Positions 1-64,000 of a stretch of 64,000 nt of DNA are shown piece after piece. The notes beneath the pieces are model-generated. The model had not been told where the DNA came from, searched no databases, and saw only the letters and a list, made by a program, of their open reading frames with translations. The stretch is from Methylomonas koyamae (GTDB taxonomy: Bacteria; Pseudomonadota; Gammaproteobacteria; Methylococcales; Methylomonadaceae), in NCBI RefSeq assembly GCF_019669905.1, contig NZ_AP019777.1:186001-250000 (forward strand). Reading direction: 5' to 3'. Numbering within the stretch: the first letter of the stretch is position 1; every line of letters begins with the position of its first letter. A program made the position numbers and the translations under genes.

Positions 1-839
1 ATAAGAAATAACCATTGCCGGGGACAAGGATAAACCGTTTCTCCGATTTCCTTCCAGCGGCGATGCGCGTTATAAGGAGAATAGAGTTTGGCGTCGAAAT
101 GTCCCGCAACGGCTTCCGCAACATCGCCGATAACCGCGCGGGACCGTAAGCCGTAGCAGAAAACATATTTTCCGGGACTCAGAGGATATTCCGCCATAAC
201 ATCGGAATAGTCCGATAGCAATATGGTCGGATCGGGAACACTAGGTACCTCCTTATTAATCAAATCCTTAATAATGGCAACCCCGGATTGCTCGCGCACC
301 GAGACGCTATCTAATTTACCGATTAGCGCTGCCAATCCCTCTTTGTATTTAGGATCAATTTCGTTTCTGCCGAAACTAGGCGCATACGAAATGCGGCGCG
401 TAGTTTTACTCGCTGTAGCGAAGTCCAAAAAATAAACCGGATCGATGCCAAAATGCTCAGAGGGATTCCATATTTGATCGCTACCGCAAACCAGTAAATC
501 ATACCCAAGACCGGCATTTTCCAATTCCGTCAACGTTTTATATTCCGGGCCGGATATGCCCAAAAAGTCCCGTCGAAAATTGACAAAATTGTCTTGCATC
601 TTCTTGTTTCCAAACCACTGGCTTTTAAGCTTTGTCAGTTTGAGATAAATGACTTTGATATTCTTCTTTGAAAAAAAATGATCAAACTGTATTGAGCCGC
701 CCGCTTCAATATGATCAGGGTGGTAATTAATAAAATCCGCTTCGCATCCTTGATTCAAAAACCAACGACGAAGAGCATAAGCCTGAAACAATGCCCCATA
801 ATTATCACTAAAATGATATGTCAAAATACCAACCTTCAT
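1..839 (-). CDS. Polysaccharide pyruvyl transferase family protein (3' end cut by window)
   Basis: The first 279 codons of a minus-strand gene; the C-terminus lies beyond base 1, so there is no stop in the window. It starts with ATG at 839 and reads MKVGILTYHFSDNYGALFQA, followed about 120 residues in by the block LLVCGSDQIWNP and later PTILLSDY. This N-terminal layout and the CGSDQIWN block are typical of the polysaccharide pyruvyl transferase family, which adds pyruvate ketals to sugars of cell-surface polymers using phosphoenolpyruvate. It lies 65 bp downstream of the next glycosyltransferase gene in the same direction, so it is probably the distal part of the same exopolysaccharide operon. 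The family also includes members acting on other glycans, so the exact substrate is unknown. Confidence 0.8.
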   Translation of the reverse strand, partial: MKVGILTYHFSDNYGALFQAYALRRWFLNQGCEADFINYHPDHIEAGGSIQFDHFFSKKNIKVIYLKLTKLKSQWFGNKKMQDNFVNFRRDFLGISGPEYKTLTELENAGLGYDLLVCGSDQIWNPSEHFGIDPVYFLDFATASKTTRRISYAPSFGRNEIDPKYKEGLAALIGKLDSVSVREQSGVAIIKDLINKEVPSVPDPTILLSDYSDVMAEYPLSPGKYVFCYGLRSRAVIGDVAEAVAGHFDAKLYSPYNAHRRWKEIGETVYPCPRQWLFL

Positions 840-904
840 AATCATCCCTTACATGCAAAATAAATCTAAGAATCGCTTTATCGGCCTAAAAATCGAGAAT
901 TGAT

Positions 905-2050
905 CTAGCCGGATAAAACATCCAATAAACTGTTGGCGGCTTTATTGATTTCAAAGCGTTCCATAAAGCAACGCCTAGCATTGGCTCGCAGCGCTGCTTT
1001 ATCGGATTCGGCCATTGACGACCAACCTGCCAGTAACTGATTGCAACCGGACAAAGTGTCGTCGGCAACAAGGCCGGCCCCATCTTGATCGATCTCGTAC
1101 CAAATATTGACTTTGTTACTAATTAAGACCGGCAGCCCGCAAGAGAGCGACTCGGCCACCACTATGCCGAAATTTTCCTGGTGCGAAGGCAATATAAATG
1201 CGTCAGCGGCCGCGTAAGCTCCCCATTTCAGATCGCCACTTAACATCCCGGTCCAAGTAATATTATCCGCAACTCCCAATTCTACCGCCTGCTGTTCCAG
1301 CGATTTCTGCCAACCGATTTGGTCCGGACCGGCGATGACCAACTCGAACGCGGGATTTTCTCGGTGACTCGATGCGTAAGATTCAATCAGCATATCCAAC
1401 CCTTTTTTGGGATGAATACGGCTCAGATACAACAAGAATTTTTTGTTTTCAAGCCGCGGAAATCGATTTAAAAACAATGCGCGCTGCTCGGCTAAATCCC
1501 CTGTATGACCCGCGGTACCAAAATTAACTACCTGCTCATTTGCCTTATAGGGCCGAAACGACTGTCTCGCTAAGACCTTTTCCTCTTCACAGGTAAACAA
1601 AACTTTTTTCGCATCGCGAATGACCGGATACTCGCCCCAGAGCCAATACAAATATTTTTTTAAATGCTTTAACGGATACTGGCGCTTAAACCAAGGGTCC
1701 AACATGCCGTGAGAAAATAGATAATAAGGCTTACGCAATTGGTTTAGAACGCTGTGTGCAGCAAAGCTATGGTATTGCCAGAGGCCGTGAATAATTACCG
1801 CGTCGTAATCCGAAACGTTGGCTTTCAACCAAGGCTTAAGATTTTTGCAGTAGCCATAAATCCCTAATTTTGGCCCCAGTGGGTAAACGGTAAAAGGAAA
1901 ATCAGCTAAATAGGAAGCAGACGGTAAATCCAAGCTTACAATTTCGACACCGTGCCCTTGTCTAACCATCGCATCCGAAAGCTGCCTTACGGCTTCTATA
2001 GGTCCGCCGCTTTCTGGGTTCACCGAGCTGATAACATGAAGAATCTTCAC
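905..2050 (-). CDS. Glycosyltransferase family 4 protein
   Basis: 381 residues with a GT-B fold layout. The N-terminal half begins KILHVISSVNPESGGPIEAV, the usual glycine-rich acceptor-side loop of GT4 enzymes. The C-terminal half has KFLLYLSRIHPKKGLDMLI (near residue 215) and ILPSHQENFGIVVAESLSCG (near residue 310), with the E-x7-E nucleotide-sugar site of retaining GT4 transferases. It would add a sugar to the lipid-linked repeat unit on the cytoplasmic face of the inner membrane. Its start overlaps the stop of the upstream GT4 gene by 4 bases (ATGA), indicating translational coupling. Donor and acceptor sugars cannot be read from sequence. Confidence 0.88.
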   Translation of the reverse strand: MKILHVISSVNPESGGPIEAVRQLSDAMVRQGHGVEIVSLDLPSASYLADFPFTVYPLGPKLGIYGYCKNLKPWLKANVSDYDAVIIHGLWQYHSFAAHSVLNQLRKPYYLFSHGMLDPWFKRQYPLKHLKKYLYWLWGEYPVIRDAKKVLFTCEEEKVLARQSFRPYKANEQVVNFGTAGHTGDLAEQRALFLNRFPRLENKKFLLYLSRIHPKKGLDMLIESYASSHRENPAFELVIAGPDQIGWQKSLEQQAVELGVADNITWTGMLSGDLKWGAYAAADAFILPSHQENFGIVVAESLSCGLPVLISNKVNIWYEIDQDGAGLVADDTLSGCNQLLAGWSSMAESDKAALRANARRCFMERFEINKAANSLLDVLSG

Positions 2051-3195
2051 GACGCCGCTGCCTCCGTTTCGATTATTGAACGGTATAAAGCAAGGTAACC
2101 GGCAATCATTTTTTCCGTGGTAAATCGTTCAACATTTGATGCCATTTCAGCTTTAACTGTGTTCGTCAGCTCCGGATTATTCAGCGCCTCAAGTATTGTG
2201 GCGGCAGTTTGCTGGTACGATTCAGGATCGATGTAAATTGACGCGTTACCCCCCACTTCCGTCATAGGTTCTCGATTACTGGTAAATACCAACGTACCGC
2301 ACGCCTGGGCTTCCAGAATTGGCCAACCAAAACCCTCGTATAGCGACGGAAAAACAAATGCCTCTGCTAGAGAATACAGCGCACCTAGCTCTTCAGTAGA
2401 GACGTCTGCAGCTTGTATTACCCTATCCGCCAAATCATATTCCTGAACCAAGGCTTTTAATTCGTCATTAAATGGCTTGCCTGCCATAACCAATTTCAAA
2501 TCAGTATCAGGCTGCTGAGCGACTATTTGTCCAAATATTGCCAACATACCCTTTCTATTTTTGTACCACTGATTTCCTCCAACATGTAGAAGGAATTGCA
2601 TGTTTTCAGAAATCCCATGCTTTCTCAATACTTCAAGGGCCTCACCGCGGGCAACCGGTTTAAAAGGATAATTGAGCCCGTTATAGACGACACTGACTTG
2701 CGCTGAAGACGGTTCGATCAAGCGCAAAAGATCTTGCTTAGTGGCATTAGAAACCGCAGCAATGTTTCTAGCATTTTTCAAACTTTTTAGAATCCATTTC
2801 TGCTGTAATTGGCCAGTTTTACTAATATTTTTATTATGATGAAACTCCCCAAAAGCCGATCTAGTTGCCATCATATCGTGACACGTAATCAAATATCGAC
2901 CATGATCAAAATATTTGGTGTACATGGCGTTGGAATGATCGCAGATGTGGATTAAATCAGCTGATTTCGAAAGCCTGATTAGCATCAATGGAAACACAAA
3001 ATATTTATCAATATAGCCCAGCCATTTGGATAGGCCGTTTGTTGTGGAATCAGACCAATATCCCAAGATAGGTTTTGGTTTGCATACACTTACATCCACG
3101 CCCAATCGTAACAATTCCTGATAAAGACAGGCGCAAAACTTCTGCATACTAAACTGATGATCTTTATCGTAGTTACCTATAAGCAAAACTTTCAT
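2047..3195 (-). CDS. Glycosyltransferase family 4 protein
   Basis: 382 residues, a second GT-B retaining glycosyltransferase. N-terminal segment KVLLIGNYDKDHQFSMQKF, then FLLHVGGNQWYKNRKGML near residue 200 and FPSLYEGFGWPILEAQACG near residue 290, the canonical GT4 donor-binding block with the E-x7-E pair. It overlaps the downstream GT4 gene by 4 bases and follows the GT2 gene after about 100 bp. It probably assembles the same polysaccharide repeat unit. It is clearly distinct from its neighbour, so this is not a recent tandem duplication. Confidence 0.88.
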   Translation of the reverse strand: MKVLLIGNYDKDHQFSMQKFCACLYQELLRLGVDVSVCKPKPILGYWSDSTTNGLSKWLGYIDKYFVFPLMLIRLSKSADLIHICDHSNAMYTKYFDHGRYLITCHDMMATRSAFGEFHHNKNISKTGQLQQKWILKSLKNARNIAAVSNATKQDLLRLIEPSSAQVSVVYNGLNYPFKPVARGEALEVLRKHGISENMQFLLHVGGNQWYKNRKGMLAIFGQIVAQQPDTDLKLVMAGKPFNDELKALVQEYDLADRVIQAADVSTEELGALYSLAEAFVFPSLYEGFGWPILEAQACGTLVFTSNREPMTEVGGNASIYIDPESYQQTAATILEALNNPELTNTVKAEMASNVERFTTEKMIAGYLALYRSIIETEAAAS

Positions 3196-3299
3196 TAAAA
3201 TCCTCTATTAATCAACACCTAGAACACACAAACTAACTCCGTAATCACGAGAATTAAACGAAAGCTCTTATAGGCTACAAGCCGACACCTCTAAGGTAA

Positions 3300-4271
3300 T
3301 CATAAAACTTTTGCTGGTAAACCTGGAGGCTCGAGCTTGAAATTACTAGCCATTCGCAAGCCATCGAAAAACCCAGACCAACCACCTAACAACATACCTG
3401 GCAAGCTAGATGGTCTTTTTGCAAGACTGTGACAAATAAAATATAACCCAGGGCAATAACGCTGACCTACAAAAAAATGATAAAAAATATATTTAAGCTT
3501 AGTCATATTTGACGCGTAGGCCAACTCAACCGCTGTAACATTAAAAGCGTTCTCGTAACATTTCAATCTACCCCAATTTCCTCTCCCATGATCATGTTGA
3601 ATCGCTGGAAAATGGTCCACCATCGCCTTTGGATCAAGCACAATTCGCCATCCATGGTGCCTCAAATTAAGACAAAACCAGAGTTCATTGGCTACCTGCG
3701 CGCCTTTACCTTTTAAACGTACGTCAAAATGCAAGCTTCCAATTGCGGACCTTCTAACAATCCAGTTACATCCTTTTACTACCACTACATCCCTAGGCTC
3801 ACCAACGACACGATGGTGATTGCCAATAACAATACCCCAATAATTAAAATAGGCAGCCTTATCGACCTCATTCTGTGGAAGAACCCCGCCATCATGCAGA
3901 AGATCACGACCCCCAGCTGCGCCTACATTTTTGGCATCAAAATGACGCAACAGTCGAACTAGCCAATCAACTTTCGGAACCGCATCATCATCAAGGAATG
4001 CAATGAAATCAGAACTTGCTACTGCCAGGCCAGCATTTTGCGCAGCGACTTGCCCGGTCACAAATACGCTAACTGGCTTTAAGTTCGGATATTCCAACTT
4101 CGCAAAATTGTTTAGCCATGTTGCAGTTTCTGGGTCGTCCTCAGGCCTATGCACTACAACAACCTCTTCTGGAACGATCTCCATATCGTAGATGCCTTTG
4201 ATACATTTCTTCAAAATATCTAATCTTTTAAACGTCGGCACTACAATTGAAACAGTTTGTTTTTTGACCAT
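3300..4271 (-). CDS. Glycosyltransferase family 2 protein
   Basis: 323 residues from ATG at 4271, where the protein begins MVKKQTVSIVVPTFKR and a purine-rich GGAG lies 9 bases upstream. An ATG 30 bases earlier (4301) is in frame but has no visible ribosome site. Family GT2 features: IVVPTFKR at the N-terminus, the DDDA metal-binding (DXD) block in FIAFLDDDAVPKVDWL near residue 95, and a later ELWFCLNLRHHGWR acceptor-side segment. Inverting GT-A enzymes of this kind add single sugars to undecaprenyl-linked intermediates. Base composition is more AT-rich than the housekeeping genes to the right. Confidence 0.86.
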   Translation of the reverse strand: MVKKQTVSIVVPTFKRLDILKKCIKGIYDMEIVPEEVVVVHRPEDDPETATWLNNFAKLEYPNLKPVSVFVTGQVAAQNAGLAVASSDFIAFLDDDAVPKVDWLVRLLRHFDAKNVGAAGGRDLLHDGGVLPQNEVDKAAYFNYWGIVIGNHHRVVGEPRDVVVVKGCNWIVRRSAIGSLHFDVRLKGKGAQVANELWFCLNLRHHGWRIVLDPKAMVDHFPAIQHDHGRGNWGRLKCYENAFNVTAVELAYASNMTKLKYIFYHFFVGQRYCPGLYFICHSLAKRPSSLPGMLLGGWSGFFDGLRMASNFKLEPPGLPAKVL

Positions 4272-4399
4272 TTCTCCTTTCTCCAAGTGTTGTTTAGCCA
4301 TGAAACTATAATATGAAGTCGAGCAAAAATGTAGCGCTTCAAAATTGTATTAAGCAATGCCAATAATTAAACGGCACGATAATTAAAAAAATATTATTT

Positions 4400-5650
4400 T
4401 TACTTCTCCGGTTCACGCAGAAGCTCTCCTCTCAATCGTGCAGCAATCAACTCGACAATTAACGCAACCATCAGCCCGATTGGAAATCCGGCTTGAAACC
4501 ATAGTAAATGGTCGAGACGTTTCATATCCAAATACAAGGGAACGATTGCGCACCAAGCAATAAAAACCGGTACCTGAAGCCATGCCCAATAATTCCATCC
4601 CTTGTTGGCAACTAGCTGCCACGAATTTGCAATCGCAGCACTAAATGCCGAGCCAATTGAAAAAATAAATACTTCATAAGTTAGTTCAGAATAATTTGGA
4701 CCTATTAAGAACAATAGAACTGCTGGGTACCAATAGGCTACCAAAACAAGTACCAGTCCTGGGGCTCCACCAAATATCGACCACAACAGCCAATTTCTAA
4801 ATACATTTTGTCTTTGCGCGCTAAACCGTGGGACTGCAAATGCATTAGTGACTGCTTGTACAGGCAATAACAATTGCCCGATCCTACTAAGAGCGCCTAC
4901 ATAGGCTGTTTGATTTGGACTTCCAGCCCAAGCCAAAATTAATAAGACAACTTGGGATTGAAAAACAAAAAAAACTTCCAACGGCAATTGACGGCGACTA
5001 ACGCGTCTAATTTCTCGCCTATCATTTAAGCAACATTCGATATTATCTGTAGGCAATTCTAGGCGCAGCCAGCGCAGAATGAAAGGCACCCTTAACCCCG
5101 CTGCTAAGACATTTATCAAAATTACGGGCACCGGCTGCAAAACAGAATATATTTTTAATAAAAAAATACCTATAAGTCTTAATATAGATAAGAATGTATC
5201 TAGTGTTTGAATTGTTGGCGCAAGTTTGGCAAATAAAAGAATTTGATCTACTACTCGAGTACGCATATCAAATTCCCATTGGATTAGCAATAGGAACAAT
5301 AATAGTGCAATTTGTTCATATGTGGCATGGTTTTTAAAAAGAAGCCAGCCTGCAATAGCTAATATAGCTGGAACTAGAATCAACGAAATTAGCCGCCTTT
5401 CCTTAATTGCTGCCTTCATCGCTTGTGCGGCGCGATTACGATCAGGCCAGACTCTGCCAATAATTGCCGTAAAACCGAAATGAACCCCGCCTTTAGTTAC
5501 TAGATTCATCGCTCCGGTAATAACGATCATTACCGTAAATAATGCGTAATCTTCGACATCCATCCATCGAGCAATTAGTAACCCCGATATCGCTGAAACG
5601 CCTTGAGTAGCTATTGCACCCAAAAAAAACTTAGCAAGTTGCGCCAGCAT
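4400..5650 (-). CDS. Wzx-like polysaccharide flippase
   Basis: 416 residues, almost entirely hydrophobic with roughly 12 membrane segments. The N-terminus (LAKFFLGAIATQGVSAISGLL, then ARWMDVEDYALFTVMIVITG) is typical of the MATE/MOP superfamily polysaccharide exporters, in which an early ARxLG-like turn follows the first helix. Wzx proteins move the undecaprenyl-diphosphate-linked repeat unit from the cytoplasmic to the periplasmic face of the inner membrane. Position between glycosyltransferases and a Wzy-like polymerase supports this. Wzx sequences diverge strongly, so the call depends on topology and neighbours as much as on motifs. Confidence 0.75.
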   Translation of the reverse strand: MLAQLAKFFLGAIATQGVSAISGLLIARWMDVEDYALFTVMIVITGAMNLVTKGGVHFGFTAIIGRVWPDRNRAAQAMKAAIKERRLISLILVPAILAIAGWLLFKNHATYEQIALLLFLLLIQWEFDMRTRVVDQILLFAKLAPTIQTLDTFLSILRLIGIFLLKIYSVLQPVPVILINVLAAGLRVPFILRWLRLELPTDNIECCLNDRREIRRVSRRQLPLEVFFVFQSQVVLLILAWAGSPNQTAYVGALSRIGQLLLPVQAVTNAFAVPRFSAQRQNVFRNWLLWSIFGGAPGLVLVLVAYWYPAVLLFLIGPNYSELTYEVFIFSIGSAFSAAIANSWQLVANKGWNYWAWLQVPVFIAWCAIVPLYLDMKRLDHLLWFQAGFPIGLMVALIVELIAARLRGELLREPEK

Positions 5651-5911
5651 AATAGTAAATACCCTTTAACAAAATCAATCAAACAACCCTATATAAGGAC
5701 ACTCAAAATACACGCGCCCAATAATGTTCAGTGCGAAAGTTCGCAATCAATATTCATCATGTACGAATTAACCAGCATATTTGGTCAGCTATAGAAAGAA
5801 TTATATTTATAGAGCCGATCACTCGAAAAAATACCTGTGAACTGCAATATTGGAAAATCACTAAATAAGTTTATAAATCAATCTAGCTAAAGAAATATGA
5901 TAACTAATGCT
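5651..5911. other. AT-rich gap between polymerase and flippase genes
   Basis: About 260 bases between two minus-strand genes. It is AT-rich, with many short A/T runs. I see no convincing reading frame, RNA gene or strong terminator hairpin. A promoter for the flippase and downstream glycosyltransferases could sit here, but no box is clear enough to mark. Confidence 0.4.
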
Positions 5912-7306
5912 TTATTGTTTGCTTCTCTGTCGCCCAATGACGCTCGGGAGTAGATAAGAACCGCTATTTTTCAACTGAACACTTTCTGCGCCATCTTCGT
6001 TCTTACAAGAAGCCATTATCAATCCGACAAAAATCCAGGTATAGCCATTGAGAGTGCCCTGTAATGTTATTTGTCCTATAAAAATGTAAAATCCAATGAA
6101 GCCGATTAATATAATGGGGAGCATGTTCCCATTTCTTTTCACACTCTTAACGCCCATCCGGCTTATATAAAATGTCACCAAAACCCTAAATAAAATATAC
6201 GTAGAGCCAAAAAAAGGCCCAAGCTCTTGAATAATCCTTGACCATTCATCTTCAGCTAAAACATATTGTTGAGCCTTGCCTGTAGCAAGCAAAGCACCGC
6301 CATTAGTACCAATTCCCATGCCATATCCTAAGATTGGACTAGAAAGAACATATCGAACAAATATAATCAAAGGCGCAATTGCACGCATAAAGGGGCTACC
6401 TTCTACGGCCTGGGCACTTTCAAAACGGTATGCAATTGCCTCAAATGAATCCCTAAAAGGCCCAAGAAACATTATGCTTCCTACAACGAACAAAGCAATA
6501 ATAAAAGCGATGCCCCTTATTTTTAGTCTTATGCTATTGCTAATAAACAAACCAAATAATGTAGAGCTTATAATCAAGCCGGTAATGAAAAATGCTGTTC
6601 TGCTTCCCGACAACAGTAATGAGACCAAGCTTGAAATGGTGCAAACGATTAGTAATGGCGTTTTGAGAACGGGATACCTATCTCTTTGAATCCAACTGAA
6701 AACAATCATGGATATAATGCTGCCCACGAACATATACTGCCCTGCGGTAAAAGTAAATGTTCCAGTTGTTCTTACTATTTCGCCCGCAACCAAAAAAACT
6801 TCACCTGAGCCATATCCTGCATTAATGAAGCTATATGGAGGGGATGTAAATTGTACATAAACCAAAATTGATATTGGGATGCTAATATAAAGTGTTCTAC
6901 GAATTAGGTTCATTATGTCTGATGGATAAAATGCCTCCTTAATAACGAATGCCAGAGGCATATAATAGCAGTACATCCTCCAGCCGTACCCCAATACCAA
7001 TGGATTAACATTAAGGGTCGTGAGTTGTATGAACAGCAGCAATATATAAGCTGCAGACAATAAGAAGCCTATTGTTAAAACGATATTTCTACCGAATAGT
7101 CCAGCCCTGAATGCCTTGATGTAAATAAAAAGAACAATAGGGTCTCGCAAAAAGAAAATAACATGGTTGTATTCGGGGAAAAACCATTTTCTCAAGGCCC
7201 CCTCAAAAATCAGTAACCAATAAACTAAAAAAACGTAACTAACTATGCTTTTTCGAGAAAGCTCAGCCCGAAGTCCGCCTGGATAACTATCATTCGCATT
7301 AATCAT
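5912..7306 (-). CDS. Wzy-like O-antigen/exopolysaccharide polymerase
   Basis: 464 residues with about 11 to 12 predicted membrane helices and a larger periplasmic loop in the C-terminal half (roughly residues 300-380) containing RYVLSSPILGYGMGIGTNGG. A G-x-G-x-G segment just after a long loop is common in the Wzy_C/O-antigen ligase superfamily. Such proteins join undecaprenyl-linked repeats in the periplasm or ligate a polymer to an acceptor. Being next to a Wzx-like flippase and glycosyltransferases favours polymerase over WaaL-type ligase, but sequence alone does not separate the two. Codon third positions are AT-rich, unlike the genes after 10.3 kb. Confidence 0.7.
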   Translation of the reverse strand: MINANDSYPGGLRAELSRKSIVSYVFLVYWLLIFEGALRKWFFPEYNHVIFFLRDPIVLFIYIKAFRAGLFGRNIVLTIGFLLSAAYILLLFIQLTTLNVNPLVLGYGWRMYCYYMPLAFVIKEAFYPSDIMNLIRRTLYISIPISILVYVQFTSPPYSFINAGYGSGEVFLVAGEIVRTTGTFTFTAGQYMFVGSIISMIVFSWIQRDRYPVLKTPLLIVCTISSLVSLLLSGSRTAFFITGLIISSTLFGLFISNSIRLKIRGIAFIIALFVVGSIMFLGPFRDSFEAIAYRFESAQAVEGSPFMRAIAPLIIFVRYVLSSPILGYGMGIGTNGGALLATGKAQQYVLAEDEWSRIIQELGPFFGSTYILFRVLVTFYISRMGVKSVKRNGNMLPIILIGFIGFYIFIGQITLQGTLNGYTWIFVGLIMASCKNEDGAESVQLKNSGSYLLPSVIGRQRSKQ

Positions 7307-7349
7307 AAATCAGAAGAAGCTTTAATTCTCGTAATTGAGTTAGCCTTGA

Positions 7350-9422
7350 TTATTTCGTTGAGTTATTTACCGCTATTCCTGAAGAAAACTTCAACTGCCC
7401 AGAGTTGCTTATTTCTGGACTTATAAACACCTGCCCCTTGCTGGATTCCCGTGTTATCTTGGAGTTGTTCGTTAGATTGTCGAATCGGCAGTTATTACAA
7501 AAAGCGTTGTCACCAAAAATCACCGTATTTGGCTTGTTGGTAGAGAAGTATGACCTCAAAAAACCAACCATGGAATTGCTGCTTATACTTGGATCTCCAG
7601 CGTTATCTAGAAAAATACTATTTGCAAAAAAAGTTACATTATTGCTCGACTGATTCAAAATCTTATCATTCCCTTTGAATAGAGAGCTTATAAAGGCATT
7701 AAGGTTGTTCGCCCTTTTTGCAGGCCAATCTATAGCTAAATTATTATCCATAAACCGGCAGCCGTAAAAAACGTTCTTGTCCAAATAATTCATCCCTGCC
7801 TTGTCTCCACCAATATATTTTGCATCTGGTCTTTGCATTATTCCGGTTTTGTTACGAGAAAACTCAACATAGTCAATATAGTTATTATCCCATGCATATA
7901 TTTGCTTAATCTGAATAGCCGCATTAGCCATGTCTCGAATTGCAACATGAGATAATGTAATAAGATTGTATTGAGCTCTATCCCCAGAGCCATCCGGATC
8001 GTGATTTATACCATTACGACCTCCCTGGAGGGTTATATCTGCTAATACAAATTTAATTGGCTTGGTTTTGCCCGAAACATAATCGCCGCCCACAATTACA
8101 TCCATTTCATCAGACTTGGCTCTGATTATTGTTTTATCAATACCTGCACCGATAAGGCCTTGACCATTCTTCAAAACAAGAGGCTTAGAAATATAGTATG
8201 TGCCGGCCTCTAATTCGGCTATTCCATTCTGTTCTATTTGAGCCTGAATTAGTTCTGAAGAATCAGGTTGATTTACCCTAATCGATTTCCACCCAAAGTC
8301 AGCGGGCGATTCAAGGTTTTTAAACTCTGGTGGCGCCCAAATATTATAGATTTGTTTCTCTGTCGCCACGGCGGAATTTAGGGGCTGAGCAGACAAAATA
8401 CTTACAGCATTGGGTTCCGCTAATGATTGGTTTACAAAAAACTCTGGTTTACGGTTGTAAAAAAAGTCAATAACCTGTGTCGATGGATTACTCTTCAACA
8501 ATCCGATGTTCATTGACTTAAAGGTAAAGAGATTTTCAACCCCATTTCCCAATATAATTCCTGGATTTTTACTGGCAGCCATTAAGACTCCCTGTAACAA
8601 AATATTTTTTGCGTCTAAATTAAAAAATTGCCCAGTCCTTTTGGCGTAATCTCCCCCGCTCGCCATAAAAATTGATAAAAAATCGGTGTTATATACATTT
8701 AACATCCCTTTGTGTTGCGCTTTGTTTTCGATATTCCACGATTCACCTTCAATCCCTAAAAATGAGATATCTCGTTGATTTTTTATAATAATGGAATCGC
8801 CTCTTGGAACAAGTATGTTTGTCCAAACAAATAAATTACCTGACGACTGTTTTTTTTCGTCGCCAATTATTTTTATGCCTGGGTAAGCAGCATGAACCAT
8901 CGTCCTAATGAATCGATTACCAACCAAATATCCGCCCCTTGAATTATCAATATCTATTCTTATATTGCTCAGATCGGTAAATAGATTATTAACTAGGGAT
9001 GTGTTGGCGACCTCAATTGTTGTATTAACAATCCGATTTACACAGCTTTCTTTGATGATCCCTAAACCTTCAAATCTTATTTTTTCTGGGCTGACTCCAC
9101 TTAAAATCGCATTATTCGTTCCTTGCGGAATCACTACTTTAGGTATTTTAGTTCCCGCCAATCCATATAGTTCTTGGTTTGATTTAAGCTGAATTGACAC
9201 GGACTTCCGATAATTGCCGCCTGGCTTTAATCGCACGACTCCGTATCGATCCAGTGTTTTTTGTAACTCCATGGCTTGGCTCTCCGGCAAAAAAAACGCA
9301 TCCTTGGGTATCGCGTATTCAGCCAACTTCGCCTCGCAAAGCAACGGGACTGCCGCTACAGATCGGCTAAAAATAACCACGGCAAACAGCAGCCAATATA
9401 GGATTTTTATTTTATTTCCCAT
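7350..9422 (-). CDS. Exported protein with two right-handed beta-helix (pectate-lyase-like) domains
   Basis: 690 residues. An N-terminal signal peptide (KIKILYWLLFAVVIFSRSVA, cleavage after about residue 24) directs it to the periplasm or beyond. Two similar halves follow. Each has a pectate-lyase-superfamily lead-in: VVRLKPGGNYRKSVSIQLKS then LYGLAGTKI in the first, IAELEAGTYYISKPLVLKNG then GLIGAGIDKTIIRA in the second. Asn- and Ile-rich short repeats typical of beta-helix coils come after each. Beta-helix proteins in Wzx/Wzy exopolysaccharide loci are often lyases, hydrolases or epimerases acting on the polymer. I cannot identify catalytic residues, so enzyme class and substrate stay open. 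It is the gene nearest the presumed promoter side of the AT-rich part of the locus. Confidence 0.68.
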   Translation of the reverse strand: MGNKIKILYWLLFAVVIFSRSVAAVPLLCEAKLAEYAIPKDAFFLPESQAMELQKTLDRYGVVRLKPGGNYRKSVSIQLKSNQELYGLAGTKIPKVVIPQGTNNAILSGVSPEKIRFEGLGIIKESCVNRIVNTTIEVANTSLVNNLFTDLSNIRIDIDNSRGGYLVGNRFIRTMVHAAYPGIKIIGDEKKQSSGNLFVWTNILVPRGDSIIIKNQRDISFLGIEGESWNIENKAQHKGMLNVYNTDFLSIFMASGGDYAKRTGQFFNLDAKNILLQGVLMAASKNPGIILGNGVENLFTFKSMNIGLLKSNPSTQVIDFFYNRKPEFFVNQSLAEPNAVSILSAQPLNSAVATEKQIYNIWAPPEFKNLESPADFGWKSIRVNQPDSSELIQAQIEQNGIAELEAGTYYISKPLVLKNGQGLIGAGIDKTIIRAKSDEMDVIVGGDYVSGKTKPIKFVLADITLQGGRNGINHDPDGSGDRAQYNLITLSHVAIRDMANAAIQIKQIYAWDNNYIDYVEFSRNKTGIMQRPDAKYIGGDKAGMNYLDKNVFYGCRFMDNNLAIDWPAKRANNLNAFISSLFKGNDKILNQSSNNVTFFANSIFLDNAGDPSISSNSMVGFLRSYFSTNKPNTVIFGDNAFCNNCRFDNLTNNSKITRESSKGQVFISPEISNSGQLKFSSGIAVNNSTK

Positions 9423-9558
9423 TGCTCCCCCTTACACTTAAAAAGTGAATCGAGTTATAAACATTACCTTTAACGGCTTTTTCGTCCATTTATTTCTCCG
9501 CGCAGATAACGGTCCGCGCTTCTCCTAAATCGTGACGCCCCTTTTGGGCGCTCCCAAT

Positions 9559-9975
9559 CTAAACAGAGTTAGTTTCGAACCAGGCTTTGATGCGCAGCAT
9601 AAGGCAACTGCGCTTGATTGCGACCATCGCTATTGTTGCTCCGGCTATATCGGCCAATAAATCCAGTACGCTACCCGTTCGACTCGGCACTAATATTTGG
9701 TAGCCTTCCTCGGAAAGCCCAACCAGTAACGTTAGCCAAAACGGTAGGGAAAATAATGAAATGGCTGGGTTGCCACTCCAAATGAAAACAACAAAACAAA
9801 TTAGCAGCGTTAAAATCGCAAACGCGATGAAATGAGCGACTTTGTCTAGTCCCGGAATTTCGCCCATTATTCTGGGCGGGGAGTGTGACGATTCGACGAA
9901 CAACGCCACGACCCAACCGACACTCAACAAAAAAATTAATATTGCAAGTTTGCGATTGCCTTTAAATTTCGTCAT
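9559..9975 (-). CDS. VanZ-family small membrane protein
   Basis: 138 residues with about four membrane helices. It carries the VanZ-like signature: GLDKVAHFIAFAILTLL near residue 42, and GLSEEGYQILVPSRTGSVLD followed by LLADIAGA near residues 85-112. VanZ-domain proteins are common beside exopolysaccharide genes in Proteobacteria, but their role is not established outside the VanZ teicoplanin-resistance context. It lies between the beta-helix protein and the initiating phosphoglycosyltransferase, all on the minus strand. A weak hairpin (about 9535-9553, no T-run) follows the stop. Confidence 0.75.
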   Translation of the reverse strand: MTKFKGNRKLAILIFLLSVGWVVALFVESSHSPPRIMGEIPGLDKVAHFIAFAILTLLICFVVFIWSGNPAISLFSLPFWLTLLVGLSEEGYQILVPSRTGSVLDLLADIAGATIAMVAIKRSCLMLRIKAWFETNSV

Positions 9976-10320
9976 TGCCTAGGTATTTTCGATCACTGAT
10001 TCGGTCGGTTCTAATCGCTTGCGCGAGCAGAGGGCGTTTGTTCGGCAATTTTTACCGAAGCAGGTGCCAAGAATTCCTGTTAGAGAAACTCATAATTGCC
10101 CTCTGGTTTAAATTGAACTTGGGGAGGAGCTGAGGCCCAATTCCTCCTATTCGTCAATGTCGTCTGCTTTTACTTTCGTATGAAGGAAAGAAGCACGTTT
10201 ATTGGAAGCTAAATTTGGATGATTTTCTGGTAAGGACAATAGCTTGAATTTAGGTTGTTTTTATTGCTGCCAAACTGTCCTTATTTTCAAATAATCCAAG
10301 CAATATCCGAGTCAATAGAC
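9976..10320. other. Gap between initiating transferase and VanZ gene
   Basis: About 345 bases without a gene. Composition is intermediate between the AT-rich polysaccharide genes and the GC-rich genes to the right. Short inverted segments are present (for example GGAGGA around 10126 facing TCCTCC around 10143), but no RNA gene or protein frame with recognisable content. It probably holds a promoter for the downstream minus-strand polysaccharide genes. Confidence 0.4.
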
Positions 10321-11742
10321 CTAATACGCCTGCTGCCCAACAAACCCCTTGAAGATCGTGATAATCACGATCTTGATATCCAAAATCACAGACCAATTGC
10401 GGATGTATTCCAGATCGTGGTGGATGCGGGCTTCCATTTTGTCGATGGTTTCGGTTTCGCCGCGGCAGCCGCTGATTTGCGCCAGGCCGGTAATGCCGGG
10501 CTTCATTTTATGGCGCAGCATGTAGCCCTGGATTTGCTTGCGGTAGTATTCGTTATGGGCGATGGCGTGCGGGCGCGGGCCGACCACGGACATGGTGCCG
10601 GCCAGCACGTTCAGAAATTGGGGTAGTTCGTCCAGCGAGGTGCGGCGCAGGAAGCCGCCGAGCGGCGTGACCCGGCTGTCGTTGGCGGTGGCTTGTTTGA
10701 CGGTGTCGCCGTTCTCGCACACCGTCATCGATCTGAACTTCCAGACTTCGATCGGTTCGCCTTTTACGCCGTAACGCAGTTGCTTGAAAATCACCGGTCC
10801 CGGCGAGGTCAGTTTGATGGCGATGGCGATGAGCAGCATCGGGATGGCAATCAGCGGCAGAATGATCGCGCATAAAAATAAGTCTTCCAGGCGTTTGGCG
10901 GTGCCGTCCAGCGACGAATTCAACGGCGTGTCGAACACGCTGACCACCGGTATCCCCTTGACGCTGCTGAGCTTGGATTGCATCAGGTTGAACGTGAAAA
11001 AGTCCGGCACGATATTGACCGATACGGTGCTGTCGGCCAGTTCCTGCACCAACTGGTTGATGCGTTTTTCCGCGCGTAGCGGCAACGTGATGTAGATATG
11101 GTCGATTTCGCCGTGTTTGGCCCGGTCCAGCAGCTCCTTGAAATCGCCGATGATGTTGTCGACCATGTCTTCCTGTTCCCGGCGCTGCTTGTTTTCGATG
11201 CGGTCGTCGAAAAAGCCGATGAATTGATAGCCCAGCCAGGGCATTTCGGTCAAGGCAACGTTCAGGCGCCGACCCAGGGCATTGCCGCCCAGGATGGCGT
11301 AGGTGCGGGTGTTTATGCCGTGCAGGCGCAGATAGGACAAAGCGGAGCGGCGCAAGGTATGCAGCACGATGATGCTGAGCGGCGCCAGCGGCAGCCACAG
11401 CTCCATGACCTCGCGGGAATATTCGAAGCCGAAGTCGAACACGAAAAAACCGCCGGCCACCAGGGCAAAGGCAAAAATCCAGGACAGCAGGATACGGATC
11501 GCATCGTCGAACATCGGATCGCCGCGCCAGCCGTGGTAGATCTCCTGATGCTCGGCAAAAATACCGAACAACACGGTACAGACGATGAACAAGCCCAGAT
11601 ATTCTTTGCCGAACGGCTCGCTGTAAACATGTAGCGACAAGTAAAGCGTGATGAAGATCAGCGCGGTATCGGTCGCACGTTTGATGCTTTGCAATTCGGG
11701 CCGCAGCGGCCGGATAAATCCTTTTGTGCGATATTGAGTCAT
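10321..11742 (-). CDS. Undecaprenyl-phosphate glucose phosphotransferase (WcaJ-type)
   Basis: 473 residues, the normal length for polyisoprenyl-phosphate hexose-1-phosphate transferases. Four N-terminal membrane helices (residues about 25-135) are followed by a CoA-binding-like Rossmann segment (YAILGGNALGRRLNVAL, near 150), a further helix near 285-310, and the catalytic bacterial sugar transferase domain. That domain has VIFKQLRYGVKGEPIEVWKF, then RSM, LRRTSLDELPQFLNVLAGTM and VGPRP. The enzyme starts repeat-unit synthesis by moving sugar-1-phosphate, usually glucose, onto undecaprenyl phosphate. It heads the minus-strand polysaccharide locus and is GC-rich like the chromosome to its right, so the island boundary lies to its left. 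Confidence 0.9.
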   Translation of the reverse strand: MTQYRTKGFIRPLRPELQSIKRATDTALIFITLYLSLHVYSEPFGKEYLGLFIVCTVLFGIFAEHQEIYHGWRGDPMFDDAIRILLSWIFAFALVAGGFFVFDFGFEYSREVMELWLPLAPLSIIVLHTLRRSALSYLRLHGINTRTYAILGGNALGRRLNVALTEMPWLGYQFIGFFDDRIENKQRREQEDMVDNIIGDFKELLDRAKHGEIDHIYITLPLRAEKRINQLVQELADSTVSVNIVPDFFTFNLMQSKLSSVKGIPVVSVFDTPLNSSLDGTAKRLEDLFLCAIILPLIAIPMLLIAIAIKLTSPGPVIFKQLRYGVKGEPIEVWKFRSMTVCENGDTVKQATANDSRVTPLGGFLRRTSLDELPQFLNVLAGTMSVVGPRPHAIAHNEYYRKQIQGYMLRHKMKPGITGLAQISGCRGETETIDKMEARIHHDLEYIRNWSVILDIKIVIITIFKGFVGQQAY

Positions 11743-12179
11743 ATCAAATTTACTGATTTAGCCAAGTTAACTTCACGTGTCTGCCTGAATTATAGAACCA
11801 TACACCCGGCTTATTTCGGCTTAATGAAAGCTTAATGAAACTTGGGTGATGTTCTTTGCTCGCTCTGCAGGCCGCTAATTTGCCGGGCCGTTTGCGGTTT
11901 TTCGCCCGCGGCTGGTGCCGTGGGAACCGCAATCTCCTTGTCGTTTTTGCGCCCTCGCCAATGCGGGATGCGTTTTTTATGAGGACCAACGGATCGGAAA
12001 ACGGCTATGGTCGCCGCACTCCGTCGGACAGGTTATAACCGCTAACCGGGGCGCGCGTCCAGTGCAAACTTGTGCGGCAATCGGCGCGAGCAGTTGCCGC
12101 CGGCCGCGAAAATTTAGGATAGGCGGCGTTCTTCTGTTATTTTTTATCGCTTTTAGAACTACCCCAGCTAATAGCCGCC
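11743..12179. other. Divergent gap between the polysaccharide locus and pyrF
   Basis: About 440 bases between the minus-strand initiating transferase and plus-strand pyrF, so promoters for both directions should lie here. Short frames on either strand do not resemble known proteins and lack ribosome sites. No RNA gene or clear hairpin was seen. Confidence 0.4.
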
Positions 12180-12905
12180 ATGAGCAATTCTTTCATTTCG
12201 CAAAAACCCATTCCGGTCCGCGACCGCCTGATCATGGCGTTGGATGTCGCCAGCATCGCCGAAGCCCAAGCCCTGGTCGAAGAACTCGGCGACGCGGTGG
12301 TATTTTATAAAGTTGGCATGGAATTGTTCATGTCCGGCGACTATTTCGGTTTCATCGAATGGCTGAAGGCGCGCGATAAAAAAGTCTTCGTCGATCTGAA
12401 GTTTTTCGACATTCCGGCCACGGTCGGCCGGGCAATCAAAGCCTTGAGCAATAAAGGCGTGGATTTGGCGACGATACACGGCAACGATTCGATCATGGAA
12501 GCCGCCGCCGCCGCCAAAGGCGATTTGAAAGTACTGGCCGTGACCGCATTGACCAGCCTGGACCGCGGCGATTTGGACGATTTGGGTTTTCAATGCGACG
12601 TCAAAGAATTGGTGTTGTCGCGCGCCAAGCGAGCGCTGCAAATCGGCTGCGACGGCATCGTCTCGTCCGGTTTGGAAGTGGCGATGATCCGCGAGCAGCT
12701 CGGCGAAAAACTGCTGGTCATCACGCCCGGCATTCGCCCGGTCGACAACCGCGAAGACGACGACCAAAAACGCGCGGTCAGCGTCGAACAAGCCATCCAA
12801 AACGGCGCCGATTACATTGTCGTCGGCCGCCCGATCCGCGACGCCGCCGACCGCAAGGCGATGGCGGAAAAAATCCAAGGTCAGATTGCGGCGCAGTTCG
12901 CATAA
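12180..12905 (+). CDS. pyrF: Orotidine 5'-phosphate decarboxylase
   Basis: 241 residues, standard length. It decarboxylates OMP to UMP in the last step of de novo pyrimidine synthesis. The N-terminal PVRDRLIMALDVASIAEA contains the substrate-site Asp, KVFVDLKFFDIPATVGRA carries the catalytic D-x-K-x-x-D charge network (FVDLKFFDIP), and the C-terminal phosphate-binding block reads ITPGIRP and YIVVGRPIRDA. It is monocistronic or first in a loose plus-strand run: the next gene, aroK, starts about 250 bases later beyond a REP pair. It lacks the fusion or insert found in archaeal or eukaryotic versions. Confidence 0.96.
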   Translation: MSNSFISQKPIPVRDRLIMALDVASIAEAQALVEELGDAVVFYKVGMELFMSGDYFGFIEWLKARDKKVFVDLKFFDIPATVGRAIKALSNKGVDLATIHGNDSIMEAAAAAKGDLKVLAVTALTSLDRGDLDDLGFQCDVKELVLSRAKRALQIGCDGIVSSGLEVAMIREQLGEKLLVITPGIRPVDNREDDDQKRAVSVEQAIQNGADYIVVGRPIRDAADRKAMAEKIQGQIAAQFA

Positions 12906-12953
12906 GCTTTGGCGCCGGTTTGCTCCTACAGCGGGACGATACGGTTAAGTATG

Positions 12954-13013
12954 GTAGGAGCGGGCCCTGCCCGCGATCAAACGCCTTCAGTCGCAGGCAT
13001 GGCCTGCTCCCAC
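12954..13013. repeat. Inverted pair of REP-like palindromic units (REPIN-type)
   Basis: Unit 1 at 12954-12976 is GTAGGAGC, GGGCCCTGCCC, GCGA (23 bases). Unit 2 at 12991-13013, read on the minus strand, is the same 23-base pattern with four substitutions (GTGGGAGC, AGGCCATGCCT, GCGA). The two face each other 14 bases apart, as in REPIN elements mobilised by REP-associated tyrosine transposases. A truncated third unit (TGTAGGAGCA on the minus strand) lies at about 12920-12929. The position between pyrF and aroK is intergenic, as usual. No RAYT transposase gene is in the window. Confidence 0.8.
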
Positions 13014-13153
13014 AGAAAATGACATCAGGACGATAGTTGGGGGATTAACAGCCGGCATAGGCCCGATGCGCGCCGCGCGCATCTTAAAATTTCACTCGCC
13101 GGCAAAAGTGGGCATAATGCTCCGGTTTTTTAGTGCGCATAATCAGCCATGCA

Positions 13154-13699
13154 ATGAAACCAGCGGCCAATATTTATCTGATCGGTTTGATGGGCGTCGG
13201 CAAGACCACCATCGGCAAGCAGCTAGCCAAAGCGTTGCAGTGGCCGTTTTACGACAGCGACAAAGTGATCGAGGAGTGCACCGGGGTCGATATCCCGACC
13301 ATTTTTTCCTACGAGGGCGAAGAGGGCTTTCGGCTGCGCGAGCAGGCGGTGATCCACCATCTTTCTCTGAAGCAGGGCATCGTGATGGCGACCGGCGGCG
13401 GCGCCGTGATCAAACCGGAAAACCGCCAGGCCTTGATCCAGAACGGTTTCGTGGTTTATCTGCAATGCTCGATCGACAAAATCCTGCACCGCACCAAACA
13501 CGATACGCAACGGCCGTTATTGCGTACCGAAAATCCGCGCCAGCGCTTGCAAACCCTGCTGGCCGAGCGCGACCCGCTGTACCGCGAGTGCGCCGATTTC
13601 AAAATCGATTCGGGCGTACTGCCCACCAAAACCGTCGTCAAAACCATCTTGCAGCAATACCAGGCTGCTCTGGAAGACCATGAAAGAATTGCGAGTTGA
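13154..13699 (+). CDS. aroK: Shikimate kinase
   Basis: 181 residues from ATG at 13154. An in-frame GTG 21 bases upstream would add a tail not seen in the family. It phosphorylates shikimate with ATP in the chorismate pathway. The P-loop is IYLIGLMGVGKTTIGKQL (residues about 7-24), the shikimate-site Asp is in FYDSDKVIEE, GEEGFR carries the substrate Arg, and VMATGGGAV is the GGG substrate loop. The LID region reads RPLLRTENPRQRL. Its 3' end overlaps aroB by 20 bases, matching the widely conserved aroK-aroB-damX order of Gammaproteobacteria. Confidence 0.95.
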   Translation: MKPAANIYLIGLMGVGKTTIGKQLAKALQWPFYDSDKVIEECTGVDIPTIFSYEGEEGFRLREQAVIHHLSLKQGIVMATGGGAVIKPENRQALIQNGFVVYLQCSIDKILHRTKHDTQRPLLRTENPRQRLQTLLAERDPLYRECADFKIDSGVLPTKTVVKTILQQYQAALEDHERIAS

Positions 13700-14762
13700 T
13701 TTAGGCAACCAGCGCAGTTATCCGATCTACATCGGTTCCGGGCTGTTGCAACAAGCCGAGTTATTGCGTCGGCACATTCGTTCCAAACAAGTGCTGGTGG
13801 TCAGCAACGAAACGATTGCGCCGCTGTATTTAAACCAAGTTTTGGCCAATCTGGCCGATTACCAGACCGAAGCCGTGATTCTGCCGGACGGCGAGCAGTA
13901 CAAAACCCTGCACTATCTGGAAAAAATCTTCGACGGCTTGCTGGCCAATAAATTTAGCCGCAACGCCACGTTGATCGCGCTGGGCGGCGGCGTGATCGGC
14001 GACATGGGCGGTTTTGCCGCGGCCTGTTACCAGCGCGGCATCGCCTTCATCCAGATTCCGACGACGTTATTGGCCCAAGTCGATTCGTCGGTCGGCGGCA
14101 AGACCGGCGTCAACCATGCGCTGGGCAAAAACATGATCGGCGCCTTCTACCAGCCGCAATGCGTGATCGCCGACGCCGACGTGCTCGACACACTGGACGA
14201 CCGGCAATTGTCGGCCGGCCTGGCCGAAGTTATTAAATATGGCCTGATCCGCGATCCGGAATTCTTGCACTGGCTGGAAGCCAATTTGCCCAACTTGCTG
14301 GCCCGCGACAAGGCCGCGTTGGCCTATGCCATCGAGCGCTCCTGCATCAACAAAGCCGAGGTGGTCGGCGAAGACGAATTCGAATCCGGCGTGCGCGCCA
14401 CGTTGAATCTGGGCCACACCTTCGGCCATGCCATCGAAACCGGCAGCGGTTACGGCCATTATCTGCACGGCGAAGCAGTCGCGATCGGCACCTGTTTTGC
14501 CGCCGATTTGTCGCGCCGGCTGGGTTGGTTGCACGATGCCGACGTGGCGCGCATTATCGCTATCTTCAAAGCCGCCAACTTGCCGGTGACGCCGCCGGCC
14601 GACATGATCACCGAGCAATACGTCGATTTGATGGCGGTCGACAAGAAAAACATCGATGGCAAGATTCGGGTGATTTTGTTGGAAGCGCTCGGCAAGGCGT
14701 CGTTGCCGGTCAACGTCGATTTGGCCCAGTTGCAAGCCACGTTAAACGGTTATGCTGGATAA
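13680..14762 (+). CDS. aroB: 3-dehydroquinate synthase
   Basis: 360 residues. It cyclises DAHP to 3-dehydroquinate using NAD and a divalent metal, the second step of the shikimate pathway. Visible family blocks are DGEQYKTLHYLEKIFDGLL (NAD side), GGGVIGDMGGFAAACYQRG, PTTLLAQVDSSVGGKTGVNH, and the metal-binding GHTFGHAIETGSGYGHYLHG with its two His, plus the Glu in GLAEVIKYGL. It overlaps aroK upstream (20 bases) and the damX-like gene downstream (11 bases), so the three are one translationally coupled operon. Confidence 0.96.
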   Translation: MKELRVDLGNQRSYPIYIGSGLLQQAELLRRHIRSKQVLVVSNETIAPLYLNQVLANLADYQTEAVILPDGEQYKTLHYLEKIFDGLLANKFSRNATLIALGGGVIGDMGGFAAACYQRGIAFIQIPTTLLAQVDSSVGGKTGVNHALGKNMIGAFYQPQCVIADADVLDTLDDRQLSAGLAEVIKYGLIRDPEFLHWLEANLPNLLARDKAALAYAIERSCINKAEVVGEDEFESGVRATLNLGHTFGHAIETGSGYGHYLHGEAVAIGTCFAADLSRRLGWLHDADVARIIAIFKAANLPVTPPADMITEQYVDLMAVDKKNIDGKIRVILLEALGKASLPVNVDLAQLQATLNGYAG

Positions 14763-16338
14763 CGACGACCTGACCTACAGCTACCAACGCCGCTCGGTCA
14801 ACAACAGCCCGGAGCGGGCGCTGATTACGCTGGAACGCTCGCAAAAACTGGATTTGTTGGTGCATTTGCTGGCGAACCTGCAGCAGTCTTTGATCGTCTG
14901 CGGCCCGGACGGCATCGGTAAAACCACGCTATTGGAAACCGTCCGCCAAAACCGCAAGGACTTGTGGGACATCGTGCTGCTACGGGCCACGCCGAATTCG
15001 AGTTTCGAAAGCCTGGTCGTCGAACTGCTGCGCGGCCTGAATCTTAAAACCGCATCCGCTTTCGACATCAACGCCTTGCGCGACGCCTGCACCCGGCAAA
15101 AAGTGGTGTTGCTGGTCGACGATGCCGGCGACTTGAGTCCCGGTCTGCTGACGATGCTGATCGAACTGGCCGACTCGATTCCGGGCTTGCGTTTGGTGTT
15201 TGCGATGAGCCACGACCAATTCCATATCAAGAGCGGCACCGACAAAGTGGTCGAGGAATGCCACTTCATCGAATTGCCGCCGTTGAACCGAAAACAATGC
15301 GGCGAGTATTTGCAAAACCTGTCGGCGCAACCCGGCGCGGTATTGTCGTTCAATGCCGTCACCGATAACCTGGTCGAGCAAGTGTATCGCGACACCCACG
15401 GCATTCCGGGCAAGATTCTGGCCGAATTGCCCAAGTTGGCTCACTACCAGAGCCGTAAAACCGCCCGCACCGGGTTGTGGCTGGGCATCGCCGCGATTGC
15501 AGCCGGAGCCGGTTATGTGGCGCTCAAGCTAATGCCGTCCGAACCAGCGCCACCGCCGGAACCGGCGCCGCTTGCCTTGGCCGAGCCCGCGAAACCGGCC
15601 GAGCCGACGGCTGAGGCTGCGTCGCCAGCGCCAGCCGTTTCGGCACCGGAGCAGCCTGAACCGGCGAATCCGCAGCCGCAGCCTGCCGCGCCGGCAATGC
15701 CTGCCGCCGCAGCGTCGGCACCGGCCCAGGTTCAAGCGCCTGCGCCCGTACATGCCCCGGCATCGGCACCCGCAGTAACCGCTGCGGTTCCCGAATCCGC
15801 CCCGACGCCGGTCAAACCCGAATCGGCCGCCGCGGTAACCGCGCAAGACTCAACCGGCCAAAGCGCCGCGCCAGCTTCGGTTAACGCCGATGCGGCGCCG
15901 AAACCGGCCGCAGCCGAACCCGCCGCCGTTGCGGCAAGCGCCGAATCCGCGCCCGCTCCGGCCGCTGCCGCGGCTCCGGCTCCGGCAATAGCGCCGCCGG
16001 CCCCGGCAAAACCGGCGGAGCGCAAGCCCGGCAAACCGATTGCCGAAGGCGGCGACTACGATTGGATCATGGCCCAGCCGCCGAATAACTTTACGTTGCA
16101 GGTGATGGTGCTGTCCGATAAAGCCGCGGTAACCCGTTTTCTGAAAAAATACGCCGATTACCGCGATGCGTTAACCTACTATCCGATAAACAAAGGCGAA
16201 CAGGAAAAATACGTGCTGATCTACGGCTCGTTTGCCACGGCCGCCGAAGCTCAGCAATTCAAAGCAGTGATGCCCAACGATTTTAAACAGGCGCTGGAAA
16301 AGCGTTTTAGAGCGGTGCAGAAAGAAAGCCGCCGCTGA
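14752..16338 (+). CDS. DamX-like protein: AAA ATPase, single membrane helix, Pro/Ala linker and SPOR domain
   Basis: 528 residues in four parts. Residues 25-230 are an ExeA/AAA-like ATPase with Walker [10 protein letters not shown] (51-59) and Walker [11 protein letters not shown] (118-127). A membrane helix spans about 241-260. A very Pro/Ala-rich linker runs from about 262 to 430. A C-terminal SPOR domain (about 444-525) starts [20 protein letters not shown] and includes [19 protein letters not shown] domains bind denuded septal peptidoglycan, so a role at the division site is likely, as for E. coli DamX. The gene order aroK-aroB-this gene matches E. coli aroKB-damX. The large linker is presumably extended in the periplasm. 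Confidence 0.82.
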
Positions 16339-16358
16339 TCAATCCTACCCACCGAAAC

Positions 16359-17432
16359 ATGAGCCAACTACAAAACGATTTATTTCTGCGCGCGCTGTTA
16401 AGACAACCGGTCGAGCGCACGCCAAGCTGGATGATGCGCCAGGCCGGGCGTTATTTGCCCGAATACCGTGCGGTCCGCGCCAAGGCCGGCAGTTTCATGC
16501 AACTGTGCACCAATCCGGAATTGGCTTGCGAAGTGACCATGCAACCGCTGGAGCGCTACGGCTTCGATGCGGCGATTTTGTTCTCCGACATCCTGACTAT
16601 CCCGGACGCGATGGGCCTGGGCCTGTCGTTTTCGGAAGGCGAAGGCCCGCAATTCGCCCGCCCGGTCCGCACCGGCGCCGACATCGCCAATTTGGCGGTG
16701 CCCGATCCGGAAGCGGAATTGCGCTACGTGATCGACGCGGTGCGCCTGATCAAAACCAATCTACAGGGCCGGGTGCCGCTGATCGGTTTTTCCGGCAGCC
16801 CGTGGACGCTCGCGACCTACATGGTGGAAGGCAAGAGCAGCAAGAGCTTTCAAAAAGTCAAAAGTCTGATGTTCGAGCAGCCGCAACTGATGCACCAAAT
16901 GTTGGACACTTTGGCTCAGGCGGTAGCCGCTTATTTGAACGCGCAGATTGCCGCCGGCGCCGATGCGGTGATGGTGTTCGACACCTGGGGCGGCATGCTC
17001 AGCCACGCCGATTATTTGGAGTTTTCGTTGCGCTATGCCCGGCAAGTCAAGGACTTGTTGCAAACCGAACGCGACGGCCGGCAGATTCCGACCATCCTAT
17101 TCACCAAAGGCGGCGGCTTGTGGCTGGAAGCGATGGCCGACACCGGCTACGACGCGCTGGGCCTGGATTGGCAGACCGATATCGGCCAAGCCCGGGCCAG
17201 AGTCGGCGACCGGGTGGCCTTGCAAGGCAATATGGACCCGATCACGCTGTACGCCAAGCCCGACGTGATCCGCGCCAAAGTCGGCGAGGTGCTGGCCGGC
17301 TTCGGCCATGGCTCGGGCCACGTGTTCAATCTGGGCCACGGCATACTGCCGGATATCGATCCGGAGCACGTTAAGGCCATGGTCGATGCGGTCCGCGAAT
17401 TGAGTCCGCAGTACCACGCTGCCGGCGCCTGA
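16359..17432 (+). CDS. hemE: Uroporphyrinogen decarboxylase
   Basis: 357 residues, normal length. It removes four acetate carboxyls from uroporphyrinogen III to give coproporphyrinogen III for haem. The first signature [19 protein letters not shown] carries the substrate-binding Arg. The catalytic Asp lies in [20 protein letters not shown], and the second signature is [29 protein letters not shown] and [10 protein letters not shown] complete the barrel. It starts 20 bases after the damX-like gene and may share its transcript. Confidence 0.96.
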
Positions 17433-17459
17433 CGCGGCGCGCTCGGTCAGGATTGGGCA

Positions 17460-17879
17460 ATGTGGTTGCAAAGGCGCATTCAATTGGCCGCCAAACCGCG
17501 CGGCTTCCATCTGGTGACCCGCGAGATTTGCGGACAGTTCCCGGAACTGGATCGGATCGAGATTGGCCTGGCCCACTTTTTTCTGCAACATACGTCGGCT
17601 TCGCTGGCGATCAACGAGAATGCCGACGCCGACGTGCGCCGCGATTTGGAAAGCTATTTTTCCCGTGCCGTTGCCGAAAATGAACCCTATTACCGGCACA
17701 CGCTCGAAGGACCGGACGATATGCCGGCGCATATCAAAACCGTCATTCTGGGGAGTTCTTTGAGCATCCCCGTCAGCGACGGCCAACTGGCGCTCGGCAT
17801 CTGGCAAGGGATTTATCTATGCGAACACCGTAACCACGCCGGCAGTCGCAGCGTTATCGTCACGCTGCACGGCGAATAA
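17460..17879 (+). CDS. YjbQ/UPF0047 family protein
   Basis: 139 residues, the usual single-domain length. Conserved blocks are LAHFFLQHTSASLAINENAD, PYYRHTLEGPDDMPAHIKT and LALGIWQGIYLCEHR, which include the His and Glu residues lining the metal/anion site in structures of this family. Homologues including E. coli YjbQ show weak thiamine-phosphate synthase activity, but the physiological role is not established. It lies 27 bases after hemE and 10 bases before the DUF411 gene, on the same strand. Confidence 0.88.
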   Translation: MWLQRRIQLAAKPRGFHLVTREICGQFPELDRIEIGLAHFFLQHTSASLAINENADADVRRDLESYFSRAVAENEPYYRHTLEGPDDMPAHIKTVILGSSLSIPVSDGQLALGIWQGIYLCEHRNHAGSRSVIVTLHGE

Positions 17880-17889
17880 AGAGGTATTT

Positions 17890-18354
17890 ATGAAATTATT
17901 CAGATCGACGGCAATCCTGGTTTTGGCATCATTCGGTTTTTCGGCCTGCGCCGAGCAAACGGCGGCCGGCGGCCCGGAAATGACTGTCTACCGTAGCCCG
18001 ACCTGCGGTTGCTGCGGCAAATGGCTGGAACACGCCAGACAAAGCGGTTTCAAGATCAACGATGTGATCAGCGACGACATGGACGCGATCAAGGCCCGCT
18101 ACGGCGTTCCGGAAAAATTGGCGTCCTGCCATACCGCGATCGTCGACGGCTACGTCGTCGAAGGCCACGTGCCGGCTGGCGACATCCAGAAAATGCTGCA
18201 AGCCAAACCTCAAGTGGCCGGCTTGGCCGCGCCCGGCATGCCGATGGGTAGCCCCGGCATGGAAATGGGCGGACGCCAAGATACTTACCAAGTCGTGTCG
18301 TTCGACAAAGCGGGTAAGGCCGAGGTGTTCGCCGAGCATGGCGACAATCGCTAA
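17890..18354 (+). CDS. DUF411 lipoprotein, probable copper-related
   Basis: 154 residues from ATG at 17890, with a good AAGAGGT ribosome site. The signal peptide ends in a lipobox (FGFSAC, Cys at about 20), so the mature protein is predicted to be lipid-anchored. The DUF411 core starts MTVYRSPTCGCCGKWLEHAR, whose CGCC cluster and later SCHTAIVDGYVVEGHVPAGD are the family hallmark. DUF411 proteins are often encoded near copper-handling genes, and a thioredoxin-like fold with metal-binding Cys is assumed. A Met/Gly-rich stretch (GMPMGSPGMEMGG) near residue 115 could be a second copper site. Confidence 0.85.
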   Translation: MKLFRSTAILVLASFGFSACAEQTAAGGPEMTVYRSPTCGCCGKWLEHARQSGFKINDVISDDMDAIKARYGVPEKLASCHTAIVDGYVVEGHVPAGDIQKMLQAKPQVAGLAAPGMPMGSPGMEMGGRQDTYQVVSFDKAGKAEVFAEHGDNR

Positions 18355-18414
18355 TTCCGCCACCGACCGAAACAGCCGTGCCCGGGTCGATTTCTACTAC
18401 CTTTAACGCGCGGA

Positions 18415-19380
18415 ATGCCGATGGCCGAAAATAAAGTGCTGGTGACCGGTGCTACCGGTTTCATCGGCTCCGTGCTTTGCCGAAAACTCGAACAAAGCGG
18501 TTATTCCGTGGTCAGCGCCGGTCGTTCCGCGGCAAGCGATTTTTATTGGGACTTGGCCGCGGCCGGAAGCTGTCCCTCCGCGCTCTGCGCCGGTGTCGGC
18601 ACTGTGTTTCACCTGGCCGGCAAAGCCCATGCCCTGGCCGAGAATCGGCAGGACGCGGCGGAGTACCGGCAAATTAACAGTACGGCCACGCGCGAATTGC
18701 TGGCAGCGGCGCAACGGACCGGCGTTAAACGCTTCGTCTATTTCAGCAGCGTCAAGGCGGTAGCCGAGACCGAGCGGCAACCGATGGACGAAACCGCCGA
18801 CCTGCCGGCCGCCGACCCTTACGGCCAATCCAAATACGCGTCGGAACAACTGGTACTGCACGGTGGCTATGTGCCGCATCCGGTCGTGATCCGGCCTAGC
18901 ATGGTCTACGGCTGTAGCGACAAAGGCAATCTGCCGCGGATGGTCAACGCGGTTCGGCGCGGCATTTTTCCGCCGTTGCCGCAGGGCAACCGGCGCTCGA
19001 TGGTGCATGTCGACGACGTCGCCGCCGCGGCGATACTGGCCGCGGAACGGCCGCAAGCCGCCGGCCAAATCTATATCGTGACCGACGGCCAATGCTATTC
19101 CACCCGCGACATCTACGACATGATCCGCGCCGCGCTCGGCAAACCGCCGCTAAACGGGTCGGTTCCGCTCGCGTTGTTGCGGTTGGCGGCCAAATTCGGC
19201 GACTGCTTCGGCCGTTTGGCCGGGCGACGGTTTCCGCTCGATAGCGACAGTTTGGATAAATTAACCGGTTCAGCTTGGTATTCGTCTGATAAAATCCGCC
19301 GCGATTTGGGCTTCGAGCCCGAGCATACGCTCCGCGACACCTTGCCGGAGATCATTCGTTATTTAAGCTATCGGGCGTGA
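18415..19380 (+). CDS. NAD-dependent epimerase/dehydratase (WbpV/WbpK-like)
   Basis: 321 residues, extended SDR. The N-terminal nucleotide site is VTGATGFIGSVL, and the catalytic YxxxK is in DPYGQSKYASEQL with the preceding Ser in YFSSVKAVAE. It ends one base into the following WbpL-like gene (TGATG junction), and that gene overlaps a WbpM-like gene. The trio matches the end of the Pseudomonas O-antigen locus, where such an enzyme makes a 4-reduced or epimerised UDP-HexNAc (for example UDP-FucNAc) used by WbpL. Product identity is inferred from context only. Confidence 0.82.
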   Translation: MPMAENKVLVTGATGFIGSVLCRKLEQSGYSVVSAGRSAASDFYWDLAAAGSCPSALCAGVGTVFHLAGKAHALAENRQDAAEYRQINSTATRELLAAAQRTGVKRFVYFSSVKAVAETERQPMDETADLPAADPYGQSKYASEQLVLHGGYVPHPVVIRPSMVYGCSDKGNLPRMVNAVRRGIFPPLPQGNRRSMVHVDDVAAAAILAAERPQAAGQIYIVTDGQCYSTRDIYDMIRAALGKPPLNGSVPLALLRLAAKFGDCFGRLAGRRFPLDSDSLDKLTGSAWYSSDKIRRDLGFEPEHTLRDTLPEIIRYLSYRA

Positions 19381-20408
19381 TGCTACTTTTCTGCATTATC
19401 TTAGCGTTGTCGGCGCTGCTGACCGGCCTGATCCGCCGCTACGCGCTCAGTAATCAAGTTCTGGATATCCCCAACCAACGCAGTTCCCACAGCGTACCGA
19501 CTCCGCGCGGCGGCGGTTTGGCTATCGTGCTCGGTTTTTGCGCGGCGGGCCTGTGGCTGTTCGCAACCGCGCAGCTCGGCTGGGAGCGCTTGGCGATGCT
19601 GGCCGCGGCGCTGCCGGTAGCCGCTGTCGGCTTCTGGGACGACCACGGCGGCGTTGCCGCCCGCTGGCGCTTTGCTATCCATCTGTTGGCTGCCGCAATC
19701 GCGGTCGGCCTGTTGCAAGGCTTGCCGCCGTTGTTAATTCCGGCGCCGTTCGACGCCGTCCTCGGCCGGCGTTTTGCCGATCCCGGTTGGCTAGGTTATC
19801 CGCTCGCCATATTATTTCTGGTCTGGGCGCTCAACTTGTTCAATTTCATGGACGGTATCGACGGCATCGCCGCGTCCGAAGCCATCTTCGTCGGTCTGGC
19901 GCTGGCCGGCTATCTGCTGTATATCGACCGCGCGCTGTTTGCGTTGGCGGCCGGCCTGGCCGCGGCTAGTGCCGGCTTCTTGTGCTGGAACTGGCCGAAA
20001 GCCAAAATCTTTATGGGCGACGTCGGCAGCGGCTTCGTCGGCCTGGTGCTGGGGCTATTGATCTTGCTGGCCGCGCAGCAGGCTGCGGTGTTGTTGTATT
20101 GCGGGCTGATTTTGTTCGGGCTGTTCGTGGTCGATGCCAGCTATACCTTGGCCTACCGCCTATGCAGCGGCCAGCAATGGTACGCGGCGCATTGTTCGCA
20201 TACTTACCAGCACGCCGCCAAGCGCTATGGCCATTTGCCGGTGTTGTGCGCTTGCTGGGCCATCAATCTGGGCTGGCTGCTGCCGTGCTCGGCCTGGGCC
20301 TTTTGGCATCCGTCCCACGCCTTGGCTGCGCTGGCCGCCGCCTATCTGCCTTTACTCTTTCTGGCCTTCCGCTTCCGGGCCGGCCGCAGCGGGTTCGTCG
20401 TTTCGTGA
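19380..20408 (+). CDS. WecA/WbpL-like polyprenyl-phosphate HexNAc-1-phosphate transferase
   Basis: 342 residues from ATG at 19380; an in-frame GTG lies 3 bases earlier. About 10 to 11 membrane helices. MraY/WecA family blocks are VLDIPNQRSSHSVPTPRGGG (residues about 22-41), the catalytic LNLFNFMDGIDGIA (Asp pair) and AKIFMGDVGSGFVG. Such enzymes move a HexNAc-1-phosphate onto undecaprenyl phosphate to start O-antigen synthesis. Upstream is a sugar epimerase and downstream a WbpM-like dehydratase, both overlapping, so all three should be co-translated. This is the second lipid-linked initiation enzyme in the window, besides the WcaJ-type protein at 10321-11742. Confidence 0.88.
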   Translation: MLLFCIILALSALLTGLIRRYALSNQVLDIPNQRSSHSVPTPRGGGLAIVLGFCAAGLWLFATAQLGWERLAMLAAALPVAAVGFWDDHGGVAARWRFAIHLLAAAIAVGLLQGLPPLLIPAPFDAVLGRRFADPGWLGYPLAILFLVWALNLFNFMDGIDGIAASEAIFVGLALAGYLLYIDRALFALAAGLAAASAGFLCWNWPKAKIFMGDVGSGFVGLVLGLLILLAAQQAAVLLYCGLILFGLFVVDASYTLAYRLCSGQQWYAAHCSHTYQHAAKRYGHLPVLCACWAINLGWLLPCSAWAFWHPSHALAALAAAYLPLLFLAFRFRAGRSGFVVS

Positions 20409-22234
20409 CATTCAATTTCCGCTCGCGCACCACCATTTTCCTGCACGACCTGGGCATGATCCCGTTGGCCTGGTTCGGTGCCTATTGGTTGCGCTTCAAT
20501 CTGCAGCAGATTCCGGACGATTTTTTTTACCCGGCTTTGCTGTTTCTGCCGCTGGTCATGGCGATTCAAGTCACGCTGTTTTGGGTGTTCGGACTGTACC
20601 GCGGCGTTTGGCGCTTTTCCTCGCTGCCGGATCTGATTCGGATCGGCAAGGCGGTATTGACCGGCATCTTCCTGATCGCATCGGCCCTGTTTTTGTACGA
20701 CCGGCTGGCGGGCGTGCCGCGCTCGGTGGTGCCGCTGTACGTGCTGACGCTGTTTTCGCTACTGAGCGTGCCGCGCCTGGTCTACCGGTTCTGGAAGGAG
20801 CGCGCCTTCGTCGACCGGATCGGCCGCCGGGCCCTGATCGTCGGTGCCGGCGCCGCCGGCGAAATGCTGATCCGCGACCTATTGGCGACGCCGGACAGCG
20901 GCTACGTACCGGTCGTGTTCGCCGACGACAATCCGGCCAAATTCAAACGCGAAATTCGCGGCATCCGCGTCGCCGGCAACGTCGGCCAGATTCCGGCCCT
21001 AGTTAAACAATGGGATATCGAGGTGGTGCTGATCGCGGTGCCGTCGGCCGGCGACGCGCAGATGCGCCGCATCGTCGAGGTCTGCGAGGCCTGCAACGTC
21101 GAATTCAAAACCCTGCCGTCGGTTAAGGAATTGCTCAACGGCACGGTGGCCCAGACCGCATTGCGCAGCGTATCGATCGAAGACATTCTGGGCCGCACCC
21201 CGATCAAGCTGGATTGGGTCGGCATCAAGGCCCACATGCAGGGCAAGACCGTGCTGGTCACCGGCGGCGGCGGTTCGATCGGTTCCGAGCTGTGCAAGCA
21301 ACTGGCCAAGACTCAGCCGCGCAAGCTGATCGTGTTCGACCAATGCGAATTCAACCTGTACAAAATCAACGCCGAATTGCAGCGGCGTTTTCCGGAATTG
21401 CCGCGCGCCGCCGTGCTCGGCGACGTTGCCGATCCGGTCGCGGTGCAGCGGGCGATTCGCGAACAAAAGCCGGAAATCGTGTTTCATGCCGCCGCTTACA
21501 AGCACGTACCGTTGTTGCAAAACCAGGTGCGCGAAGCGCTGCATAACAATTTGATCGGCACCAAGATACTGGCCGAAGCCGCCATCGCCGCCGGCGTGGC
21601 CCGCTTTGTGTTGATCTCGACCGACAAGGCCGTCAACCCGACCAACGTGATGGGCGCCACCAAACGCGCCGCCGAAATCCTGTGCCAGAATCTGGACCGC
21701 CAAGGCCATACCCGCTTTACCACGGTGCGTTTCGGCAACGTGCTCGACTCGGCCGGCAGCGTGGTACCGCTGTTCCGCGAACAAATCCAGGCCGGCGGCC
21801 CGGTCACGGTGACCCATCCCGACATCACCCGTTATTTCATGACCATTCCGGAGGCCTGCCAATTGATCATGCAGGCCGAAACCATAGGCCGGGGCGGCGA
21901 AGTCTTCGTGTTGGACATGGGCGAGCCGGTCAAAATCAGTTATCTGGCGGAACAGATGATCCGCCTCAGCGGCAAACGTCCCGGCACCGACATCAAGATC
22001 GAATACGTCGGCCTGCGCCCCGGCGAGAAGTTGTACGAGGAGTTGTTCCACGAACAGGAGCAATTGTTACCGACCGGCCACGAAAAGCTGCGTCTGGCCA
22101 AGGCCAGAATTTACGACAGCGCGGAATGGAGCCGGCAGATCGAGGGCTTGCAACAGGCCTGCGCCTGCCGCGACAGCGCCGCGCTGTTGGCCGATTTGCA
22201 GCGCCTGGTGCCGGAATTCGAGTGCCGGCCTTAG
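20405..22234 (+). CDS. WbpM/CapD-type nucleotide-sugar 4,6-dehydratase, membrane form
   Basis: 609 residues from GTG at 20405, overlapping the upstream stop by 4 bases. The frame is open further upstream, but that part is a shadow of the WbpL-like gene. Four N-terminal membrane helices (residues about 10-125) are followed by a first Rossmann domain (ALIVGAGAAGEMLIRDLL) and the catalytic SDR domain with VTGGGGSIGSELCKQL. The active site reads LISTDKAVNPTNVMGATKRA: Met replaces the usual Tyr of YxxxK, the SMK triad known for WbpM-type enzymes. The reaction is C6 dehydration of UDP-GlcNAc for QuiNAc/FucNAc-type sugars. Full length, no damage seen. Confidence 0.92.
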   Translation: MTFNFRSRTTIFLHDLGMIPLAWFGAYWLRFNLQQIPDDFFYPALLFLPLVMAIQVTLFWVFGLYRGVWRFSSLPDLIRIGKAVLTGIFLIASALFLYDRLAGVPRSVVPLYVLTLFSLLSVPRLVYRFWKERAFVDRIGRRALIVGAGAAGEMLIRDLLATPDSGYVPVVFADDNPAKFKREIRGIRVAGNVGQIPALVKQWDIEVVLIAVPSAGDAQMRRIVEVCEACNVEFKTLPSVKELLNGTVAQTALRSVSIEDILGRTPIKLDWVGIKAHMQGKTVLVTGGGGSIGSELCKQLAKTQPRKLIVFDQCEFNLYKINAELQRRFPELPRAAVLGDVADPVAVQRAIREQKPEIVFHAAAYKHVPLLQNQVREALHNNLIGTKILAEAAIAAGVARFVLISTDKAVNPTNVMGATKRAAEILCQNLDRQGHTRFTTVRFGNVLDSAGSVVPLFREQIQAGGPVTVTHPDITRYFMTIPEACQLIMQAETIGRGGEVFVLDMGEPVKISYLAEQMIRLSGKRPGTDIKIEYVGLRPGEKLYEELFHEQEQLLPTGHEKLRLAKARIYDSAEWSRQIEGLQQACACRDSAALLADLQRLVPEFECRP

Positions 22235-22251
22235 CCGGTGCGGTTATCGGC

Positions 22252-23022
22252 TTATCCCGGAAGGCCGGCGTTGGCTTGGCAACGCTGATCGCCGATCCGG
22301 TAACAGTACAAACGGGTGCCGCGCCGGTCCGCCAAGCGGATTTCGGCGCTGAGCGGCCAACCGGGTAGCGGAAACGACGACGACACGAACAGGCTGCCGG
22401 GCCGCATTTCCCGCTCCAGTTTCCGGCCCAGACGCGGCATCACCGCCGGCGACAGGAAGGCAAACACCAGATCGAACCGGCCCAAATTGCAATCCCAGAA
22501 GCTGCCGCCGGCGACGGCGGCATTAGTCAAGTTCCGGCAACGCCAACGGGCCAGCAGATACGGCAACGGCGCCCGTTCCAGCGCCGTGACCTGCAAGCCG
22601 GGCATCGCCGCGGCCAAAGGCGCCGCCACGCTGGCGACGCCGGCGCCGAGATCGATAAACGACTCGGCCCGTTCCCGCACCGCAATTTCCTGCAAGGCCG
22701 CGGCCACCGCCGGAGAGGATAAAAACAGCGGTACGTCGCCGCCGACCGTGCCCCAAAATACCAAGGCCATCAGCAAGCCCGCCCCCAGATAAGCCCAGGC
22801 CGGCAACTGCAGGCTGATCGCGAACAACACGGCCGGGAAAAACGACAGATGGATAGGCAACCACCACAACGGTTGCCGTAACAGGCGGGATAACAACGCG
22901 GCGCCGGCCGCTTGCAGCACCGGCGCCCAGCGCGGATCGAATACCCCCGGCCAGCCGCGCAGCGCCAACCAGACGCCGGTCAGCGCCAGCAATTGGCTGA
23001 GCGCCGCTTTCAGCAATTGCAC
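22252..23022 (-). CDS. Membrane-anchored class I SAM-dependent methyltransferase
   Basis: 256 residues from a GTG start. Three N-terminal hydrophobic helices (residues about 5-95) precede a methyltransferase domain with motif I FIDLGAGVASVAAPLAAAMP and an acidic residue after the second strand (VTALERAP). FDLVFAFLSPAVMPRLG is the motif IV region. Substrate unknown. It lies 27 bases downstream of motB on the same strand, so it may be transcribed with motAB. Similar membrane-bound methyltransferases sit beside many genes, so the neighbour relation may be incidental. It converges on the WbpM-like gene. Confidence 0.7.
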   Translation of the reverse strand: MQLLKAALSQLLALTGVWLALRGWPGVFDPRWAPVLQAAGAALLSRLLRQPLWWLPIHLSFFPAVLFAISLQLPAWAYLGAGLLMALVFWGTVGGDVPLFLSSPAVAAALQEIAVRERAESFIDLGAGVASVAAPLAAAMPGLQVTALERAPLPYLLARWRCRNLTNAAVAGGSFWDCNLGRFDLVFAFLSPAVMPRLGRKLEREMRPGSLFVSSSFPLPGWPLSAEIRLADRRGTRLYCYRIGDQRCQANAGLPG

Positions 23023-23049
23023 GGGGTTCGGCGCGGGTGGGGGAAGCGG

Positions 23050-24009
23050 CTAATGCGCGGCCGGTTGGCCGGTGACTTTGATGTTTTGCTGCACTGCCGG
23101 CGACACGCTGGGCAGGCTCGGCGCCGCCTCGGAGGCGGTCGGATCGGCGCCGTCGTGCAGCACCTGGTTTTCGGTTTTCTTGTTCATCACCACAATCGAG
23201 ATGCGCCGGTTCATCGGATCGTTCGGATTCTCGGTTTTATACGGGATGCTCGACGCCAGACCGACCACGCGCAATACCTTGTCGTCGCTCAGGCCGCCCT
23301 GGTTCAATTCGCGGCGGGCGACATTCGCGCGGTCGCTGGACAATTCCCAGTTGGAATAACCGGTGCGGTTGCTCGGAAACGGCAGCGCATCGGTATGGCC
23401 GTTGATCGATACCTTGTTCGGCAATTCGTTGATCACCGGTGCCAGCTCGCGCAGAATGGCTTGAGCGTAACTCTCGATGCCGGAACTGGCCAACTTGAAC
23501 ATCGGCCGGTTTTGGGCGTCGACGATCTGGATTTTCAAACCTTCCGGCGTCGATTCGAGTTTGATCTGATCCTTGTATTCGCTGAGCTTGGCATTGGCGT
23601 CCAACATCTCCTCGATCTTTTCCTGCAATTCTTCCAGCTTCTTCTTTTCCTGGGCTTCGGCCATTTTTTGGATATCTTCCGGCGTCGGTTCCGCCTGCGG
23701 CGCTTCGCCTTGGTGCACCTGGCCTTCGTCCAGCGACTTCAAGTCCTGGCCGCCGGCCTGGATGATGTTGGTGCGGTCGCCGGTGCCTTCGCCGCTACCG
23801 GTGGTAATCGCTACGCCGAACGGATTCTGGAAATATTCGGAGATGCCTTTTTTGGTTTTTTCGTCGGTCGTGCCGAGCAGCCACATCAACAAGAAAAAGG
23901 CCATCATCGCCGTGACGAAGTCGGCATAGGCAATTTTCCAGGCGCCGCCGTGGTGGCCGTGCCCGCCTTTTTTCTTGATTTTCTTGATGATAATCGGTTG
24001 TTCGGCCAT
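23050..24009 (-). CDS. motB: Flagellar motor stator protein MotB
   Basis: 319 residues. A positively charged, His/Gly-rich cytoplasmic N-terminus precedes the single helix WKIAYADFVTAMMAFFLLMW, with the proton-carrying Asp at residue 30 (D32 of E. coli). A charged, coiled-coil-prone plug/linker (residues about 110-145) leads to an OmpA-like peptidoglycan-binding domain with VSINGHTDALPF and NWELSSDRANVARREL. With MotA it forms the proton-driven stator anchored to peptidoglycan. It follows motA by 13 bases. The C-terminal tail is Pro/Ser-rich and probably disordered. Confidence 0.94.
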   Translation of the reverse strand: MAEQPIIIKKIKKKGGHGHHGGAWKIAYADFVTAMMAFFLLMWLLGTTDEKTKKGISEYFQNPFGVAITTGSGEGTGDRTNIIQAGGQDLKSLDEGQVHQGEAPQAEPTPEDIQKMAEAQEKKKLEELQEKIEEMLDANAKLSEYKDQIKLESTPEGLKIQIVDAQNRPMFKLASSGIESYAQAILRELAPVINELPNKVSINGHTDALPFPSNRTGYSNWELSSDRANVARRELNQGGLSDDKVLRVVGLASSIPYKTENPNDPMNRRISIVVMNKKTENQVLHDGADPTASEAAPSLPSVSPAVQQNIKVTGQPAAH

Positions 24010-24022
24010 GCTCGCTTACCTC

Positions 24023-24868
24023 TTATTTACCGGCCTTCAAGGCTTCTTCCAGCTCGGTAAAGGTAGGCCGGGTGTGGTGGGGGATCGTGGTGCGCATGAA
24101 CTCGACGGTCATGGCTGGCGAAGTCCCCTTGGCGCAGTTCAGCAAGCCTTTCTGCGCGCAACGGTAGGAACCGGCCTCTTCCTCCAGCCGATCTTCCATC
24201 ACCGCCGCCACCGGCGCGACGAAACCGTAAGACACCAGAATACCGAGGAAGGTACCGACCAGCGCCGCGGCGATCAATTTACCCAGTTCGGCCGGCGGAA
24301 TCCCGACCGATTCCATCGTGTGCACCACGCCCATTACCGCCGCGACGATACCGAACGCCGGCATGCCGTCGGCGATCCGCTGCACGGCTTTGATCGGCGC
24401 GTGGCCGTCGGCATGGTGCACTTCGATTTCGGCGTCCATGATGTCTTCGAGCTGATTGACGTCGACCCCGGTCAGGATCAAACGCAGTTTGTCGCAGATG
24501 AATTCCATCAGATGGTGGTCGTGGACGATCTTTTCGCCGAAGATGGAACTGCCTTCCGGGTCGTCGACCACCTTTTCCAGCGACAGCAAGCCTTCCTTCC
24601 TGGCCTTCTGGCTCAGCGCGTTAAAGCTCATCAACAGTTCTAGGTAGTATTCCTTGGTGAAGCGGCTGCCCTTCAAGGTGCCCATACCGCCGGCAACCGC
24701 GCCCTTGATGGTGCTCATGGTGTTACTGGCGAAAAATGAGCCCAGTGCCGCGCCGACGATGATCAATACCTCCACCGGCTGCCAAAGTACGCCCAAATGC
24801 CCGCCCGCCATTAGGAAGCCGCCCAACACGCAGCCCAAAATGACCACATAACCGATGATTACAAACAT
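24023..24868 (-). CDS. motA: Flagellar motor stator protein MotA
   Basis: 281 residues, four membrane helices (about 2-22, 33-52, 168-190, 200-222). The cytoplasmic loop contains the torque-generating charged region (ALSQKARKEGLLSLEKVVDD with the conserved Arg and Glu). The last helices carry the conserved Pro residues (GMPAFGIVAAVMGVVHTMES and VSYGFVAPVAA). It conducts protons with MotB. No other flagellar or chemotaxis gene is in the window, as is common for separate motAB operons. First gene of motA-motB-(methyltransferase). Confidence 0.95.
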   Translation of the reverse strand: MFVIIGYVVILGCVLGGFLMAGGHLGVLWQPVEVLIIVGAALGSFFASNTMSTIKGAVAGGMGTLKGSRFTKEYYLELLMSFNALSQKARKEGLLSLEKVVDDPEGSSIFGEKIVHDHHLMEFICDKLRLILTGVDVNQLEDIMDAEIEVHHADGHAPIKAVQRIADGMPAFGIVAAVMGVVHTMESVGIPPAELGKLIAAALVGTFLGILVSYGFVAPVAAVMEDRLEEEAGSYRCAQKGLLNCAKGTSPAMTVEFMRTTIPHHTRPTFTELEEALKAGK

Positions 24869-24963
24869 GGTTGCCTCTACAACAAAAAGTTAAATCGAAT
24901 TGGCCGGCGCCCAACGGCCGGCCGCGACCGGCTAAGTCTAGCCCAGCTTGGCCGGGCTTGCGC

Positions 24964-27630
24964 TTAGGCCAAGCGGTCGGCCTTTTTCAGCACTAATTTA
25001 CTGATCGCCGGCAACACGATAAAGGTGCAGGTCATAATCCAGAAAATGCCGATCGTAATGACCAAACCCATGCTGGAAATCCCCTGGTGCGGCGAAAACG
25101 CCAGGCCGACGAAGCTGGAAATTGTAGTCAATGCGCCGTAAAACATGCCGCGTGCGGTGCTGGATTGGTAAATATTTTGTTCTTCCGACAAGGAGTGGTG
25201 CAGTTTTTCCACCATATGGATCCCGTTATCGACACCCAGGCCCATTAATAAAGGCAGGGCGATGATATTGGCGAAATTGATCGGCGTGCCGGTGAAGACC
25301 GTGGTCGCCATCGTAAACAAACCGGCCAGAACCAGCGGCGCCATCACCAACAGCGTATCGACCACGCTGCGGCGGATGAACATCAGCAACAGCGCAATTG
25401 CCACCAGCGCAATGATGATCGCTTCCTGGAAGGCGCCGATCACGGCCTTCATCGACTCCCAATACATGACCGGCAAATCGGTCGCGTTCGGCGCTACCGC
25501 CTGCACGTCGACGATGAAACGCTGCAAATTGCTCAGGTCGTTCAAATCCTGTTTCGGGAAAATCTGTATCCGGTACAGGCCGTCCTTACTCAGCCAGCGT
25601 TCCCTGATCTCGTCCGGAATGCTTTCCGGTACGATTTCCGCGGCATGGAAACCGGTCAGCAATTCGTTCATCACGGTCGGCAGCGTGCCGAGCAACGAGG
25701 TTTGGATTTTCTCGATGAAGACGCCGCGGTCCGGCTGCATCCGCGCTTCCAGTTCCAGTTGCACGTCGAGCAGTTCCTGCTTGAAGCGGGTCAGTGATTG
25801 GATGTCGGCCGGCTTGGTTTTCTTCGGCAGATTGGCGTCGATTGCCGCAATCATGCGCTTGATGGCCGGCAACGGATCGACGCCGCTTTTCAGTTGCGGA
25901 AACGACTGGCTCTGCGGCCCCAGCGCCAGCGCCATATCGTCGATCACGCCCAATTTTTCTTCCTGGTCTTCCGGGACGAAATCGAACAGGCTGACCGTCT
26001 TATCGACCGTCGGCAATGCCGCCAGTTTGCTTTGCATGGCCTTGGCTTCGGTCTCGCTCTTGACCAGTACCGTCAACGTCATCGGCGAGGTGTCCCGCTC
26101 CTTCATCAGTTCCTTGAAGGCGATGACCGATTCGGTATGCGGATCGCGCAGATTCAGCGGATTGAAATCGGTCTTGACCTGGAACACGAAGTAAATCGCC
26201 ACGACCGCACCGACCAAGGTCAGAAACGAAATCGGCTTGGCGTAGTGCAGCGTAAAGTGGGCCAGGGCCAGCGACAATTTCGAGGCGCCGGGCTGCTCGC
26301 CGTGCAGATTGTGGTAGGGCGGGTTCGGCAGCACTTTTAGCAGCACCGGCAGCACCGTCAGCGTGACGAACAGGCAGATGAATAAACTGGTACCGGCCAA
26401 TAAACCCAGTTCGGAGATGCCTTGGTAATCGGTCGGGATGAATGCGTACAGGCCGATCGAGGTGGTGCCGGCGCATAAAATCAATGACGGGCTGGTGGCC
26501 AGCAGGGCCGAGCGGATCGCCTTACTTTTATCGCTGCCGTGCAAATCCAGATTGTCCCGGTAACGCAAGCAGAAGTGGATCGCGTATTCGACGCCCAAAC
26601 CGATGTTGGACACGGCGAAGGCGACCGAAATCAGGTTCAACTGTTTCACCGCCACCGAAGCGAACAGGCCGCAAAACACCATGCCCAGCGCCAGCGTCAG
26701 CAGCGTCGCCAACATCAGCAGCCAGGAGCGGTAGGCCACCAGCAAAATGCCGCAGACCAATATCACCGAGAAAATACTGGCGGTGAAGGTGCCTTCGCTC
26801 ATGCCGGCCATTTCGTCGTGCTCCAAACCGACTTCGCCGGTAATCCAGACTTTGACGGCCGGCATGTTCGGGTCCTGGATTTTGTTGGCGGCGTGGCGGA
26901 TGACGTTGATTGCCGGCTCGACCGGCAGGATTTGGCTGAAATCGAATTTAGGCGTGACGAAAATAAAGGCTTTGTCGGACTGCTCTTCGCTGATCTTGTT
27001 TTCGGCGATTAATTTTTGCCAGGACAGCAAATCGGTCTCGCCGTTCAGCGTCTTGTGCAGCGAATCGCTGACCTTGTCGATCAGCGACATCAAATCGATA
27101 GGCACTTCCTCGGTCTTGGTTTCGGCGTTCAGCGCGTCCTCGAAGATCGAGAAAAAACCGTTCAGGCTCGGGTCCTGCGAAATTCGGCCGATGAAAGGCT
27201 GGGCTTGCGCCAGCGTGATCGAAAAATCCTGCAATTTGTCGGCATCCAAATAAAGCAGGCCGTTGCGTTGAAAGAATTCGTTTTCGTCGGGCCGGTAGAC
27301 CTTGGTGAAATGTTCGGTATCGGCCCGTAACTCCCGGCTCAGGCGCCGCGCCGCGGCTTTGGTCAATTCCGGACTTGACGATTCGATCACCAGCAACAAC
27401 GTGTGCACTTCCTGGCCGAACTGTTGCTCGAACTTGCGCCGGTTTTGTTGAAACGGCGCATCCGGCGCGATCAATTCGGCGGTATCGGTATTCACGGTCA
27501 AGTGGTTGCCGGTGTACTGCACCGCCCAATAGGCCAGCAGCACCGAAGCCAGCAACACCAGGGTCGGGGAGTACAACAACCAGTTGCCCCAGCGGTAGGC
27601 GAAATGCCCCAAACGGTTTTCCAAAGACAT
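24964..27630 (-). CDS. HpnN-like RND-superfamily (MMPL) lipid transporter
   Basis: 888 residues from ATG at 27630; the open frame continues upstream but only as a shadow of the antiporter gene. Two halves each have one helix, a large periplasmic loop, then a five-helix block. The first block contains LISVAFAVSNIGLGVEYAIH and the second NIIALPLLMGLGVDNGIHMV, the typical paired GxxxD/E helix-4 segments of RND exporters. Length and layout match HpnN, which moves hopanoids to the outer membrane in Rhodopseudomonas. No other hpn gene is nearby, so hopanoid transport is inferred from family resemblance and the likely methanotroph host. It is 2 bases from the upstream antiporter gene, in one operon. 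Confidence 0.78.
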   Translation of the reverse strand: MSLENRLGHFAYRWGNWLLYSPTLVLLASVLLAYWAVQYTGNHLTVNTDTAELIAPDAPFQQNRRKFEQQFGQEVHTLLLVIESSSPELTKAAARRLSRELRADTEHFTKVYRPDENEFFQRNGLLYLDADKLQDFSITLAQAQPFIGRISQDPSLNGFFSIFEDALNAETKTEEVPIDLMSLIDKVSDSLHKTLNGETDLLSWQKLIAENKISEEQSDKAFIFVTPKFDFSQILPVEPAINVIRHAANKIQDPNMPAVKVWITGEVGLEHDEMAGMSEGTFTASIFSVILVCGILLVAYRSWLLMLATLLTLALGMVFCGLFASVAVKQLNLISVAFAVSNIGLGVEYAIHFCLRYRDNLDLHGSDKSKAIRSALLATSPSLILCAGTTSIGLYAFIPTDYQGISELGLLAGTSLFICLFVTLTVLPVLLKVLPNPPYHNLHGEQPGASKLSLALAHFTLHYAKPISFLTLVGAVVAIYFVFQVKTDFNPLNLRDPHTESVIAFKELMKERDTSPMTLTVLVKSETEAKAMQSKLAALPTVDKTVSLFDFVPEDQEEKLGVIDDMALALGPQSQSFPQLKSGVDPLPAIKRMIAAIDANLPKKTKPADIQSLTRFKQELLDVQLELEARMQPDRGVFIEKIQTSLLGTLPTVMNELLTGFHAAEIVPESIPDEIRERWLSKDGLYRIQIFPKQDLNDLSNLQRFIVDVQAVAPNATDLPVMYWESMKAVIGAFQEAIIIALVAIALLLMFIRRSVVDTLLVMAPLVLAGLFTMATTVFTGTPINFANIIALPLLMGLGVDNGIHMVEKLHHSLSEEQNIYQSSTARGMFYGALTTISSFVGLAFSPHQGISSMGLVITIGIFWIMTCTFIVLPAISKLVLKKADRLA

Positions 27631-27632
27631 GT

Positions 27633-28607
27633 TTACGCGCTCACCACGGTGTTGATCAAATACAGTGTGTAAGCGGCGTAAACCGCCAACAGGATGCCGC
27701 CTTCGACCCGGTTGATCCGGCCTTGTTCGCGTTTGCCGGCGTAACCCAGCGCAAACAGCGAGGCGGTCAGCATGGCCATCAACGGCCAATCGCGGTTTAC
27801 GATTTCCAGCGGAATCGACATCGGATGGATCGCGCCGGCCAAACCGACCACGGCCAGCGTATTGAACAAATTGGAGCCGATGATGTTGCCCAGGGCCAGG
27901 TCGTGTTCGCCTTTGCGGGCCGCCGCTATCGACGAAGCCAATTCCGGCAGCGAGGTACCGATGGCGACGATGGTCAAACCGATGACCAAATCGCTGACGC
28001 CGAGGTTTTGTGCAATCGTCACCGCGCCCCACACCAGCAGCCGGGAACTGATCATCAACAGCAACAAACCGCTGACTAGCCAGATCGTGGCCTGGGCAAA
28101 CGACATGCGGTGTTCTTCCAATTCCTCTTCGACCTCTGCGGCCAACACGTCGGCCTTTTGTTTCAAGCCCTGGCGCACCATCCAGGTCATCACGCCGGCA
28201 AACACCGCCAGTTCCAGCAAGGCATCGGTTCTGGACAAGCTGCCGTCGTACAACTGGCCGAAGGCGAACACGGTCACGCCCATCAATACCGGCAACTCCT
28301 TCTTGACGATTTGCGAGTGGACCACGATGGGGCTGATCAAGGCCACCGTGCCCAGAATCAAGGCGATGTTGGTGATGTTGGAACCGTAGGCGTTACCCAA
28401 GGCGATACCGGGACTGCCTTGCCAGGCCGACAGTGCCGATACCGTCAATTCCGGCGCCGAGGTCCCGAAACCGATGACTACCATACCGATCAATAACGGC
28501 GACATGCCCAGGAAACGCGCAATCGCCGCGGCGCCTTCCACAAAAATATCGGCACTCCAAACCAATACCACCAGACCGATGACTATCATCAACAACGGCA
28601 ACGCCAT
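27633..28607 (-). CDS. Calcium/sodium antiporter (CaxA/YrbG family)
   Basis: 324 residues with about ten membrane helices in two inverted halves. Each half has the ion-binding alpha repeat: VIGFGTSAPELTVSALSAWQ followed by GNAYGSNITNIALILG, and IVAIGTSLPELASSIAAARK followed by GNIIGSNLFNTLAVVG. This is the K-independent Na/Ca exchanger arrangement. It probably exports Ca from the cytoplasm, although ion specificity of bacterial members varies. It lies immediately upstream of the HpnN-like gene (2-base gap). E. coli yrbG sits beside the Lpt/Kds genes, so an envelope link is familiar for this family. Confidence 0.9.
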   Translation of the reverse strand: MALPLLMIVIGLVVLVWSADIFVEGAAAIARFLGMSPLLIGMVVIGFGTSAPELTVSALSAWQGSPGIALGNAYGSNITNIALILGTVALISPIVVHSQIVKKELPVLMGVTVFAFGQLYDGSLSRTDALLELAVFAGVMTWMVRQGLKQKADVLAAEVEEELEEHRMSFAQATIWLVSGLLLLMISSRLLVWGAVTIAQNLGVSDLVIGLTIVAIGTSLPELASSIAAARKGEHDLALGNIIGSNLFNTLAVVGLAGAIHPMSIPLEIVNRDWPLMAMLTASLFALGYAGKREQGRINRVEGGILLAVYAAYTLYLINTVVSA

Positions 28608-28668
28608 AAACTACCCTTCACTGTTAAAGATCAAAAAACCAAACCTGCCGAACCCGTGGCGGAAAACC

Positions 28669-29496
28669 TCAATCCACGGTCCACTGCACCACGCCGCTAT
28701 AGGCCGTGGCCAGCACGACGACACCGAACACAATCCGGTACCAGGCGAAAATAATGAAATCGTGGTGGCTGATGTAGCGCAGCAAGCCTTTCACCGCCAC
28801 CAGCGCGCTGACGAAGGCGGCGGCCAGGCCGATCGCAAACGACAACGCGTCGTTATCGGCTTGCAGCAAATCGCGGTGTTTGTACAAATCGTAGGCGCTG
28901 GCCACCACCAGGGTCGGAATCGCCAGAAAGAACGAAAACTCGGTGGCCGCTTTGCGCGACAAGCCGAACAGCAAGCCGCCGATAATGGTCGAACCGGAAC
29001 GCGACATGCCCGGAATCAGCGCGAAGGCCTGGGCAATTCCCAGTTTCAACGCATCCAGCGCCGACAAGTCGTCGACGTTTTCGACCCGGATTTTGTGCTC
29101 GCGCTTTTCGGCCCAAATAATAATGAAGGCGCCGACAATGAAGGCCAGCGCCACCGGCACCGGCTTGAATAGCGTCGCCTTCAGGATTTTGCCGAACAAC
29201 AGTCCCAACGCCGCCAACGGCACGAAGGCGATGGCCAGATTCAACACGAACTTCTGCGCCTGGCGTTCGGTGGTCAGGCCGCTCAGCACCGAACCGATCT
29301 TGGCCCGGTATTCCCAGCAAATGGCCAGGATCGCGCCGACCTGAATCACGATGGTAAACAGCTTGGCCTTGTCGTCGTTAAAATTCAGCAAATCGCCGGC
29401 CAGAATCAAGTGGCCGGTGCTGGAAATGGGCAGGAATTCGGTCAAGCCTTCGACGATACCGAGGATCAGGGATTTGACGAGTATTGAGATATCCAT
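28669..29496 (-). CDS. uppP: Undecaprenyl-diphosphatase (BacA family)
   Basis: 275 residues, about eight helices. The first signature is [22 protein letters not shown] with the catalytic [11 protein letters not shown] block (residues about 15-30), and the second is [20 protein letters not shown] (residues about 165-185), carrying the catalytic Arg in PGMSRSGST. It dephosphorylates undecaprenyl diphosphate to recycle the lipid carrier for peptidoglycan, O-antigen and exopolysaccharide, which suits a region with two polymer initiation systems. It is the first gene of a possible uppP-caxA-hpnN run (60-base gap) on the minus strand. Confidence 0.95.
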
Positions 29497-29754
29497 ATTG
29501 AGTCAGCGCTGAGTGCCAGCCGGCACGGGGGTTGGGATCGGCAGACGATGCGGCACAACCAAGCCGTTGCAGCCGCAGCAAAAGCCACGTAAACGGGGCG
29601 GGATTATAGTCGAAAACTCAATAATCCCGTAACTTTAGCCGCTGTAGTTCAAGCAAATACGGCGCAAGTCCGGCGGCGCAATCGGTTTTGCCCCGATTCC
29701 TCCGATCTGGCAGAATCGGCCGTAACCCGCTGCAGCTCCCGGAGATATTCCGCA

Positions 29755-31326
29755 ATGACCGCAACTTATCCGCCGCTAATCCAAGCCCTGCGCGATCCGG
29801 GCCGCTACCCGCACCCGGTAAGCAAGGTCGAAGTGCTGGAGACCCATATCTCCTGGGTGTTGCTGTCCGGCCGTTACGCTTACAAAATCAAGAAGCCGGT
29901 CGATCTTGGTTTCCTGGATTTCAGCGACCTGCAAAAACGGCGTTTTTTCTGCGACGAAGAACTGCGGCTGAATCGGCGCCTGGCACCGTCGCTGTACCTG
30001 GCAACGGTAAGCATCGGCGGCACGGCCGAACGGCCGGAAATCGGCGCCGGACCGGCCATCGAATATGCCGTGAAAATGCGCCGCTTCCCGGTCGCCAACA
30101 CGCTGGACCACCTGTTCGGCCGCCACGGCCTGCAGCCGCGGCATATCGATCTGCTGGCGCAAACCGTCGCCGGCTTCCATGCCGCGCTGCCGGCCGCGGC
30201 TGCCGACTCGATTTACGGCACGCCGGCCCAGGTAATGGCGCCGGCCAGGCAGAATTTCCGGCAATTAAGAGCATTACTCGAATCTGCGGATTTGCCGATG
30301 CTCGACCGGCTGGAAACCGCCTGCGAAACCGAATACGCTGCCTGCGCGGCCCTGATCGCCGACCGCCGCCAGCAAGGCCGTATCCGCGAATGCCACGGCG
30401 ATCTGCACCTGGGCAATATCGTATTGTTGCGCGGCCGGCCGGTTCCGTTCGACGCCATCGAGTTTGCGCCGGAACTGCGCTGGATCGACACGATCAACGA
30501 TGCCGCCTTTCTGGTGATGGACTTGCTGCAGCGCGGCCGCGGCGATTTGGCCTACCGCTTTCTGAATGGCTACCTGGAATCCAGCGGCGATTATGCCGGC
30601 CTGGGGCTGCTGCGGTTTTACCTGAGTTATCGGGCGGCGGTACGGGCCAAGGTCGCCGGCTTTCGCCTGGCGCAAACCGGCGACCCGGCGGCCAAGTGCG
30701 AGTGTTTGGCCTATCTGGAGCAAGCCGTGGCCGGTTTGGCGCGGCGCAAGCCGGTGCTGATTTTGATGCATGGCCTACCCGGCTGCGGCAAAAGCCACGT
30801 CGCCCAATTGCTGCTGGAACGCTACGGCTTGATTCGGCTGCGCTCCGACGTCGAGCGCAAACGCCTGTTCGGCCTGAGTCCGCTGGCATCCAGCCTTTCC
30901 GCAACCGGCGGCGGCATCTACCAGGCCGACGCCAGCCGACAAACTTACGGCCGATTGTTGGAATTGAGCCGCGGCTTGCTGGCCGACGGCTTCGGCGTGA
31001 TCGTCGATGCCGCGTTTCTGCAATACGACCAGCGCCGGCCGTTTCGGGAACTGGCGGCACAGCTCGGTGCCGGTTTCGCGCTGGTGGCGGTCCGGGCCGA
31101 GCCCGCGACCTTGCGCCGGCGGATAAGCGAGCGTCAGGCCGCCGGCAACGACGCGTCCGAAGCCGGTCTGGAGGTTCTGGAACACGCCAGCCGGAATCTG
31201 GAACCGTTGCAGGCCGACGAAATGTCGAGCTGTTTGCAATTCGATAACGATGCCGAGCCGGCGGCGACGGACGATAGTCGTCCGTTCTGGCGGCAATTGG
31301 CGGAATTGGCCGCGTTGGGAGATTGA
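29755..31326 (+). CDS. Two-domain protein: aminoglycoside-phosphotransferase-like kinase fused to P-loop ATPase
   Basis: 523 residues. The N-terminal domain (about 1-310) has the APH/choline-kinase catalytic loop HGDLHLGNI (residues 214-222) followed by the DAIEF metal-binding Asp block. The C-terminal domain (about 330-515) is a zeta-toxin/gluconokinase-like P-loop kinase with Walker A GLPGCGKS (340-347) and a D-x-x-R segment (LRSDVERKRLFG). The architecture is known from many Proteobacteria but its substrate is not established, and antibiotic resistance should not be assumed. It starts 258 bases after the divergent uppP gene and runs into the alcohol dehydrogenase gene with a 2-base gap, so the pair is likely an operon. 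Confidence 0.85.
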   Translation: MTATYPPLIQALRDPGRYPHPVSKVEVLETHISWVLLSGRYAYKIKKPVDLGFLDFSDLQKRRFFCDEELRLNRRLAPSLYLATVSIGGTAERPEIGAGPAIEYAVKMRRFPVANTLDHLFGRHGLQPRHIDLLAQTVAGFHAALPAAAADSIYGTPAQVMAPARQNFRQLRALLESADLPMLDRLETACETEYAACAALIADRRQQGRIRECHGDLHLGNIVLLRGRPVPFDAIEFAPELRWIDTINDAAFLVMDLLQRGRGDLAYRFLNGYLESSGDYAGLGLLRFYLSYRAAVRAKVAGFRLAQTGDPAAKCECLAYLEQAVAGLARRKPVLILMHGLPGCGKSHVAQLLLERYGLIRLRSDVERKRLFGLSPLASSLSATGGGIYQADASRQTYGRLLELSRGLLADGFGVIVDAAFLQYDQRRPFRELAAQLGAGFALVAVRAEPATLRRRISERQAAGNDASEAGLEVLEHASRNLEPLQADEMSSCLQFDNDAEPAATDDSRPFWRQLAELAALGD

Positions 31327-31328
31327 CC

Positions 31329-32312
31329 ATGAAAGCGATGATTCTGGACCGCGCCGGGGCGCCGTTGCGCCTGGCCGACTGCACCTTGCCGGCACCGGCG
31401 GCCAAGCAAGTGTTATTGAAAGTCCGCGCTTGCGGCGTCTGCCGCACCGATCTGCACGTGGCCGACGGCGAGCTGGACCAAGCCAAGTTGCCGCTGATAC
31501 CCGGCCACGAAATCGTCGGCGAAGTGGTCGCCAAGGGCGGCCTGGCCCAGCGTTTCGCCCTCGGCCAGCGCGTCGGCGTGCCGTGGCTGGGCCATACCTG
31601 CGGCAGATGCCGGTATTGCCTGAGCCAACGGGAAAACCTGTGCGAGGCGCCCGGTTTCACCGGCTACACGCTGGACGGCGGTTACGCCGAATACGCGGTC
31701 GCCGATCAGGATTACTGCTTCGCGCTGCCGGAGCGATACGGCGACGCCGAAGCCGCGCCGTTGCTCTGTGCCGGCCTGATCGGCTACCGCGCGTTAGTCG
31801 CCGCCGGCAGCGCCGAAACTCTCGGCATCTACGGCTTCGGCGCAGCCGCCCACATCATTGCCCAGGTTGCGGTCTGGCAAGGGCGGCGCATATTTGCCTT
31901 CACTAAACCCGGCGATAGTGCCGGCCAGGATTTTGCCCGGCAACTCGGCGCCGAGTGGGCCGGCGATTCAAGCCAACCGCCGCCGCGGGCGATGGATGCG
32001 GCGATCCTGTTCGCCCCGGTCGGGGCATTGGTGCCGCAAGCGCTGCGCCACGTCGCGAAAGGCGGTACTGTGGTTTGCGCCGGCATCCATATGAGCGAGA
32101 TTCCGGCCTTTCCCTATTCGATCTTGTGGGGCGAACGCAGCGTGCGTTCGGTTGCCAACCTGACCCGCCAGGACGGCGAAGCGTTTCTGGCGATTGCCGG
32201 GCAAGCGCCGCTGAAAACCCATGTCCGGACTTTCGCGTTGGCCGACGCCAACCAGGCCCTGGCCCAATTGAAAAACGGCCAAATCCAGGGCGCGGCGGTG
32301 TTGATCCCCTGA
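31329..32312 (+). CDS. Zinc-dependent alcohol dehydrogenase family protein
   Basis: 327 residues from ATG at 31329; an in-frame TTG 6 bases earlier is less likely. The catalytic zinc site is CGVCRTDLH (Cys38, with His60-Glu61 in LIPGHEIVGEV). The structural zinc loop is HTCGRCRYCLSQRENLC, with all four Cys. The nucleotide-binding segment TLGIYGFGAAAHIIAQVAVW lacks a canonical GxGxxG and reads GFGAAAH, a common variant in this subgroup. It would oxidise or reduce an alcohol/aldehyde with NAD(P). It is coupled to the APH-kinase fusion, a neighbourhood for which I know no established pathway. Confidence 0.88.
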   Translation: MKAMILDRAGAPLRLADCTLPAPAAKQVLLKVRACGVCRTDLHVADGELDQAKLPLIPGHEIVGEVVAKGGLAQRFALGQRVGVPWLGHTCGRCRYCLSQRENLCEAPGFTGYTLDGGYAEYAVADQDYCFALPERYGDAEAAPLLCAGLIGYRALVAAGSAETLGIYGFGAAAHIIAQVAVWQGRRIFAFTKPGDSAGQDFARQLGAEWAGDSSQPPPRAMDAAILFAPVGALVPQALRHVAKGGTVVCAGIHMSEIPAFPYSILWGERSVRSVANLTRQDGEAFLAIAGQAPLKTHVRTFALADANQALAQLKNGQIQGAAVLIP

Positions 32313-32489
32313 TGACGGCCGCCTTTATCCGTTTGACGCAAAAAGGAAATTCCTCGCGCCGCCGCTTGGACATCGGCCAAATCGAGGTAAATTAGCTTTC
32401 GCGGGCCGGCATTTCCTAGCCTAGGCGATCTTTGTTAGAATCGCTGCCGATCCAAAGAAAAAACACCCTATAAAACACCACCCTAAGCC

Positions 32490-32924
32490 ATGAACAAAAA
32501 GAAAATTATAATATTCGCCGTCTGTCTGGCCGGTCTGCTTGCCATCCAAATCAAGTTCTTCCTGCCCTTCATGTACGACATCGCCGCATCCGACCTATTT
32601 TTGGTGGAAAGCAAAGACGCCGCCAATCCGATGTCGGTCAGCACCGACATGACCGCGATGGCCTTCAGCCATTGCAACAACTTCATCAAGAAAAATGCGG
32701 AGGAAGACCAAAACCTGGCGTTCGCCGCGCAGCCGACCAACGCCTGGAGCTTGGGTAATTACGAATACATCGTCAATGCCGACGTCGAAATTAGCGGCAA
32801 GGATAGCCCGGCGGTATTGCGCCACTACGCTTGCCGGATTCAGTACGAAAAGGGCGACGACACCTCAGGCGCCGCCGATTTCGAAAACTGGTCGGTGGAA
32901 GGCGTCGGCGGTTTGACCGACTGA
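32490..32924 (+). CDS. Hypothetical protein with N-terminal membrane helix
   Basis: 144 residues, no family recognised. A single N-terminal helix (KKIIIFAVCLAGLLAIQIKF, residues 4-25) could be an uncleaved anchor or signal, leaving a soluble periplasmic part of about 115 residues with two Cys (near 61 and 115) that could pair. The segment NYEYIVNADVEISGKDSPAV looks like a beta-rich domain of the kind seen in small secreted proteins. It is preceded by a 177-base gap and followed by a strong terminator at 32952-32993, so it is probably monocistronic. Confidence 0.62.
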   Translation: MNKKKIIIFAVCLAGLLAIQIKFFLPFMYDIAASDLFLVESKDAANPMSVSTDMTAMAFSHCNNFIKKNAEEDQNLAFAAQPTNAWSLGNYEYIVNADVEISGKDSPAVLRHYACRIQYEKGDDTSGAADFENWSVEGVGGLTD

Positions 32925-32951
32925 ACCGAATAACTAAAGTCGGACAACGCC

Positions 32952-32993
32952 AAAAAAAGCCCGCCAGGTTCCGGTACCTGGCGGGCTTTTTTT
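32952..32993. terminator. Bidirectional rho-independent terminator
   Basis: An 18-base perfect inverted repeat (AAAAAAAGCCCGCCAGGT at 32952-32969 against ACCTGGCGGGCTTTTTTT at 32976-32993) with a 6-base loop. A GC-rich 11-base core and T-runs on both strands suit it to end both the plus-strand small gene stopping at 32924 and the minus-strand TonB receptor gene stopping at 33021. Confidence 0.93.
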
Positions 32994-33020
32994 ATCGGGC
33001 TGGAGCGCTAGCGCCGGCGC

Positions 33021-35345
33021 TCAGAAGCTATATGAAATCTCCCCATACACCGTCCGCCCCGCTTGCAGGTAAAACGCCGAATATTCCCGGTCCAGCAGAT
33101 TGTTGACCGAAAACGAAAGGTCGATGTTTTTCGTGGCCTGGTAGGCGATGCGGGTATCGACCAGGAAATACGGATCGTAACTGCCCGGTACGCCGGTAAC
33201 CTGGTCCAGGTTCTGGTCGTTGAAGAACGGCTGGCTGACGTAACGGCCGATAATGCCGCCGCTCCATTGCTCGTATTTGATGTCCAAGCCGCCGCTGAAC
33301 ATGGTTTCCGGCAATTGCACCATTTGTTTGCCGACGATCAAGGGATTGGCGGTGTTTTCGGTGATGACCGAATCGTTCAGCGTGTAAGTGCCGTTAAAGT
33401 GCAGCCAATCCCAATACAGTTTTTGCCGCAACTTGACTTCCACGCCTTCCACTTCGGCCTTGCCGGCATTCTGGCGTTCGGTCAGGGTTTGCAGCGCGCC
33501 GGTCGGTATACCGCTTTTCGCGTAAATCAGGTCGCTGATGTAGTGGTGGAAATAGCTGGCCGCAATTGTGGTACCGGCAATCGGCGTCGCTTCGCCGCCG
33601 ACTTCCCAGGAATGCATGGTTTCCGGCGACAAACCAGGATTCGGCTCGGTAATTACGCTCGAGGTCTGGGTATTGCCGTACAACTCGAAGTTGGTCGGCG
33701 GCCGAAAGGCCCAGCCGGTCGATGCGAACAGCTTATAGCCGTCGGCCGGCAGCCAGGTCAGGCTGAACTTGGGGTTGAATTGGCCGACCGAACGCTCCTG
33801 GTAGATGCGGGTAAAGGACGGGCTGGTGCTCTGGTTCATGCCGGAAGTGGACCAGTCGTCGTAACGCACGCCCAGGTGAGCGATCAGATTCGGCAAGATC
33901 CATAATTCGTCTTGTAAATAGGCCGAATAAATGCTGGATTCGCCTTTACCCAGCGCGGTGCGGGCGGTCGTCGAATCCCAGTTGCGCCAGTTGCCCAGCG
34001 CATAACGCGATTGGCCTTCCAGCTCGCTGTGGTTGGCGCCGAAACCGACGGTCAGGAAGTTGCGTTGCTCCCACAGAAACGGAAAGCGCAAGGCGACGTT
34101 GGCGTCGATCCGGTTGCTCGGCGTCACCGTCAACTGGCCGGTGCCGCCGGTCAGCGAATCCGAGGCGGCGTTGGCGAACGGCGAGTAGGTTTCGTGCTGC
34201 ATGTACTGAAAATCGATATTCAGTTTGATGTCGTGGCCGAAGTCGTGTTTCAGGTGGCCGAAATAACGGCGGGTGTCTTCGATCGACGGCAAGGAATGCA
34301 GAAACAACTGTTCGTAGACGTTCAGCCGGGCGCCGCCCACATTTAGGTTATTGCCGACGTTGCCGGACGAGCCGACGCCGATGGCCAGCGGCGTACCGTC
34401 GGTCCTGGTCAAATAACTGTTGTAGCTGCCGGTATCGCTGACTTCGCTGCGGCTCCAGGCCATGCCGCCGTCGATTTGGGTTTGCGGCGTCAGGTCGTAG
34501 TACAAATGCAGCGAGGCATTGTTTTGCTCCCAGGGCCGGCGGCCTTTATCGCCGACGATGAAACGGCGTTCGCCCTGGTTGGTCGTGGTCGGGATCGCAC
34601 CCAGGACCGGCGTCGTCGCCGCGCCGGACGCGGTCGCTACCGTCACGTAGTCGGACACCGCCCAGTTGTCGCTATCCATGTGGTTGAACGTCAACGAAAT
34701 GCCCAGACCGTTTTCGAAGCGGTCGCGGTAACGGCCTTTGATGCCCCATTGCTCGACTGCCGCGCCGCCGGCGCCGATGCTGAGCCGGCCTTCGCGCTTG
34801 GTCGGCACCTTCGAAATCACGTTCAGCACGCCGCCCATCGCCCCGCTGCCGTATAAGGCCGAGAACGGCCCCGGCACGTACTCCACCTGCTGGGCGTCGT
34901 CCATGTTCATGATGTTCCAGTCGACGTTGCCGTTGCTGCCGGTGTTGACCGGCAGGCCGTCCACCAGATACAGCGAACGGTTGGCGCCGCTGACGCCGTG
35001 AAAACTGGACGAGGCGACGCTGGAGCCGGGAAAGCTGGTGCCGTAGGCGCTGCCGCGCAGGTAGACGCCGGGGATGTCCTTCAACGCATCGCCGATGCGC
35101 TGCACCAGACGGTTTTCGGTGTTGTCGGCGGTAATCACGCTGACGTTGGCCGGCGCCAACGCTGCCTGCATTTCCGAGCGGGTAGCGGTCACCAGCGTTG
35201 CTCCCAGCGTTTCTTCGCTGTCCTTGGTTTTGTCCTTCTGTTGGGTTTCGGCAGCGTTATCCGCCTCGGCGTCCACGGCCCAAGCCGCTTGGCTTTGAAT
35301 CAGTCCGGCCAACGCCAGAACAGCCATGCTATTTAAACGAGACAA
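33021..35345 (-). CDS. TonB-dependent outer-membrane receptor next to CobN-like gene
   Basis: 774 residues from a TTG start at 35345, chosen because a perfect AGGAGG lies 8 bases upstream (35354-35359). The protein then begins SRLNSMAVLALAGLIQSQAA, a normal signal peptide. The open frame upstream is spurious. The plug domain has TLVTATRSEMQAALAPANVS, IGDALKDIPGVYLRG, LYLVDGLPVNTG and FSALYGSGAMGGVLNVISKV. The barrel ends in an aromatic residue (YGEISYSF). The sequence type resembles BtuB/HmuR-like receptors for tetrapyrroles or metal chelates. It lies 183 bases downstream of the exported CobN-like gene on the same strand and may be its outer-membrane partner. Substrate unknown. Confidence 0.88.
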   Translation of the reverse strand: MSRLNSMAVLALAGLIQSQAAWAVDAEADNAAETQQKDKTKDSEETLGATLVTATRSEMQAALAPANVSVITADNTENRLVQRIGDALKDIPGVYLRGSAYGTSFPGSSVASSSFHGVSGANRSLYLVDGLPVNTGSNGNVDWNIMNMDDAQQVEYVPGPFSALYGSGAMGGVLNVISKVPTKREGRLSIGAGGAAVEQWGIKGRYRDRFENGLGISLTFNHMDSDNWAVSDYVTVATASGAATTPVLGAIPTTTNQGERRFIVGDKGRRPWEQNNASLHLYYDLTPQTQIDGGMAWSRSEVSDTGSYNSYLTRTDGTPLAIGVGSSGNVGNNLNVGGARLNVYEQLFLHSLPSIEDTRRYFGHLKHDFGHDIKLNIDFQYMQHETYSPFANAASDSLTGGTGQLTVTPSNRIDANVALRFPFLWEQRNFLTVGFGANHSELEGQSRYALGNWRNWDSTTARTALGKGESSIYSAYLQDELWILPNLIAHLGVRYDDWSTSGMNQSTSPSFTRIYQERSVGQFNPKFSLTWLPADGYKLFASTGWAFRPPTNFELYGNTQTSSVITEPNPGLSPETMHSWEVGGEATPIAGTTIAASYFHHYISDLIYAKSGIPTGALQTLTERQNAGKAEVEGVEVKLRQKLYWDWLHFNGTYTLNDSVITENTANPLIVGKQMVQLPETMFSGGLDIKYEQWSGGIIGRYVSQPFFNDQNLDQVTGVPGSYDPYFLVDTRIAYQATKNIDLSFSVNNLLDREYSAFYLQAGRTVYGEISYSF

Positions 35346-35359
35346 TTTCAGTTCCTCCT
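35340..35359 (-). promoter_or_regulatory. Strong ribosome-binding site deciding a TTG start
   Basis: Minus-strand AGGAGG at 35354-35359 stands 8 bases before TTG at 35345. The next ATG in frame (Met of NSMAVLAL) would remove the positively charged start of the signal peptide, so TTG is preferred. Confidence 0.8.
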
Positions 35360-35466
35360 GTGTCCTTATCGCGTGGTTTGCGCGTATTTTGTCGGAATAA
35401 TATTTAATTCTTCTTACATCGAATGCGGGTTTTGCCGTATTGATGCACCGATTTTCGAAAGTTTGT

Positions 35467-35516
35467 GCCGGCCCTGGCCGGCGCGACGGCGGCAAACTTT
35501 GCCTGCCACCGTCGCG
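35467..35516. other. Two nested hairpins between CobN-like and TonB receptor genes
   Basis: A 7-base perfect stem GCCGGCC/GGCCGGC at 35467-35482 abuts a 13-base stem with one mismatch (CGCGACGGCGGCA at 35482-35494 against TGCCACCGTCGCG at 35504-35516). The segment lies just after the CobN-like stop on the minus strand. There is no T-run directly after it, so it may be an attenuating or mRNA-stabilising structure rather than a simple terminator. No B12 box (GCCACTG) is present, so it is not a cobalamin riboswitch as far as I can see. Confidence 0.45.
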
Positions 35517-35528
35517 CTCAATCGGCCA

Positions 35529-38500
35529 TCACTCGCCGGCTTTGGCCTCGGCTTGCTTGCGCTCCAGGTAGCCGCGCCAGTAACCGGCCGCGAACAAGGC
35601 CAGCACGCTGAGCAACAGCCACCAGTTCTGTTCCGGGCTCAGCGCCTGTTGCTGCTCGCCTTTGTCGTTGGCGACTTTCTTCTCTTCCATCTCGTAGCCT
35701 TCAAGCGGCTGGTTGGCGTTCGGCGCGGCTTGGGCTTGAGCTTGAGCCGGCTGTTGAGCGGGTGGCGGTTGCTGACTCTGACTTGCCTGCGGTGGTTGAG
35801 CGGCGGCGGCTGCCGGTGGCTGGGCTTGTGCGCCCGGCGCGGCGGCTTTGGCAGCCTTGGCCGCATCCTGTTGCTCTGCCAGTTTGGTGATCTCCGGACT
35901 GCTACAGGTATCCTTGTTGCAAGCCACGCCGGCCTTGGCGATCACTTCCTGATTGACCTGTTCCAATTTGGCTTTCACCGCCGGATCGGCCTGCCAGTAA
36001 CCCTTGTTGATCGCCACCAGCATTCTGTCCACCATGGCTTGATAGGCCAGCAGGTTGTCGGCCTGCTCGAACTTTTTCTGGATGTCTAGCTGGTATTTGT
36101 CCTCGACGTAGGTTTCGTACATGGCTTGCCATTTCTCGGCGCCGACCGCTTCCGGCACCGTCACCTGCCAACCCCACAGGTTTTCCGCAACCATGTTGAT
36201 GAAGCGGGCGCCGGCGTAACCTTCCTTCAACATCGACTCTATCCACTTCGGGTTCAGGTAGCGGCTTTGCATTTCCCGGCCCTGGTAGCGCTCCAGACTC
36301 ATGGTTTTAGCGGCGGTAGGATCGGCCAGATCGGCGACTAGCACTTCCGGCGTCTTGCCGTTGACCTGTCTTGCCGCCATCGCGGTGCCGCCCAGATATT
36401 GGAAGAAGTCGTCGCCGTCCAGCGTGGCGTAGACGTTGCTGGAGCGGCTGTGGATCACCGCGTCGGTGCCTTTCAACGACAATTTGAACAAGTCCACCGC
36501 CAACGTCGCGTCCTTACTGGCAGCTTCGCCCCAATGGCCGCGGCCGTAGACGTGGTGCATGCGATTGAAGAACACGTCGGCCAGTTGTTTTTCGTCGGTC
36601 CAAGTGTTGGACAGCGGAATCGCCCGATCCAGATTGGTGCCGTAAGCACCCGATGGCACGCTGAACAAGCGCGCCGAAGCCATATCCAGCGCTTCTTCGG
36701 GCTTCAAGCCGCGTTTGACCAATTCGGCCTGGGTTTCCTGGATATGCCGGCGCAACGGATTATCCGGCTCGTCCTGTTCCTGAGCCTTGGTTTCGGCCTG
36801 ATCCAGCAGCTTGATGACAGACGCAAACAAATCCCGGTACAAGCCGGACGGAATGATGGTGACATCGACCCGGGGCCGGCCCAGTTTGTCTCGGGCGATC
36901 ACGTCCACGCCCTGAGTGCGGCCGCGTTCGTCCCAATGCGGTTTGACGCCGAGCAGATGCATGATTTCAGCTTCCATCACGCCTTCATGGCGCGAGCTCT
37001 CCACGCCCCACAGATTGAACACCAAGCGTTCCGGGTAGTGGCCGTGCTGCTTTTTGAAATCGGCGACCACTTGCTCGGCCAAGCGCGCGCCTTCGTTGTA
37101 AACCGCCTCGCTGGGAATCCGCGACGGATCGAAGCCGTACAAGTCCTTGCCGGTTGGCAAGGCGTCCGGGTTGCGCAATGGATCGCCGCCGCTGCCAGCC
37201 GGGATGTAGCGGCCGGCCAGCGCATCGATCAGTGCGTTCATTTCGGCGTTGGCGCTATCGCCGATCAGCTTGGACGTGGCCTGGACGTTTTGTTTCAGCG
37301 CCTCGCCTTTTAGCTTGGGAGCGCGGGCAACGATGGCTTCGGCGAAACGCTGTCTAACCGCTTCATCCGGCGCCTTGCCGAAGGTATGCAAACCCATCGG
37401 CACCTTTTTCTCCCGGATTTCCTTTAGGTAATGCTCCAGTTCTTCCAACTGATCGCCGGTTTCGGCGCGTTCCATTTTCAGGTCTTTCAACAACCCGGCT
37501 TTGGCAGCGATCTGGTTGATCTCGTCCAGCCTGATCTTGGCCAGTTGTTCGCTTTTCTGCGCGGCGACGTTGTAGTCGTCCAATAAACCGGCTAGTTTGG
37601 CCAGTTCCGGATTCAAGTCGGCCTTGTCCAGCGGTGGCGTCATATGCGAAATAATGGTCGCCATCGCCCGGCGCTTGGCCTGCAAGGCTTCGCCGACGTC
37701 GTCCATGATATAGGGGTAAATTTGCGGCACGTCGGCCATCAAAATCTCGCCGGGATCGGCGGCGGTAAAACCGACTTCCTTACCGGACAGCCATTCGTGG
37801 GTGGCGTGGGTGCCGAGATGAATCATCGCGTCGGCGCGGTAGCCCTTTTGCAACCACAGATAAAACGCGACGTATTGATGATGTGGCGGCATGCTCACGT
37901 CGTGGTACAGCTTTTTGACGTCTTGCTCCCAGCCGCGCGACGGTTGCGGTGCCAGCAACAGATTGCCGTATTGCAGGGCCGGCAGGATCAAAAAGCGCTG
38001 GCCTTTGTTGTCGGTCCAGGCGCCGATTTTGCTGTCTTCCGGCTTGCCCCAAGCTTTCAACATCGCGGTTTTAAACGTTTCCGGCAGTGCGTCGAACCAT
38101 TTTTGGTAATCGGTAATCGGCAGCAACACTGCGCGGCCGCTGGCGGCGGCCTCGGCAACCGCGCCCGGCTCCCAGTTACCCAGATTGATGCCGTGGTTCT
38201 TCACGGCGGCTTTCAACGCTGCGCCGTCGGTCGGCGCGTCACCCAATTGGTACCCCTCCTGGCGCATGCGCTGCATGATGTTCAGCAGCGATTCAGGCAG
38301 AACGTTCAAATACGAGGCGCCGATATTTTCCTTGCCTGGCGGGTAGTTGTAATACAGCAGCGCGACCTTTTTGTCGGCGTTGGCGGTATGGCGCAACTTG
38401 GCCCATTTGTCCAGACGGTCGGCGTAGCGGGCGATGCGTTCCGGGATAGGCACTTCGCGGACGAAATCCTGGCCGGTGGCTTTATCGTGCATGCTTTCCT

Positions 38501-39494
38501 TGCTGGCGACTACGGTCGGCGCGATTTCGCCGGCGAATTCCGGCAATGCCACTTGCCAGGCCCGTTCCATCACATCCAGACCGGTGGCGGATTCGCTCCA
38601 TTGCGCCTGGCTTTGGCTGTTCAAGGCGATACCGTTCAGCACCGGCACGCCCAAGCGCGTCAGTGTGGGAACGGTCTTGTCAGGACTCGCGCCGATTTTC
38701 AAGGCCAGTGCTGCAATGGCCTCGACGCGGGACTTGCCGTTACCGTCGACCAGCATTTTTTCCAGCGTCTTGTCGTAGGGATAGCCGAATACCGGCAGCA
38801 CGTTGTAGCCCTTGGCTTCCAATTGTTCGGCCAGCGTTTTTACGGTATCGGTCTGGCCGGACAAAGCCGATGAGCGGTAAAACAAAATCGCGATCCAGGG
38901 CTGGCCGGCTTTATAACCGGCGTAGGCTTTTTGGTAGCTGTCGAAGTCGGCGAACAATTGCTTGCTGCGCACGTCGAAGGCGCCGATCTCCGGCTGGGCT
39001 TGCGGCGGTGCGATGTTGGCCTGGACGTTTTTGAATTTGACCAAGGCCAATCGGATCATGTTGGCGGCATTGTCGGCGCCGCCTGCCGACATATAGGCTT
39101 GCAGGTCTTTATCCAGTTGCAGGCCGTAGTCGGCGAAATCGGCGTCGTAACTCAAACCCACCGCATACAGCTTGCCGCCGCGCGCGGCGATCTGTTTAAA
39201 CACCTCGCCGCCTTCGCGCAGAATGCTGCGGCCGGTGATTTGCGCCAATACCAGATTGGACTGTTGCAGCTCGGTCTGGTCGGCTTGCGCCAGCTTGGAG
39301 CTGGAATACACCCGTAACTTGACGCCTTGCAATAATGGGTCGTTTTGCAGTTTGACGGTGGCCGCGACGGCGGTTTGCGAATCCAGGTCGCCGAGGATCA
39401 GGCTTAGATTGAGCGGCGTTTCGGCTGCGGCCGAGCCGGCCGCTACCCATAGCAGCAGGGTCAGCAGCCAAGCCCAGTATTTATTCAGGTACAT
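35529..39494 (-). CDS. CobN/ChlH-family chelatase-like protein, predicted exported and membrane-anchored
   Basis: 1321 residues, a length near the CobN/BchH large-subunit range. Family blocks include MPPHHQYVAFYLWLQKGYRA, MIHLGTHATHEWLSGKEVGF, VPQIYPYIMDDVGEALQAKR and FNLWGVESSRHEGVMEAEI. Unlike cytoplasmic cobaltochelatase, it starts with a classic signal peptide (LLTLLLWVAAGSAAA, cleavage about residue 24). It ends with a Pro/Ala/Gln-rich linker (about 1205-1270), a helix (about 1291-1306) and an Arg/Lys tail, giving a type I membrane protein with the chelatase domain in the periplasm. It overlaps the DUF2149 gene by 14 bases. No CobS/CobT-type ATPase is nearby. A role in removing metal from, or handling, an imported tetrapyrrole (HmuS-like) fits better than cobalamin synthesis. 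This is inference. Confidence 0.88.
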   Translation of the reverse strand: MYLNKYWAWLLTLLLWVAAGSAAAETPLNLSLILGDLDSQTAVAATVKLQNDPLLQGVKLRVYSSSKLAQADQTELQQSNLVLAQITGRSILREGGEVFKQIAARGGKLYAVGLSYDADFADYGLQLDKDLQAYMSAGGADNAANMIRLALVKFKNVQANIAPPQAQPEIGAFDVRSKQLFADFDSYQKAYAGYKAGQPWIAILFYRSSALSGQTDTVKTLAEQLEAKGYNVLPVFGYPYDKTLEKMLVDGNGKSRVEAIAALALKIGASPDKTVPTLTRLGVPVLNGIALNSQSQAQWSESATGLDVMERAWQVALPEFAGEIAPTVVASKESMHDKATGQDFVREVPIPERIARYADRLDKWAKLRHTANADKKVALLYYNYPPGKENIGASYLNVLPESLLNIMQRMRQEGYQLGDAPTDGAALKAAVKNHGINLGNWEPGAVAEAAASGRAVLLPITDYQKWFDALPETFKTAMLKAWGKPEDSKIGAWTDNKGQRFLILPALQYGNLLLAPQPSRGWEQDVKKLYHDVSMPPHHQYVAFYLWLQKGYRADAMIHLGTHATHEWLSGKEVGFTAADPGEILMADVPQIYPYIMDDVGEALQAKRRAMATIISHMTPPLDKADLNPELAKLAGLLDDYNVAAQKSEQLAKIRLDEINQIAAKAGLLKDLKMERAETGDQLEELEHYLKEIREKKVPMGLHTFGKAPDEAVRQRFAEAIVARAPKLKGEALKQNVQATSKLIGDSANAEMNALIDALAGRYIPAGSGGDPLRNPDALPTGKDLYGFDPSRIPSEAVYNEGARLAEQVVADFKKQHGHYPERLVFNLWGVESSRHEGVMEAEIMHLLGVKPHWDERGRTQGVDVIARDKLGRPRVDVTIIPSGLYRDLFASVIKLLDQAETKAQEQDEPDNPLRRHIQETQAELVKRGLKPEEALDMASARLFSVPSGAYGTNLDRAIPLSNTWTDEKQLADVFFNRMHHVYGRGHWGEAASKDATLAVDLFKLSLKGTDAVIHSRSSNVYATLDGDDFFQYLGGTAMAARQVNGKTPEVLVADLADPTAAKTMSLERYQGREMQSRYLNPKWIESMLKEGYAGARFINMVAENLWGWQVTVPEAVGAEKWQAMYETYVEDKYQLDIQKKFEQADNLLAYQAMVDRMLVAINKGYWQADPAVKAKLEQVNQEVIAKAGVACNKDTCSSPEITKLAEQQDAAKAAKAAAPGAQAQPPAAAAAQPPQASQSQQPPPAQQPAQAQAQAAPNANQPLEGYEMEEKKVANDKGEQQQALSPEQNWWLLLSVLALFAAGYWRGYLERKQAEAKAGE

Positions 39495-39816
39495 AAACCA
39501 CCTTGCCGTCGTTCAACCGGTACGCGGTGCCCAAACGCTCGCCGGAACCGCTGAGCTTGCGGTCGGTGACTTTGGATACCTTGATTTGCGAGCCTTTCTT
39601 GCTGACGATTTCCATCGTGCCGTCTGCGTTCTGCTTGGTCATCGTCACCGTCGATTCCGGGTTCATCAAATCCATCATGTTGTAGGCCATGAACAAGGCC
39701 ACCATCATGCTGACGATGAACACCACGCTGGCGTCGAACAGGTTGGCGACGCCGGCGATCGGATCTTCCAACGGCTCGCTGTTTCGGTGCAGATTAGAGC
39801 GTCTCAGATAGCGCAT
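39481..39816 (-). CDS. DUF2149-family small membrane protein
   Basis: 111 residues from ATG at 39816, selected by a GAGGAGG site 6 bases upstream. One membrane helix (FDASVVFIVSMMVALFMAYN, about residues 25-47) follows a short cytoplasmic N-terminus with DPIAGVANL. The periplasmic tail of about 65 residues ends GTAYRLNDGKVVYVPE. The topology, and the Asp in NLFDASVVFIV at the start of the helix, recall ExbD/TolR/MotB-type stator partners, so with the upstream ExbB-like protein it may form a proton-driven motor. It overlaps the ExbB-like gene by 23 bases and the CobN-like gene by 14. Confidence 0.8.
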   Translation of the reverse strand: MRYLRRSNLHRNSEPLEDPIAGVANLFDASVVFIVSMMVALFMAYNMMDLMNPESTVTMTKQNADGTMEIVSKKGSQIKVSKVTDRKLSGSGERLGTAYRLNDGKVVYVPE

Positions 39817-40399
39817 GGCCGTCCTCCTCGATTGCCAAATCCTGCACATCCAATACCCGGCTCGCGGCCAGTTCGGCTTGATGGCGCATCGCCGCAAAAT
39901 CGGCACGCAACCATTGCTCGCGCACCAACGCCACCATGTAGGCGATCACGCTGCAGCCCAGGCCGGTCACGGTGGCGGTAAAGGCGGTGACCATGCTGCT
40001 AGCCATGCTGGGAATATTGCCTTGCGCCAAAGCCGCCAGCGAAATGCCCATCGGAATCAAGGTGCCCATCAGACCCAGTGCCGGACCGAGTTTGATGACA
40101 AAACGGATTTGGTCGAGCTTGACCAATTGCCGGTGCTCGTGTGTTTGCAGCAACAGCTCCAGCTCCACGTCCAGCGGCGCTTCGGAACGGTTCTTTTTAC
40201 CCAGCGTCACCGCCAGATCCAGACTGAACAGGCGCACGGTACGCGAACCGGCCTGGCGTCTATCCAGCCATTCCTGCAGCAATCGGCCGCTGGCGTAGAC
40301 CGAATAGGCCGCCAACGCTGTGACGATCAGCAATACCGGCAGGTATAACGATGACGAAATTTGGTACAGAATGGTTTCTAATAAGTGGGTAAGTTCCAC
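39794..40399 (-). CDS. MotA/TolQ/ExbB proton-channel family protein
   Basis: 201 residues from GTG at 40399, which has AGGAGG six bases upstream. Three membrane helices: about 15-36, then KLGPALGLMGTLIPMGISLA and SSMVTAFTATVTGLGCSVIA, the paired helices of TolQ/ExbB with their conserved Gly/Pro and Thr residues. Overlap with the DUF2149 and CobN-like genes shows a single operon. It is not a standard exbB, because no exbD follows and the partner is DUF2149. A dedicated energy unit for the neighbouring TonB receptor or for the anchored CobN-like protein is likely. Confidence 0.85.
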   Translation of the reverse strand: MELTHLLETILYQISSSLYLPVLLIVTALAAYSVYASGRLLQEWLDRRQAGSRTVRLFSLDLAVTLGKKNRSEAPLDVELELLLQTHEHRQLVKLDQIRFVIKLGPALGLMGTLIPMGISLAALAQGNIPSMASSMVTAFTATVTGLGCSVIAYMVALVREQWLRADFAAMRHQAELAASRVLDVQDLAIEEDGHALSETL

Positions 40400-40616
40400 G
40401 GCCTTCCTCCTCAAGCATTTTTGTAGTTGTTGTAATAAAACTTTTTAAATTCAATTCGTTATCAACCGGTCGGCGTTTGCCTGTGCCAAATCGCAGGCAA
40501 TAGCCATCCCAGGCTGGTAACAGCCTTTTTTTCGGATCGGAAATCGGTCCCGGCCGCAAGGCGCCGGGTAAGTAAAACTTTCGGCGGACTAAAACGCTGC
40601 CGCCGGTCGGCGCCGG

Positions 40617-41714
40617 TTACAACATGGTTCGCTCCACCAGCCAGAAGGCGCCCATCAAACTGACCGCGACCGAGCCGCCCTTCAAAAACCGGGCGGCGGT
40701 TGCGACCTGGCTGTTCAACCACCAGATCAGCGGCAGGACCAAGGCCGCGACGGCAATCTGTCCACTTTCTATCCCTAAGTTGAACGCCAGCAGCGGCACT
40801 AAAATCCCGCTGTCGGCCGCCGAGATGTTCATTTCCTGCAACACGCCGGCGAAGCCGAAGCCGTGGATCAAACCGAAGCCGAAGGTCAGCCAATGCCGGC
40901 CCTTGGGATGGTCGCCACGGATAATGTTTTCGAGGCCAACGTAGATGATCGTTGCGGCGATGAACGGTTCGACGAAACTGCCGGGCAATTCGACCAGCCG
41001 CAAACCGGCGCAGGCCAAAGTGATGGAGTGGGCGATGGTGAAGAAGGTGATGATCTTCAACGCCGGCCACAAACTATGCGTTACCGCCAGCAATGCGAAC
41101 AGGAACAGCAGGTGGTCGTAGCCGGTCAGGATATGCTCGATGCCCAACTTGAAAAAGTCGCCGAACGCCGCGAACGCAGCTTGGGGGGCTGCCGAGTCCG
41201 CGGCGGCGGCGAGCGTCAGGTCGAGTTGGTCGTCGTTGCGGCCCAACATTTTTTCGGCCAGGGTTTTGCCGGCGGCGTCGCGCACCGTCAGATATTGCTG
41301 GTGGCCGTCCGGCAGCAATCCCAGAAAGCCGGATTGCAGCCGTAACTGCCGCTGCGCCGCGGCCGGATAAACCATCTGCACTTGAGCGTTGTTGCGGCCG
41401 TCGAAACTGGCCTGGCCGGGCTGGCTCTGCAGCTCGGTGCCGTCTGCGCTGATACGCAACTGTTCGGCCAGCAGTTTGGCGATGGCGGGTTTGGCCGCTT
41501 CGCGCTCGGCGTCGCTAACTTCGGCGTCCAGATCGCTGTCCATCGGTACGAAGGCTTCGATATCCTGCAACGCAAACGTGGCAGTTGCCTCGATATGGTC
41601 CGGTTTTAGCGCCAGATCCAGCGAACTGAGTCCGGGCGGGTGGGCGTGGGCGCGCCCGGCGGCCAACGCCAGCAGTAACAGTGGCAGCCGGGAAGCCGTA
41701 ATTCGAATTGCCAT
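40617..41714 (-). CDS. HupE/UreJ_2-type membrane protein with exported EF-hand-bearing N-terminal domain
   Basis: 365 residues. The signal peptide ends near residue 24 (RAHA), making His the likely mature N-terminus (HPPGLSS). A periplasmic domain (25-175) contains DSDLDAEVSDAE at residues 59-70, matching the EF-hand loop (acidic at 1, 3, 5 and 12, hydrophobic at 8). Six or seven helices follow, with the family His motifs GIEHILTGYDHLLFLF, FTIAHSITLACAG and GLIHGFGFAGVL. HupE/UreJ relatives move nickel or other divalent ions into the cell. The copy at 57097-58215 is a close paralogue. The adjacent TonB receptor gene ends 11 bases upstream of this start. Confidence 0.85.
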   Translation of the reverse strand: MAIRITASRLPLLLLALAAGRAHAHPPGLSSLDLALKPDHIEATATFALQDIEAFVPMDSDLDAEVSDAEREAAKPAIAKLLAEQLRISADGTELQSQPGQASFDGRNNAQVQMVYPAAAQRQLRLQSGFLGLLPDGHQQYLTVRDAAGKTLAEKMLGRNDDQLDLTLAAAADSAAPQAAFAAFGDFFKLGIEHILTGYDHLLFLFALLAVTHSLWPALKIITFFTIAHSITLACAGLRLVELPGSFVEPFIAATIIYVGLENIIRGDHPKGRHWLTFGFGLIHGFGFAGVLQEMNISAADSGILVPLLAFNLGIESGQIAVAALVLPLIWWLNSQVATAARFLKGGSVAVSLMGAFWLVERTML

Positions 41715-41724
41715 GTCGCCGACC

Positions 41725-43947
41725 TCAGAAATTGATCGTTATCGTGCCGCGGAACATGCGCGGCTCGACCGGATGCTTCAACAGGCCGAACTGGTTGGCA
41801 GAACCGTTCGGATATGCCGACTCGTAGGCATAGGCGATGTCGTTGCTTTGCGAACCGAGGATGTTGAATACGTCGATCTCGAATTTATAACGTTTCTGTT
41901 TGTAGCCCGCGCTGAGGTTGACGATGTTGGTGTCGCCGGACCAATAATCGACGTTGGTGTTCGGATCGCGGTCCAGATAGACCCGGCCGAAGTGACGCAA
42001 GCGAATCGAGCCGAACAAGCCGTTCGGAGCTTCGATAGTGGCGCCGGTGGACACCACGCGGCCTACCGAGTTCGGGATGTACAGATTGCTGTCGGCGTAT
42101 TTGGCGGTGGTCAGCGCAAAGTCGGCATCCAGCGTCAGCCAGTCGAACGGTTTGTAGTAGTTGGTCAGTTCGACGCCGTAACGGTGCGATTTGCCTGTGA
42201 CGTCGGTAGTGCCTTCGTCGCCGACGAACACCAGCTCCTGGCTGGATTCCAGCCACCACAGCGCGAAGGTGCTGTTCAGGCCCGGCACGTAATTGCTGCG
42301 GATGCCGGCCTCGCCGCCGCGCGACCAGGCGGCAGGGCGTATCCGAGCGGCGGCCGCATCCACCGGACTGCCATCGTTCGGATTGGCTTGCAACGTGGTG
42401 CCGCGCGCATCGTTGGAGTGGTAACCGTAACCGGCGTTAAAGAAAAACTCGGTATCCGCCCACGGCCCCAAAACCAAGCTGATTTTCGGGCTGACCATAA
42501 CCTTGCCGCGGCTGCCGGAGTTGGCGGCGTTGATTGCCGGGTCTTGGTTACGGTTGTCCAGCACCTCGACGTCGTTGTTGATGAAATCGCCGCGCAAACC
42601 GGCGATGGTGCGCACCTTGTCGTGCCAATGGGTGGTGTTTTTGAAATAAGTGCCGACCGTGGTCACGCCGACGTTGCTGCGGCTGACGGTGTTCATAATC
42701 CGCCTCGCCTCGGTTTCGTAAAGCCCCAGGCCCATGATCTGGTCGTTGCGGAATTGCAGGCCGACGCTGTTATCCATCTCGAAACCGAACAATTTGTTGT
42801 AACGGGTATGCTCGAAATGGCCGCCGGTCTGTACCCGTTGTTCGGTTTGCAGAATCTGGTCGCCGCCGGCACCGCGGGTAAAGCCGCTGAAATTGGAATA
42901 CAGGTCCAGGTCGGTATACAGCGCATAGATATTGGCGTCGTTTTTCCAATTGTCGCCTTGGTTCCAGAAGCTGCCGGACAGGCTGTAGCGATTGGTTTTA
43001 CCGCCGTCGGTCGGGTCCATGGAGCCGTAAAGTCCGAGGCTGCCGTTGTCGATTGCCGCCTGCGGAATCTGGTTGGTGGCGGTCCAGCTGTTGGTGTAGG
43101 CCTTACCGTTGATCGATAAGCCCCAATCGTCGCCGCCCAGCGTGTAACGCAACTGGCCGTTGAATTTCTTCGAGTCTTCCGGCACTTGCCAGACGCCGTC
43201 GTACAGGTTGAATTCGCCGGCATAGAGTAAATCGCCGTCGCCGACTTTCATCGAATTGGCGACCAGAGTACGGTAGTAATCGAACGAGCCGGCGGTGAAT
43301 TTCAAAATGCCCTGATCCAGTTTGTCCATCGTGAACATCTTGGCGTAACCGGCGGCCGAGAAGTCGCCGACCTCGGCGTAATACGGACCCTTGCCGTATT
43401 CGACCTTTTTCACCAACTCGGGAATGATGCTGTTGATGTCCATGTAACCCTGGCCGTGGGCGTGGGTGGTCATGTTCATCGGAATGCCGTCGACGAAGGT
43501 GGTGAAGTCGGTACCGTGGTCCAGGTTGAAGCCGCGCAGGAAGTATTGGTTGGCCTTGCCGGAGCCGCTGTGCTGGGTCGCGATCGCGCCGGGCACGACT
43601 TCGACCAGTTCGCCGTTGCGCGAGAACGGCCGGTTTTCGAATTGCTTCTGGCTGACCTCGCCTTGCGAGGCCGAGCCGGCGATGCCGATCAGATTTTTGC
43701 CGCGGCCGTCTTCCTCGACTTGCACGGCTTCCAGTTCTTCGGACTTTTCCGATTTTTTGCCTTTGTTGGCGGCTTTAGTTGCCGGCTTGACATCTTCGGC
43801 TGCGGCCACGATTGCGGTATCGGTCGTTTCCGGCGCCGGCTCGGCCATTGCGTCGGCCCAAGCCAAACCGAGGGCAACTTCCAGGCCGACGGCCAACAGG
43901 GTTTTCGGGAACAGCGCGGCGCGCCGGGCAGAGCGTGGTCGGTACAT
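41725..43947 (-). CDS. TonB-dependent receptor, probable metal or metal-chelate uptake
   Basis: 740 residues from ATG at 43947, with GAGGA about 6 bases upstream; another ATG at 43959 has no ribosome site. A signal peptide (LLAVGLEVALGLAWADAMA) is followed by a Lys/Glu-rich segment before the TonB-box region ELEAVQVEEDGRGKN. The plug has NGELVEVVPGAIATQHSGSG, QYFLRGFNLDHGTDF and FVDGIPMNMTTHAHGQGYMD. The HAH in that loop is a possible metal contact. The C-terminal strand ends TITINF. It sits between two HupE-type genes: one 11 bases downstream, and one whose stop lies 8 bases upstream. Co-expression with permeases supports metal uptake, and nearby NikR suggests nickel. Confidence 0.88.
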   Translation of the reverse strand: MYRPRSARRAALFPKTLLAVGLEVALGLAWADAMAEPAPETTDTAIVAAAEDVKPATKAANKGKKSEKSEELEAVQVEEDGRGKNLIGIAGSASQGEVSQKQFENRPFSRNGELVEVVPGAIATQHSGSGKANQYFLRGFNLDHGTDFTTFVDGIPMNMTTHAHGQGYMDINSIIPELVKKVEYGKGPYYAEVGDFSAAGYAKMFTMDKLDQGILKFTAGSFDYYRTLVANSMKVGDGDLLYAGEFNLYDGVWQVPEDSKKFNGQLRYTLGGDDWGLSINGKAYTNSWTATNQIPQAAIDNGSLGLYGSMDPTDGGKTNRYSLSGSFWNQGDNWKNDANIYALYTDLDLYSNFSGFTRGAGGDQILQTEQRVQTGGHFEHTRYNKLFGFEMDNSVGLQFRNDQIMGLGLYETEARRIMNTVSRSNVGVTTVGTYFKNTTHWHDKVRTIAGLRGDFINNDVEVLDNRNQDPAINAANSGSRGKVMVSPKISLVLGPWADTEFFFNAGYGYHSNDARGTTLQANPNDGSPVDAAAARIRPAAWSRGGEAGIRSNYVPGLNSTFALWWLESSQELVFVGDEGTTDVTGKSHRYGVELTNYYKPFDWLTLDADFALTTAKYADSNLYIPNSVGRVVSTGATIEAPNGLFGSIRLRHFGRVYLDRDPNTNVDYWSGDTNIVNLSAGYKQKRYKFEIDVFNILGSQSNDIAYAYESAYPNGSANQFGLLKHPVEPRMFRGTITINF

Positions 43948-43955
43948 AGTCGTCC

Positions 43956-45323
43956 TCATAGTGCGAATATCGTTGCGGTCGTTTTTGTTGTTAACACCGG
44001 TCTTATGCCGGTTTGGAGTTTGGATGCGTTGGCGCTTGCGGCGAATACGCCGGCGAGCGAATGGTTCAGGGATAAGGCGGCGTCGGCTGAATCGTCGGCT
44101 TGGCTTTGAAATAGCGTGCGGCCTGAGCCTGTCGTAAGCGGCAGGCCGGCAACAGGCGCGGCGGGGGGTATAAATGCGCCAGGCAGAACCATGGCAGGCG
44201 TCGGGCCGGCGCAGGTAAATAAATTTGGCTTCGGGATGGCGCGGAAAGAACCGGCGCGGAGTTGCTGAACGGCTACAGCGGATAGAGCGGGGATACAGCG
44301 AAATGCGGAGAAAATCGGGGCGAGGCGGGCGGAAACGGCAAACGGCGGCGAGGTGCGACCGACACCGCTGCTGAGCAATTGGGTACCCGGAGTTTGGTTG
44401 ATATCCGGAAAGCGTTGTTTGAATCCGCTCAGACCGTTGCCGGCCAAATCGGCCCACTCCGCCCAGTAAACACCCGCCGCCGGCAATACGCTACGCGCGA
44501 CCGAAACGACATGAGCGAATGTGCCGGAAACCCCGGCGGCCGCTTTAACTATCGGCGCGTTGGCGCGATGGCTCGCCACGGCGCTGGTGCAAGCCTGGGA
44601 ATCCCAGGCGGCGCCGGCAGCGTCCAGCCCTCGGCCGCGGTAGCCGGCCGGATTGGCGGAGTAAAACGCCGCGTCCGCGCTCCAATGGGCGACATCCGTG
44701 GGTTCCGCCGTTTCGGCCGGGCCGGCTTTGGCCCATACGGATTGCGAAAACATCGCGGTCAGCAGAAAAGTGGCGGCCAACACCGCCAATTTGGCGACCA
44801 AAATCCCGGCGCCGTGCAGCAGCAAAGTCGCCAACATAAAGCCCAGCGTATAAGAAATCAGGCTGGCGGAAGTCGAAATTTCCTGGCCGTGGGCAAAACC
44901 GTGGAAGAAGGCGAAGAAAGCGACGATCAGCACGTTGATTTTGCTGCTGAAGCGAATCTTGCGCGTAATCAGTAGCGCGAATACCGCGCAAGACAGCAGA
45001 ATGATGCCTTCGACGCTGGGTATCGTTATTCCGGCCGCGCCGGCCAAACCGCCCAGACTCATCACGCCGACGAAGGCCAGCGGCAGCATCCAGACGGCTT
45101 GGCCGCGCAATTGTGCGGCCCAAATACCGACCGCCAACATTGCCAGTAAATGGTCCCAACCGGCCAGCGGATGGTTGAAGCCGTTGCTCCAGCCCAACGT
45201 ATCCAAGCCGAAAAAATGCTCACCGAATAAGGCCGCGACCGCCAGTAACGGCAAGCCGAAGCCGAGCAGCCGCAGCCATGAGGGCGACAATTCGGATCGG
45301 GTGCGGGAACGGCGTAATGTCAT
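43956..45323 (-). CDS. HupE/UreJ-family permease with long unrecognised C-terminal tail
   Basis: 455 residues, more than twice the usual length of about 200. Residues 1-195 are a standard HupE: helices, HPLAGWDHLLAMLAVGIW (51-68) with the conserved HPLxGxDH, and FFAFFHGFAHGQE (136-148). HupE proteins take up nickel for hydrogenase or urease. Residues 195-315 are Ala-rich and coding-like in base pattern. Residues about 316-455 are low-complexity with less coding-like third positions, and may be a poorly conserved tail running into the receptor leader. A sequencing frameshift that removed the natural stop is an alternative. The gene lies downstream of nikR with a 152-base AT-rich gap. Confidence 0.72.
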   Translation of the reverse strand: MTLRRSRTRSELSPSWLRLLGFGLPLLAVAALFGEHFFGLDTLGWSNGFNHPLAGWDHLLAMLAVGIWAAQLRGQAVWMLPLAFVGVMSLGGLAGAAGITIPSVEGIILLSCAVFALLITRKIRFSSKINVLIVAFFAFFHGFAHGQEISTSASLISYTLGFMLATLLLHGAGILVAKLAVLAATFLLTAMFSQSVWAKAGPAETAEPTDVAHWSADAAFYSANPAGYRGRGLDAAGAAWDSQACTSAVASHRANAPIVKAAAGVSGTFAHVVSVARSVLPAAGVYWAEWADLAGNGLSGFKQRFPDINQTPGTQLLSSGVGRTSPPFAVSARLAPIFSAFRCIPALSAVAVQQLRAGSFRAIPKPNLFTCAGPTPAMVLPGAFIPPAAPVAGLPLTTGSGRTLFQSQADDSADAALSLNHSLAGVFAASANASKLQTGIRPVLTTKTTATIFAL

Positions 45324-45475
45324 GGTTTAACGACGGAAAAAGCCTTAAGAATTCAAATCAAATGCCGGTTAAGACGAATAGGGAGCGAATCATACGACAC
45401 CTATCACATTTTTAAAAATTATGAATAATAAATAAAATGTCTTATCATGCGCCGAACTCGCGCTGCCGAGCCGGC

Positions 45476-45943
45476 TCAACTGTGCGGATGCATGTGGGAA
45501 TGGCTGTGGCCGTGGTGGTCGTGCTGGTGGCTGACTGCGGCCATTTTGACCGGTACCAGGTTCAGCGCGGCATGACGGACGCCGGTTTCGGCGGACAGCT
45601 TGTCGGCAAACGCCCTAATGCGTGCGGTCAGGCCGCGCAGAAACAAGCTTTCCAGGCAGTCGTCGTGGTCCAGGTGGACGTGCATCGACGATACGACCAG
45701 ATCGTGGGCATCGTGCTGGTGGCTGGTCAGGCGTTCCGCCAGGTTGCGTTCGTGGTGGTTGTAGACGTAGGACAGCGTGGCGATGCTGTAAATGGCCTCG
45801 TCGCGCACCAGGCGCTTGGTTTCGATTTCCTTGCGCAGCAGGTCGCGGACGGCTTCGGAGCGGTTGGAATAGCCGCGGGCCGCGATCCATTGGTCGAACT
45901 CGGCGGCCAATTCGTCGCTGAGAGAGATGGTAAAACGTTCCAA
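45476..45943 (-). CDS. nikR: Nickel-responsive regulator NikR
   Basis: 155 residues from TTG at 45943, with GAGGAG six bases upstream. The N-terminal ribbon-helix-helix (ERFTISLSDELAAEFDQWIA, then NRSEAVRDLLR) binds DNA. The ACT-like metal domain carries the four square-planar nickel ligands at His77, His88, His90 and Cys96 (HQHD, MHVHLDHDDC), matching E. coli His76, His87, His89 and Cys95. An extra His-rich tail (QHDHHGHSHSHMHPHS, residues 140-155) could store or sense metal. NikR represses nickel uptake genes when nickel is plentiful. It stands at the centre of four HupE-type genes and between two TonB receptor loci. Confidence 0.94.
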   Translation of the reverse strand: MERFTISLSDELAAEFDQWIAARGYSNRSEAVRDLLRKEIETKRLVRDEAIYSIATLSYVYNHHERNLAERLTSHQHDAHDLVVSSMHVHLDHDDCLESLFLRGLTARIRAFADKLSAETGVRHAALNLVPVKMAAVSHQHDHHGHSHSHMHPHS

Positions 45944-46088
45944 GGTCGGCTCCTCTTATTATCGTTATATAGGAACCGGCGATTATAGCCCAAGCGTTGC
46001 CGGCACAAGCGGCCGCGGCGGGATGGCGGCGGCAACGCCCAATTCGACAAGAGCCGGTTAACGGCCGTTTATTCGCGGGAGAGCATCG

Positions 46089-46667
46089 ATGTCCGCCGGA
46101 CATTACACGCACGACAATTTCGGCAAAACCGTGATGCGCAGCCAGGTTGCGATCGCATTATTACTGTTGCTGTGTTTGCCGCTGGCGAACTTCTGGTTTC
46201 CCAGCGCTTACAGCATCAAGGCCGGCATCCACGGCCTCAGTGCGATTTCGGCGCTGGCCGTCGGCACCTATCTGACCCATCGTGCCTTGCCGTTGGTCAA
46301 GGGCATGCAGGTGCAACTGCAATCGTTGCGACGCTGGGTATTGGCCGCAACTCTGTTGAACCTGGCCGGGGCGATCAGCGGCAACTGGATTTACATGCGT
46401 TACCGCGGCCAGGACGGCCCGCGCGACTGGATTCTGGAGCGGGTGCCTGCCATCCACAACGTGCTGATGGAGTTCAAGGAGTTCGTCTCGTTGTTTCCGT
46501 TTCCGTTGATGCTGTCGGCCACCGCGCTGCTGTATTACTACGGGCTGCCGATGCAGACTCGCCGCGACCTGTGCCGCTTTGTCGGCATCACGATCCTAGT
46601 GTCGTGGAGCTTCCTGCTGCTGGGCTTCGTCGTCGGCCTGGTACTGGCCAAACTGCGCTTTGTCTGA
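46089..46667 (+). CDS. Unrecognised membrane protein, about five helices
   Basis: 192 residues, no family recognised. Predicted helices are at about 16-35, 44-65, 83-106, 130-152 and 160-185. The loop SGNWIYMRYRGQDGPRDWIL and EFKEFVSLFPFPLM are the most distinctive segments, and the His/Glu residues in VPAIHNVLMEFKEF could be functional. A GGAGAG ribosome site precedes ATG. It is divergent from nikR (145-base gap) and is followed by five plus-strand genes including CopC-like and haem lipoprotein genes, so it probably opens a metal-related operon. Such a protein could be a cytochrome-like or permease component, but nothing decides this. Confidence 0.62.
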   Translation: MSAGHYTHDNFGKTVMRSQVAIALLLLLCLPLANFWFPSAYSIKAGIHGLSAISALAVGTYLTHRALPLVKGMQVQLQSLRRWVLAATLLNLAGAISGNWIYMRYRGQDGPRDWILERVPAIHNVLMEFKEFVSLFPFPLMLSATALLYYYGLPMQTRRDLCRFVGITILVSWSFLLLGFVVGLVLAKLRFV

Positions 46668-46683
46668 ACTGGCGGAACCTGAT

Positions 46684-47094
46684 ATGCAACACCCAACCGA
46701 ATCGAATTCTCAAGCGCTGCATTCCGGCCCGGTCGTGGCAGCCAGTTTGGCTCTTTTGCTGGCATTTTTGACCTTGATGGTCAGCCACCACATTTCCCGG
46801 CTGTCGCCCGGCCTGGATAAGCTGGTGCACAGCTACGGTTACTGGATCCCCGGCTCGCAAGGCAAAGGCCCCGACGGCAGCATCGGCTCTTACACCGGCA
46901 AGGAAACTCTGGCTATCGGCGTCTGGCTGTTGAGTTGGCTGGCGTTTCACCTGATGTGGCGCAAGCAGGATTTGGATTTGGCGGCCTGGACCCGGATTTT
47001 TGTCATCAGCCTGGTCGCGATTACGCTGGGTTTCTTCCACCCGTTGTCCGATCCGCTGGTGCTGTTCATCGCCGGTTTTTTCGGTCTACCCTGA
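46684..47094 (+). CDS. Unrecognised small membrane protein, about three helices
   Basis: 136 residues from ATG at 46684; an in-frame TTG 24 bases upstream overlaps the preceding gene. Helices are at about 17-36, 70-90 and 97-128. Distinctive segments are LMVSHHISRLSPGLDKLV, YWIPGSQGKGPDGSIGSYTG and LGFFHPLSDPLVLFIAG. Paired His residues at the end of helix 1 and one in helix 3 could bind haem or metal. It follows the previous membrane gene by 16 bases and precedes the CopC-like gene by 10 bases, so these are one operon. Confidence 0.62.
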   Translation: MQHPTESNSQALHSGPVVAASLALLLAFLTLMVSHHISRLSPGLDKLVHSYGYWIPGSQGKGPDGSIGSYTGKETLAIGVWLLSWLAFHLMWRKQDLDLAAWTRIFVISLVAITLGFFHPLSDPLVLFIAGFFGLP

Positions 47095-47104
47095 GTAAAA
47101 AACC

Positions 47105-47494
47105 ATGCCTAAATTAATAAAGCTAGCCGTCTCGGTATTGTTGGCATTGGCCAGCCCGGCCAGCATTGCCGAGGGCGTATTGCTGAAGTCCGACCCGAAA
47201 CACAACGCTGAAGTGGCCAATTTCGACGGCACGGTCAAATTCTGGTTCAGCGGCAATGTCGGCGAGCGCTCGCCGTCGGTGGTTGTGGTCGATGGCCAAG
47301 GCAAACGGGTCGACAACGGCGACACCCGCCTGGTTTTGGGCGAGCGCCACCGGCTGACGGCGACGACGCAGCCGCTGCCCCCCGGTCCTTACGCCGTCCG
47401 CTACCGGGTGATCACCGAAGACGGGTTGGTGGTCAGCGGCATCTCCAAGTTTACCGTCGTCGCCGCAGCGGCGAGTACGGAGGCCAAACCATGA
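47105..47494 (+). CDS. CopC-like periplasmic protein lacking the usual copper histidines
   Basis: 129 residues. A signal peptide to about residue 22 leaves a mature start EGVLLKSDPKHNAEV. The CopC/YobA beta-sandwich is evident from VKFWFSGNVGERSP, VVVDGQGKRVDNGD and PGPYAVRYRVITEDGLVVSG. True CopC binds Cu(II) through its N-terminal His and a D-x-H near the C-terminus. Here the mature start is Glu and the C-terminal motif reads DGL, so both histidines are absent. The paralogue at 58887-59264 keeps both. The stop overlaps the next gene by 4 bases. It may have become a structural or partner protein, or bind another ion. Confidence 0.83.
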   Translation: MPKLIKLAVSVLLALASPASIAEGVLLKSDPKHNAEVANFDGTVKFWFSGNVGERSPSVVVVDGQGKRVDNGDTRLVLGERHRLTATTQPLPPGPYAVRYRVITEDGLVVSGISKFTVVAAAASTEAKP

Positions 47495-48114
47495 AACTAT
47501 TAGCCGCGTTGATACTGGCCGTTACCGCCGTCGGCCAAGCCCAGGCTTCGGTACCGCTGGGCGGCAACCGCAAAGGTGCGGACGGCAGCTACGACCTGTA
47601 CGGGTGCATGCTCAGCAACGACTACTACGTCGTCAACTTTGCCGCCTACCAGCTCGACCCGAATCAGGCCAAGGACGACAAATCCATACCGCAAGCCGAA
47701 TGCGTCGATCTGCCGCGGCTCGGCAAAACCCAAATCGCCGTCGACCTGCTGGACCTGGACGTGCGGAAGAAACCGGTCGGCCTGAAGATTTTGCGCGAAG
47801 ACGGCCAAACCATTGCCGAAGTGCCGATGGCCGTCGTCAAGCAAGGCGTATTGACCGCCAGCGTCGATTTCAAAACTGCCGGCAAATACCAAGCCGTGTT
47901 GTTGGTGGAAGACTCCGATCTGCACACGCCGGCGGACACCAGCGCGTTGCACATGCCGCTGACGGTGGCTATGGCCGTGGCGCCGTCGGCAGCCAATGCC
48001 GGCAGCGGCAAAGGGTTGGGCGTGGTGTTCGGCGCGCTGGGCCTGTGCCTGGCTTTGGCCGCCTATTACATACCGCGTCTGCTAAAACCGCACGGCGAAA
48101 GCAGTCCGCCGTAA
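47491..48114 (+). CDS. Exported/membrane-anchored protein of unrecognised family (copy 1)
   Basis: 207 residues. Signal peptide to about residue 20, then a soluble region with GNRKGADGSYDLYGCMLSND followed by YYVVNFAAY, two Cys (near 35 and 61), and an Ig-like second half (FKTAGKYQAVLLVEDSDLHT). A C-terminal helix (GLGVVFGALGLCLALAAYYI, near 180-200) precedes a short basic tail. It is homologous to 58221-58874: both share GNR, ND(Y/F)Y, a Cys before P-R-x-GK, DLxDxDxR, and the TAGKY/KTGDY beta-strand. In both places the partner gene is CopC-like. The N-terminus overlaps the CopC gene by 4 bases. Function unknown. Confidence 0.72.
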   Translation: MKLLAALILAVTAVGQAQASVPLGGNRKGADGSYDLYGCMLSNDYYVVNFAAYQLDPNQAKDDKSIPQAECVDLPRLGKTQIAVDLLDLDVRKKPVGLKILREDGQTIAEVPMAVVKQGVLTASVDFKTAGKYQAVLLVEDSDLHTPADTSALHMPLTVAMAVAPSAANAGSGKGLGVVFGALGLCLALAAYYIPRLLKPHGESSPP

Positions 48115-48195
48115 CCGGGCGCCGCCGCTGCGCCGACGGTTCCGCGTCGGCCCGGCCTTGCGCGTCCGGCCTCCATCCACCAACAGGGAATCACT

Positions 48196-48669
48196 ATGAG
48201 AGCGACACCAACCAAACCGATTATGGCGCTGATGCTGGCAAGCCTGCTGGGCGCTTGTGCTCATCCGGGCCACCATGAACGGGAGACGGCCGGCTTTGTG
48301 CCCGGCCTGGGCGAAATCATGGCCCAAACTTCCACTCGCCATGCCAAATTATGGTTTGCCGGTCAGGCGCAGAATTGGGCGCTGGCCGCATACGAAGTCG
48401 ACGAACTGCACGAGGGCATCGAAGACGCCGGCAAATACCATCCGACCCACAAAGACATTCGCCAACCCATTCCGGACTTGCTGGCGCAGTATTTGGACCA
48501 GCCGCTGGCCGCGCTGGACCAAGCCGTCAAAGCCAAAAATCAACAGGCATTTATCGCGAATTACGATAAGCTTACCGCTGCCTGCAACGCCTGCCACCAA
48601 GCCACCGAATTCGGTTTCAACGTCGTGGCGCGCCCCAGCTTCAACCCGTTCGCCAACCAGGCGTTCTGA
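48196..48669 (+). CDS. Lipoprotein with single c-type haem motif
   Basis: 157 residues. The lipobox LLGAC (Cys21) predicts a lipid-anchored protein. The mature part is helical with KLWFAGQAQNWALAAYEVDE and IRQPIPDLLAQYLDQPLAAL. A single CNACH haem-attachment motif (Cys130-His134) near the C-terminus resembles the layout of cytochrome c'-like four-helix proteins, where the haem sits near the end. An electron-transfer or metal-reduction role (for example reducing an imported ion) is possible. It lies 82 bases after the previous gene on the same strand. Confidence 0.75.
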   Translation: MRATPTKPIMALMLASLLGACAHPGHHERETAGFVPGLGEIMAQTSTRHAKLWFAGQAQNWALAAYEVDELHEGIEDAGKYHPTHKDIRQPIPDLLAQYLDQPLAALDQAVKAKNQQAFIANYDKLTAACNACHQATEFGFNVVARPSFNPFANQAF

Positions 48670-48751
48670 GGTACGGCCTCGTTCGTTTAGCATGGGCGGA
48701 TGCCGCGGCCGGGCGTAGCGGTAATTCACCCATATTCAGCAAGCGAACACT

Positions 48752-49459
48752 ATGTCTAACTTTTTACCGCGCCGGATTGCAGCCTGCCTGCTGCTGCCGG
48801 CTACTTTCGCCGCCACGGCCGGCCCGGTCCGCGACGATTTCGGCGTCTGGATCAGCAACACCTACCAAACCGACTTCGGCGGCAGTCCCTATCTGGCATT
48901 TCTGGAACTGGCGCCCCGGACCAAGACCGATAACGACCAGTTCGCCCAAATCATCGTCCGGCCGCTGATCGGTTACAAGCTGACAAATAAACTGCAACTT
49001 TGGGCCGGTTACACCTGGCAAGGCGAATACAGCGAGCAGACCGACTTCGAATTGGCGACCAACGACGCGATGCAACAGTTGCAGTGGGTAGACAACTGGT
49101 CGCCGGAGTGGAATTTTCAGTACCGTTTCCGGCTGGAACAGCGCTTTTTCTCCGAGGAAGACAACGTCGCCCACCGGATGCGGCACCGTTTTCGTTTGGT
49201 GTACTCGATACCCGACAGCAAAGCCTACCTGATCGGCATCGACGAGCTATTCGTTTATTTCAATTCGCTGGACGACGGCCGTCTAGCCCGTTCGGTGCAA
49301 ACCGGCATCAACCAGAACCGCAGTTATGTCGGCGTGGGTTATAAATTTACGCCGCAACTGAACGTCGACACCGGCTACCAACTGCAATACGTGCACAACT
49401 ACGGCGCGCCGGATTTGGTCAACCATGTCTGGTTTACCAACATCAACGTCAATTTCTAA
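48752..49459 (+). CDS. DUF2490-family outer-membrane beta-barrel protein
   Basis: 235 residues. Signal peptide to about residue 23. Alternating amphipathic strands follow (DDFGVWISNTYQTDF, LWAGYTWQGEY, WNFQYRFRLEQRF, SYVGVGYKFTPQLNVDTGYQ) and the protein ends in an aromatic residue (NINVNF), as in outer-membrane barrels. DUF2490 proteins are barrels of unknown substrate. It is the last gene of the plus-strand run starting at 46089, with an 82-base gap before it. A hairpin at 49483-49500 follows, but its T-run points the other way. Confidence 0.8.
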   Translation: MSNFLPRRIAACLLLPATFAATAGPVRDDFGVWISNTYQTDFGGSPYLAFLELAPRTKTDNDQFAQIIVRPLIGYKLTNKLQLWAGYTWQGEYSEQTDFELATNDAMQQLQWVDNWSPEWNFQYRFRLEQRFFSEEDNVAHRMRHRFRLVYSIPDSKAYLIGIDELFVYFNSLDDGRLARSVQTGINQNRSYVGVGYKFTPQLNVDTGYQLQYVHNYGAPDLVNHVWFTNINVNF

Positions 49460-49475
49460 TACTTTTCCTGCGCGC

Positions 49476-49500
49476 AAAAAAAGGGCGGCTCAGGCCGCCC
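49476..49500 (-). terminator. Rho-independent terminator for the small minus-strand gene
   Basis: Perfect 7-base stem GGGCGGC (49483-49489) and GCCGCCC (49494-49500) with a 4-base loop. On the minus strand it is followed by seven T residues (A-run at 49476-49482), so it ends the gene at 49537-49905. The same stem may slow plus-strand transcription. Confidence 0.85.
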
Positions 49501-49536
49501 TAGTCGATACATGAAACAGAAATCTCTGTAACTCTG

Positions 49537-49905
49537 TTACTGGAATTTGGTCAGACCGGCAAAGCCTTCCCGAGCTTCTTTCAATTCCTGTTCGGCGCCG
49601 GCGAAATCGGATTTTTTAGCCAGTTCTCTGGCTTTTTTCATTTTCAAAACCACTTTGTCGCGTTCGAACTCGAACTTGTAGTTGGCGCTCAATTCGCTAG
49701 CGCTTTCTGCTACTTCTTTGATCAGGCTGGCGACTTTTGCCGAATCAGCGGAAGGAATTGCATCCAGAGCTGCCTGGATTTTGGCATCCACTTCTTTCAA
49801 TACTTCAGGCACGCTCTTTTTGACTTCTTTTGCCAGCGTAGCGCCGGAAAAGCCTAAGATCGAAAAAAACAGTGTGAAAGCGATAAATACTTTTTTCAAT
49901 GACAT
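49537..49905 (-). CDS. Small exported helical protein, unrecognised
   Basis: 122 residues. A clear signal peptide (SLKKVFIAFTLFFSILGFSG, cleavage after ATLA) precedes a mature region of about 96 residues. That region is almost all charged helix: Lys/Glu-rich, few aromatics, no Cys. It is coiled-coil-like (KVASLIKEVAESASELSANY, FERDKVVLKMKKARELAKKS). It resembles periplasmic helical proteins such as CpxP/Spy-type metal or stress factors in style only; no family motif is recognised. It is monocistronic with its own terminator and an AT-rich upstream region. Confidence 0.72.
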   Translation of the reverse strand: MSLKKVFIAFTLFFSILGFSGATLAKEVKKSVPEVLKEVDAKIQAALDAIPSADSAKVASLIKEVAESASELSANYKFEFERDKVVLKMKKARELAKKSDFAGAEQELKEAREGFAGLTKFQ

Positions 49906-50015
49906 GTGTGTTCTCTTGGTAAATAAAACGTATTGGGTAAAGCGAATTTTTCGGGTTTGCGATTGAACTTTGCTGACGGGTAACTCCTTTGGTTGAAATA
50001 TTTTTTACTGTGAGC

Positions 50016-50582
50016 TTAATTTATTCGGGTTGAGCTCCGCCGGGCTTGCCCGGCCAGTAACGCCGCGATGCCGAGATTTGCGGCAACGCCGATGGCCAAC
50101 AGCATTAAAGTCGCCACTGTAAAGCCGGCGGTATAACCCAGTGCATCGGCATCCAGCCAAATATCGTAGGTATGGACATAACCGTGGCTTACCGCGACGC
50201 CGCTAATCACCGGCAAAGACAGCGCCCAGTGCAATTTCCGCCCCGACGCCAGTAGCAGCCCCAAAACCAAAACGCTCGCGTACATCAGCGTTTCAGCGTG
50301 GGCAATCTCCAGCGGAATTAAAGCCAGACCCGCGCCCAACAACAGCAGCATCAGGAACGCCGACCCCAGCGATACGACAGCTCGGCCACCGCCGCTGCGG
50401 CATATCCACAAACCGACCGCAAGCATCGTCAAAAGGTGGTCAGAGCTGGAAAAAGGATGCAGCAATCCGCTGTCGAAACCGATGGATTCGCTTGCCCAAT
50501 GGAAAGGGTGCGCATAGGCCGGCATCGAGCCGGCCGAAAACGTTGATATCGTTAGCAAGAAATGCTTGAGGGACTTATTCAT
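50016..50582 (-). CDS. HupE/UreJ-family permease (short form)
   Basis: 188 residues from ATG at 50582; the frame is open upstream without family content. The signal-like first helix ends PAYA, giving a probable mature start HPFHW. The HupE metal motif is LLHPFSSSDHLLTMLAVGLW (His42, Asp48, His49), a variant of HPLxGxDH in which the Gly is replaced by Ser. SHGYVHTYDIW corresponds to the second His motif HGxAHG. About six helices. It probably takes up nickel or a related ion. The upstream region contains an unusual palindrome at 50726-50754 that could be its operator. Confidence 0.82.
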   Translation of the reverse strand: MNKSLKHFLLTISTFSAGSMPAYAHPFHWASESIGFDSGLLHPFSSSDHLLTMLAVGLWICRSGGGRAVVSLGSAFLMLLLLGAGLALIPLEIAHAETLMYASVLVLGLLLASGRKLHWALSLPVISGVAVSHGYVHTYDIWLDADALGYTAGFTVATLMLLAIGVAANLGIAALLAGQARRSSTRIN

Positions 50583-51115
50583 GGTGGCCTCTGCCTGCGA
50601 CGGGTTACGGTGGACGCTGAACGCTAGCGAACAACGCTCTCCAGCGAAACGATGGTTTGGCGGCGCCAGCCCGACTTTGGAGGGCATCGGCGCTGGCACC
50701 ACGCAAACGAGGCTATCTTAACAAAAATATGAACTTTTAATAATATTTCATATTATGGGCGTAAGCGCACCCGATAGAGGAAAGTTTGCCCGAGCACTAT
50801 TACGTTTTTCGACTGTGCCGCCGGTAAACGTACGGTTGCTGAAAACCAATCGGAACAACGCGAGTTAGGGTTTGGCTTGGCGCCGGCGGGCTATATCGAT
50901 TCGGCCGGAGTGATGGCCGAGCGAGGCCATCCCGAGTCGAGCGCTCGCGTTTTGTTACCCTGGGTTACAAATTTTGGTCCTCACGCGCTCCGGCAGCATT
51001 GGAAACAAACACGACAACCGGGTAGCCATAAGCGCAGGAGCGGCACTATTAATCCGAGTGGATGACCAATACATCCTTGGCCGCCGATTCGGCGTCATCC
51101 AATTTCAAACCGCGA
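50583..51115. other. Gap between HupE-type gene and TonB receptor gene
   Basis: About 530 bases between the start of one minus-strand gene and the stop of another. Apart from the AT-rich palindrome at 50726-50754, I see no recognisable gene. Short frames on the plus strand lack ribosome sites and protein-like content. No clear terminator follows the TonB receptor stop. Confidence 0.4.
50726..50754. promoter_or_regulatory. AT-rich palindrome, candidate operator for HupE-type gene
   Basis: AATATGAAC at 50726-50734 faces TTTCATATT at 50746-50754, matching at 8 of 9 positions. Contained half-sites ATATGA and TCATAT are 15 bases apart. E. coli NikR boxes are GTATGA and TCATAC 16 bases apart, so this is similar but not the same. 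It lies 144 bases upstream of the HupE-type ATG at 50582. A NikR- or Fur-type repressor site is plausible. Confidence 0.4.
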
Positions 51116-53395
51116 TTAAAACTCGTACTTGAACCCGGCCTGAACCAGACGCGGCATGCCGGGCTGGATGCCGCGCACCCGGTCGACGATGTAAGTATTG
51201 TCGAGCAGATTTTTCATCGACACGTACAGGGTCAAATCTTTTTGCACTTTATAAGAGGTCGCGAAGTTGACCACCACGTAGTCGTTGATCTTGCCGTAAC
51301 TGCCGCCCAAAGCCTCGTTGCTGGCGGCACCGTTGGGATGGTCGGCGCCGTTGTCCAGATTCAGAAAGTCGGCGTATTGCTCGCTGACGAAGGCCGCTTC
51401 CAGATGGGCGTCGAAACCCGTCGGATGCGAATAACCCAAGGTCGCGGTCAACAGGCTTTCCGGCGCGTAGGGCGCGCGCTTGCCCGGCGCGGAGCCGAAC
51501 ACATTGCCGCCAGGGCAACTCGCCGGATAGGCGCCGCTGGACAACGGCACGCAGCGGAAGGCTTGGGTGGTCTCGGCGGTCGGCAGCCACATGTAGGCAA
51601 TCTGCGCATAAGGATTGTGAGTCCAGTTGAACACATCGCCGAAGTCGGCCCGTGCCATCAATTCGATACCTTCATACAAGGCCTTGCCTTGCGCGACCGG
51701 CACGGTACCGCCGCCGACCGTACCCAGTACGGTTAGGGAGTCGAAGTCGTTGTGGAAATAGGTCAACTCGGTTTTGACGCCGTGCAACGGCCTGGCCCTG
51801 ATGCCGAACTCGGTGTTCCAACTGATCTCCGCGCCGACTTCCGCCGAGCCGCCGGTATCGTTGTAAACCGCATCTTCCACTCGGGGCGGGGCGAAGCCGC
51901 GGTGAATGCCGAAAAACAGCTCGGCGTTATCGATGGGTGAATAAGTCATCGCGAACGACGGCAGGATTTCGGTCAGGCTGCTTTGGCCTTGCGCGCCGTT
52001 CAGCAAATTCTTGCGCTCGTAACTGACCGACTCGACGCGAACGCCCGGCGTGAAAGTCCAATCGTTCCAGATGAATTTGTTTTGCACAAAGCCGGAGTAG
52101 GCGTCGGCAAACCGCTCGTTATTCTCGGTCAGTTGGCGGTAAGTGCCGCCGTTGGGATTGCTCGCGTCGCGTGCATCCGCCGTACTGCCGCGAATAAAGC
52201 GCCGATATTGATTCTCGAAATGCGCTCGGAACCCAGCGTCCAACTGGCTTTCGATGCCGAACAGGTCGTGCTTGGCGTGCAAGGTCGGTGCCACGCCCCA
52301 GGTTTCGTAGTTGCGCAAACGGCCTGAGTTGTAGTTGCACAAATCCATATCGACCGGAATACCGTTTTGCCGATCCGTCACATAACTGTCTATGCCTCGC
52401 CCCACGCACTGGTTCTCGGTTGGAAATTCGTTCTGCTGCCGCCACCAGTTGCGCTCGTAAGCCGACCAGTAAAAACTGGCTTCCAGCGTCACGTCGTTGT
52501 TGAAACTGTGCTCGTAAGTAGCCGAGGTGGACCAGCGGTCGTTAGTAAAATTGGCGTTCTTGTCCGGGTTGTAACGCGCGCCCAGCTTGCGGTATTCGGC
52601 GTCGGTCAAACCAAAGGCCGCGCCTTGTTCGTCCTGATGATAGAAATCGCCGCGCAGGGTCAAGCGGTTGCGGGCGTCGAAGTCGATGATGCTTTTCAGA
52701 TTGGCGTCGTCGACCACGGCAAAGGTATTGTCGTGGCTTTCCATGCCCTCCTTGTGAATATAATCGGCCACGCCGCCGATGGCATCCAGGCCCTGAACGT
52801 TCTTGACCATCCCGCCGTAGCGGGTGTGGCCGTTCAGATAATCGCGGTTGCCGCCGGTAAAACTGACGAAACCGCCCGGCGTGGTGGGTACCTTGGGCGT
52901 CAGATAATTGACCGCGCCGTTGATGGTTTGCGGGCCGAACTGGGTCAAATCGGCGCCCTTGTAAATCTCGATGCCGTCGTAACGTTCGACCGGCGGGTGA
53001 TAGTAGATGTCGTTGTCGCCGTAGGGCGCGAAGTTGAACGGAATGCCGTCTTCCAAAAACAACACCTTGGTGGAACGGAACGGATTCTGGCCGCGAAAGG
53101 CAATGTTCGGCCGCAAACCAAAGCCCTCCTCGTCGCGCACATAGACGCCGGGGGCCTTGCGCAAGGCTTCGTTGACGGTGAATACCTGGTCGCGTTCCAA
53201 AGTGTCTTTGCTGATTACCGAGGTCGAGCCGGAAAAGGTCGCGGCTTTCTCGACGCTTTCCACCACCTCAACGCTGGTTAAAGTATCGGCCTGATTGCCG
53301 GACGAGTTGGTTTGCGGGTCGGGTTCGGCTGCGGCAACGCCTTGAGCCATCAGGCTCAACAGCAAAGTCGGCAGCCATCCATGTTGTTTTTGCAT
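51116..53395 (-). CDS. TonB-dependent receptor, FecA-like
   Basis: 759 residues from ATG at 53395 (an in-frame GTG lies 9 bases earlier). A signal peptide (LPTLLLSLMAQGVAAA) is followed by a Ser/Thr-rich stretch and SVEVVESVEKAATFSGSTSV. The plug has VNEALRKAPGVYVRDEEGFG, RPNIAFRGQNPFRSTKVLFL, EDGIPFNFAPYGDNDIYYHP and YKGADLTQFGPQTINGAVNY, the FecA/siderophore-receptor pattern. The barrel ends QAGFKYEF. FecA-like receptors in methylotrophs include lanthanide-chelate transporters, but the sequence alone does not separate iron from other metals. It lies downstream of a two-component system gene pair on the same strand (131-base gap). Confidence 0.88.
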   Translation of the reverse strand: MQKQHGWLPTLLLSLMAQGVAAAEPDPQTNSSGNQADTLTSVEVVESVEKAATFSGSTSVISKDTLERDQVFTVNEALRKAPGVYVRDEEGFGLRPNIAFRGQNPFRSTKVLFLEDGIPFNFAPYGDNDIYYHPPVERYDGIEIYKGADLTQFGPQTINGAVNYLTPKVPTTPGGFVSFTGGNRDYLNGHTRYGGMVKNVQGLDAIGGVADYIHKEGMESHDNTFAVVDDANLKSIIDFDARNRLTLRGDFYHQDEQGAAFGLTDAEYRKLGARYNPDKNANFTNDRWSTSATYEHSFNNDVTLEASFYWSAYERNWWRQQNEFPTENQCVGRGIDSYVTDRQNGIPVDMDLCNYNSGRLRNYETWGVAPTLHAKHDLFGIESQLDAGFRAHFENQYRRFIRGSTADARDASNPNGGTYRQLTENNERFADAYSGFVQNKFIWNDWTFTPGVRVESVSYERKNLLNGAQGQSSLTEILPSFAMTYSPIDNAELFFGIHRGFAPPRVEDAVYNDTGGSAEVGAEISWNTEFGIRARPLHGVKTELTYFHNDFDSLTVLGTVGGGTVPVAQGKALYEGIELMARADFGDVFNWTHNPYAQIAYMWLPTAETTQAFRCVPLSSGAYPASCPGGNVFGSAPGKRAPYAPESLLTATLGYSHPTGFDAHLEAAFVSEQYADFLNLDNGADHPNGAASNEALGGSYGKINDYVVVNFATSYKVQKDLTLYVSMKNLLDNTYIVDRVRGIQPGMPRLVQAGFKYEF

Positions 53396-53525
53396 AGGAT
53401 TCACTTCGGTTCAAAATGGGCTAACACTGCATCCAAGCTCCAGCGGGTGGAGATGGAGCACCGCCGCGCAATGTAACCAAGCAAGCTGAATCGAAACTGA
53501 AAATCCCGGCGCAAGGCCGAGACGG

Positions 53526-54848
53526 CTAGCGGTGCAAGGGCAAGGTCACCGTCGCCAAAAATCCGCCAAGCGTTTTGCTGCGGCCGAATGCCAGCGAACC
53601 TCGATAACTGCCGACAATGTCCGCGACAATGCCCAAACCCAGGCCGTGGCCTTGCACCGACTCATCCAGGCGCCGGCCGCGTTGGGTCAGGTAGGCCAAG
53701 TCGTCGCTTCGGCAGCCGGGGCCGTCGTCGGCGACCCGTATCGCCACGCCGCCGTCCAGCGCCAATTCGACATCAATCCGTTGCCTGGCCCATTTGCAGG
53801 CGTTATCCAACAGATTGCCGAGAATTTCCATCATGTCTTCCCGATCGAAATGCAGCAGTTGCTTGGGCGCGGTGATCTGAATGTCCAGCGGCTTGTCGGC
53901 GTATATCGCCCGCAGGGTCTTTTTTAAGGCGATGATTTCGCTATGCGGGTTGAAGGCCGGCGCCGCCTGCTGGTCGCCGGCGATCCGCGCCCGTTTCAAC
54001 TCGCGTTCGATGCAATGGCGAATGGCCTGGCTTTGCTCGTCCAGGCGCGCACGCAGGTCCGGTCGGCCATCGAAATGCGGGTCTTCGCCGGTTCTCAGCA
54101 ATAGGGCCATCGGCGATTTCAGCGCGTGCGCCAGATTGCCCATCGCGGTGCGCGACTGTTGCAGGCGGCGCGCCACCAATTCCAGCAAATGGTTGATTTC
54201 CTCGACCAGCGGTTGGACTTCCGCCGGCACCTCGCTGCCGATATGTTGCCTGCCGCCGCCGGCCACCTGCTCCAGTTCGGCGCGCACCGTGGCCAGCGGA
54301 CGCAGCGCGCGCTGGATGTCCCAGCGCAGCAAGCCGATGGCGCTGAACAATATCAGCAAGGTCAAACCCAAATAGGCCACGCGAATGGCGGTGATGTCGT
54401 GGTCAACCGCCGACAGGTCTTCGGCCACGCTGATGTTGATCCGATGGCCGAAACGGACCGCGCCCAAGGTCAAGACCAGCAGCGGCGTTTGCTCGGGGCC
54501 GGCCGCATGGTAAAGCATCGACTGCTCCGGTCCGACGGGTTCGACCGCCAACGGAAAATCCAGCAAAGACGGCGACGGGTAGCCCTGGGCATCGACCTTG
54601 ACCAGATAATAATGGCCGGACAACCGGCGGTTGTAGACCGAACTGATGTGAACGCCGTGGAAAGTGACTTGCTCGTCGTCGCTGTAGCCCAAAGACTCCA
54701 GCAGCGAGTAGCCGTCGTCGGCCAAGCGGTTGGCCATTTGCTTTTCGGCGGCGCTGCGGATGATCCAGTCGGCAGCTAGCCAATGCAGGATAAAAATCGC
54801 CCCCAACACCGCGATCAGGCCGCGGCCCAGGCGCTTGCGCAAGGACAT
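53526..54848 (-). CDS. Sensor histidine kinase (PhoQ-like layout)
   Basis: 440 residues from ATG at 54848, overlapping the response regulator stop by one base. Two membrane helices (about 10-30 and 155-178) enclose a periplasmic sensor of about 120 residues. A HAMP-like linker follows. The dimerisation helix carries the phospho-accepting His in AMGNLAHALKSPMALLL. The ATPase domain has the N-box EILGNLLDNACKWA and the G-boxes VADDGPGC and GHGLGLGIV. The HALKSP rather than HELRTP H-box is typical of PhoQ-type kinases. The signal is unknown, but neighbouring TonB and HupE genes suggest metal. Confidence 0.9.
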   Translation of the reverse strand: MSLRKRLGRGLIAVLGAIFILHWLAADWIIRSAAEKQMANRLADDGYSLLESLGYSDDEQVTFHGVHISSVYNRRLSGHYYLVKVDAQGYPSPSLLDFPLAVEPVGPEQSMLYHAAGPEQTPLLVLTLGAVRFGHRINISVAEDLSAVDHDITAIRVAYLGLTLLILFSAIGLLRWDIQRALRPLATVRAELEQVAGGGRQHIGSEVPAEVQPLVEEINHLLELVARRLQQSRTAMGNLAHALKSPMALLLRTGEDPHFDGRPDLRARLDEQSQAIRHCIERELKRARIAGDQQAAPAFNPHSEIIALKKTLRAIYADKPLDIQITAPKQLLHFDREDMMEILGNLLDNACKWARQRIDVELALDGGVAIRVADDGPGCRSDDLAYLTQRGRRLDESVQGHGLGLGIVADIVGSYRGSLAFGRSKTLGGFLATVTLPLHR

Positions 54849-55513
54849 CACGGCTTGAGACCGAACAGATAGCCCTGGCCGCGCCGGGTGTGGATTAAAT
54901 CGTTGCCGACGATCTTGCGCAGGCGTTTGACGTAGACTTCCAGCACGTTGCTGTCGGGTTCGGCCGATTCGCTGTAGACGTGTTCGCCCAGTTGCGCCTT
55001 GCTCAGCACCTTGCCGGCATTCAGCATCAAATAGCGCAACAGCCTGAATTCGATAGCGGTCAGCGGCTGGGCCTCGCCACCGGCAACCATGGCGGTTTGT
55101 TCGTCTTCGTCGAGTTCGACGCCGAACACCTTTAATTTGGCCTGGTTGAAGTGGTGTACCCGCTTCAACACCGCCTGCAGGCGGGCCAGCAATTCTTGAG
55201 GGTGGAAGGGCTTACAAACGTAGTCGTCGGCGCCGGCTTTAAAGCCGTCGACTTTTTCGTGCCAGGCATCGCGGGCGGTCAGGACGATGACCGGCATGTG
55301 GTTGCCGGCGTCGCGCCAACATTTCAGCACCTCCAGGCCGGCCAGTTTGGGCAGGCCCAGGTCGAGAATCGCGGCATCGTAGGGTTCGGTCGCTCCCAGA
55401 AACTCGCCCTGCGCGCCGTCGGTTGCGGTGTCGACGATATAGCCGGCACCACGCAAGTCGGCGGCCAACGGTTCGAAGAAGGCCGGGTCGTCTTCGACCA
55501 GTAGCAAGCGCAT
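54848..55513 (-). CDS. OmpR-family response regulator
   Basis: 221 residues from ATG at 55513; the 50 codons upstream are not receiver-like. The receiver domain has MRLLLVEDDPAFFEPL with the acidic pocket, phospho-acceptor Asp51 (DAAILDLGLP), Thr in VIVLTARDAWHE and Lys in YVCKPFHPQELLAR. The winged-helix DNA-binding domain follows, with PLTAIEFRLLRYLMLNAGKV, SNVLEVYVKRLRK and IHTRRGQGYLFGL. It forms an operon with the downstream kinase. The next gene upstream, a lipoprotein, is 13 bases away, so it may be in the same transcript. Confidence 0.93.
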   Translation of the reverse strand: MRLLLVEDDPAFFEPLAADLRGAGYIVDTATDGAQGEFLGATEPYDAAILDLGLPKLAGLEVLKCWRDAGNHMPVIVLTARDAWHEKVDGFKAGADDYVCKPFHPQELLARLQAVLKRVHHFNQAKLKVFGVELDEDEQTAMVAGGEAQPLTAIEFRLLRYLMLNAGKVLSKAQLGEHVYSESAEPDSNVLEVYVKRLRKIVGNDLIHTRRGQGYLFGLKP

Positions 55514-55526
55514 GCAGCCGGCCGGC

Positions 55527-55964
55527 TTACATCGCGTGCATTTTGTAATCGACGCGGGGGTAACCCTTCTTGTCGCGCGGATCTTGTTGTTCGGCATCGC
55601 TGTCGTCGGTGCGCTGTTTGCCGGATTCGGCAAGCAGTTGTTCCCAACTTTCAAGCTTCGCATATTTCGGGTCGCCGGCGGATTTACGCGAGCCGAACGC
55701 GGCTTTGCCCAGCGCGATCAGTTGCGACGGCGCTTTGCCGTCTATCGCTTTCAGAAAATCGGCTTCGTTTTTGACCTGTTCCCGCACCAACCAATAGGCC
55801 ATCTCGAACGGCAACCGGTCGTCTGGCGGCAGGTGTTGTTTGATGCGGTTCATCGATTTGTGGGCGGCTTGCAAATTCCTGGCGTTTATTTGGTCCGGGG
55901 CGCCGCAGCCGGCCGTCAGTAACGCCACGAAAACCAGTCCGAATCCCAATTTCACTATATTCAC
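55527..55964 (-). CDS. Small lipoprotein, unrecognised family
   Basis: 145 residues. The signal peptide ends in a lipobox LTAGC (Cys20). The mature part is helical and charged (NARNLQAAHKSMNRIKQHLP, LPFEMAYWLVREQVKNEADF), with GKAPSQLIALGKAAF in the middle and a charged C-terminal tail rich in Asp/Gln. The layout resembles DUF6694-type lipoproteins, but I am not sure of the family. It lies 13 bases upstream of the response regulator gene and about 200 bases after the TonB gene, so it is possibly part of the signalling unit. Confidence 0.68.
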   Translation of the reverse strand: MNIVKLGFGLVFVALLTAGCGAPDQINARNLQAAHKSMNRIKQHLPPDDRLPFEMAYWLVREQVKNEADFLKAIDGKAPSQLIALGKAAFGSRKSAGDPKYAKLESWEQLLAESGKQRTDDSDAEQQDPRDKKGYPRVDYKMHAM

Positions 55965-56168
55965 AACGCCCCCAAACCGGCTAACGCCAGACTATCCGAA
56001 TTAATAAAGCGCGCGAATCGGCGATCCGCGCCCTGAGCCCCGCCCCTTCGGCGGAGCGGCGATCTTAACATGGATATGAACAAAAATAAGTTTGTCATAC
56101 GCGCTCGCGCCGTTGCCCATTCGGGTAGGCGTAATAGCGGACTGGGAATGGAATGCAGCGGGGCGCCG

Positions 56169-56957
56169 TCAGGAAAGCGGCGGATCGTCTTGCAGCGAGA
56201 AAATGATCGGCACCAATACCGAGCTGGCGACGGCGATGTCGTCGCGCTTGGCCGGCACGAATCGCCATTGTTTGACGGCCTCCAGCGCCGACTCGTCGAG
56301 CATGTCGTGGCCGCAACTTTGCTCCAGCGCGACGGCTTCGGCGCGGCCCTCGGCGTCCACCTGCACCCGCAGCAAGACCTTGCCCTGCCAGCCCCGGCTG
56401 CGGGCAATGCTCGGATATTCGGGTTTCGGGTTGTGTTGATAAGCCGCGCTCAAGTAGGCCTCGGTGAACGCCGGACGTTCGCCGCCGGCGGCGGCATCCG
56501 GGGCAAGCTCGGGCCGGCTGATGGGATTTTCGGTTTTCGGGGCCTGATCCAGGACCTGATCGAACGCCGAAAAATCGGAGGCCGGCGCTTGGGGGACGAT
56601 GGTTTTCAGTTTGGGCTTGGGTTGCGGCTTTTTCTTGGCCGGTTTGGCCGCTTGCGGCGGCGCTGGCCGGGCCGGCGCCGTCTGCGCCGCCCGGATCTTG
56701 ATGGTGGAAACTTGCATCGCTATCGGTTGCGCGACCGCCTGGGCCATACTGGGGCAGAACAAGCAGCGGACGCCGAAAAAATGCATCGCGGCCACGGCCG
56801 ACAGGATCGCCGCCAAAACCGAAAGGTTAGACGAACGCTCCTTGTGGTAGTCACCGGCGGCGGGCGCGGACTCGCTCCGCAGACCTTTGGCGGCGAACGG
56901 CGCCGGCGGGTTTCGAGCAATAACAAATCCGTTTTGGTCAGCTCTGGGAGTTAGCAC
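56169..56957 (-). CDS. TonB-family energy transducer
   Basis: 262 residues from a GTG start. An N-terminal cytoplasmic part precedes one hydrophobic helix (NLSVLAAILSAVAAMHFFGV, residues about 44-63). A Pro/Lys-rich periplasmic spacer (KPAKKKPQPKPKLK) leads to the TonB C-terminal domain: YLSAAYQHNPKPEYPSIARS, GWQGKVLLRVQVDAEGRAE and ALEAVKQWRFVPAKRD. It transmits inner-membrane proton force to TonB receptors. ExbB/ExbD partners are not adjacent, apart from the ExbB-like/DUF2149 pair 16 kb away. The start is uncertain because no ribosome site is visible, and a later start is possible. Confidence 0.83.
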   Translation of the reverse strand: MLTPRADQNGFVIARNPPAPFAAKGLRSESAPAAGDYHKERSSNLSVLAAILSAVAAMHFFGVRCLFCPSMAQAVAQPIAMQVSTIKIRAAQTAPARPAPPQAAKPAKKKPQPKPKLKTIVPQAPASDFSAFDQVLDQAPKTENPISRPELAPDAAAGGERPAFTEAYLSAAYQHNPKPEYPSIARSRGWQGKVLLRVQVDAEGRAEAVALEQSCGHDMLDESALEAVKQWRFVPAKRDDIAVASSVLVPIIFSLQDDPPLS

Positions 56958-57096
56958 GCAACTGCTGTTTGACTTAAGAGAATTTCAAAAATTGTCCGAT
57001 AAACGCAAAGAATTAGCCAGTCACGCAGCCTGCGGCCAATTGCCGCATCGATGCCGGGGCCGGACCGGGCGATTCTTGCGCCGTCGCCGCGGCGTA

Positions 57097-58215
57097 TTAC
57101 AACAGCGTGCGCTCGATAAACCAGTATGCGCCCACCAGGCAAACCAGCGCCGAGCAGCCCTTTAAAAACTTGTCGGCGTAAGGCTTGTTGTTCAGCCACC
57201 AAATCAGCGGCAATACGATAGACGCGACCGCGATTTGGCCGGCTTCGATGCCGAGATTGAACGACAGCAACGGCAGCAAAATGCCGCTATCGCCGGAGCT
57301 GATATCCAGCTCGCGCAACACGCTGGCGAAGCCGAAGCCGTGGATCAAACCGAATCCGAAGGTCAGCCATTGCCGGCCTTTCGGGTGCTCGCCGCGCACC
57401 AGGTTTTCGACGGCGACATACACAATCGTCGCGGCAATGAACGGTTCGACGAAACTGCTCGGCAAATCGACCAGATTCAAACCGGCGCAGGCCAGCGTGA
57501 TGGAATGGGCTATCGTGAAAAAAGTGACGATTTTGATCGCCGGCCAGAAGCTGTGGGTCACCGCCAGCAGCGCGAACAGAAACAGCAGGTGGTCGTAACC
57601 GGTCAGGATATGTTCGACGCCCAGCTCGAAAAAGTCCGAAAAAGTCGAACTGGTGTGGTCTGAGCCAGCCTCCGCTCCACCGGCTTCGCCGACGTTCGCT
57701 TGCAATTGGTCGTCGTCGCGGCGCAGCATTTTCTCGGCAACCTGGTTGCCGGCGGCGTCGCGCACGGTCAAATGCTGTTGGTGGCCGTCCTGCAGCCAGG
57801 CCAAAAACTTGGATTGCACCGAAAATTGCCGTTTAGGCGTCGGCTGGTAACTGAATTCGACATGGGCATTGTTTTGGTCGTCGTAATTCACGATTCCCGG
57901 TTCGGTCGGCTGCACATCGACGCCGTCAATATTGACGCGGGTCTGCTCGGCCAACAGTTTTGCTACTGCGGGCTTAGCCGCCTCGCGTTCGGCGGCGCTG
58001 ACCTCGGCATCCAGGTCGGTATCCATCGGCGAGAAGGCTTCGATGTCCTGCAAGGCGAAGGTCATTTTGGCGACGACGCGGTCGGCTTGCAACGCCAGTT
58101 CGATCGAGCTCAGCCCCGGTGCGTGTGCCGCAGCGACGCCGGAAAGCAACGCCAAAGCTAACGCCAGCCAAACCCTGATGCCGGCTAAGGCCGGCATTTG
58201 CCTGATTTTAGCCAT
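57097..58215 (-). CDS. HupE/UreJ_2-type membrane protein with EF-hand-bearing N-terminal domain (paralogue)
   Basis: 372 residues. The signal peptide ends near residue 30 (VAAA), with mature start HAPGLSS. The periplasmic domain contains DTDLDAEVSAAE at residues 65-76, an EF-hand loop with acids at positions 1, 3, 5 and 12. The membrane part matches 40617-41714 almost residue for residue (GVEHILTGYDHLLFLF, FTIAHSITLACAG, GLIHGFGFASVL). The order on the minus strand is CopC-like, unrecognised exported protein (copy 2), this gene, with gaps of 12 and 5 bases, so it is one operon. Putative divalent or trivalent ion uptake. Confidence 0.85.
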   Translation of the reverse strand: MAKIRQMPALAGIRVWLALALALLSGVAAAHAPGLSSIELALQADRVVAKMTFALQDIEAFSPMDTDLDAEVSAAEREAAKPAVAKLLAEQTRVNIDGVDVQPTEPGIVNYDDQNNAHVEFSYQPTPKRQFSVQSKFLAWLQDGHQQHLTVRDAAGNQVAEKMLRRDDDQLQANVGEAGGAEAGSDHTSSTFSDFFELGVEHILTGYDHLLFLFALLAVTHSFWPAIKIVTFFTIAHSITLACAGLNLVDLPSSFVEPFIAATIVYVAVENLVRGEHPKGRQWLTFGFGLIHGFGFASVLRELDISSGDSGILLPLLSFNLGIEAGQIAVASIVLPLIWWLNNKPYADKFLKGCSALVCLVGAYWFIERTLL

Positions 58216-58220
58216 CGGCT

Positions 58221-58874
58221 TTATTCCTGTTCTGCGGCGGCTTTACGTCGGCGGCGGATCAAAAAGATCAGAAAGGTCGCCACCAGTGCGATCGCGGTAG
58301 CGACGCCGCCGATCGCCAACCACGGCGTCTGCGAACCGCCCGGCGCCACGCCGACTTCCAGTGCGACGCGGAATTTATCGTCTTCCTCTATCGCATCGCC
58401 GATCAGCAGGTACAACACGTAATCGCCGGTTTTATCGACATCGGCCTGGGCTTCGACGGCGCCTTTCGGATACAGCTTGGCCGGGATTTCGGTCACGGTG
58501 CGAATTTCGCGAATGTCGTCCGGCGCTTTCTGCCCGGTTTTCTCGACTTCCACCAAGCGAATGCCGATCGGTGTACTGCGGATGTCGCGGTCGATCAAAT
58601 CGGCGGTGAAAAACATTTTGCCGGCGCGCGGGATTTGCTGGCAAAACGGCACGAAAGCGGCTTTGGCGTCGGCGGTTTTGTCGTTCTTGTCAGGCTGCAG
58701 ATAAGCGCTGAAGTGGACGGCGTAAAAATCGTTGGCGATGATGCAGTCCAGGTCCGGTCGGTTGCCCAAGGCATTGGATTGTTTGGCGCCGAAACCCAGT
58801 TTGTCGCAACCGCTCAGTAACACGGCGCAGAGCAGCGCCGACAACCAAAATGCGGGAAATCTGAGATTTGTCAT
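58221..58874 (-). CDS. Membrane-anchored exported protein, unrecognised family (copy 2)
   Basis: 217 residues. The N-terminal signal ends in a lipobox-like LLSGC near residue 23. A soluble region has GNRPDLDCIIANDFYAVHFS, FCQQIPRAGKMFFTADLIDR and an Ig-like half with DKTGDYVLYLLIGDAIEEDD. A C-terminal helix (LAIGGVATAIALVATFLIFL) and a basic tail close it. Homologous to 47491-48114, with the same order of motifs but lower similarity outside them. Its neighbours are CopC-like upstream and HupE-type downstream. Two copies of the same pairing with CopC argue for a functional unit. Function unknown. Confidence 0.72.
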   Translation of the reverse strand: MTNLRFPAFWLSALLCAVLLSGCDKLGFGAKQSNALGNRPDLDCIIANDFYAVHFSAYLQPDKNDKTADAKAAFVPFCQQIPRAGKMFFTADLIDRDIRSTPIGIRLVEVEKTGQKAPDDIREIRTVTEIPAKLYPKGAVEAQADVDKTGDYVLYLLIGDAIEEDDKFRVALEVGVAPGGSQTPWLAIGGVATAIALVATFLIFLIRRRRKAAAEQE

Positions 58875-58886
58875 GAGGATAGCCGG

Positions 58887-59264
58887 TTAAGGTTTGATGG
58901 TGAATTCGAATTTGCCGGTGACGATATGGGTATCTTCGGACACCACGCGGTAACGCACGGTATAGACGCCGGGCGCCAGCGTCGGCACGGTGGCGTGGAT
59001 ATTGGCGCCGTTGGTCAGGCTTTGCTCGACGTCGTGGTTGTCGACCCGCTTGCCGGTGCTGTCGATTACGGCCAGCGCCTTGTACTCGCTACGCACCGCG
59101 TCGTTGAACCACAAATCGATTTGTTTCGGCGACTCGGTCAGCGTCTCGTCCTTGGCCGGTTGCGACTTCACCAGAATCGCGTGGGCAAAGGCCGGTAGCG
59201 GACTCAACAGCGCAAGCGCCAGCAAGCCGGGTTTTATTATTGTTGTTATGTCTAACTTGGGCAT
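58887..59264 (-). CDS. CopC-like periplasmic copper-binding protein
   Basis: 125 residues from ATG at 59264, preceded by AGAGGTGG. The signal peptide ends PAFA, so the mature protein begins HAILVKSQPAKDET: an N-terminal His as in CopC. The beta-sandwich has QIDLWFNDAVRSEYKALAVI, GKRVDNHDVEQSL and VYTVRYRVVSEDTHIVTGKF. The D-T-H in that last segment supplies the second conserved His, so the Cu(II) site appears complete, in contrast with the paralogue at 47105-47494. It is the second gene after the Asp-box lipoprotein in this minus-strand run (23-base gap). Confidence 0.87.
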   Translation of the reverse strand: MPKLDITTIIKPGLLALALLSPLPAFAHAILVKSQPAKDETLTESPKQIDLWFNDAVRSEYKALAVIDSTGKRVDNHDVEQSLTNGANIHATVPTLAPGVYTVRYRVVSEDTHIVTGKFEFTIKP

Positions 59265-59287
59265 GACCACCTCTTGAATGCGTAAAA

Positions 59288-60508
59288 TCATTGTAAAACT
59301 GCTGCAGACCATTGTTTGCCGGTCGGGGACTGTTCCAGCCACATCGCTAAAAAACCGTTCGGCGTGGCGACGATGCGCGGAAAGGATGCCGAGGCGGGCG
59401 CTAATTGTCTAGCCGGTAACCAGTTCCGGCCGTTATCGGCCGATTCGCTGATATAGACCCGCGAACCCTCCGGCCCCAACGCATCCCACACCGCCACCAG
59501 CCGGCCGGCGCCGGCGGCGATATCGGCATGGAACGCCGGGCCTTCGCCCAAGCGTTGCGGCGGCGTCCAACTGGCGCCGTTATCGCCGGACTGCATATGA
59601 TACAACCCAACCCGGTTTTCCGCGCCGGTCCAGACCACGCTGTGCAGCGATCCGTCGCCGGCCAGCGCCAAACCGCCGCCGTTATGCGGGCAACCGTCGA
59701 ACTGCCAACCGAAAGCGCCGACCGTACTGGCCCGATGCCAACTCGCGCCGGCGTCGGCCGACTGCGCCAAAGCCATGTCGCGCGGCACCATGTCCCGGTA
59801 CAGCGTATTGATGCTGCCGCCAGCCCCCGTCGCCAAACGGTTCCAGCAACAGGAACAACTGGTGTCGTCTATGGTTTGCGCCAACTCCCAATGTTGTCCC
59901 GCGTCGCTGGAGCGGGCGTAACGCAGCCCTTGGTAGCCGTTTTCGTCCCGGTCGTCCAGCCAGACGGCGTGGAAGCGGCCGTCGGCGTCGGCCAGCAAAT
60001 CGGGATGGGATTGGTCGGCGTCGCTGCCGGTCGGTTTGGCGCCGGCCGTCCAGGTTTGCCCGCCGTCGGTGGAATACGCGCTGGCCAGCGGCCCCATGCC
60101 CGGCAGTTCGCCGGTGGCTTGCCAAACCGCCAGCAGTTTTTCGCCGCTGGCGGCGATTTGGATGTCGTTGCCGGCTTTGGATTCGATGGGGCGGCCGGCG
60201 GCCGGCGCGATGGCTTGCGGCGACGACCAATGCCTGCCGCCGTCCTCGGAATACACGTACGCGGTATAGAGTGTTTTAGTATCGGCGGCCGTGGCGACGA
60301 ACGCGGCGTGCACCGTATTCCGGTCCAGGTAAACATCGAAACTGGCGACGCTTTGCAAATGCAAGCCTTGCAGATCGACAGGTACGGATGCCGCCGCAGC
60401 CAGCGGCTTTGCGGCGGCCGGCCCAAGTTCGAGCGGCTCGCCGCAACCGGACAATACCGCAACGGCCAATAACGGCATCCAACAAAAAGCGGCCGGCGAA
60501 TTCGACAT
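59288..60508 (-). CDS. Exported lipoprotein with sialidase-type Asp-box repeats and a CSCC cluster
   Basis: 406 residues from ATG at 60508. The lipobox AVLSGC (Cys22) anchors it. It has six Asp-box-like repeats (SEDGGRHW, STDGGQTW, SSDAGQHW, SADAGASW, SGDNGASW, SADNGRNW) spread over a predicted six-bladed beta-propeller. The family is annotated as exo-alpha-sialidase-like, but I see no clear sialidase active-site Arg triad. A Cys cluster DDTSCSCCWNRLATGAGG in the middle could bind metal. It is encoded just upstream of the CopC-like gene on the same strand, so a metal-handling role is more likely than sialic acid removal. Confidence 0.75.
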   Translation of the reverse strand: MSNSPAAFCWMPLLAVAVLSGCGEPLELGPAAAKPLAAAASVPVDLQGLHLQSVASFDVYLDRNTVHAAFVATAADTKTLYTAYVYSEDGGRHWSSPQAIAPAAGRPIESKAGNDIQIAASGEKLLAVWQATGELPGMGPLASAYSTDGGQTWTAGAKPTGSDADQSHPDLLADADGRFHAVWLDDRDENGYQGLRYARSSDAGQHWELAQTIDDTSCSCCWNRLATGAGGSINTLYRDMVPRDMALAQSADAGASWHRASTVGAFGWQFDGCPHNGGGLALAGDGSLHSVVWTGAENRVGLYHMQSGDNGASWTPPQRLGEGPAFHADIAAGAGRLVAVWDALGPEGSRVYISESADNGRNWLPARQLAPASASFPRIVATPNGFLAMWLEQSPTGKQWSAAVLQ

Positions 60509-60630
60509 GGCTTTATAACTCGTTGATCGAAAACCGCCGATTACACCACATTGCAAGCGAAAGCAGAATCGGCAACGCGCTGTTTTCGGGCGCGTGCGAA
60601 CGTGTTTCCGCCAACGCCGCCGCGACCGCG

Positions 60631-62034
60631 CTAAGTCGGCCCATCCGCTGCAACCAAACGCAGCCGGGCTTGCAAGCCGCCCAGCGCCGATTTGGCGAAG
60701 CCGATCTCGGCGCCGTGCAAGGCGACGATGCGCTGGGCAATCGATAAACCCAAACCGCTGCCCTCGGCGGTGTTCGCGGTTTCTATGCATCGGTAAAAAC
60801 GCTGGCTCAGGCGTTCGTATTCGCTATCGGCCACACCCGGCCCGTCGTCGTCTACCGTAAGGCAAACCCAACCATCTTCGCGGCGGCAACTTGCCCGCAC
60901 CAAACCGCCTTCCGGCGTGTATTTGACGGCGTTATCCAGCAGGTTGCGCAATAAGATTTGCAGCAATTGCGGATTCGCTTCGACCGCCAGGCCCGCTTCG
61001 CCCTGCAATTCCAGGTCGATGCGTTTGGCGTGCGCCAGATGGTCCAGATCGGCAATGGTATCGGCCATGGCCTGGTAGGCGTCGACCCGCTGCATCGCAA
61101 TCCCGGCCTGGTGTTGCACTCGCGACAAGGTTAACAGTTGTTGCACCAGATGCGTCATTCGGACTACCGCCTGCTGTGCCTTGGCGATAGCCTGGGCGCG
61201 CATGGCGGGGTCGACGGTTTTTTGCGCCACCTGCAATTGGGTGTGCAGGCCCGCCAACGGCGTGCGCAATTCGTGCGAGGCGTCGGAGGTAAAATTGCGT
61301 TCGTTGGCGAAGGCTTGCTCCAGCATGGCGAACAGGCTGTTGATTTGCTGCACCACCGGCCGAATCTCGTCCGGTAAGCTCTGTTCCGACAACGGCTGCA
61401 GGTAGCCGGCCTCGCGGCTGGCCAATTCCCCCCGCAAGCGGTTGACCGGCGACAGCGTGCGGCTGACGATCCACCAGATCACCGCGCCTAAGATCGGCAA
61501 TGCAATCAGGAATCCGACGATTTGCTGGCCGGCGATGCTCTCCACCAGTTGCCGGCGGATGTCGTCGCGTTGGCCGACGTGGATCACATACTCGCCGTTT
61601 TCGCTGCTCAGGCTGAATACGTGCCAGAGCTGTTCGTTGATTGCCGTTTCGCTGTAGCCGTTACGGACCAGCGACAATGCAAATTCGGGTGCGCTTTCCG
61701 AACGCAGGATCACGCCGTCCTTGACCGAGCGTAACTGGAAGGCAATTTTGCGTTCGTATTTGTGGCCGAGAATCGGGGTATCGAACAACTCCGGGGTTTT
61801 CTCGCGCTCCCACAGCTTGGTCAACGCCCGCTGACGCAGCATGTTTTCGACGAAGGCGTGCACCACCCGTGCCGATTGCGCCAATTCTGCATTGAACAGC
61901 TCGGCGATTTCGTCGCGGGTCTGCCGGTAATTGACGTAAGCGGTGACGCCCCAGACCAGCACTAGAGAAGACAGCAGCGACAGCAACAACTGCTTTTTCA
62001 ACGAACGCGGCGCCAGCCGCAGACGCTTGGCCAT
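60631..62034 (-). CDS. Sensor histidine kinase (QseC-like)
   Basis: 467 residues, starting one base before the regulator stop ends (TGATG). Two membrane helices (about 14-36 and 175-195) enclose a periplasmic sensor of about 140 residues. A HAMP region and the H-box FTSDASHELRTPLAGLHTQL follow, then the N-box LLRNLLDNAVKYTPEGG and G-boxes VDDDGPGV and GSGLGLSIAQ. Layout and sequence match QseC/PmrB/TctE-type kinases. The stimulus is unknown; QseC-type kinases sense iron, zinc or other signals, so metal sensing is possible here. Confidence 0.92.
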   Translation of the reverse strand: MAKRLRLAPRSLKKQLLLSLLSSLVLVWGVTAYVNYRQTRDEIAELFNAELAQSARVVHAFVENMLRQRALTKLWEREKTPELFDTPILGHKYERKIAFQLRSVKDGVILRSESAPEFALSLVRNGYSETAINEQLWHVFSLSSENGEYVIHVGQRDDIRRQLVESIAGQQIVGFLIALPILGAVIWWIVSRTLSPVNRLRGELASREAGYLQPLSEQSLPDEIRPVVQQINSLFAMLEQAFANERNFTSDASHELRTPLAGLHTQLQVAQKTVDPAMRAQAIAKAQQAVVRMTHLVQQLLTLSRVQHQAGIAMQRVDAYQAMADTIADLDHLAHAKRIDLELQGEAGLAVEANPQLLQILLRNLLDNAVKYTPEGGLVRASCRREDGWVCLTVDDDGPGVADSEYERLSQRFYRCIETANTAEGSGLGLSIAQRIVALHGAEIGFAKSALGGLQARLRLVAADGPT

Positions 62035-62693
62035 CAGTTGTCGTCGATGATGTAACCGACGCCGCGGATGGTCCGAATCAAGTTGGTGTCGAGTTTTTTC
62101 CGCAAATGATGGATATGCACTTCGACCGCGTTACTTTCCACCTCGGAACCCCAAGCGTATAGCGCTTCTTCCAGACGGGCGCGGGAAATCACCTGGCCGA
62201 CGTGGCTGATCAGATAACTGAGCACCTCGAATTCCTTTTGCGCCAGATCGACCGGCTGGCCGTGGTAAAACACCTGGTGCGCGGCCGGATCGACGGTGAC
62301 GCCTTTGTGCTCCAGCAGCGGCAGGCTGTGGCCCTCGTGGCGGCGGGCCAGCGCGCGCAAGCGGGCGCAAATCTCGGCCAAGTCGAACGGCTTGGCGACG
62401 AAATCGTCGGCGCCGCTATCCAGCAAAGCCACCCGTTCGGCAACGCCGTCGCGGGCGGTCAACACCAGTACCGGCGTGCTGTCCTTCCGCCGGCGCAGGT
62501 TTTTCAAAACCGTCATGCCGTCCATCCGCGGCAGGTTAAGATCCAATACGATCAGATCGTAATGGTTCAGTTTCAATGCCTCGTCGGCCTGAGCGCCGTC
62601 GGTCAGCCAATCCACTGCGTAACCTTCCAACGTCAAGCCGGCCTTCAGGCCGTCGCCTAAAATGGCATCGTCTTCTACCAACAACAATCGCAT
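62034..62693 (-). CDS. OmpR-family response regulator (QseB-like)
   Basis: 219 residues. Receiver: MRLLLVEDDAILGDGLKAGL, phospho-acceptor Asp51 (LIVLDLNLPRMDG), Thr in VLVLTARDGVAE, Lys in DFVAKPFDLAEICAR. Winged helix: DLAQKEFEVLSYLISHVGQV, SNAVEVHIHHLRKKL and RTIRGVGYIIDD. It pairs with the downstream kinase, overlapping by one base. Upstream is a 93-base gap, in which the promoter should lie. Confidence 0.94.
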   Translation of the reverse strand: MRLLLVEDDAILGDGLKAGLTLEGYAVDWLTDGAQADEALKLNHYDLIVLDLNLPRMDGMTVLKNLRRRKDSTPVLVLTARDGVAERVALLDSGADDFVAKPFDLAEICARLRALARRHEGHSLPLLEHKGVTVDPAAHQVFYHGQPVDLAQKEFEVLSYLISHVGQVISRARLEEALYAWGSEVESNAVEVHIHHLRKKLDTNLIRTIRGVGYIIDDN

Positions 62694-62786
62694 GATTCAT
62701 CCACCTGTGCCGGATTTAATTGCGCGGCATTGTAGCAAGGAATTTACCGGCAATCGTGCGGCCGGTATCGGGAAGAGAGGACGGGC

Positions 62787-63107
62787 TTAGCGTTGCAACT
62801 GAGCCAAGCGGGCTTGGGCTGCGGCGGCGAATTCGCTGCCGGGTTGTTTGGCGACGATTTGTTGCAGCACGGCGACGCTGGCATTCTCCAACAACGCGAT
62901 GGCGTGCAGCCGGACCGAGGCATGGTGTGCGTTCAGCGCAGCCAATTCGGTCAGATAAGGACTGGTGCCGTTCAGTAATTTCAAAATGACCCGTTCGGGG
63001 TCTTCGGTGAACAGGTCGCGCACCAACTCGCCGTATTGCTCCTGCAAACGAATCAGTTCCCGGCGGTCGAGTTTTTTCGGTTCGGTAGGGTCGTCGCAGC
63101 AGGCCAT
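62787..63107 (-). CDS. Small cytoplasmic protein, unrecognised
   Basis: 106 residues. The start MACCDDPTEPKKLDRREL has a Cys pair at 3-4. The rest is helical with HEAT-like spacing (ELAALNAHHASVRLHAIALL, then VAVLQQIVAKQPGSEFAAAA). It follows the BFD-type [2Fe-2S] gene by 5 bases on the same strand, so the two are probably co-expressed; the Cys pair could meet the cluster protein. I do not recognise a family. Confidence 0.62.
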   Translation of the reverse strand: MACCDDPTEPKKLDRRELIRLQEQYGELVRDLFTEDPERVILKLLNGTSPYLTELAALNAHHASVRLHAIALLENASVAVLQQIVAKQPGSEFAAAAQARLAQLQR

Positions 63108-63112
63108 CGCTA

Positions 63113-63313
63113 TCAGGCTGCTTGGTTATGTTCGGCGATCAATTGTTGAAATTCGTACTCGCAGCCGCCGCAACCGGACGCGGCGCCGGTGATGCGGGAG
63201 ATGCGCTCCGGGTCGGTAATGCCGTCGTCGAGCAGTCGTTTGATTTGCTGCGAGGTGGTGCCGCTGCAGTAGCAGATTAAGTCGTTGTCGGTATCAGGTT
63301 TTGTAGCATTCAT
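63113..63313 (-). CDS. BFD-type [2Fe-2S] domain protein
   Basis: 66 residues. The Cys pattern ICYCSGTTSQQIKRLL followed by GAASGCGGCEYEFQQLI (C-x-C about 30 residues before C-x-x-C) is that of bacterioferritin-associated ferredoxin-like domains, which bind a [2Fe-2S] cluster. Such proteins help release iron from bacterioferritin or act as small electron carriers. No bacterioferritin gene is in the window, so the partner is unknown. It is followed by an unrecognised 106-residue gene after 5 bases. Confidence 0.87.
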   Translation of the reverse strand: MNATKPDTDNDLICYCSGTTSQQIKRLLDDGITDPERISRITGAASGCGGCEYEFQQLIAEHNQAA

Positions 63314-63457
63314 GGGGAATTATGTCGATTACGGTAGTCGCTCCAGGCAGTATGTCGAGTTGGCCTATCGGATAAAGAAGCAAACCCGGATATGCTTGGT
63401 ATTGCATGGTTGGACCGACTCAGCGGGCCAACTCTGCCTACTTTCAAGACCTTACGT

Positions 63458-63676
63458 CTAAACCAAGCCGGCTTTAATCGCCAAGAATTTCTTAATCAGC
63501 AGAGCGGCCAAGCTCAACAGGAAAAATGCCAGTAGCAACCAAGCCAAAGCATTCACCAGCTTCGACGCTCTCTGTTCGGAAAAGCCCGCTTTCCTTAAGA
63601 TGAATTTCAGGCATAACCCGACAAACTCGATCAGCGAGATCAATAGATCCAGAATGATCGATGCTGCTTCGAACAC
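63458..63676 (-). CDS. Small two-helix membrane protein
   Basis: 72 residues with two membrane segments (about 5-27 and 42-66) joined by a basic loop (RKAGFSEQRASKLVNAL). No family recognised. It lies 9 bases downstream of the thiG stop on the same strand and may be read from the same transcript. A function cannot be proposed from sequence. Confidence 0.55.
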   Translation of the reverse strand: MFEAASIILDLLISLIEFVGLCLKFILRKAGFSEQRASKLVNALAWLLLAFFLLSLAALLIKKFLAIKAGLV

Positions 63677-63685
63677 CAGCCGGCG

Positions 63686-64000
63686 CTACAAAAACAACCC
63701 GTCAATTGGCGAAGACGCCGAGGCAAAACGTTTGCGCGGCATGCGTCCGGCCAGGAAAGCTTCGCGGCCGGCTTCGATGCCTTTTTTCATGGCCGAGGCC
63801 ATCAACACCGGGTTTTTCGCAGCGGCAATCGCGGTGTTCATCAATACGCCGTCGCAGCCCAGTTCCATCGCGATTGCCGCATCGGAAGCCGTACCGACGC
63901 CGGCATCGACCAAAATCGGCACCTTGGCGTTTTCGACGATGGTCAGAATGTTGTAGGGGTTACGGATACCCAAGCCGGAGCCGATGGGTGCGGCCAACGG
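63686..64000 (-). CDS. thiG: Thiazole synthase ThiG, C-terminal part (5' end beyond window)
   Basis: The last 104 codons; the start lies beyond base 64000. Segments [40 protein letters not shown] and [20 protein letters not shown] are the C-terminal phosphate-binding face of ThiG, the (beta/alpha)8 enzyme that builds thiazole phosphate for thiamine. The tail includes [20 protein letters not shown]. ThiG usually accompanies thiS; neither thiS nor other thi genes are visible here. Confidence 0.93.

Follow-up and report, generated by a model that had tools for sequence, protein, structure and literature searches.

The locus described here resembles several described systems built around CobN-like proteins. 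According to the accessible part of PMC10434189, hmuYRSTUV of P. gingivalis encodes HmuY, a TonB receptor, a CobN-like protein, a hypothetical protein, a MotA/TolQ/ExbB protein, and a DUF2149 protein. HmuS itself, a Bacteroidota protein, has been experimentally shown to be a heme dechelatase; the study reports heme conversion by the recombinant protein, and its authors draw HmuU/HmuV as energizing the TonB receptor (PMC12583661). BtuS is a third CobN type, predicted to salvage metalloporphyrins (Rodionov 2003, cited by PMC6460266); the available portion of PMC6460266 defines it as distinct from CobN and ChlH and describes tests of BtuS1 and BtuS2 for heme iron. In P. aeruginosa, PA1922-PA1925 encode a TonB receptor, a CobN-like protein, an ExbD-like protein, and a protein of no known function; PA1924 was suggested to be the ExbD for PA1922, and the control involves zinc (Zur) (PMC4542158). 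The accessible parts of the freely readable literature yielded neither a nickel link nor a motor role for CobN-like proteins.

In the window, i.e., the whole 64-kb stretch of Methylomonas DNA that was analyzed, genes for an ExbB-like protein, a DUF2149 protein, a CobN-like protein, and a TonB receptor all lie on the minus strand (Table 1). The coordinates bear out the first-pass annotation, which described cobN as overlapping the DUF2149 and ExbB-like genes and preceding the receptor gene; the overlap is 14 bp between cobN and the DUF2149 gene and 23 bp between the latter and exbB. The range that it gave for the system, 33021..40399, was too narrow, as the genes for a HupE_UreJ_2 protein, receptor A, HupE, and NikR, which it left unmentioned, are located directly 5' of exbB. 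The hupE stop overlaps the start of the receptor A gene (ATGA), and the motif in the HupE extension is present in 12 loci, the window counted. The nikR product scored 180.8 bits against NCBIfam NF002815 (cut-off 83), and receptor A had no match in the PDB at E 0.001.

Table 1. Features of the Methylomonas locus, in window coordinates.
Feature	Position	Strand	Basis
Hairpin and T-run 3' of receptor B, likely terminator	32951..32990	-	read in sequence
TonB-dependent receptor B	33021..35345	-	PF00593 8.7e-51, Plug 4.6e-23
Exported CobN-like chelatase (predicted), 1321 aa	35529..39494	-	PF02514
Predicted membrane anchor at the CobN C terminus, near residues 1290-1310	35565..35627	-	sequence and relatives' hydrophobicity
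Cys1192-x4-Cys1197 pair	35904..35921	-	alignment
Active-site motif GTHATHEW, residues 561-568	37791..37814	-	alignment column table
DUF2149 protein: single predicted membrane helix carrying Asp28, followed by short beta region	39481..39816	-	PF09919 1.1e-31
ExbB-like (MotA/TolQ/ExbB) protein	39794..40399	-	PF01618 7.1e-11; GTG start
HupE_UreJ_2 family membrane protein	40617..41714	-	PF13795 3.2e-45
TonB-dependent receptor A	41725..43959	-	Plug PF07715 1.4e-13
HupE/UreJ permease (hupE), long C-terminal extension	43956..45323	-	PF04955 5.2e-43
NikR-box-like palindrome GTATGA-N15-TCTTAA in nikR-hupE gap	45369..45395	-	10/12 half-site letters
nikR, nickel-responsive regulator	45476..45943	-	PF08753 1.9e-30, RHH_1, NCBIfam NF002815

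Sequence features support a CobN-like protein that is exported, anchored, and of the class-I chelatase fold. It begins with a hydrophobic signal-like segment with an A-x-A stretch at its end, and finishes with an Ala/Pro/Gln-rich linker and a further hydrophobic segment, signal and anchor being called from hydrophobicity and sequence reading. By the same measure most relatives share the signal-like start and C-terminal anchor that had been noted earlier together with the Pro/Gln-rich linker: 68 of 77 related ORFs of named loci have the N-terminal stretch (19-residue mean of at least 1.2 within the first 60 residues), and 69 of 74 complete ORFs have the C-terminal segment (mean of at least 1.0). 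The starts of the nine ORFs without an N-terminal stretch were perhaps called too early. The structural model matches HmuS (9d26) with a TM of 0.84 and is closest by Z to CobN 7c6o. A Cys1192-x4-Cys1197 pair, which is typical of the clade, occurs in 71 of 74 clade rows (missing from L039, L043, and L062) and in no CobN or BchH row; the HmuS fragment used stops before that column.

The likeness to hmuYRSTUV that had been pointed out for this locus holds for architecture, as both combine an exported, anchored class-I fold with a TonB receptor and ExbB-like and DUF2149 proteins. In the HmuS motif HFG(T/A)HG, the window protein reads HLGTHA, with His563 aligned to the catalytic His538 of HmuS and Ala in place of the last Gly. 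By contrast, four of six HmuS features are absent: the Met-rich insertion (domain IV; HmuS 689-889 is without counterpart, the query matches overlapping at 703-713), the heme ligand Met79 (Thr87 in the MAFFT column), the heme ligand His254 (a gap in MAFFT, Ile267 in the HMMER alignment), and LSLDHxxEFMGG with His1209 (window ATLDGDDFFQYLGG, Asp1029). Therefore, membership in HmuS is not supported, despite the His538 equivalent and the operon type. The window protein also has, unlike HmuS, additional histidines at its own positions 538 and 566; model confidence (pLDDT below 50 for 542-547 and 575-585 in model numbering) is too low to place His566. At the Met79 column, several riboswitch clades have Met and Methylomonas has Thr, a suggestive signature that Flavobacteria nevertheless break. 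In the Bacteroidota sample, 2 of 149 genomes matched, one being the query's own.

With CobN of the CobNST cobaltochelatase (7c6o, 9uk9), the window protein shares the fold and PF02514, but that CobN works with CobS/CobT, has Lys in GKHG where the window protein has Thr, and, in the canonical ends inspected, lacks a C-terminal hydrophobic anchor. The window protein falls below the cut-off of every CobN model listed. It is the product of the only PF02514 gene in the Methylomonas genome, and a genome-wide profile search found no CobT_C match; the first-pass annotation had noted that no ATPase subunit lies nearby. Elsewhere, this genome has a stretch of CbiX/CbiD genes and a TonB receptor gene beside CbiB, with a riboswitch at each. 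With a single PF02514 gene, no CobT_C, and CbiX/CbiD genes elsewhere, we rejected a role in cytoplasmic cobalamin synthesis. Against NCBIfam NF004644, the protein scored 861.6 bits, below the cut-off of 1248; four relatives encoded with ExbB-like and DUF2149 proteins (L113 and L118-L120) exceed it and form a separate branch, and we infer that PA1923 belongs with them. The window protein fits the description of BtuS in the available part of PMC6460266: CobN-related, predicted to be periplasmic with a membrane anchor, separate from B12 synthesis, and distinct from CobN and ChlH. For BtuS1 and BtuS2 heme iron was tested; the window protein is encoded in a nikR and HupE context, and the window lacks a cobalamin riboswitch, an element seen in many relatives and not stated as BtuS-defining in that part of the source.

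Surveying the motor genes across relatives, as the first-pass annotation had proposed, showed that 64 of the 79 named loci contain ExbB, DUF2149, and CobN together, always on the CobN strand, in the order ExbB-DUF2149-CobN (58 loci) or CobN-ExbB-DUF2149 (6 loci). Contig ends interrupt 11 of the 15 loci without the full triad. The remaining four have a TonB receptor but, in the 10 kb that flank CobN on either side, no motor genes, and their CobN lacks the C-terminal anchor. ExbD/TolR-type stator subunits have a single membrane helix with a conserved Asp. DUF2149 is similar in having a single predicted helix (residues 19-51 in a low-confidence model, mean pLDDT 63.5) and Asp28, kept in 26 of 26 aligned rows; PF09919 was its sole Pfam match, and the PDB gave none at E 1.

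What the motor acts on may be read in two ways. HmuU/HmuV are drawn as energizing the TonB receptor (PMC12583661) and PA1924 was suggested to serve PA1922 (PMC4542158), and for ExbB/DUF2149 to energize the receptor rather than CobN is a serious possibility, if somewhat against the odds in our judgment. It fits poorly with the four loci that have a receptor and an unanchored CobN without ExbB/DUF2149, and with the T. lovleyi plasmid pGLOV01 (L112), on which the triad is followed by a separate ExbB-ExbD-TonB set; such additional sets are full in 3 and partial in 4 of the 64 triad loci. These separate genes, and the four loci in which anchor and motor genes are missing together, lend circumstantial support to the earlier suggestion that proton flow powers the CobN-like protein. 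We tentatively put forward, as possible though not probable, a proton-driven chelatase in which an ExbB/DUF2149 stator on the C-terminal anchor would replace the ATP-fed AAA+ motor of other class-I chelatases (CobST, ChlID), since ATP is absent outside the cytoplasm, and would force the metal out. A single modular system would then have been coupled to iron (Hmu), to zinc (Zur), to cobalt (B12 riboswitch), and, at this locus, to nickel (NikR). The reported conversion of heme by recombinant HmuS weakens the need for a motor.

Overall, we give roughly even chances to a BtuS/HmuS-like periplasmic demetallation module, anchored in the inner membrane and rewired towards nickel. In this reading, a metal chelate (most likely a tetrapyrrole) would reach the periplasm through a TonB receptor. 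There the CobN-like protein, anchored next to a dedicated ExbB/DUF2149 stator, would extract the metal, and in Methylomonas the released ion, most likely Ni2+, would enter via HupE. The fold, the His538 equivalent, and the triad are consistent with such a module, and nikR, the HupE/UreJ neighbors, and the NikR-box-like site point to nickel. When the 152-bp gap was dinucleotide-shuffled 300 times, 2 shuffles reached the palindrome score of the window, and the same gap scores 11/12 in L005 and 12/12 in the sister strain L142. In L008 and L016, hupE is joined directly to exbB with a gap of 14-15 bp; in L065, nikR, a perfect NikR box, NicO, a TonB receptor, ExbB, DUF2149, and CobN follow on one strand, with one ORF without recognized family between nikR and NicO. 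No close relative of the L065 CobN (above 42% identity over best segments) was found in 273 other genomes, which partly overlap another sample. The distance from nikR to cobN is 6.0-6.6 kb in four of five Methylomonas genomes with a close homolog, and the window genome contains matches to NiFe-hydrogenase large subunits. Neither DUF2162 nor a 201-aa Flavobacteria protein was supported by hhalign as a HupE/NicO homolog, nor was a relationship between CcdA and DUF2162.

Other observations weigh against nickel. The window site, at 10/12, is not a canonical NikR box; the scores are 7/12 in L008 and L016, whose loci have neither nikR nor a NikR box, and 9/12 in L144, where 84 of 300 shuffles reach it. 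The fifth cobN-bearing Methylomonas genome (G269) has no NikR match. Since four sister genomes (L143-L146) carry the nikR-hupE-receptor A locus with no cobN, as does G299 at a second locus (L156), the association may reflect no more than an insertion of the module at this site. HupE/UreJ proteins can transport cobalt too. A cobalt/corrinoid (BtuS) system that merely adjoins a nickel locus would fit many relatives: cmscan of 38 of the 79 loci found an upstream cobalamin riboswitch on the same strand in 19, CbiA/CobB (10), CbiZ (7), BtuC-like FecCD (6), and CbiK (5) recur nearby across 80 loci, as judged from matches of representatives, and the T. lovleyi plasmid carries cobalamin synthesis and CbiMNQO-type genes. 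We nevertheless regard it as unlikely here, because the 64-kb window has no Rfam match to a cobalamin riboswitch, nor do the five other scanned members of its branch (L016, L011, L012, L065, and L023, the last over 2 kb upstream), and given the NikR-box-like site, the HupE coupling, the L065 locus, where nikR again accompanies the module, together with NicO, and the riboswitch-associated CbiX/CbiD and CbiB regions elsewhere in the genome.

The shared architecture and fold match would also suit a HmuS-like heme dechelatase supplying iron, and receptor B scores against heme receptor models, below cut-off; the absent HmuS features, and an operon with nickel-type genes in place of recognized iron genes or HmuY, make this highly improbable. 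Nor do we favor periplasmic insertion, in which a true chelatase would produce a Ni or Co tetrapyrrole: metal insertion is what the best-known class-I members do, and the nearest fold by Z is CobN, yet the operon has uptake receptors and no recognized tetrapyrrole synthesis genes, and CobT_C is missing from the genome, so that we hold it to be quite improbable. The first-pass annotation was sound in what it observed, and its interpretation is supported only in part.

Most of the remaining bacterial and archaeal sequences of the chelatase superfamily are not reliably annotatable, and whether HmuS-like proteins function beyond heme use has been asked (PMC12583661). The window locus offers a concrete case that is linked to another metal and comes from a genus of which strains are in culture, and the pattern of anchor and motor genes makes the role of ExbB/DUF2149 directly testable. 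For a large exported family, the locus further suggests, the name "cobaltochelatase subunit CobN" is misleading. In this methane-eating host, an exported relative of the enzymes that insert metal into B12 and chlorophyll is encoded beside nickel-uptake genes and may, outside the cytoplasm, remove the metal from a compound that has been taken up; if the metal is indeed nickel, some bacteria would obtain it from organic chelates.

The first-pass annotation had described an exported CobN-like chelatase (PF02514, 1321 aa; hereafter CobN) with its own ExbB-like/DUF2149 motor and a TonB receptor. That four-gene description is correct, and the gene order and overlaps were confirmed on the minus strand, but it left unmentioned the nickel-type genes upstream of the ExbB-like, DUF2149 (PF09919), and CobN genes (the triad), namely nikR and two HupE/UreJ genes. 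The stretch from nikR to receptor B has intergenic gaps of 217 bp upstream of exbB and 183 bp upstream of receptor B, so it may comprise more than one transcript. The genome (5.1 Mb, two contigs) belongs to a genus that also holds the nearest named CobN homologues, Methylomonas proteins with 92-95% identity. The HupE encoded directly downstream of nikR carries a C-terminal extension of ~250 aa, whose motif D-[IV]-N-x-T-P-G-x2-L-x-S-x-GVG-x-TSP recurs at 12 Methylomonas loci, the window among them. By visual inspection, the codon-wobble variation suggests that the extension is protein coding.

Features of the nikR-to-receptor B locus (window positions)
Feature	Position	Strand	Remark
nikR	45943-45476	minus	first gene of the run
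NikR-box-like site	45369-45395		candidate regulator site
hupE	45323-43956	minus	downstream of nikR
TonB receptor A	43959-41725	minus	overlaps hupE by ATGA
HupE_UreJ_2	41714-40617	minus	between receptor A and exbB-like
exbB-like	40399-39794	minus	23-bp overlap with DUF2149
DUF2149	39816-39481	minus	14-bp overlap with cobN
cobN	39494-35529	minus	between DUF2149 and receptor B
TonB receptor B	35345-33021	minus	followed by hairpin and T-run

This kind of system is already known from work on the heme dechelatase HmuS (PMC12583661; P. gingivalis HmuS, PMC13227078), BtuS, a third CobN type with predicted metalloporphyrin salvage (PMC6460266), the Zur-regulated PA1922-PA1925 (PMC4542158, PMC8456098, PMC8531726, PMC11761036), and hmu annotation (PMC10434189). 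In the literature searched, which included Ni/Co reviews (PMC7689651, PMC2667541) and was available as partial texts, no nickel link of CobN-like proteins was found.

In a FastTree phylogeny of 98 rows, whose deep joins are unsure because of long branches, the window protein falls within a starred clade of 74 rows. Outside it lie canonical CobN (11 rows), BchH (5), HmuS (a fragment assembled out of two alignment pieces), a group of exported gammaproteobacterial proteins (L113, L118-L120), and another three long rows. A smaller IQ-TREE run groups the seven Methylomonas rows with relatives at L011, L012, L065, L023, L039, and L043 (support 92, unstarred), separate from a riboswitch-containing betaproteobacterial clade. 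The NCBIfam equivalog NF004644 takes in L113 and L118-L120; its name, "cobaltochelatase subunit CobN", is probably misleading, since these proteins have signal-like starts, hydrophobic C-terminal ends, and ExbB/DUF2149 neighbours. Two further loci (L121:5914-11099, L122:5686-11619) encode C-terminally anchored CobN-like proteins of 1477-1495 aa, an ExbB-like protein, and a short protein with the helix start N-L-V-D or N-F-L-D, among neighbours that look cobalamin-type by eye. A Euryhalocaulis MAG (L045:5924-13951) has a tandem pair of CobN-like genes, one highly divergent.

In the superfamily alignment, His563 of the window protein aligns with HmuS His538, which is reported to be essential for turnover (PMC12583661). 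The proteins differ elsewhere: the HmuS Met79 and His1209 columns hold Thr87 and Asp1029, His254 has no His counterpart, and HmuS 689-889, site of a Met-rich insertion, is missing. His538 and His566 (window numbering) are typical of the window protein's clade; the His566 column holds Leu in CobN, BchH, and HmuS, as well as in 3/9 rows of one Bacteroidota group and 4/5 of another. Of the 74 clade rows, all but L039, L043, and L062 (71 rows) have a Cys1192/Cys1197 pair, which the CobN and BchH rows lack; the HmuS fragment ends short of this column. The Met79 column holds Met in several riboswitch-bearing clades; one Bacteroidota group has His there, and all seven Methylomonas rows have Thr. That this residue tracks riboswitch clades is only suggestive, because a Flavobacteria group has mostly Ile though riboswitches are present.

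The ExbB-like and DUF2149 genes both lie on CobN's strand in 64 of 79 named loci, in the order ExbB-DUF2149-CobN (58) or CobN-ExbB-DUF2149 (6). Eleven of the other 15 are cut by a contig end, leaving <2 kb of the flank that holds the motor genes in relatives. At L048, L056, L066, and L064, neither motor gene was found within 10 kb on either side (tblastn, E 0.001), and the C-terminus of CobN lacks a hydrophobic segment (19-residue means peak at -0.69 to 0.36); complete CobN proteins with both motor genes (n = 62) have means of at least 1.08. The seven anchored complete proteins without both motor genes all belong to contig-cut loci, and L053, with a low mean (0.57), sits on a 3.4-kb contig too short for a judgement. 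The four loci form two separate lineages in FastTree, so this joint absence rests on two events.

These motor genes could energise the receptor, to which published work ascribes HmuU/HmuV (PMC12583661) and PA1924 (PMC4542158). A dedicated role at CobN is favoured by separate TonB-energising genes close by in 7 of the 64 triad loci (three full sets, four partial); the T. lovleyi plasmid pGLOV01 carries a complete ExbB-ExbD-TonB set after the triad. DUF2149 has Asp at the helix head in 26/26 aligned rows, and ExbD/TolR/MotB proteins likewise carry Asp at the head of their helix. The reported conversion of heme by recombinant HmuS (PMC12583661) argues against an obligatory motor.

HmuS also requires a reductant (PMC12583661). 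No flavodoxin- or PepSY_TM-type redox partner was recognised in the window's operon; PepSY_TM proteins accompany a Gallionella-type group, and in an Odoribacter MAG a flavodoxin gene (L064:13752-14366) directly follows the unanchored CobN-like gene. The "predicted transporter" DUF2162 adjoins ExbB in 18 loci (L068:6146-6877 and 17 more), mostly Desulfobacterota/Nitrospirota-type, and could be redox-active judging from its PCPxC motif, kept in 18/18.

A same-strand upstream cobalamin riboswitch in 19 of 38 related loci (cmscan of the fetched flank, <=10 kb) and recurring neighbour families among 80 loci (by representative match: CbiA/CobB 10, CbiZ 7, FecCD 6, CbiK 5) link a large part of the wider family to cobalt or corrinoids. 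No riboswitch was found in the six scanned sources of the window's branch (window, L016, L011, L012, L065, and L023, where the upstream sequence spans only 2 kb). A missing riboswitch does not by itself point to nickel, since outside this branch an upstream one is also lacking at L014, L018, L033, L035, L046 (whose one riboswitch lies downstream), L070, L074, L048, and another six Bacteroidota loci. Azonexus sp. R2A61 has two triads on different branches; in the fetched loci, L015 has a cobalamin riboswitch and L012 does not. Elsewhere in the window's genome, one stretch encodes CbtA, CbiA, CbiX, and CbiD and a second encodes a TonB receptor and CbiB, each with a cobalamin riboswitch; cobalamin synthesis is therefore probably independent of the exported CobN.

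Close CobN proteins (80-100% identity) occur in 5 of the 19 Methylomonas genomes surveyed (among 151 of the order) and NikR in 14; nikR lies 6.0-6.6 kb from cobN in four of these five, and the fifth (G269) gave no NikR match. The module looks added to a nickel locus, because four sister genomes (L143-L146) have nikR-hupE-receptor A but no cobN with it, as does a second locus of G299 (L156). At L008 and L016, hupE leads directly into exbB (gap 14-15 bp), and neither nikR nor a NikR box was found. Against the E. coli NikR-box consensus, the window site matches 10/12 half-site letters, a score reached by 2/300 shuffles. L142 has a perfect GTATGA-N16-TCATAC site in the nikR-hupE gap, and N15 forms adjoin nikR in L147, L148, and L149 and lie upstream of NicO in L065. 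This last locus, from another lineage, carries on one strand nikR, an unassigned ORF, the perfect box, a NicO permease, a receptor, ExbB, DUF2149, and CobN. NiFe-hydrogenase large-subunit matches are present in the window's genome.

Overall, the system is real and conserved. The sequence itself shows the features of export and anchoring, the order of the genes, the fold, the conserved catalytic His, and the nickel-type context, and the metal is most likely nickel rather than heme. A chelate would be imported through receptor A or B, its metal removed by CobN with force from the stator reaching the enzyme via its anchor, and the Ni2+ taken up by HupE. The motor question is testable in this system.
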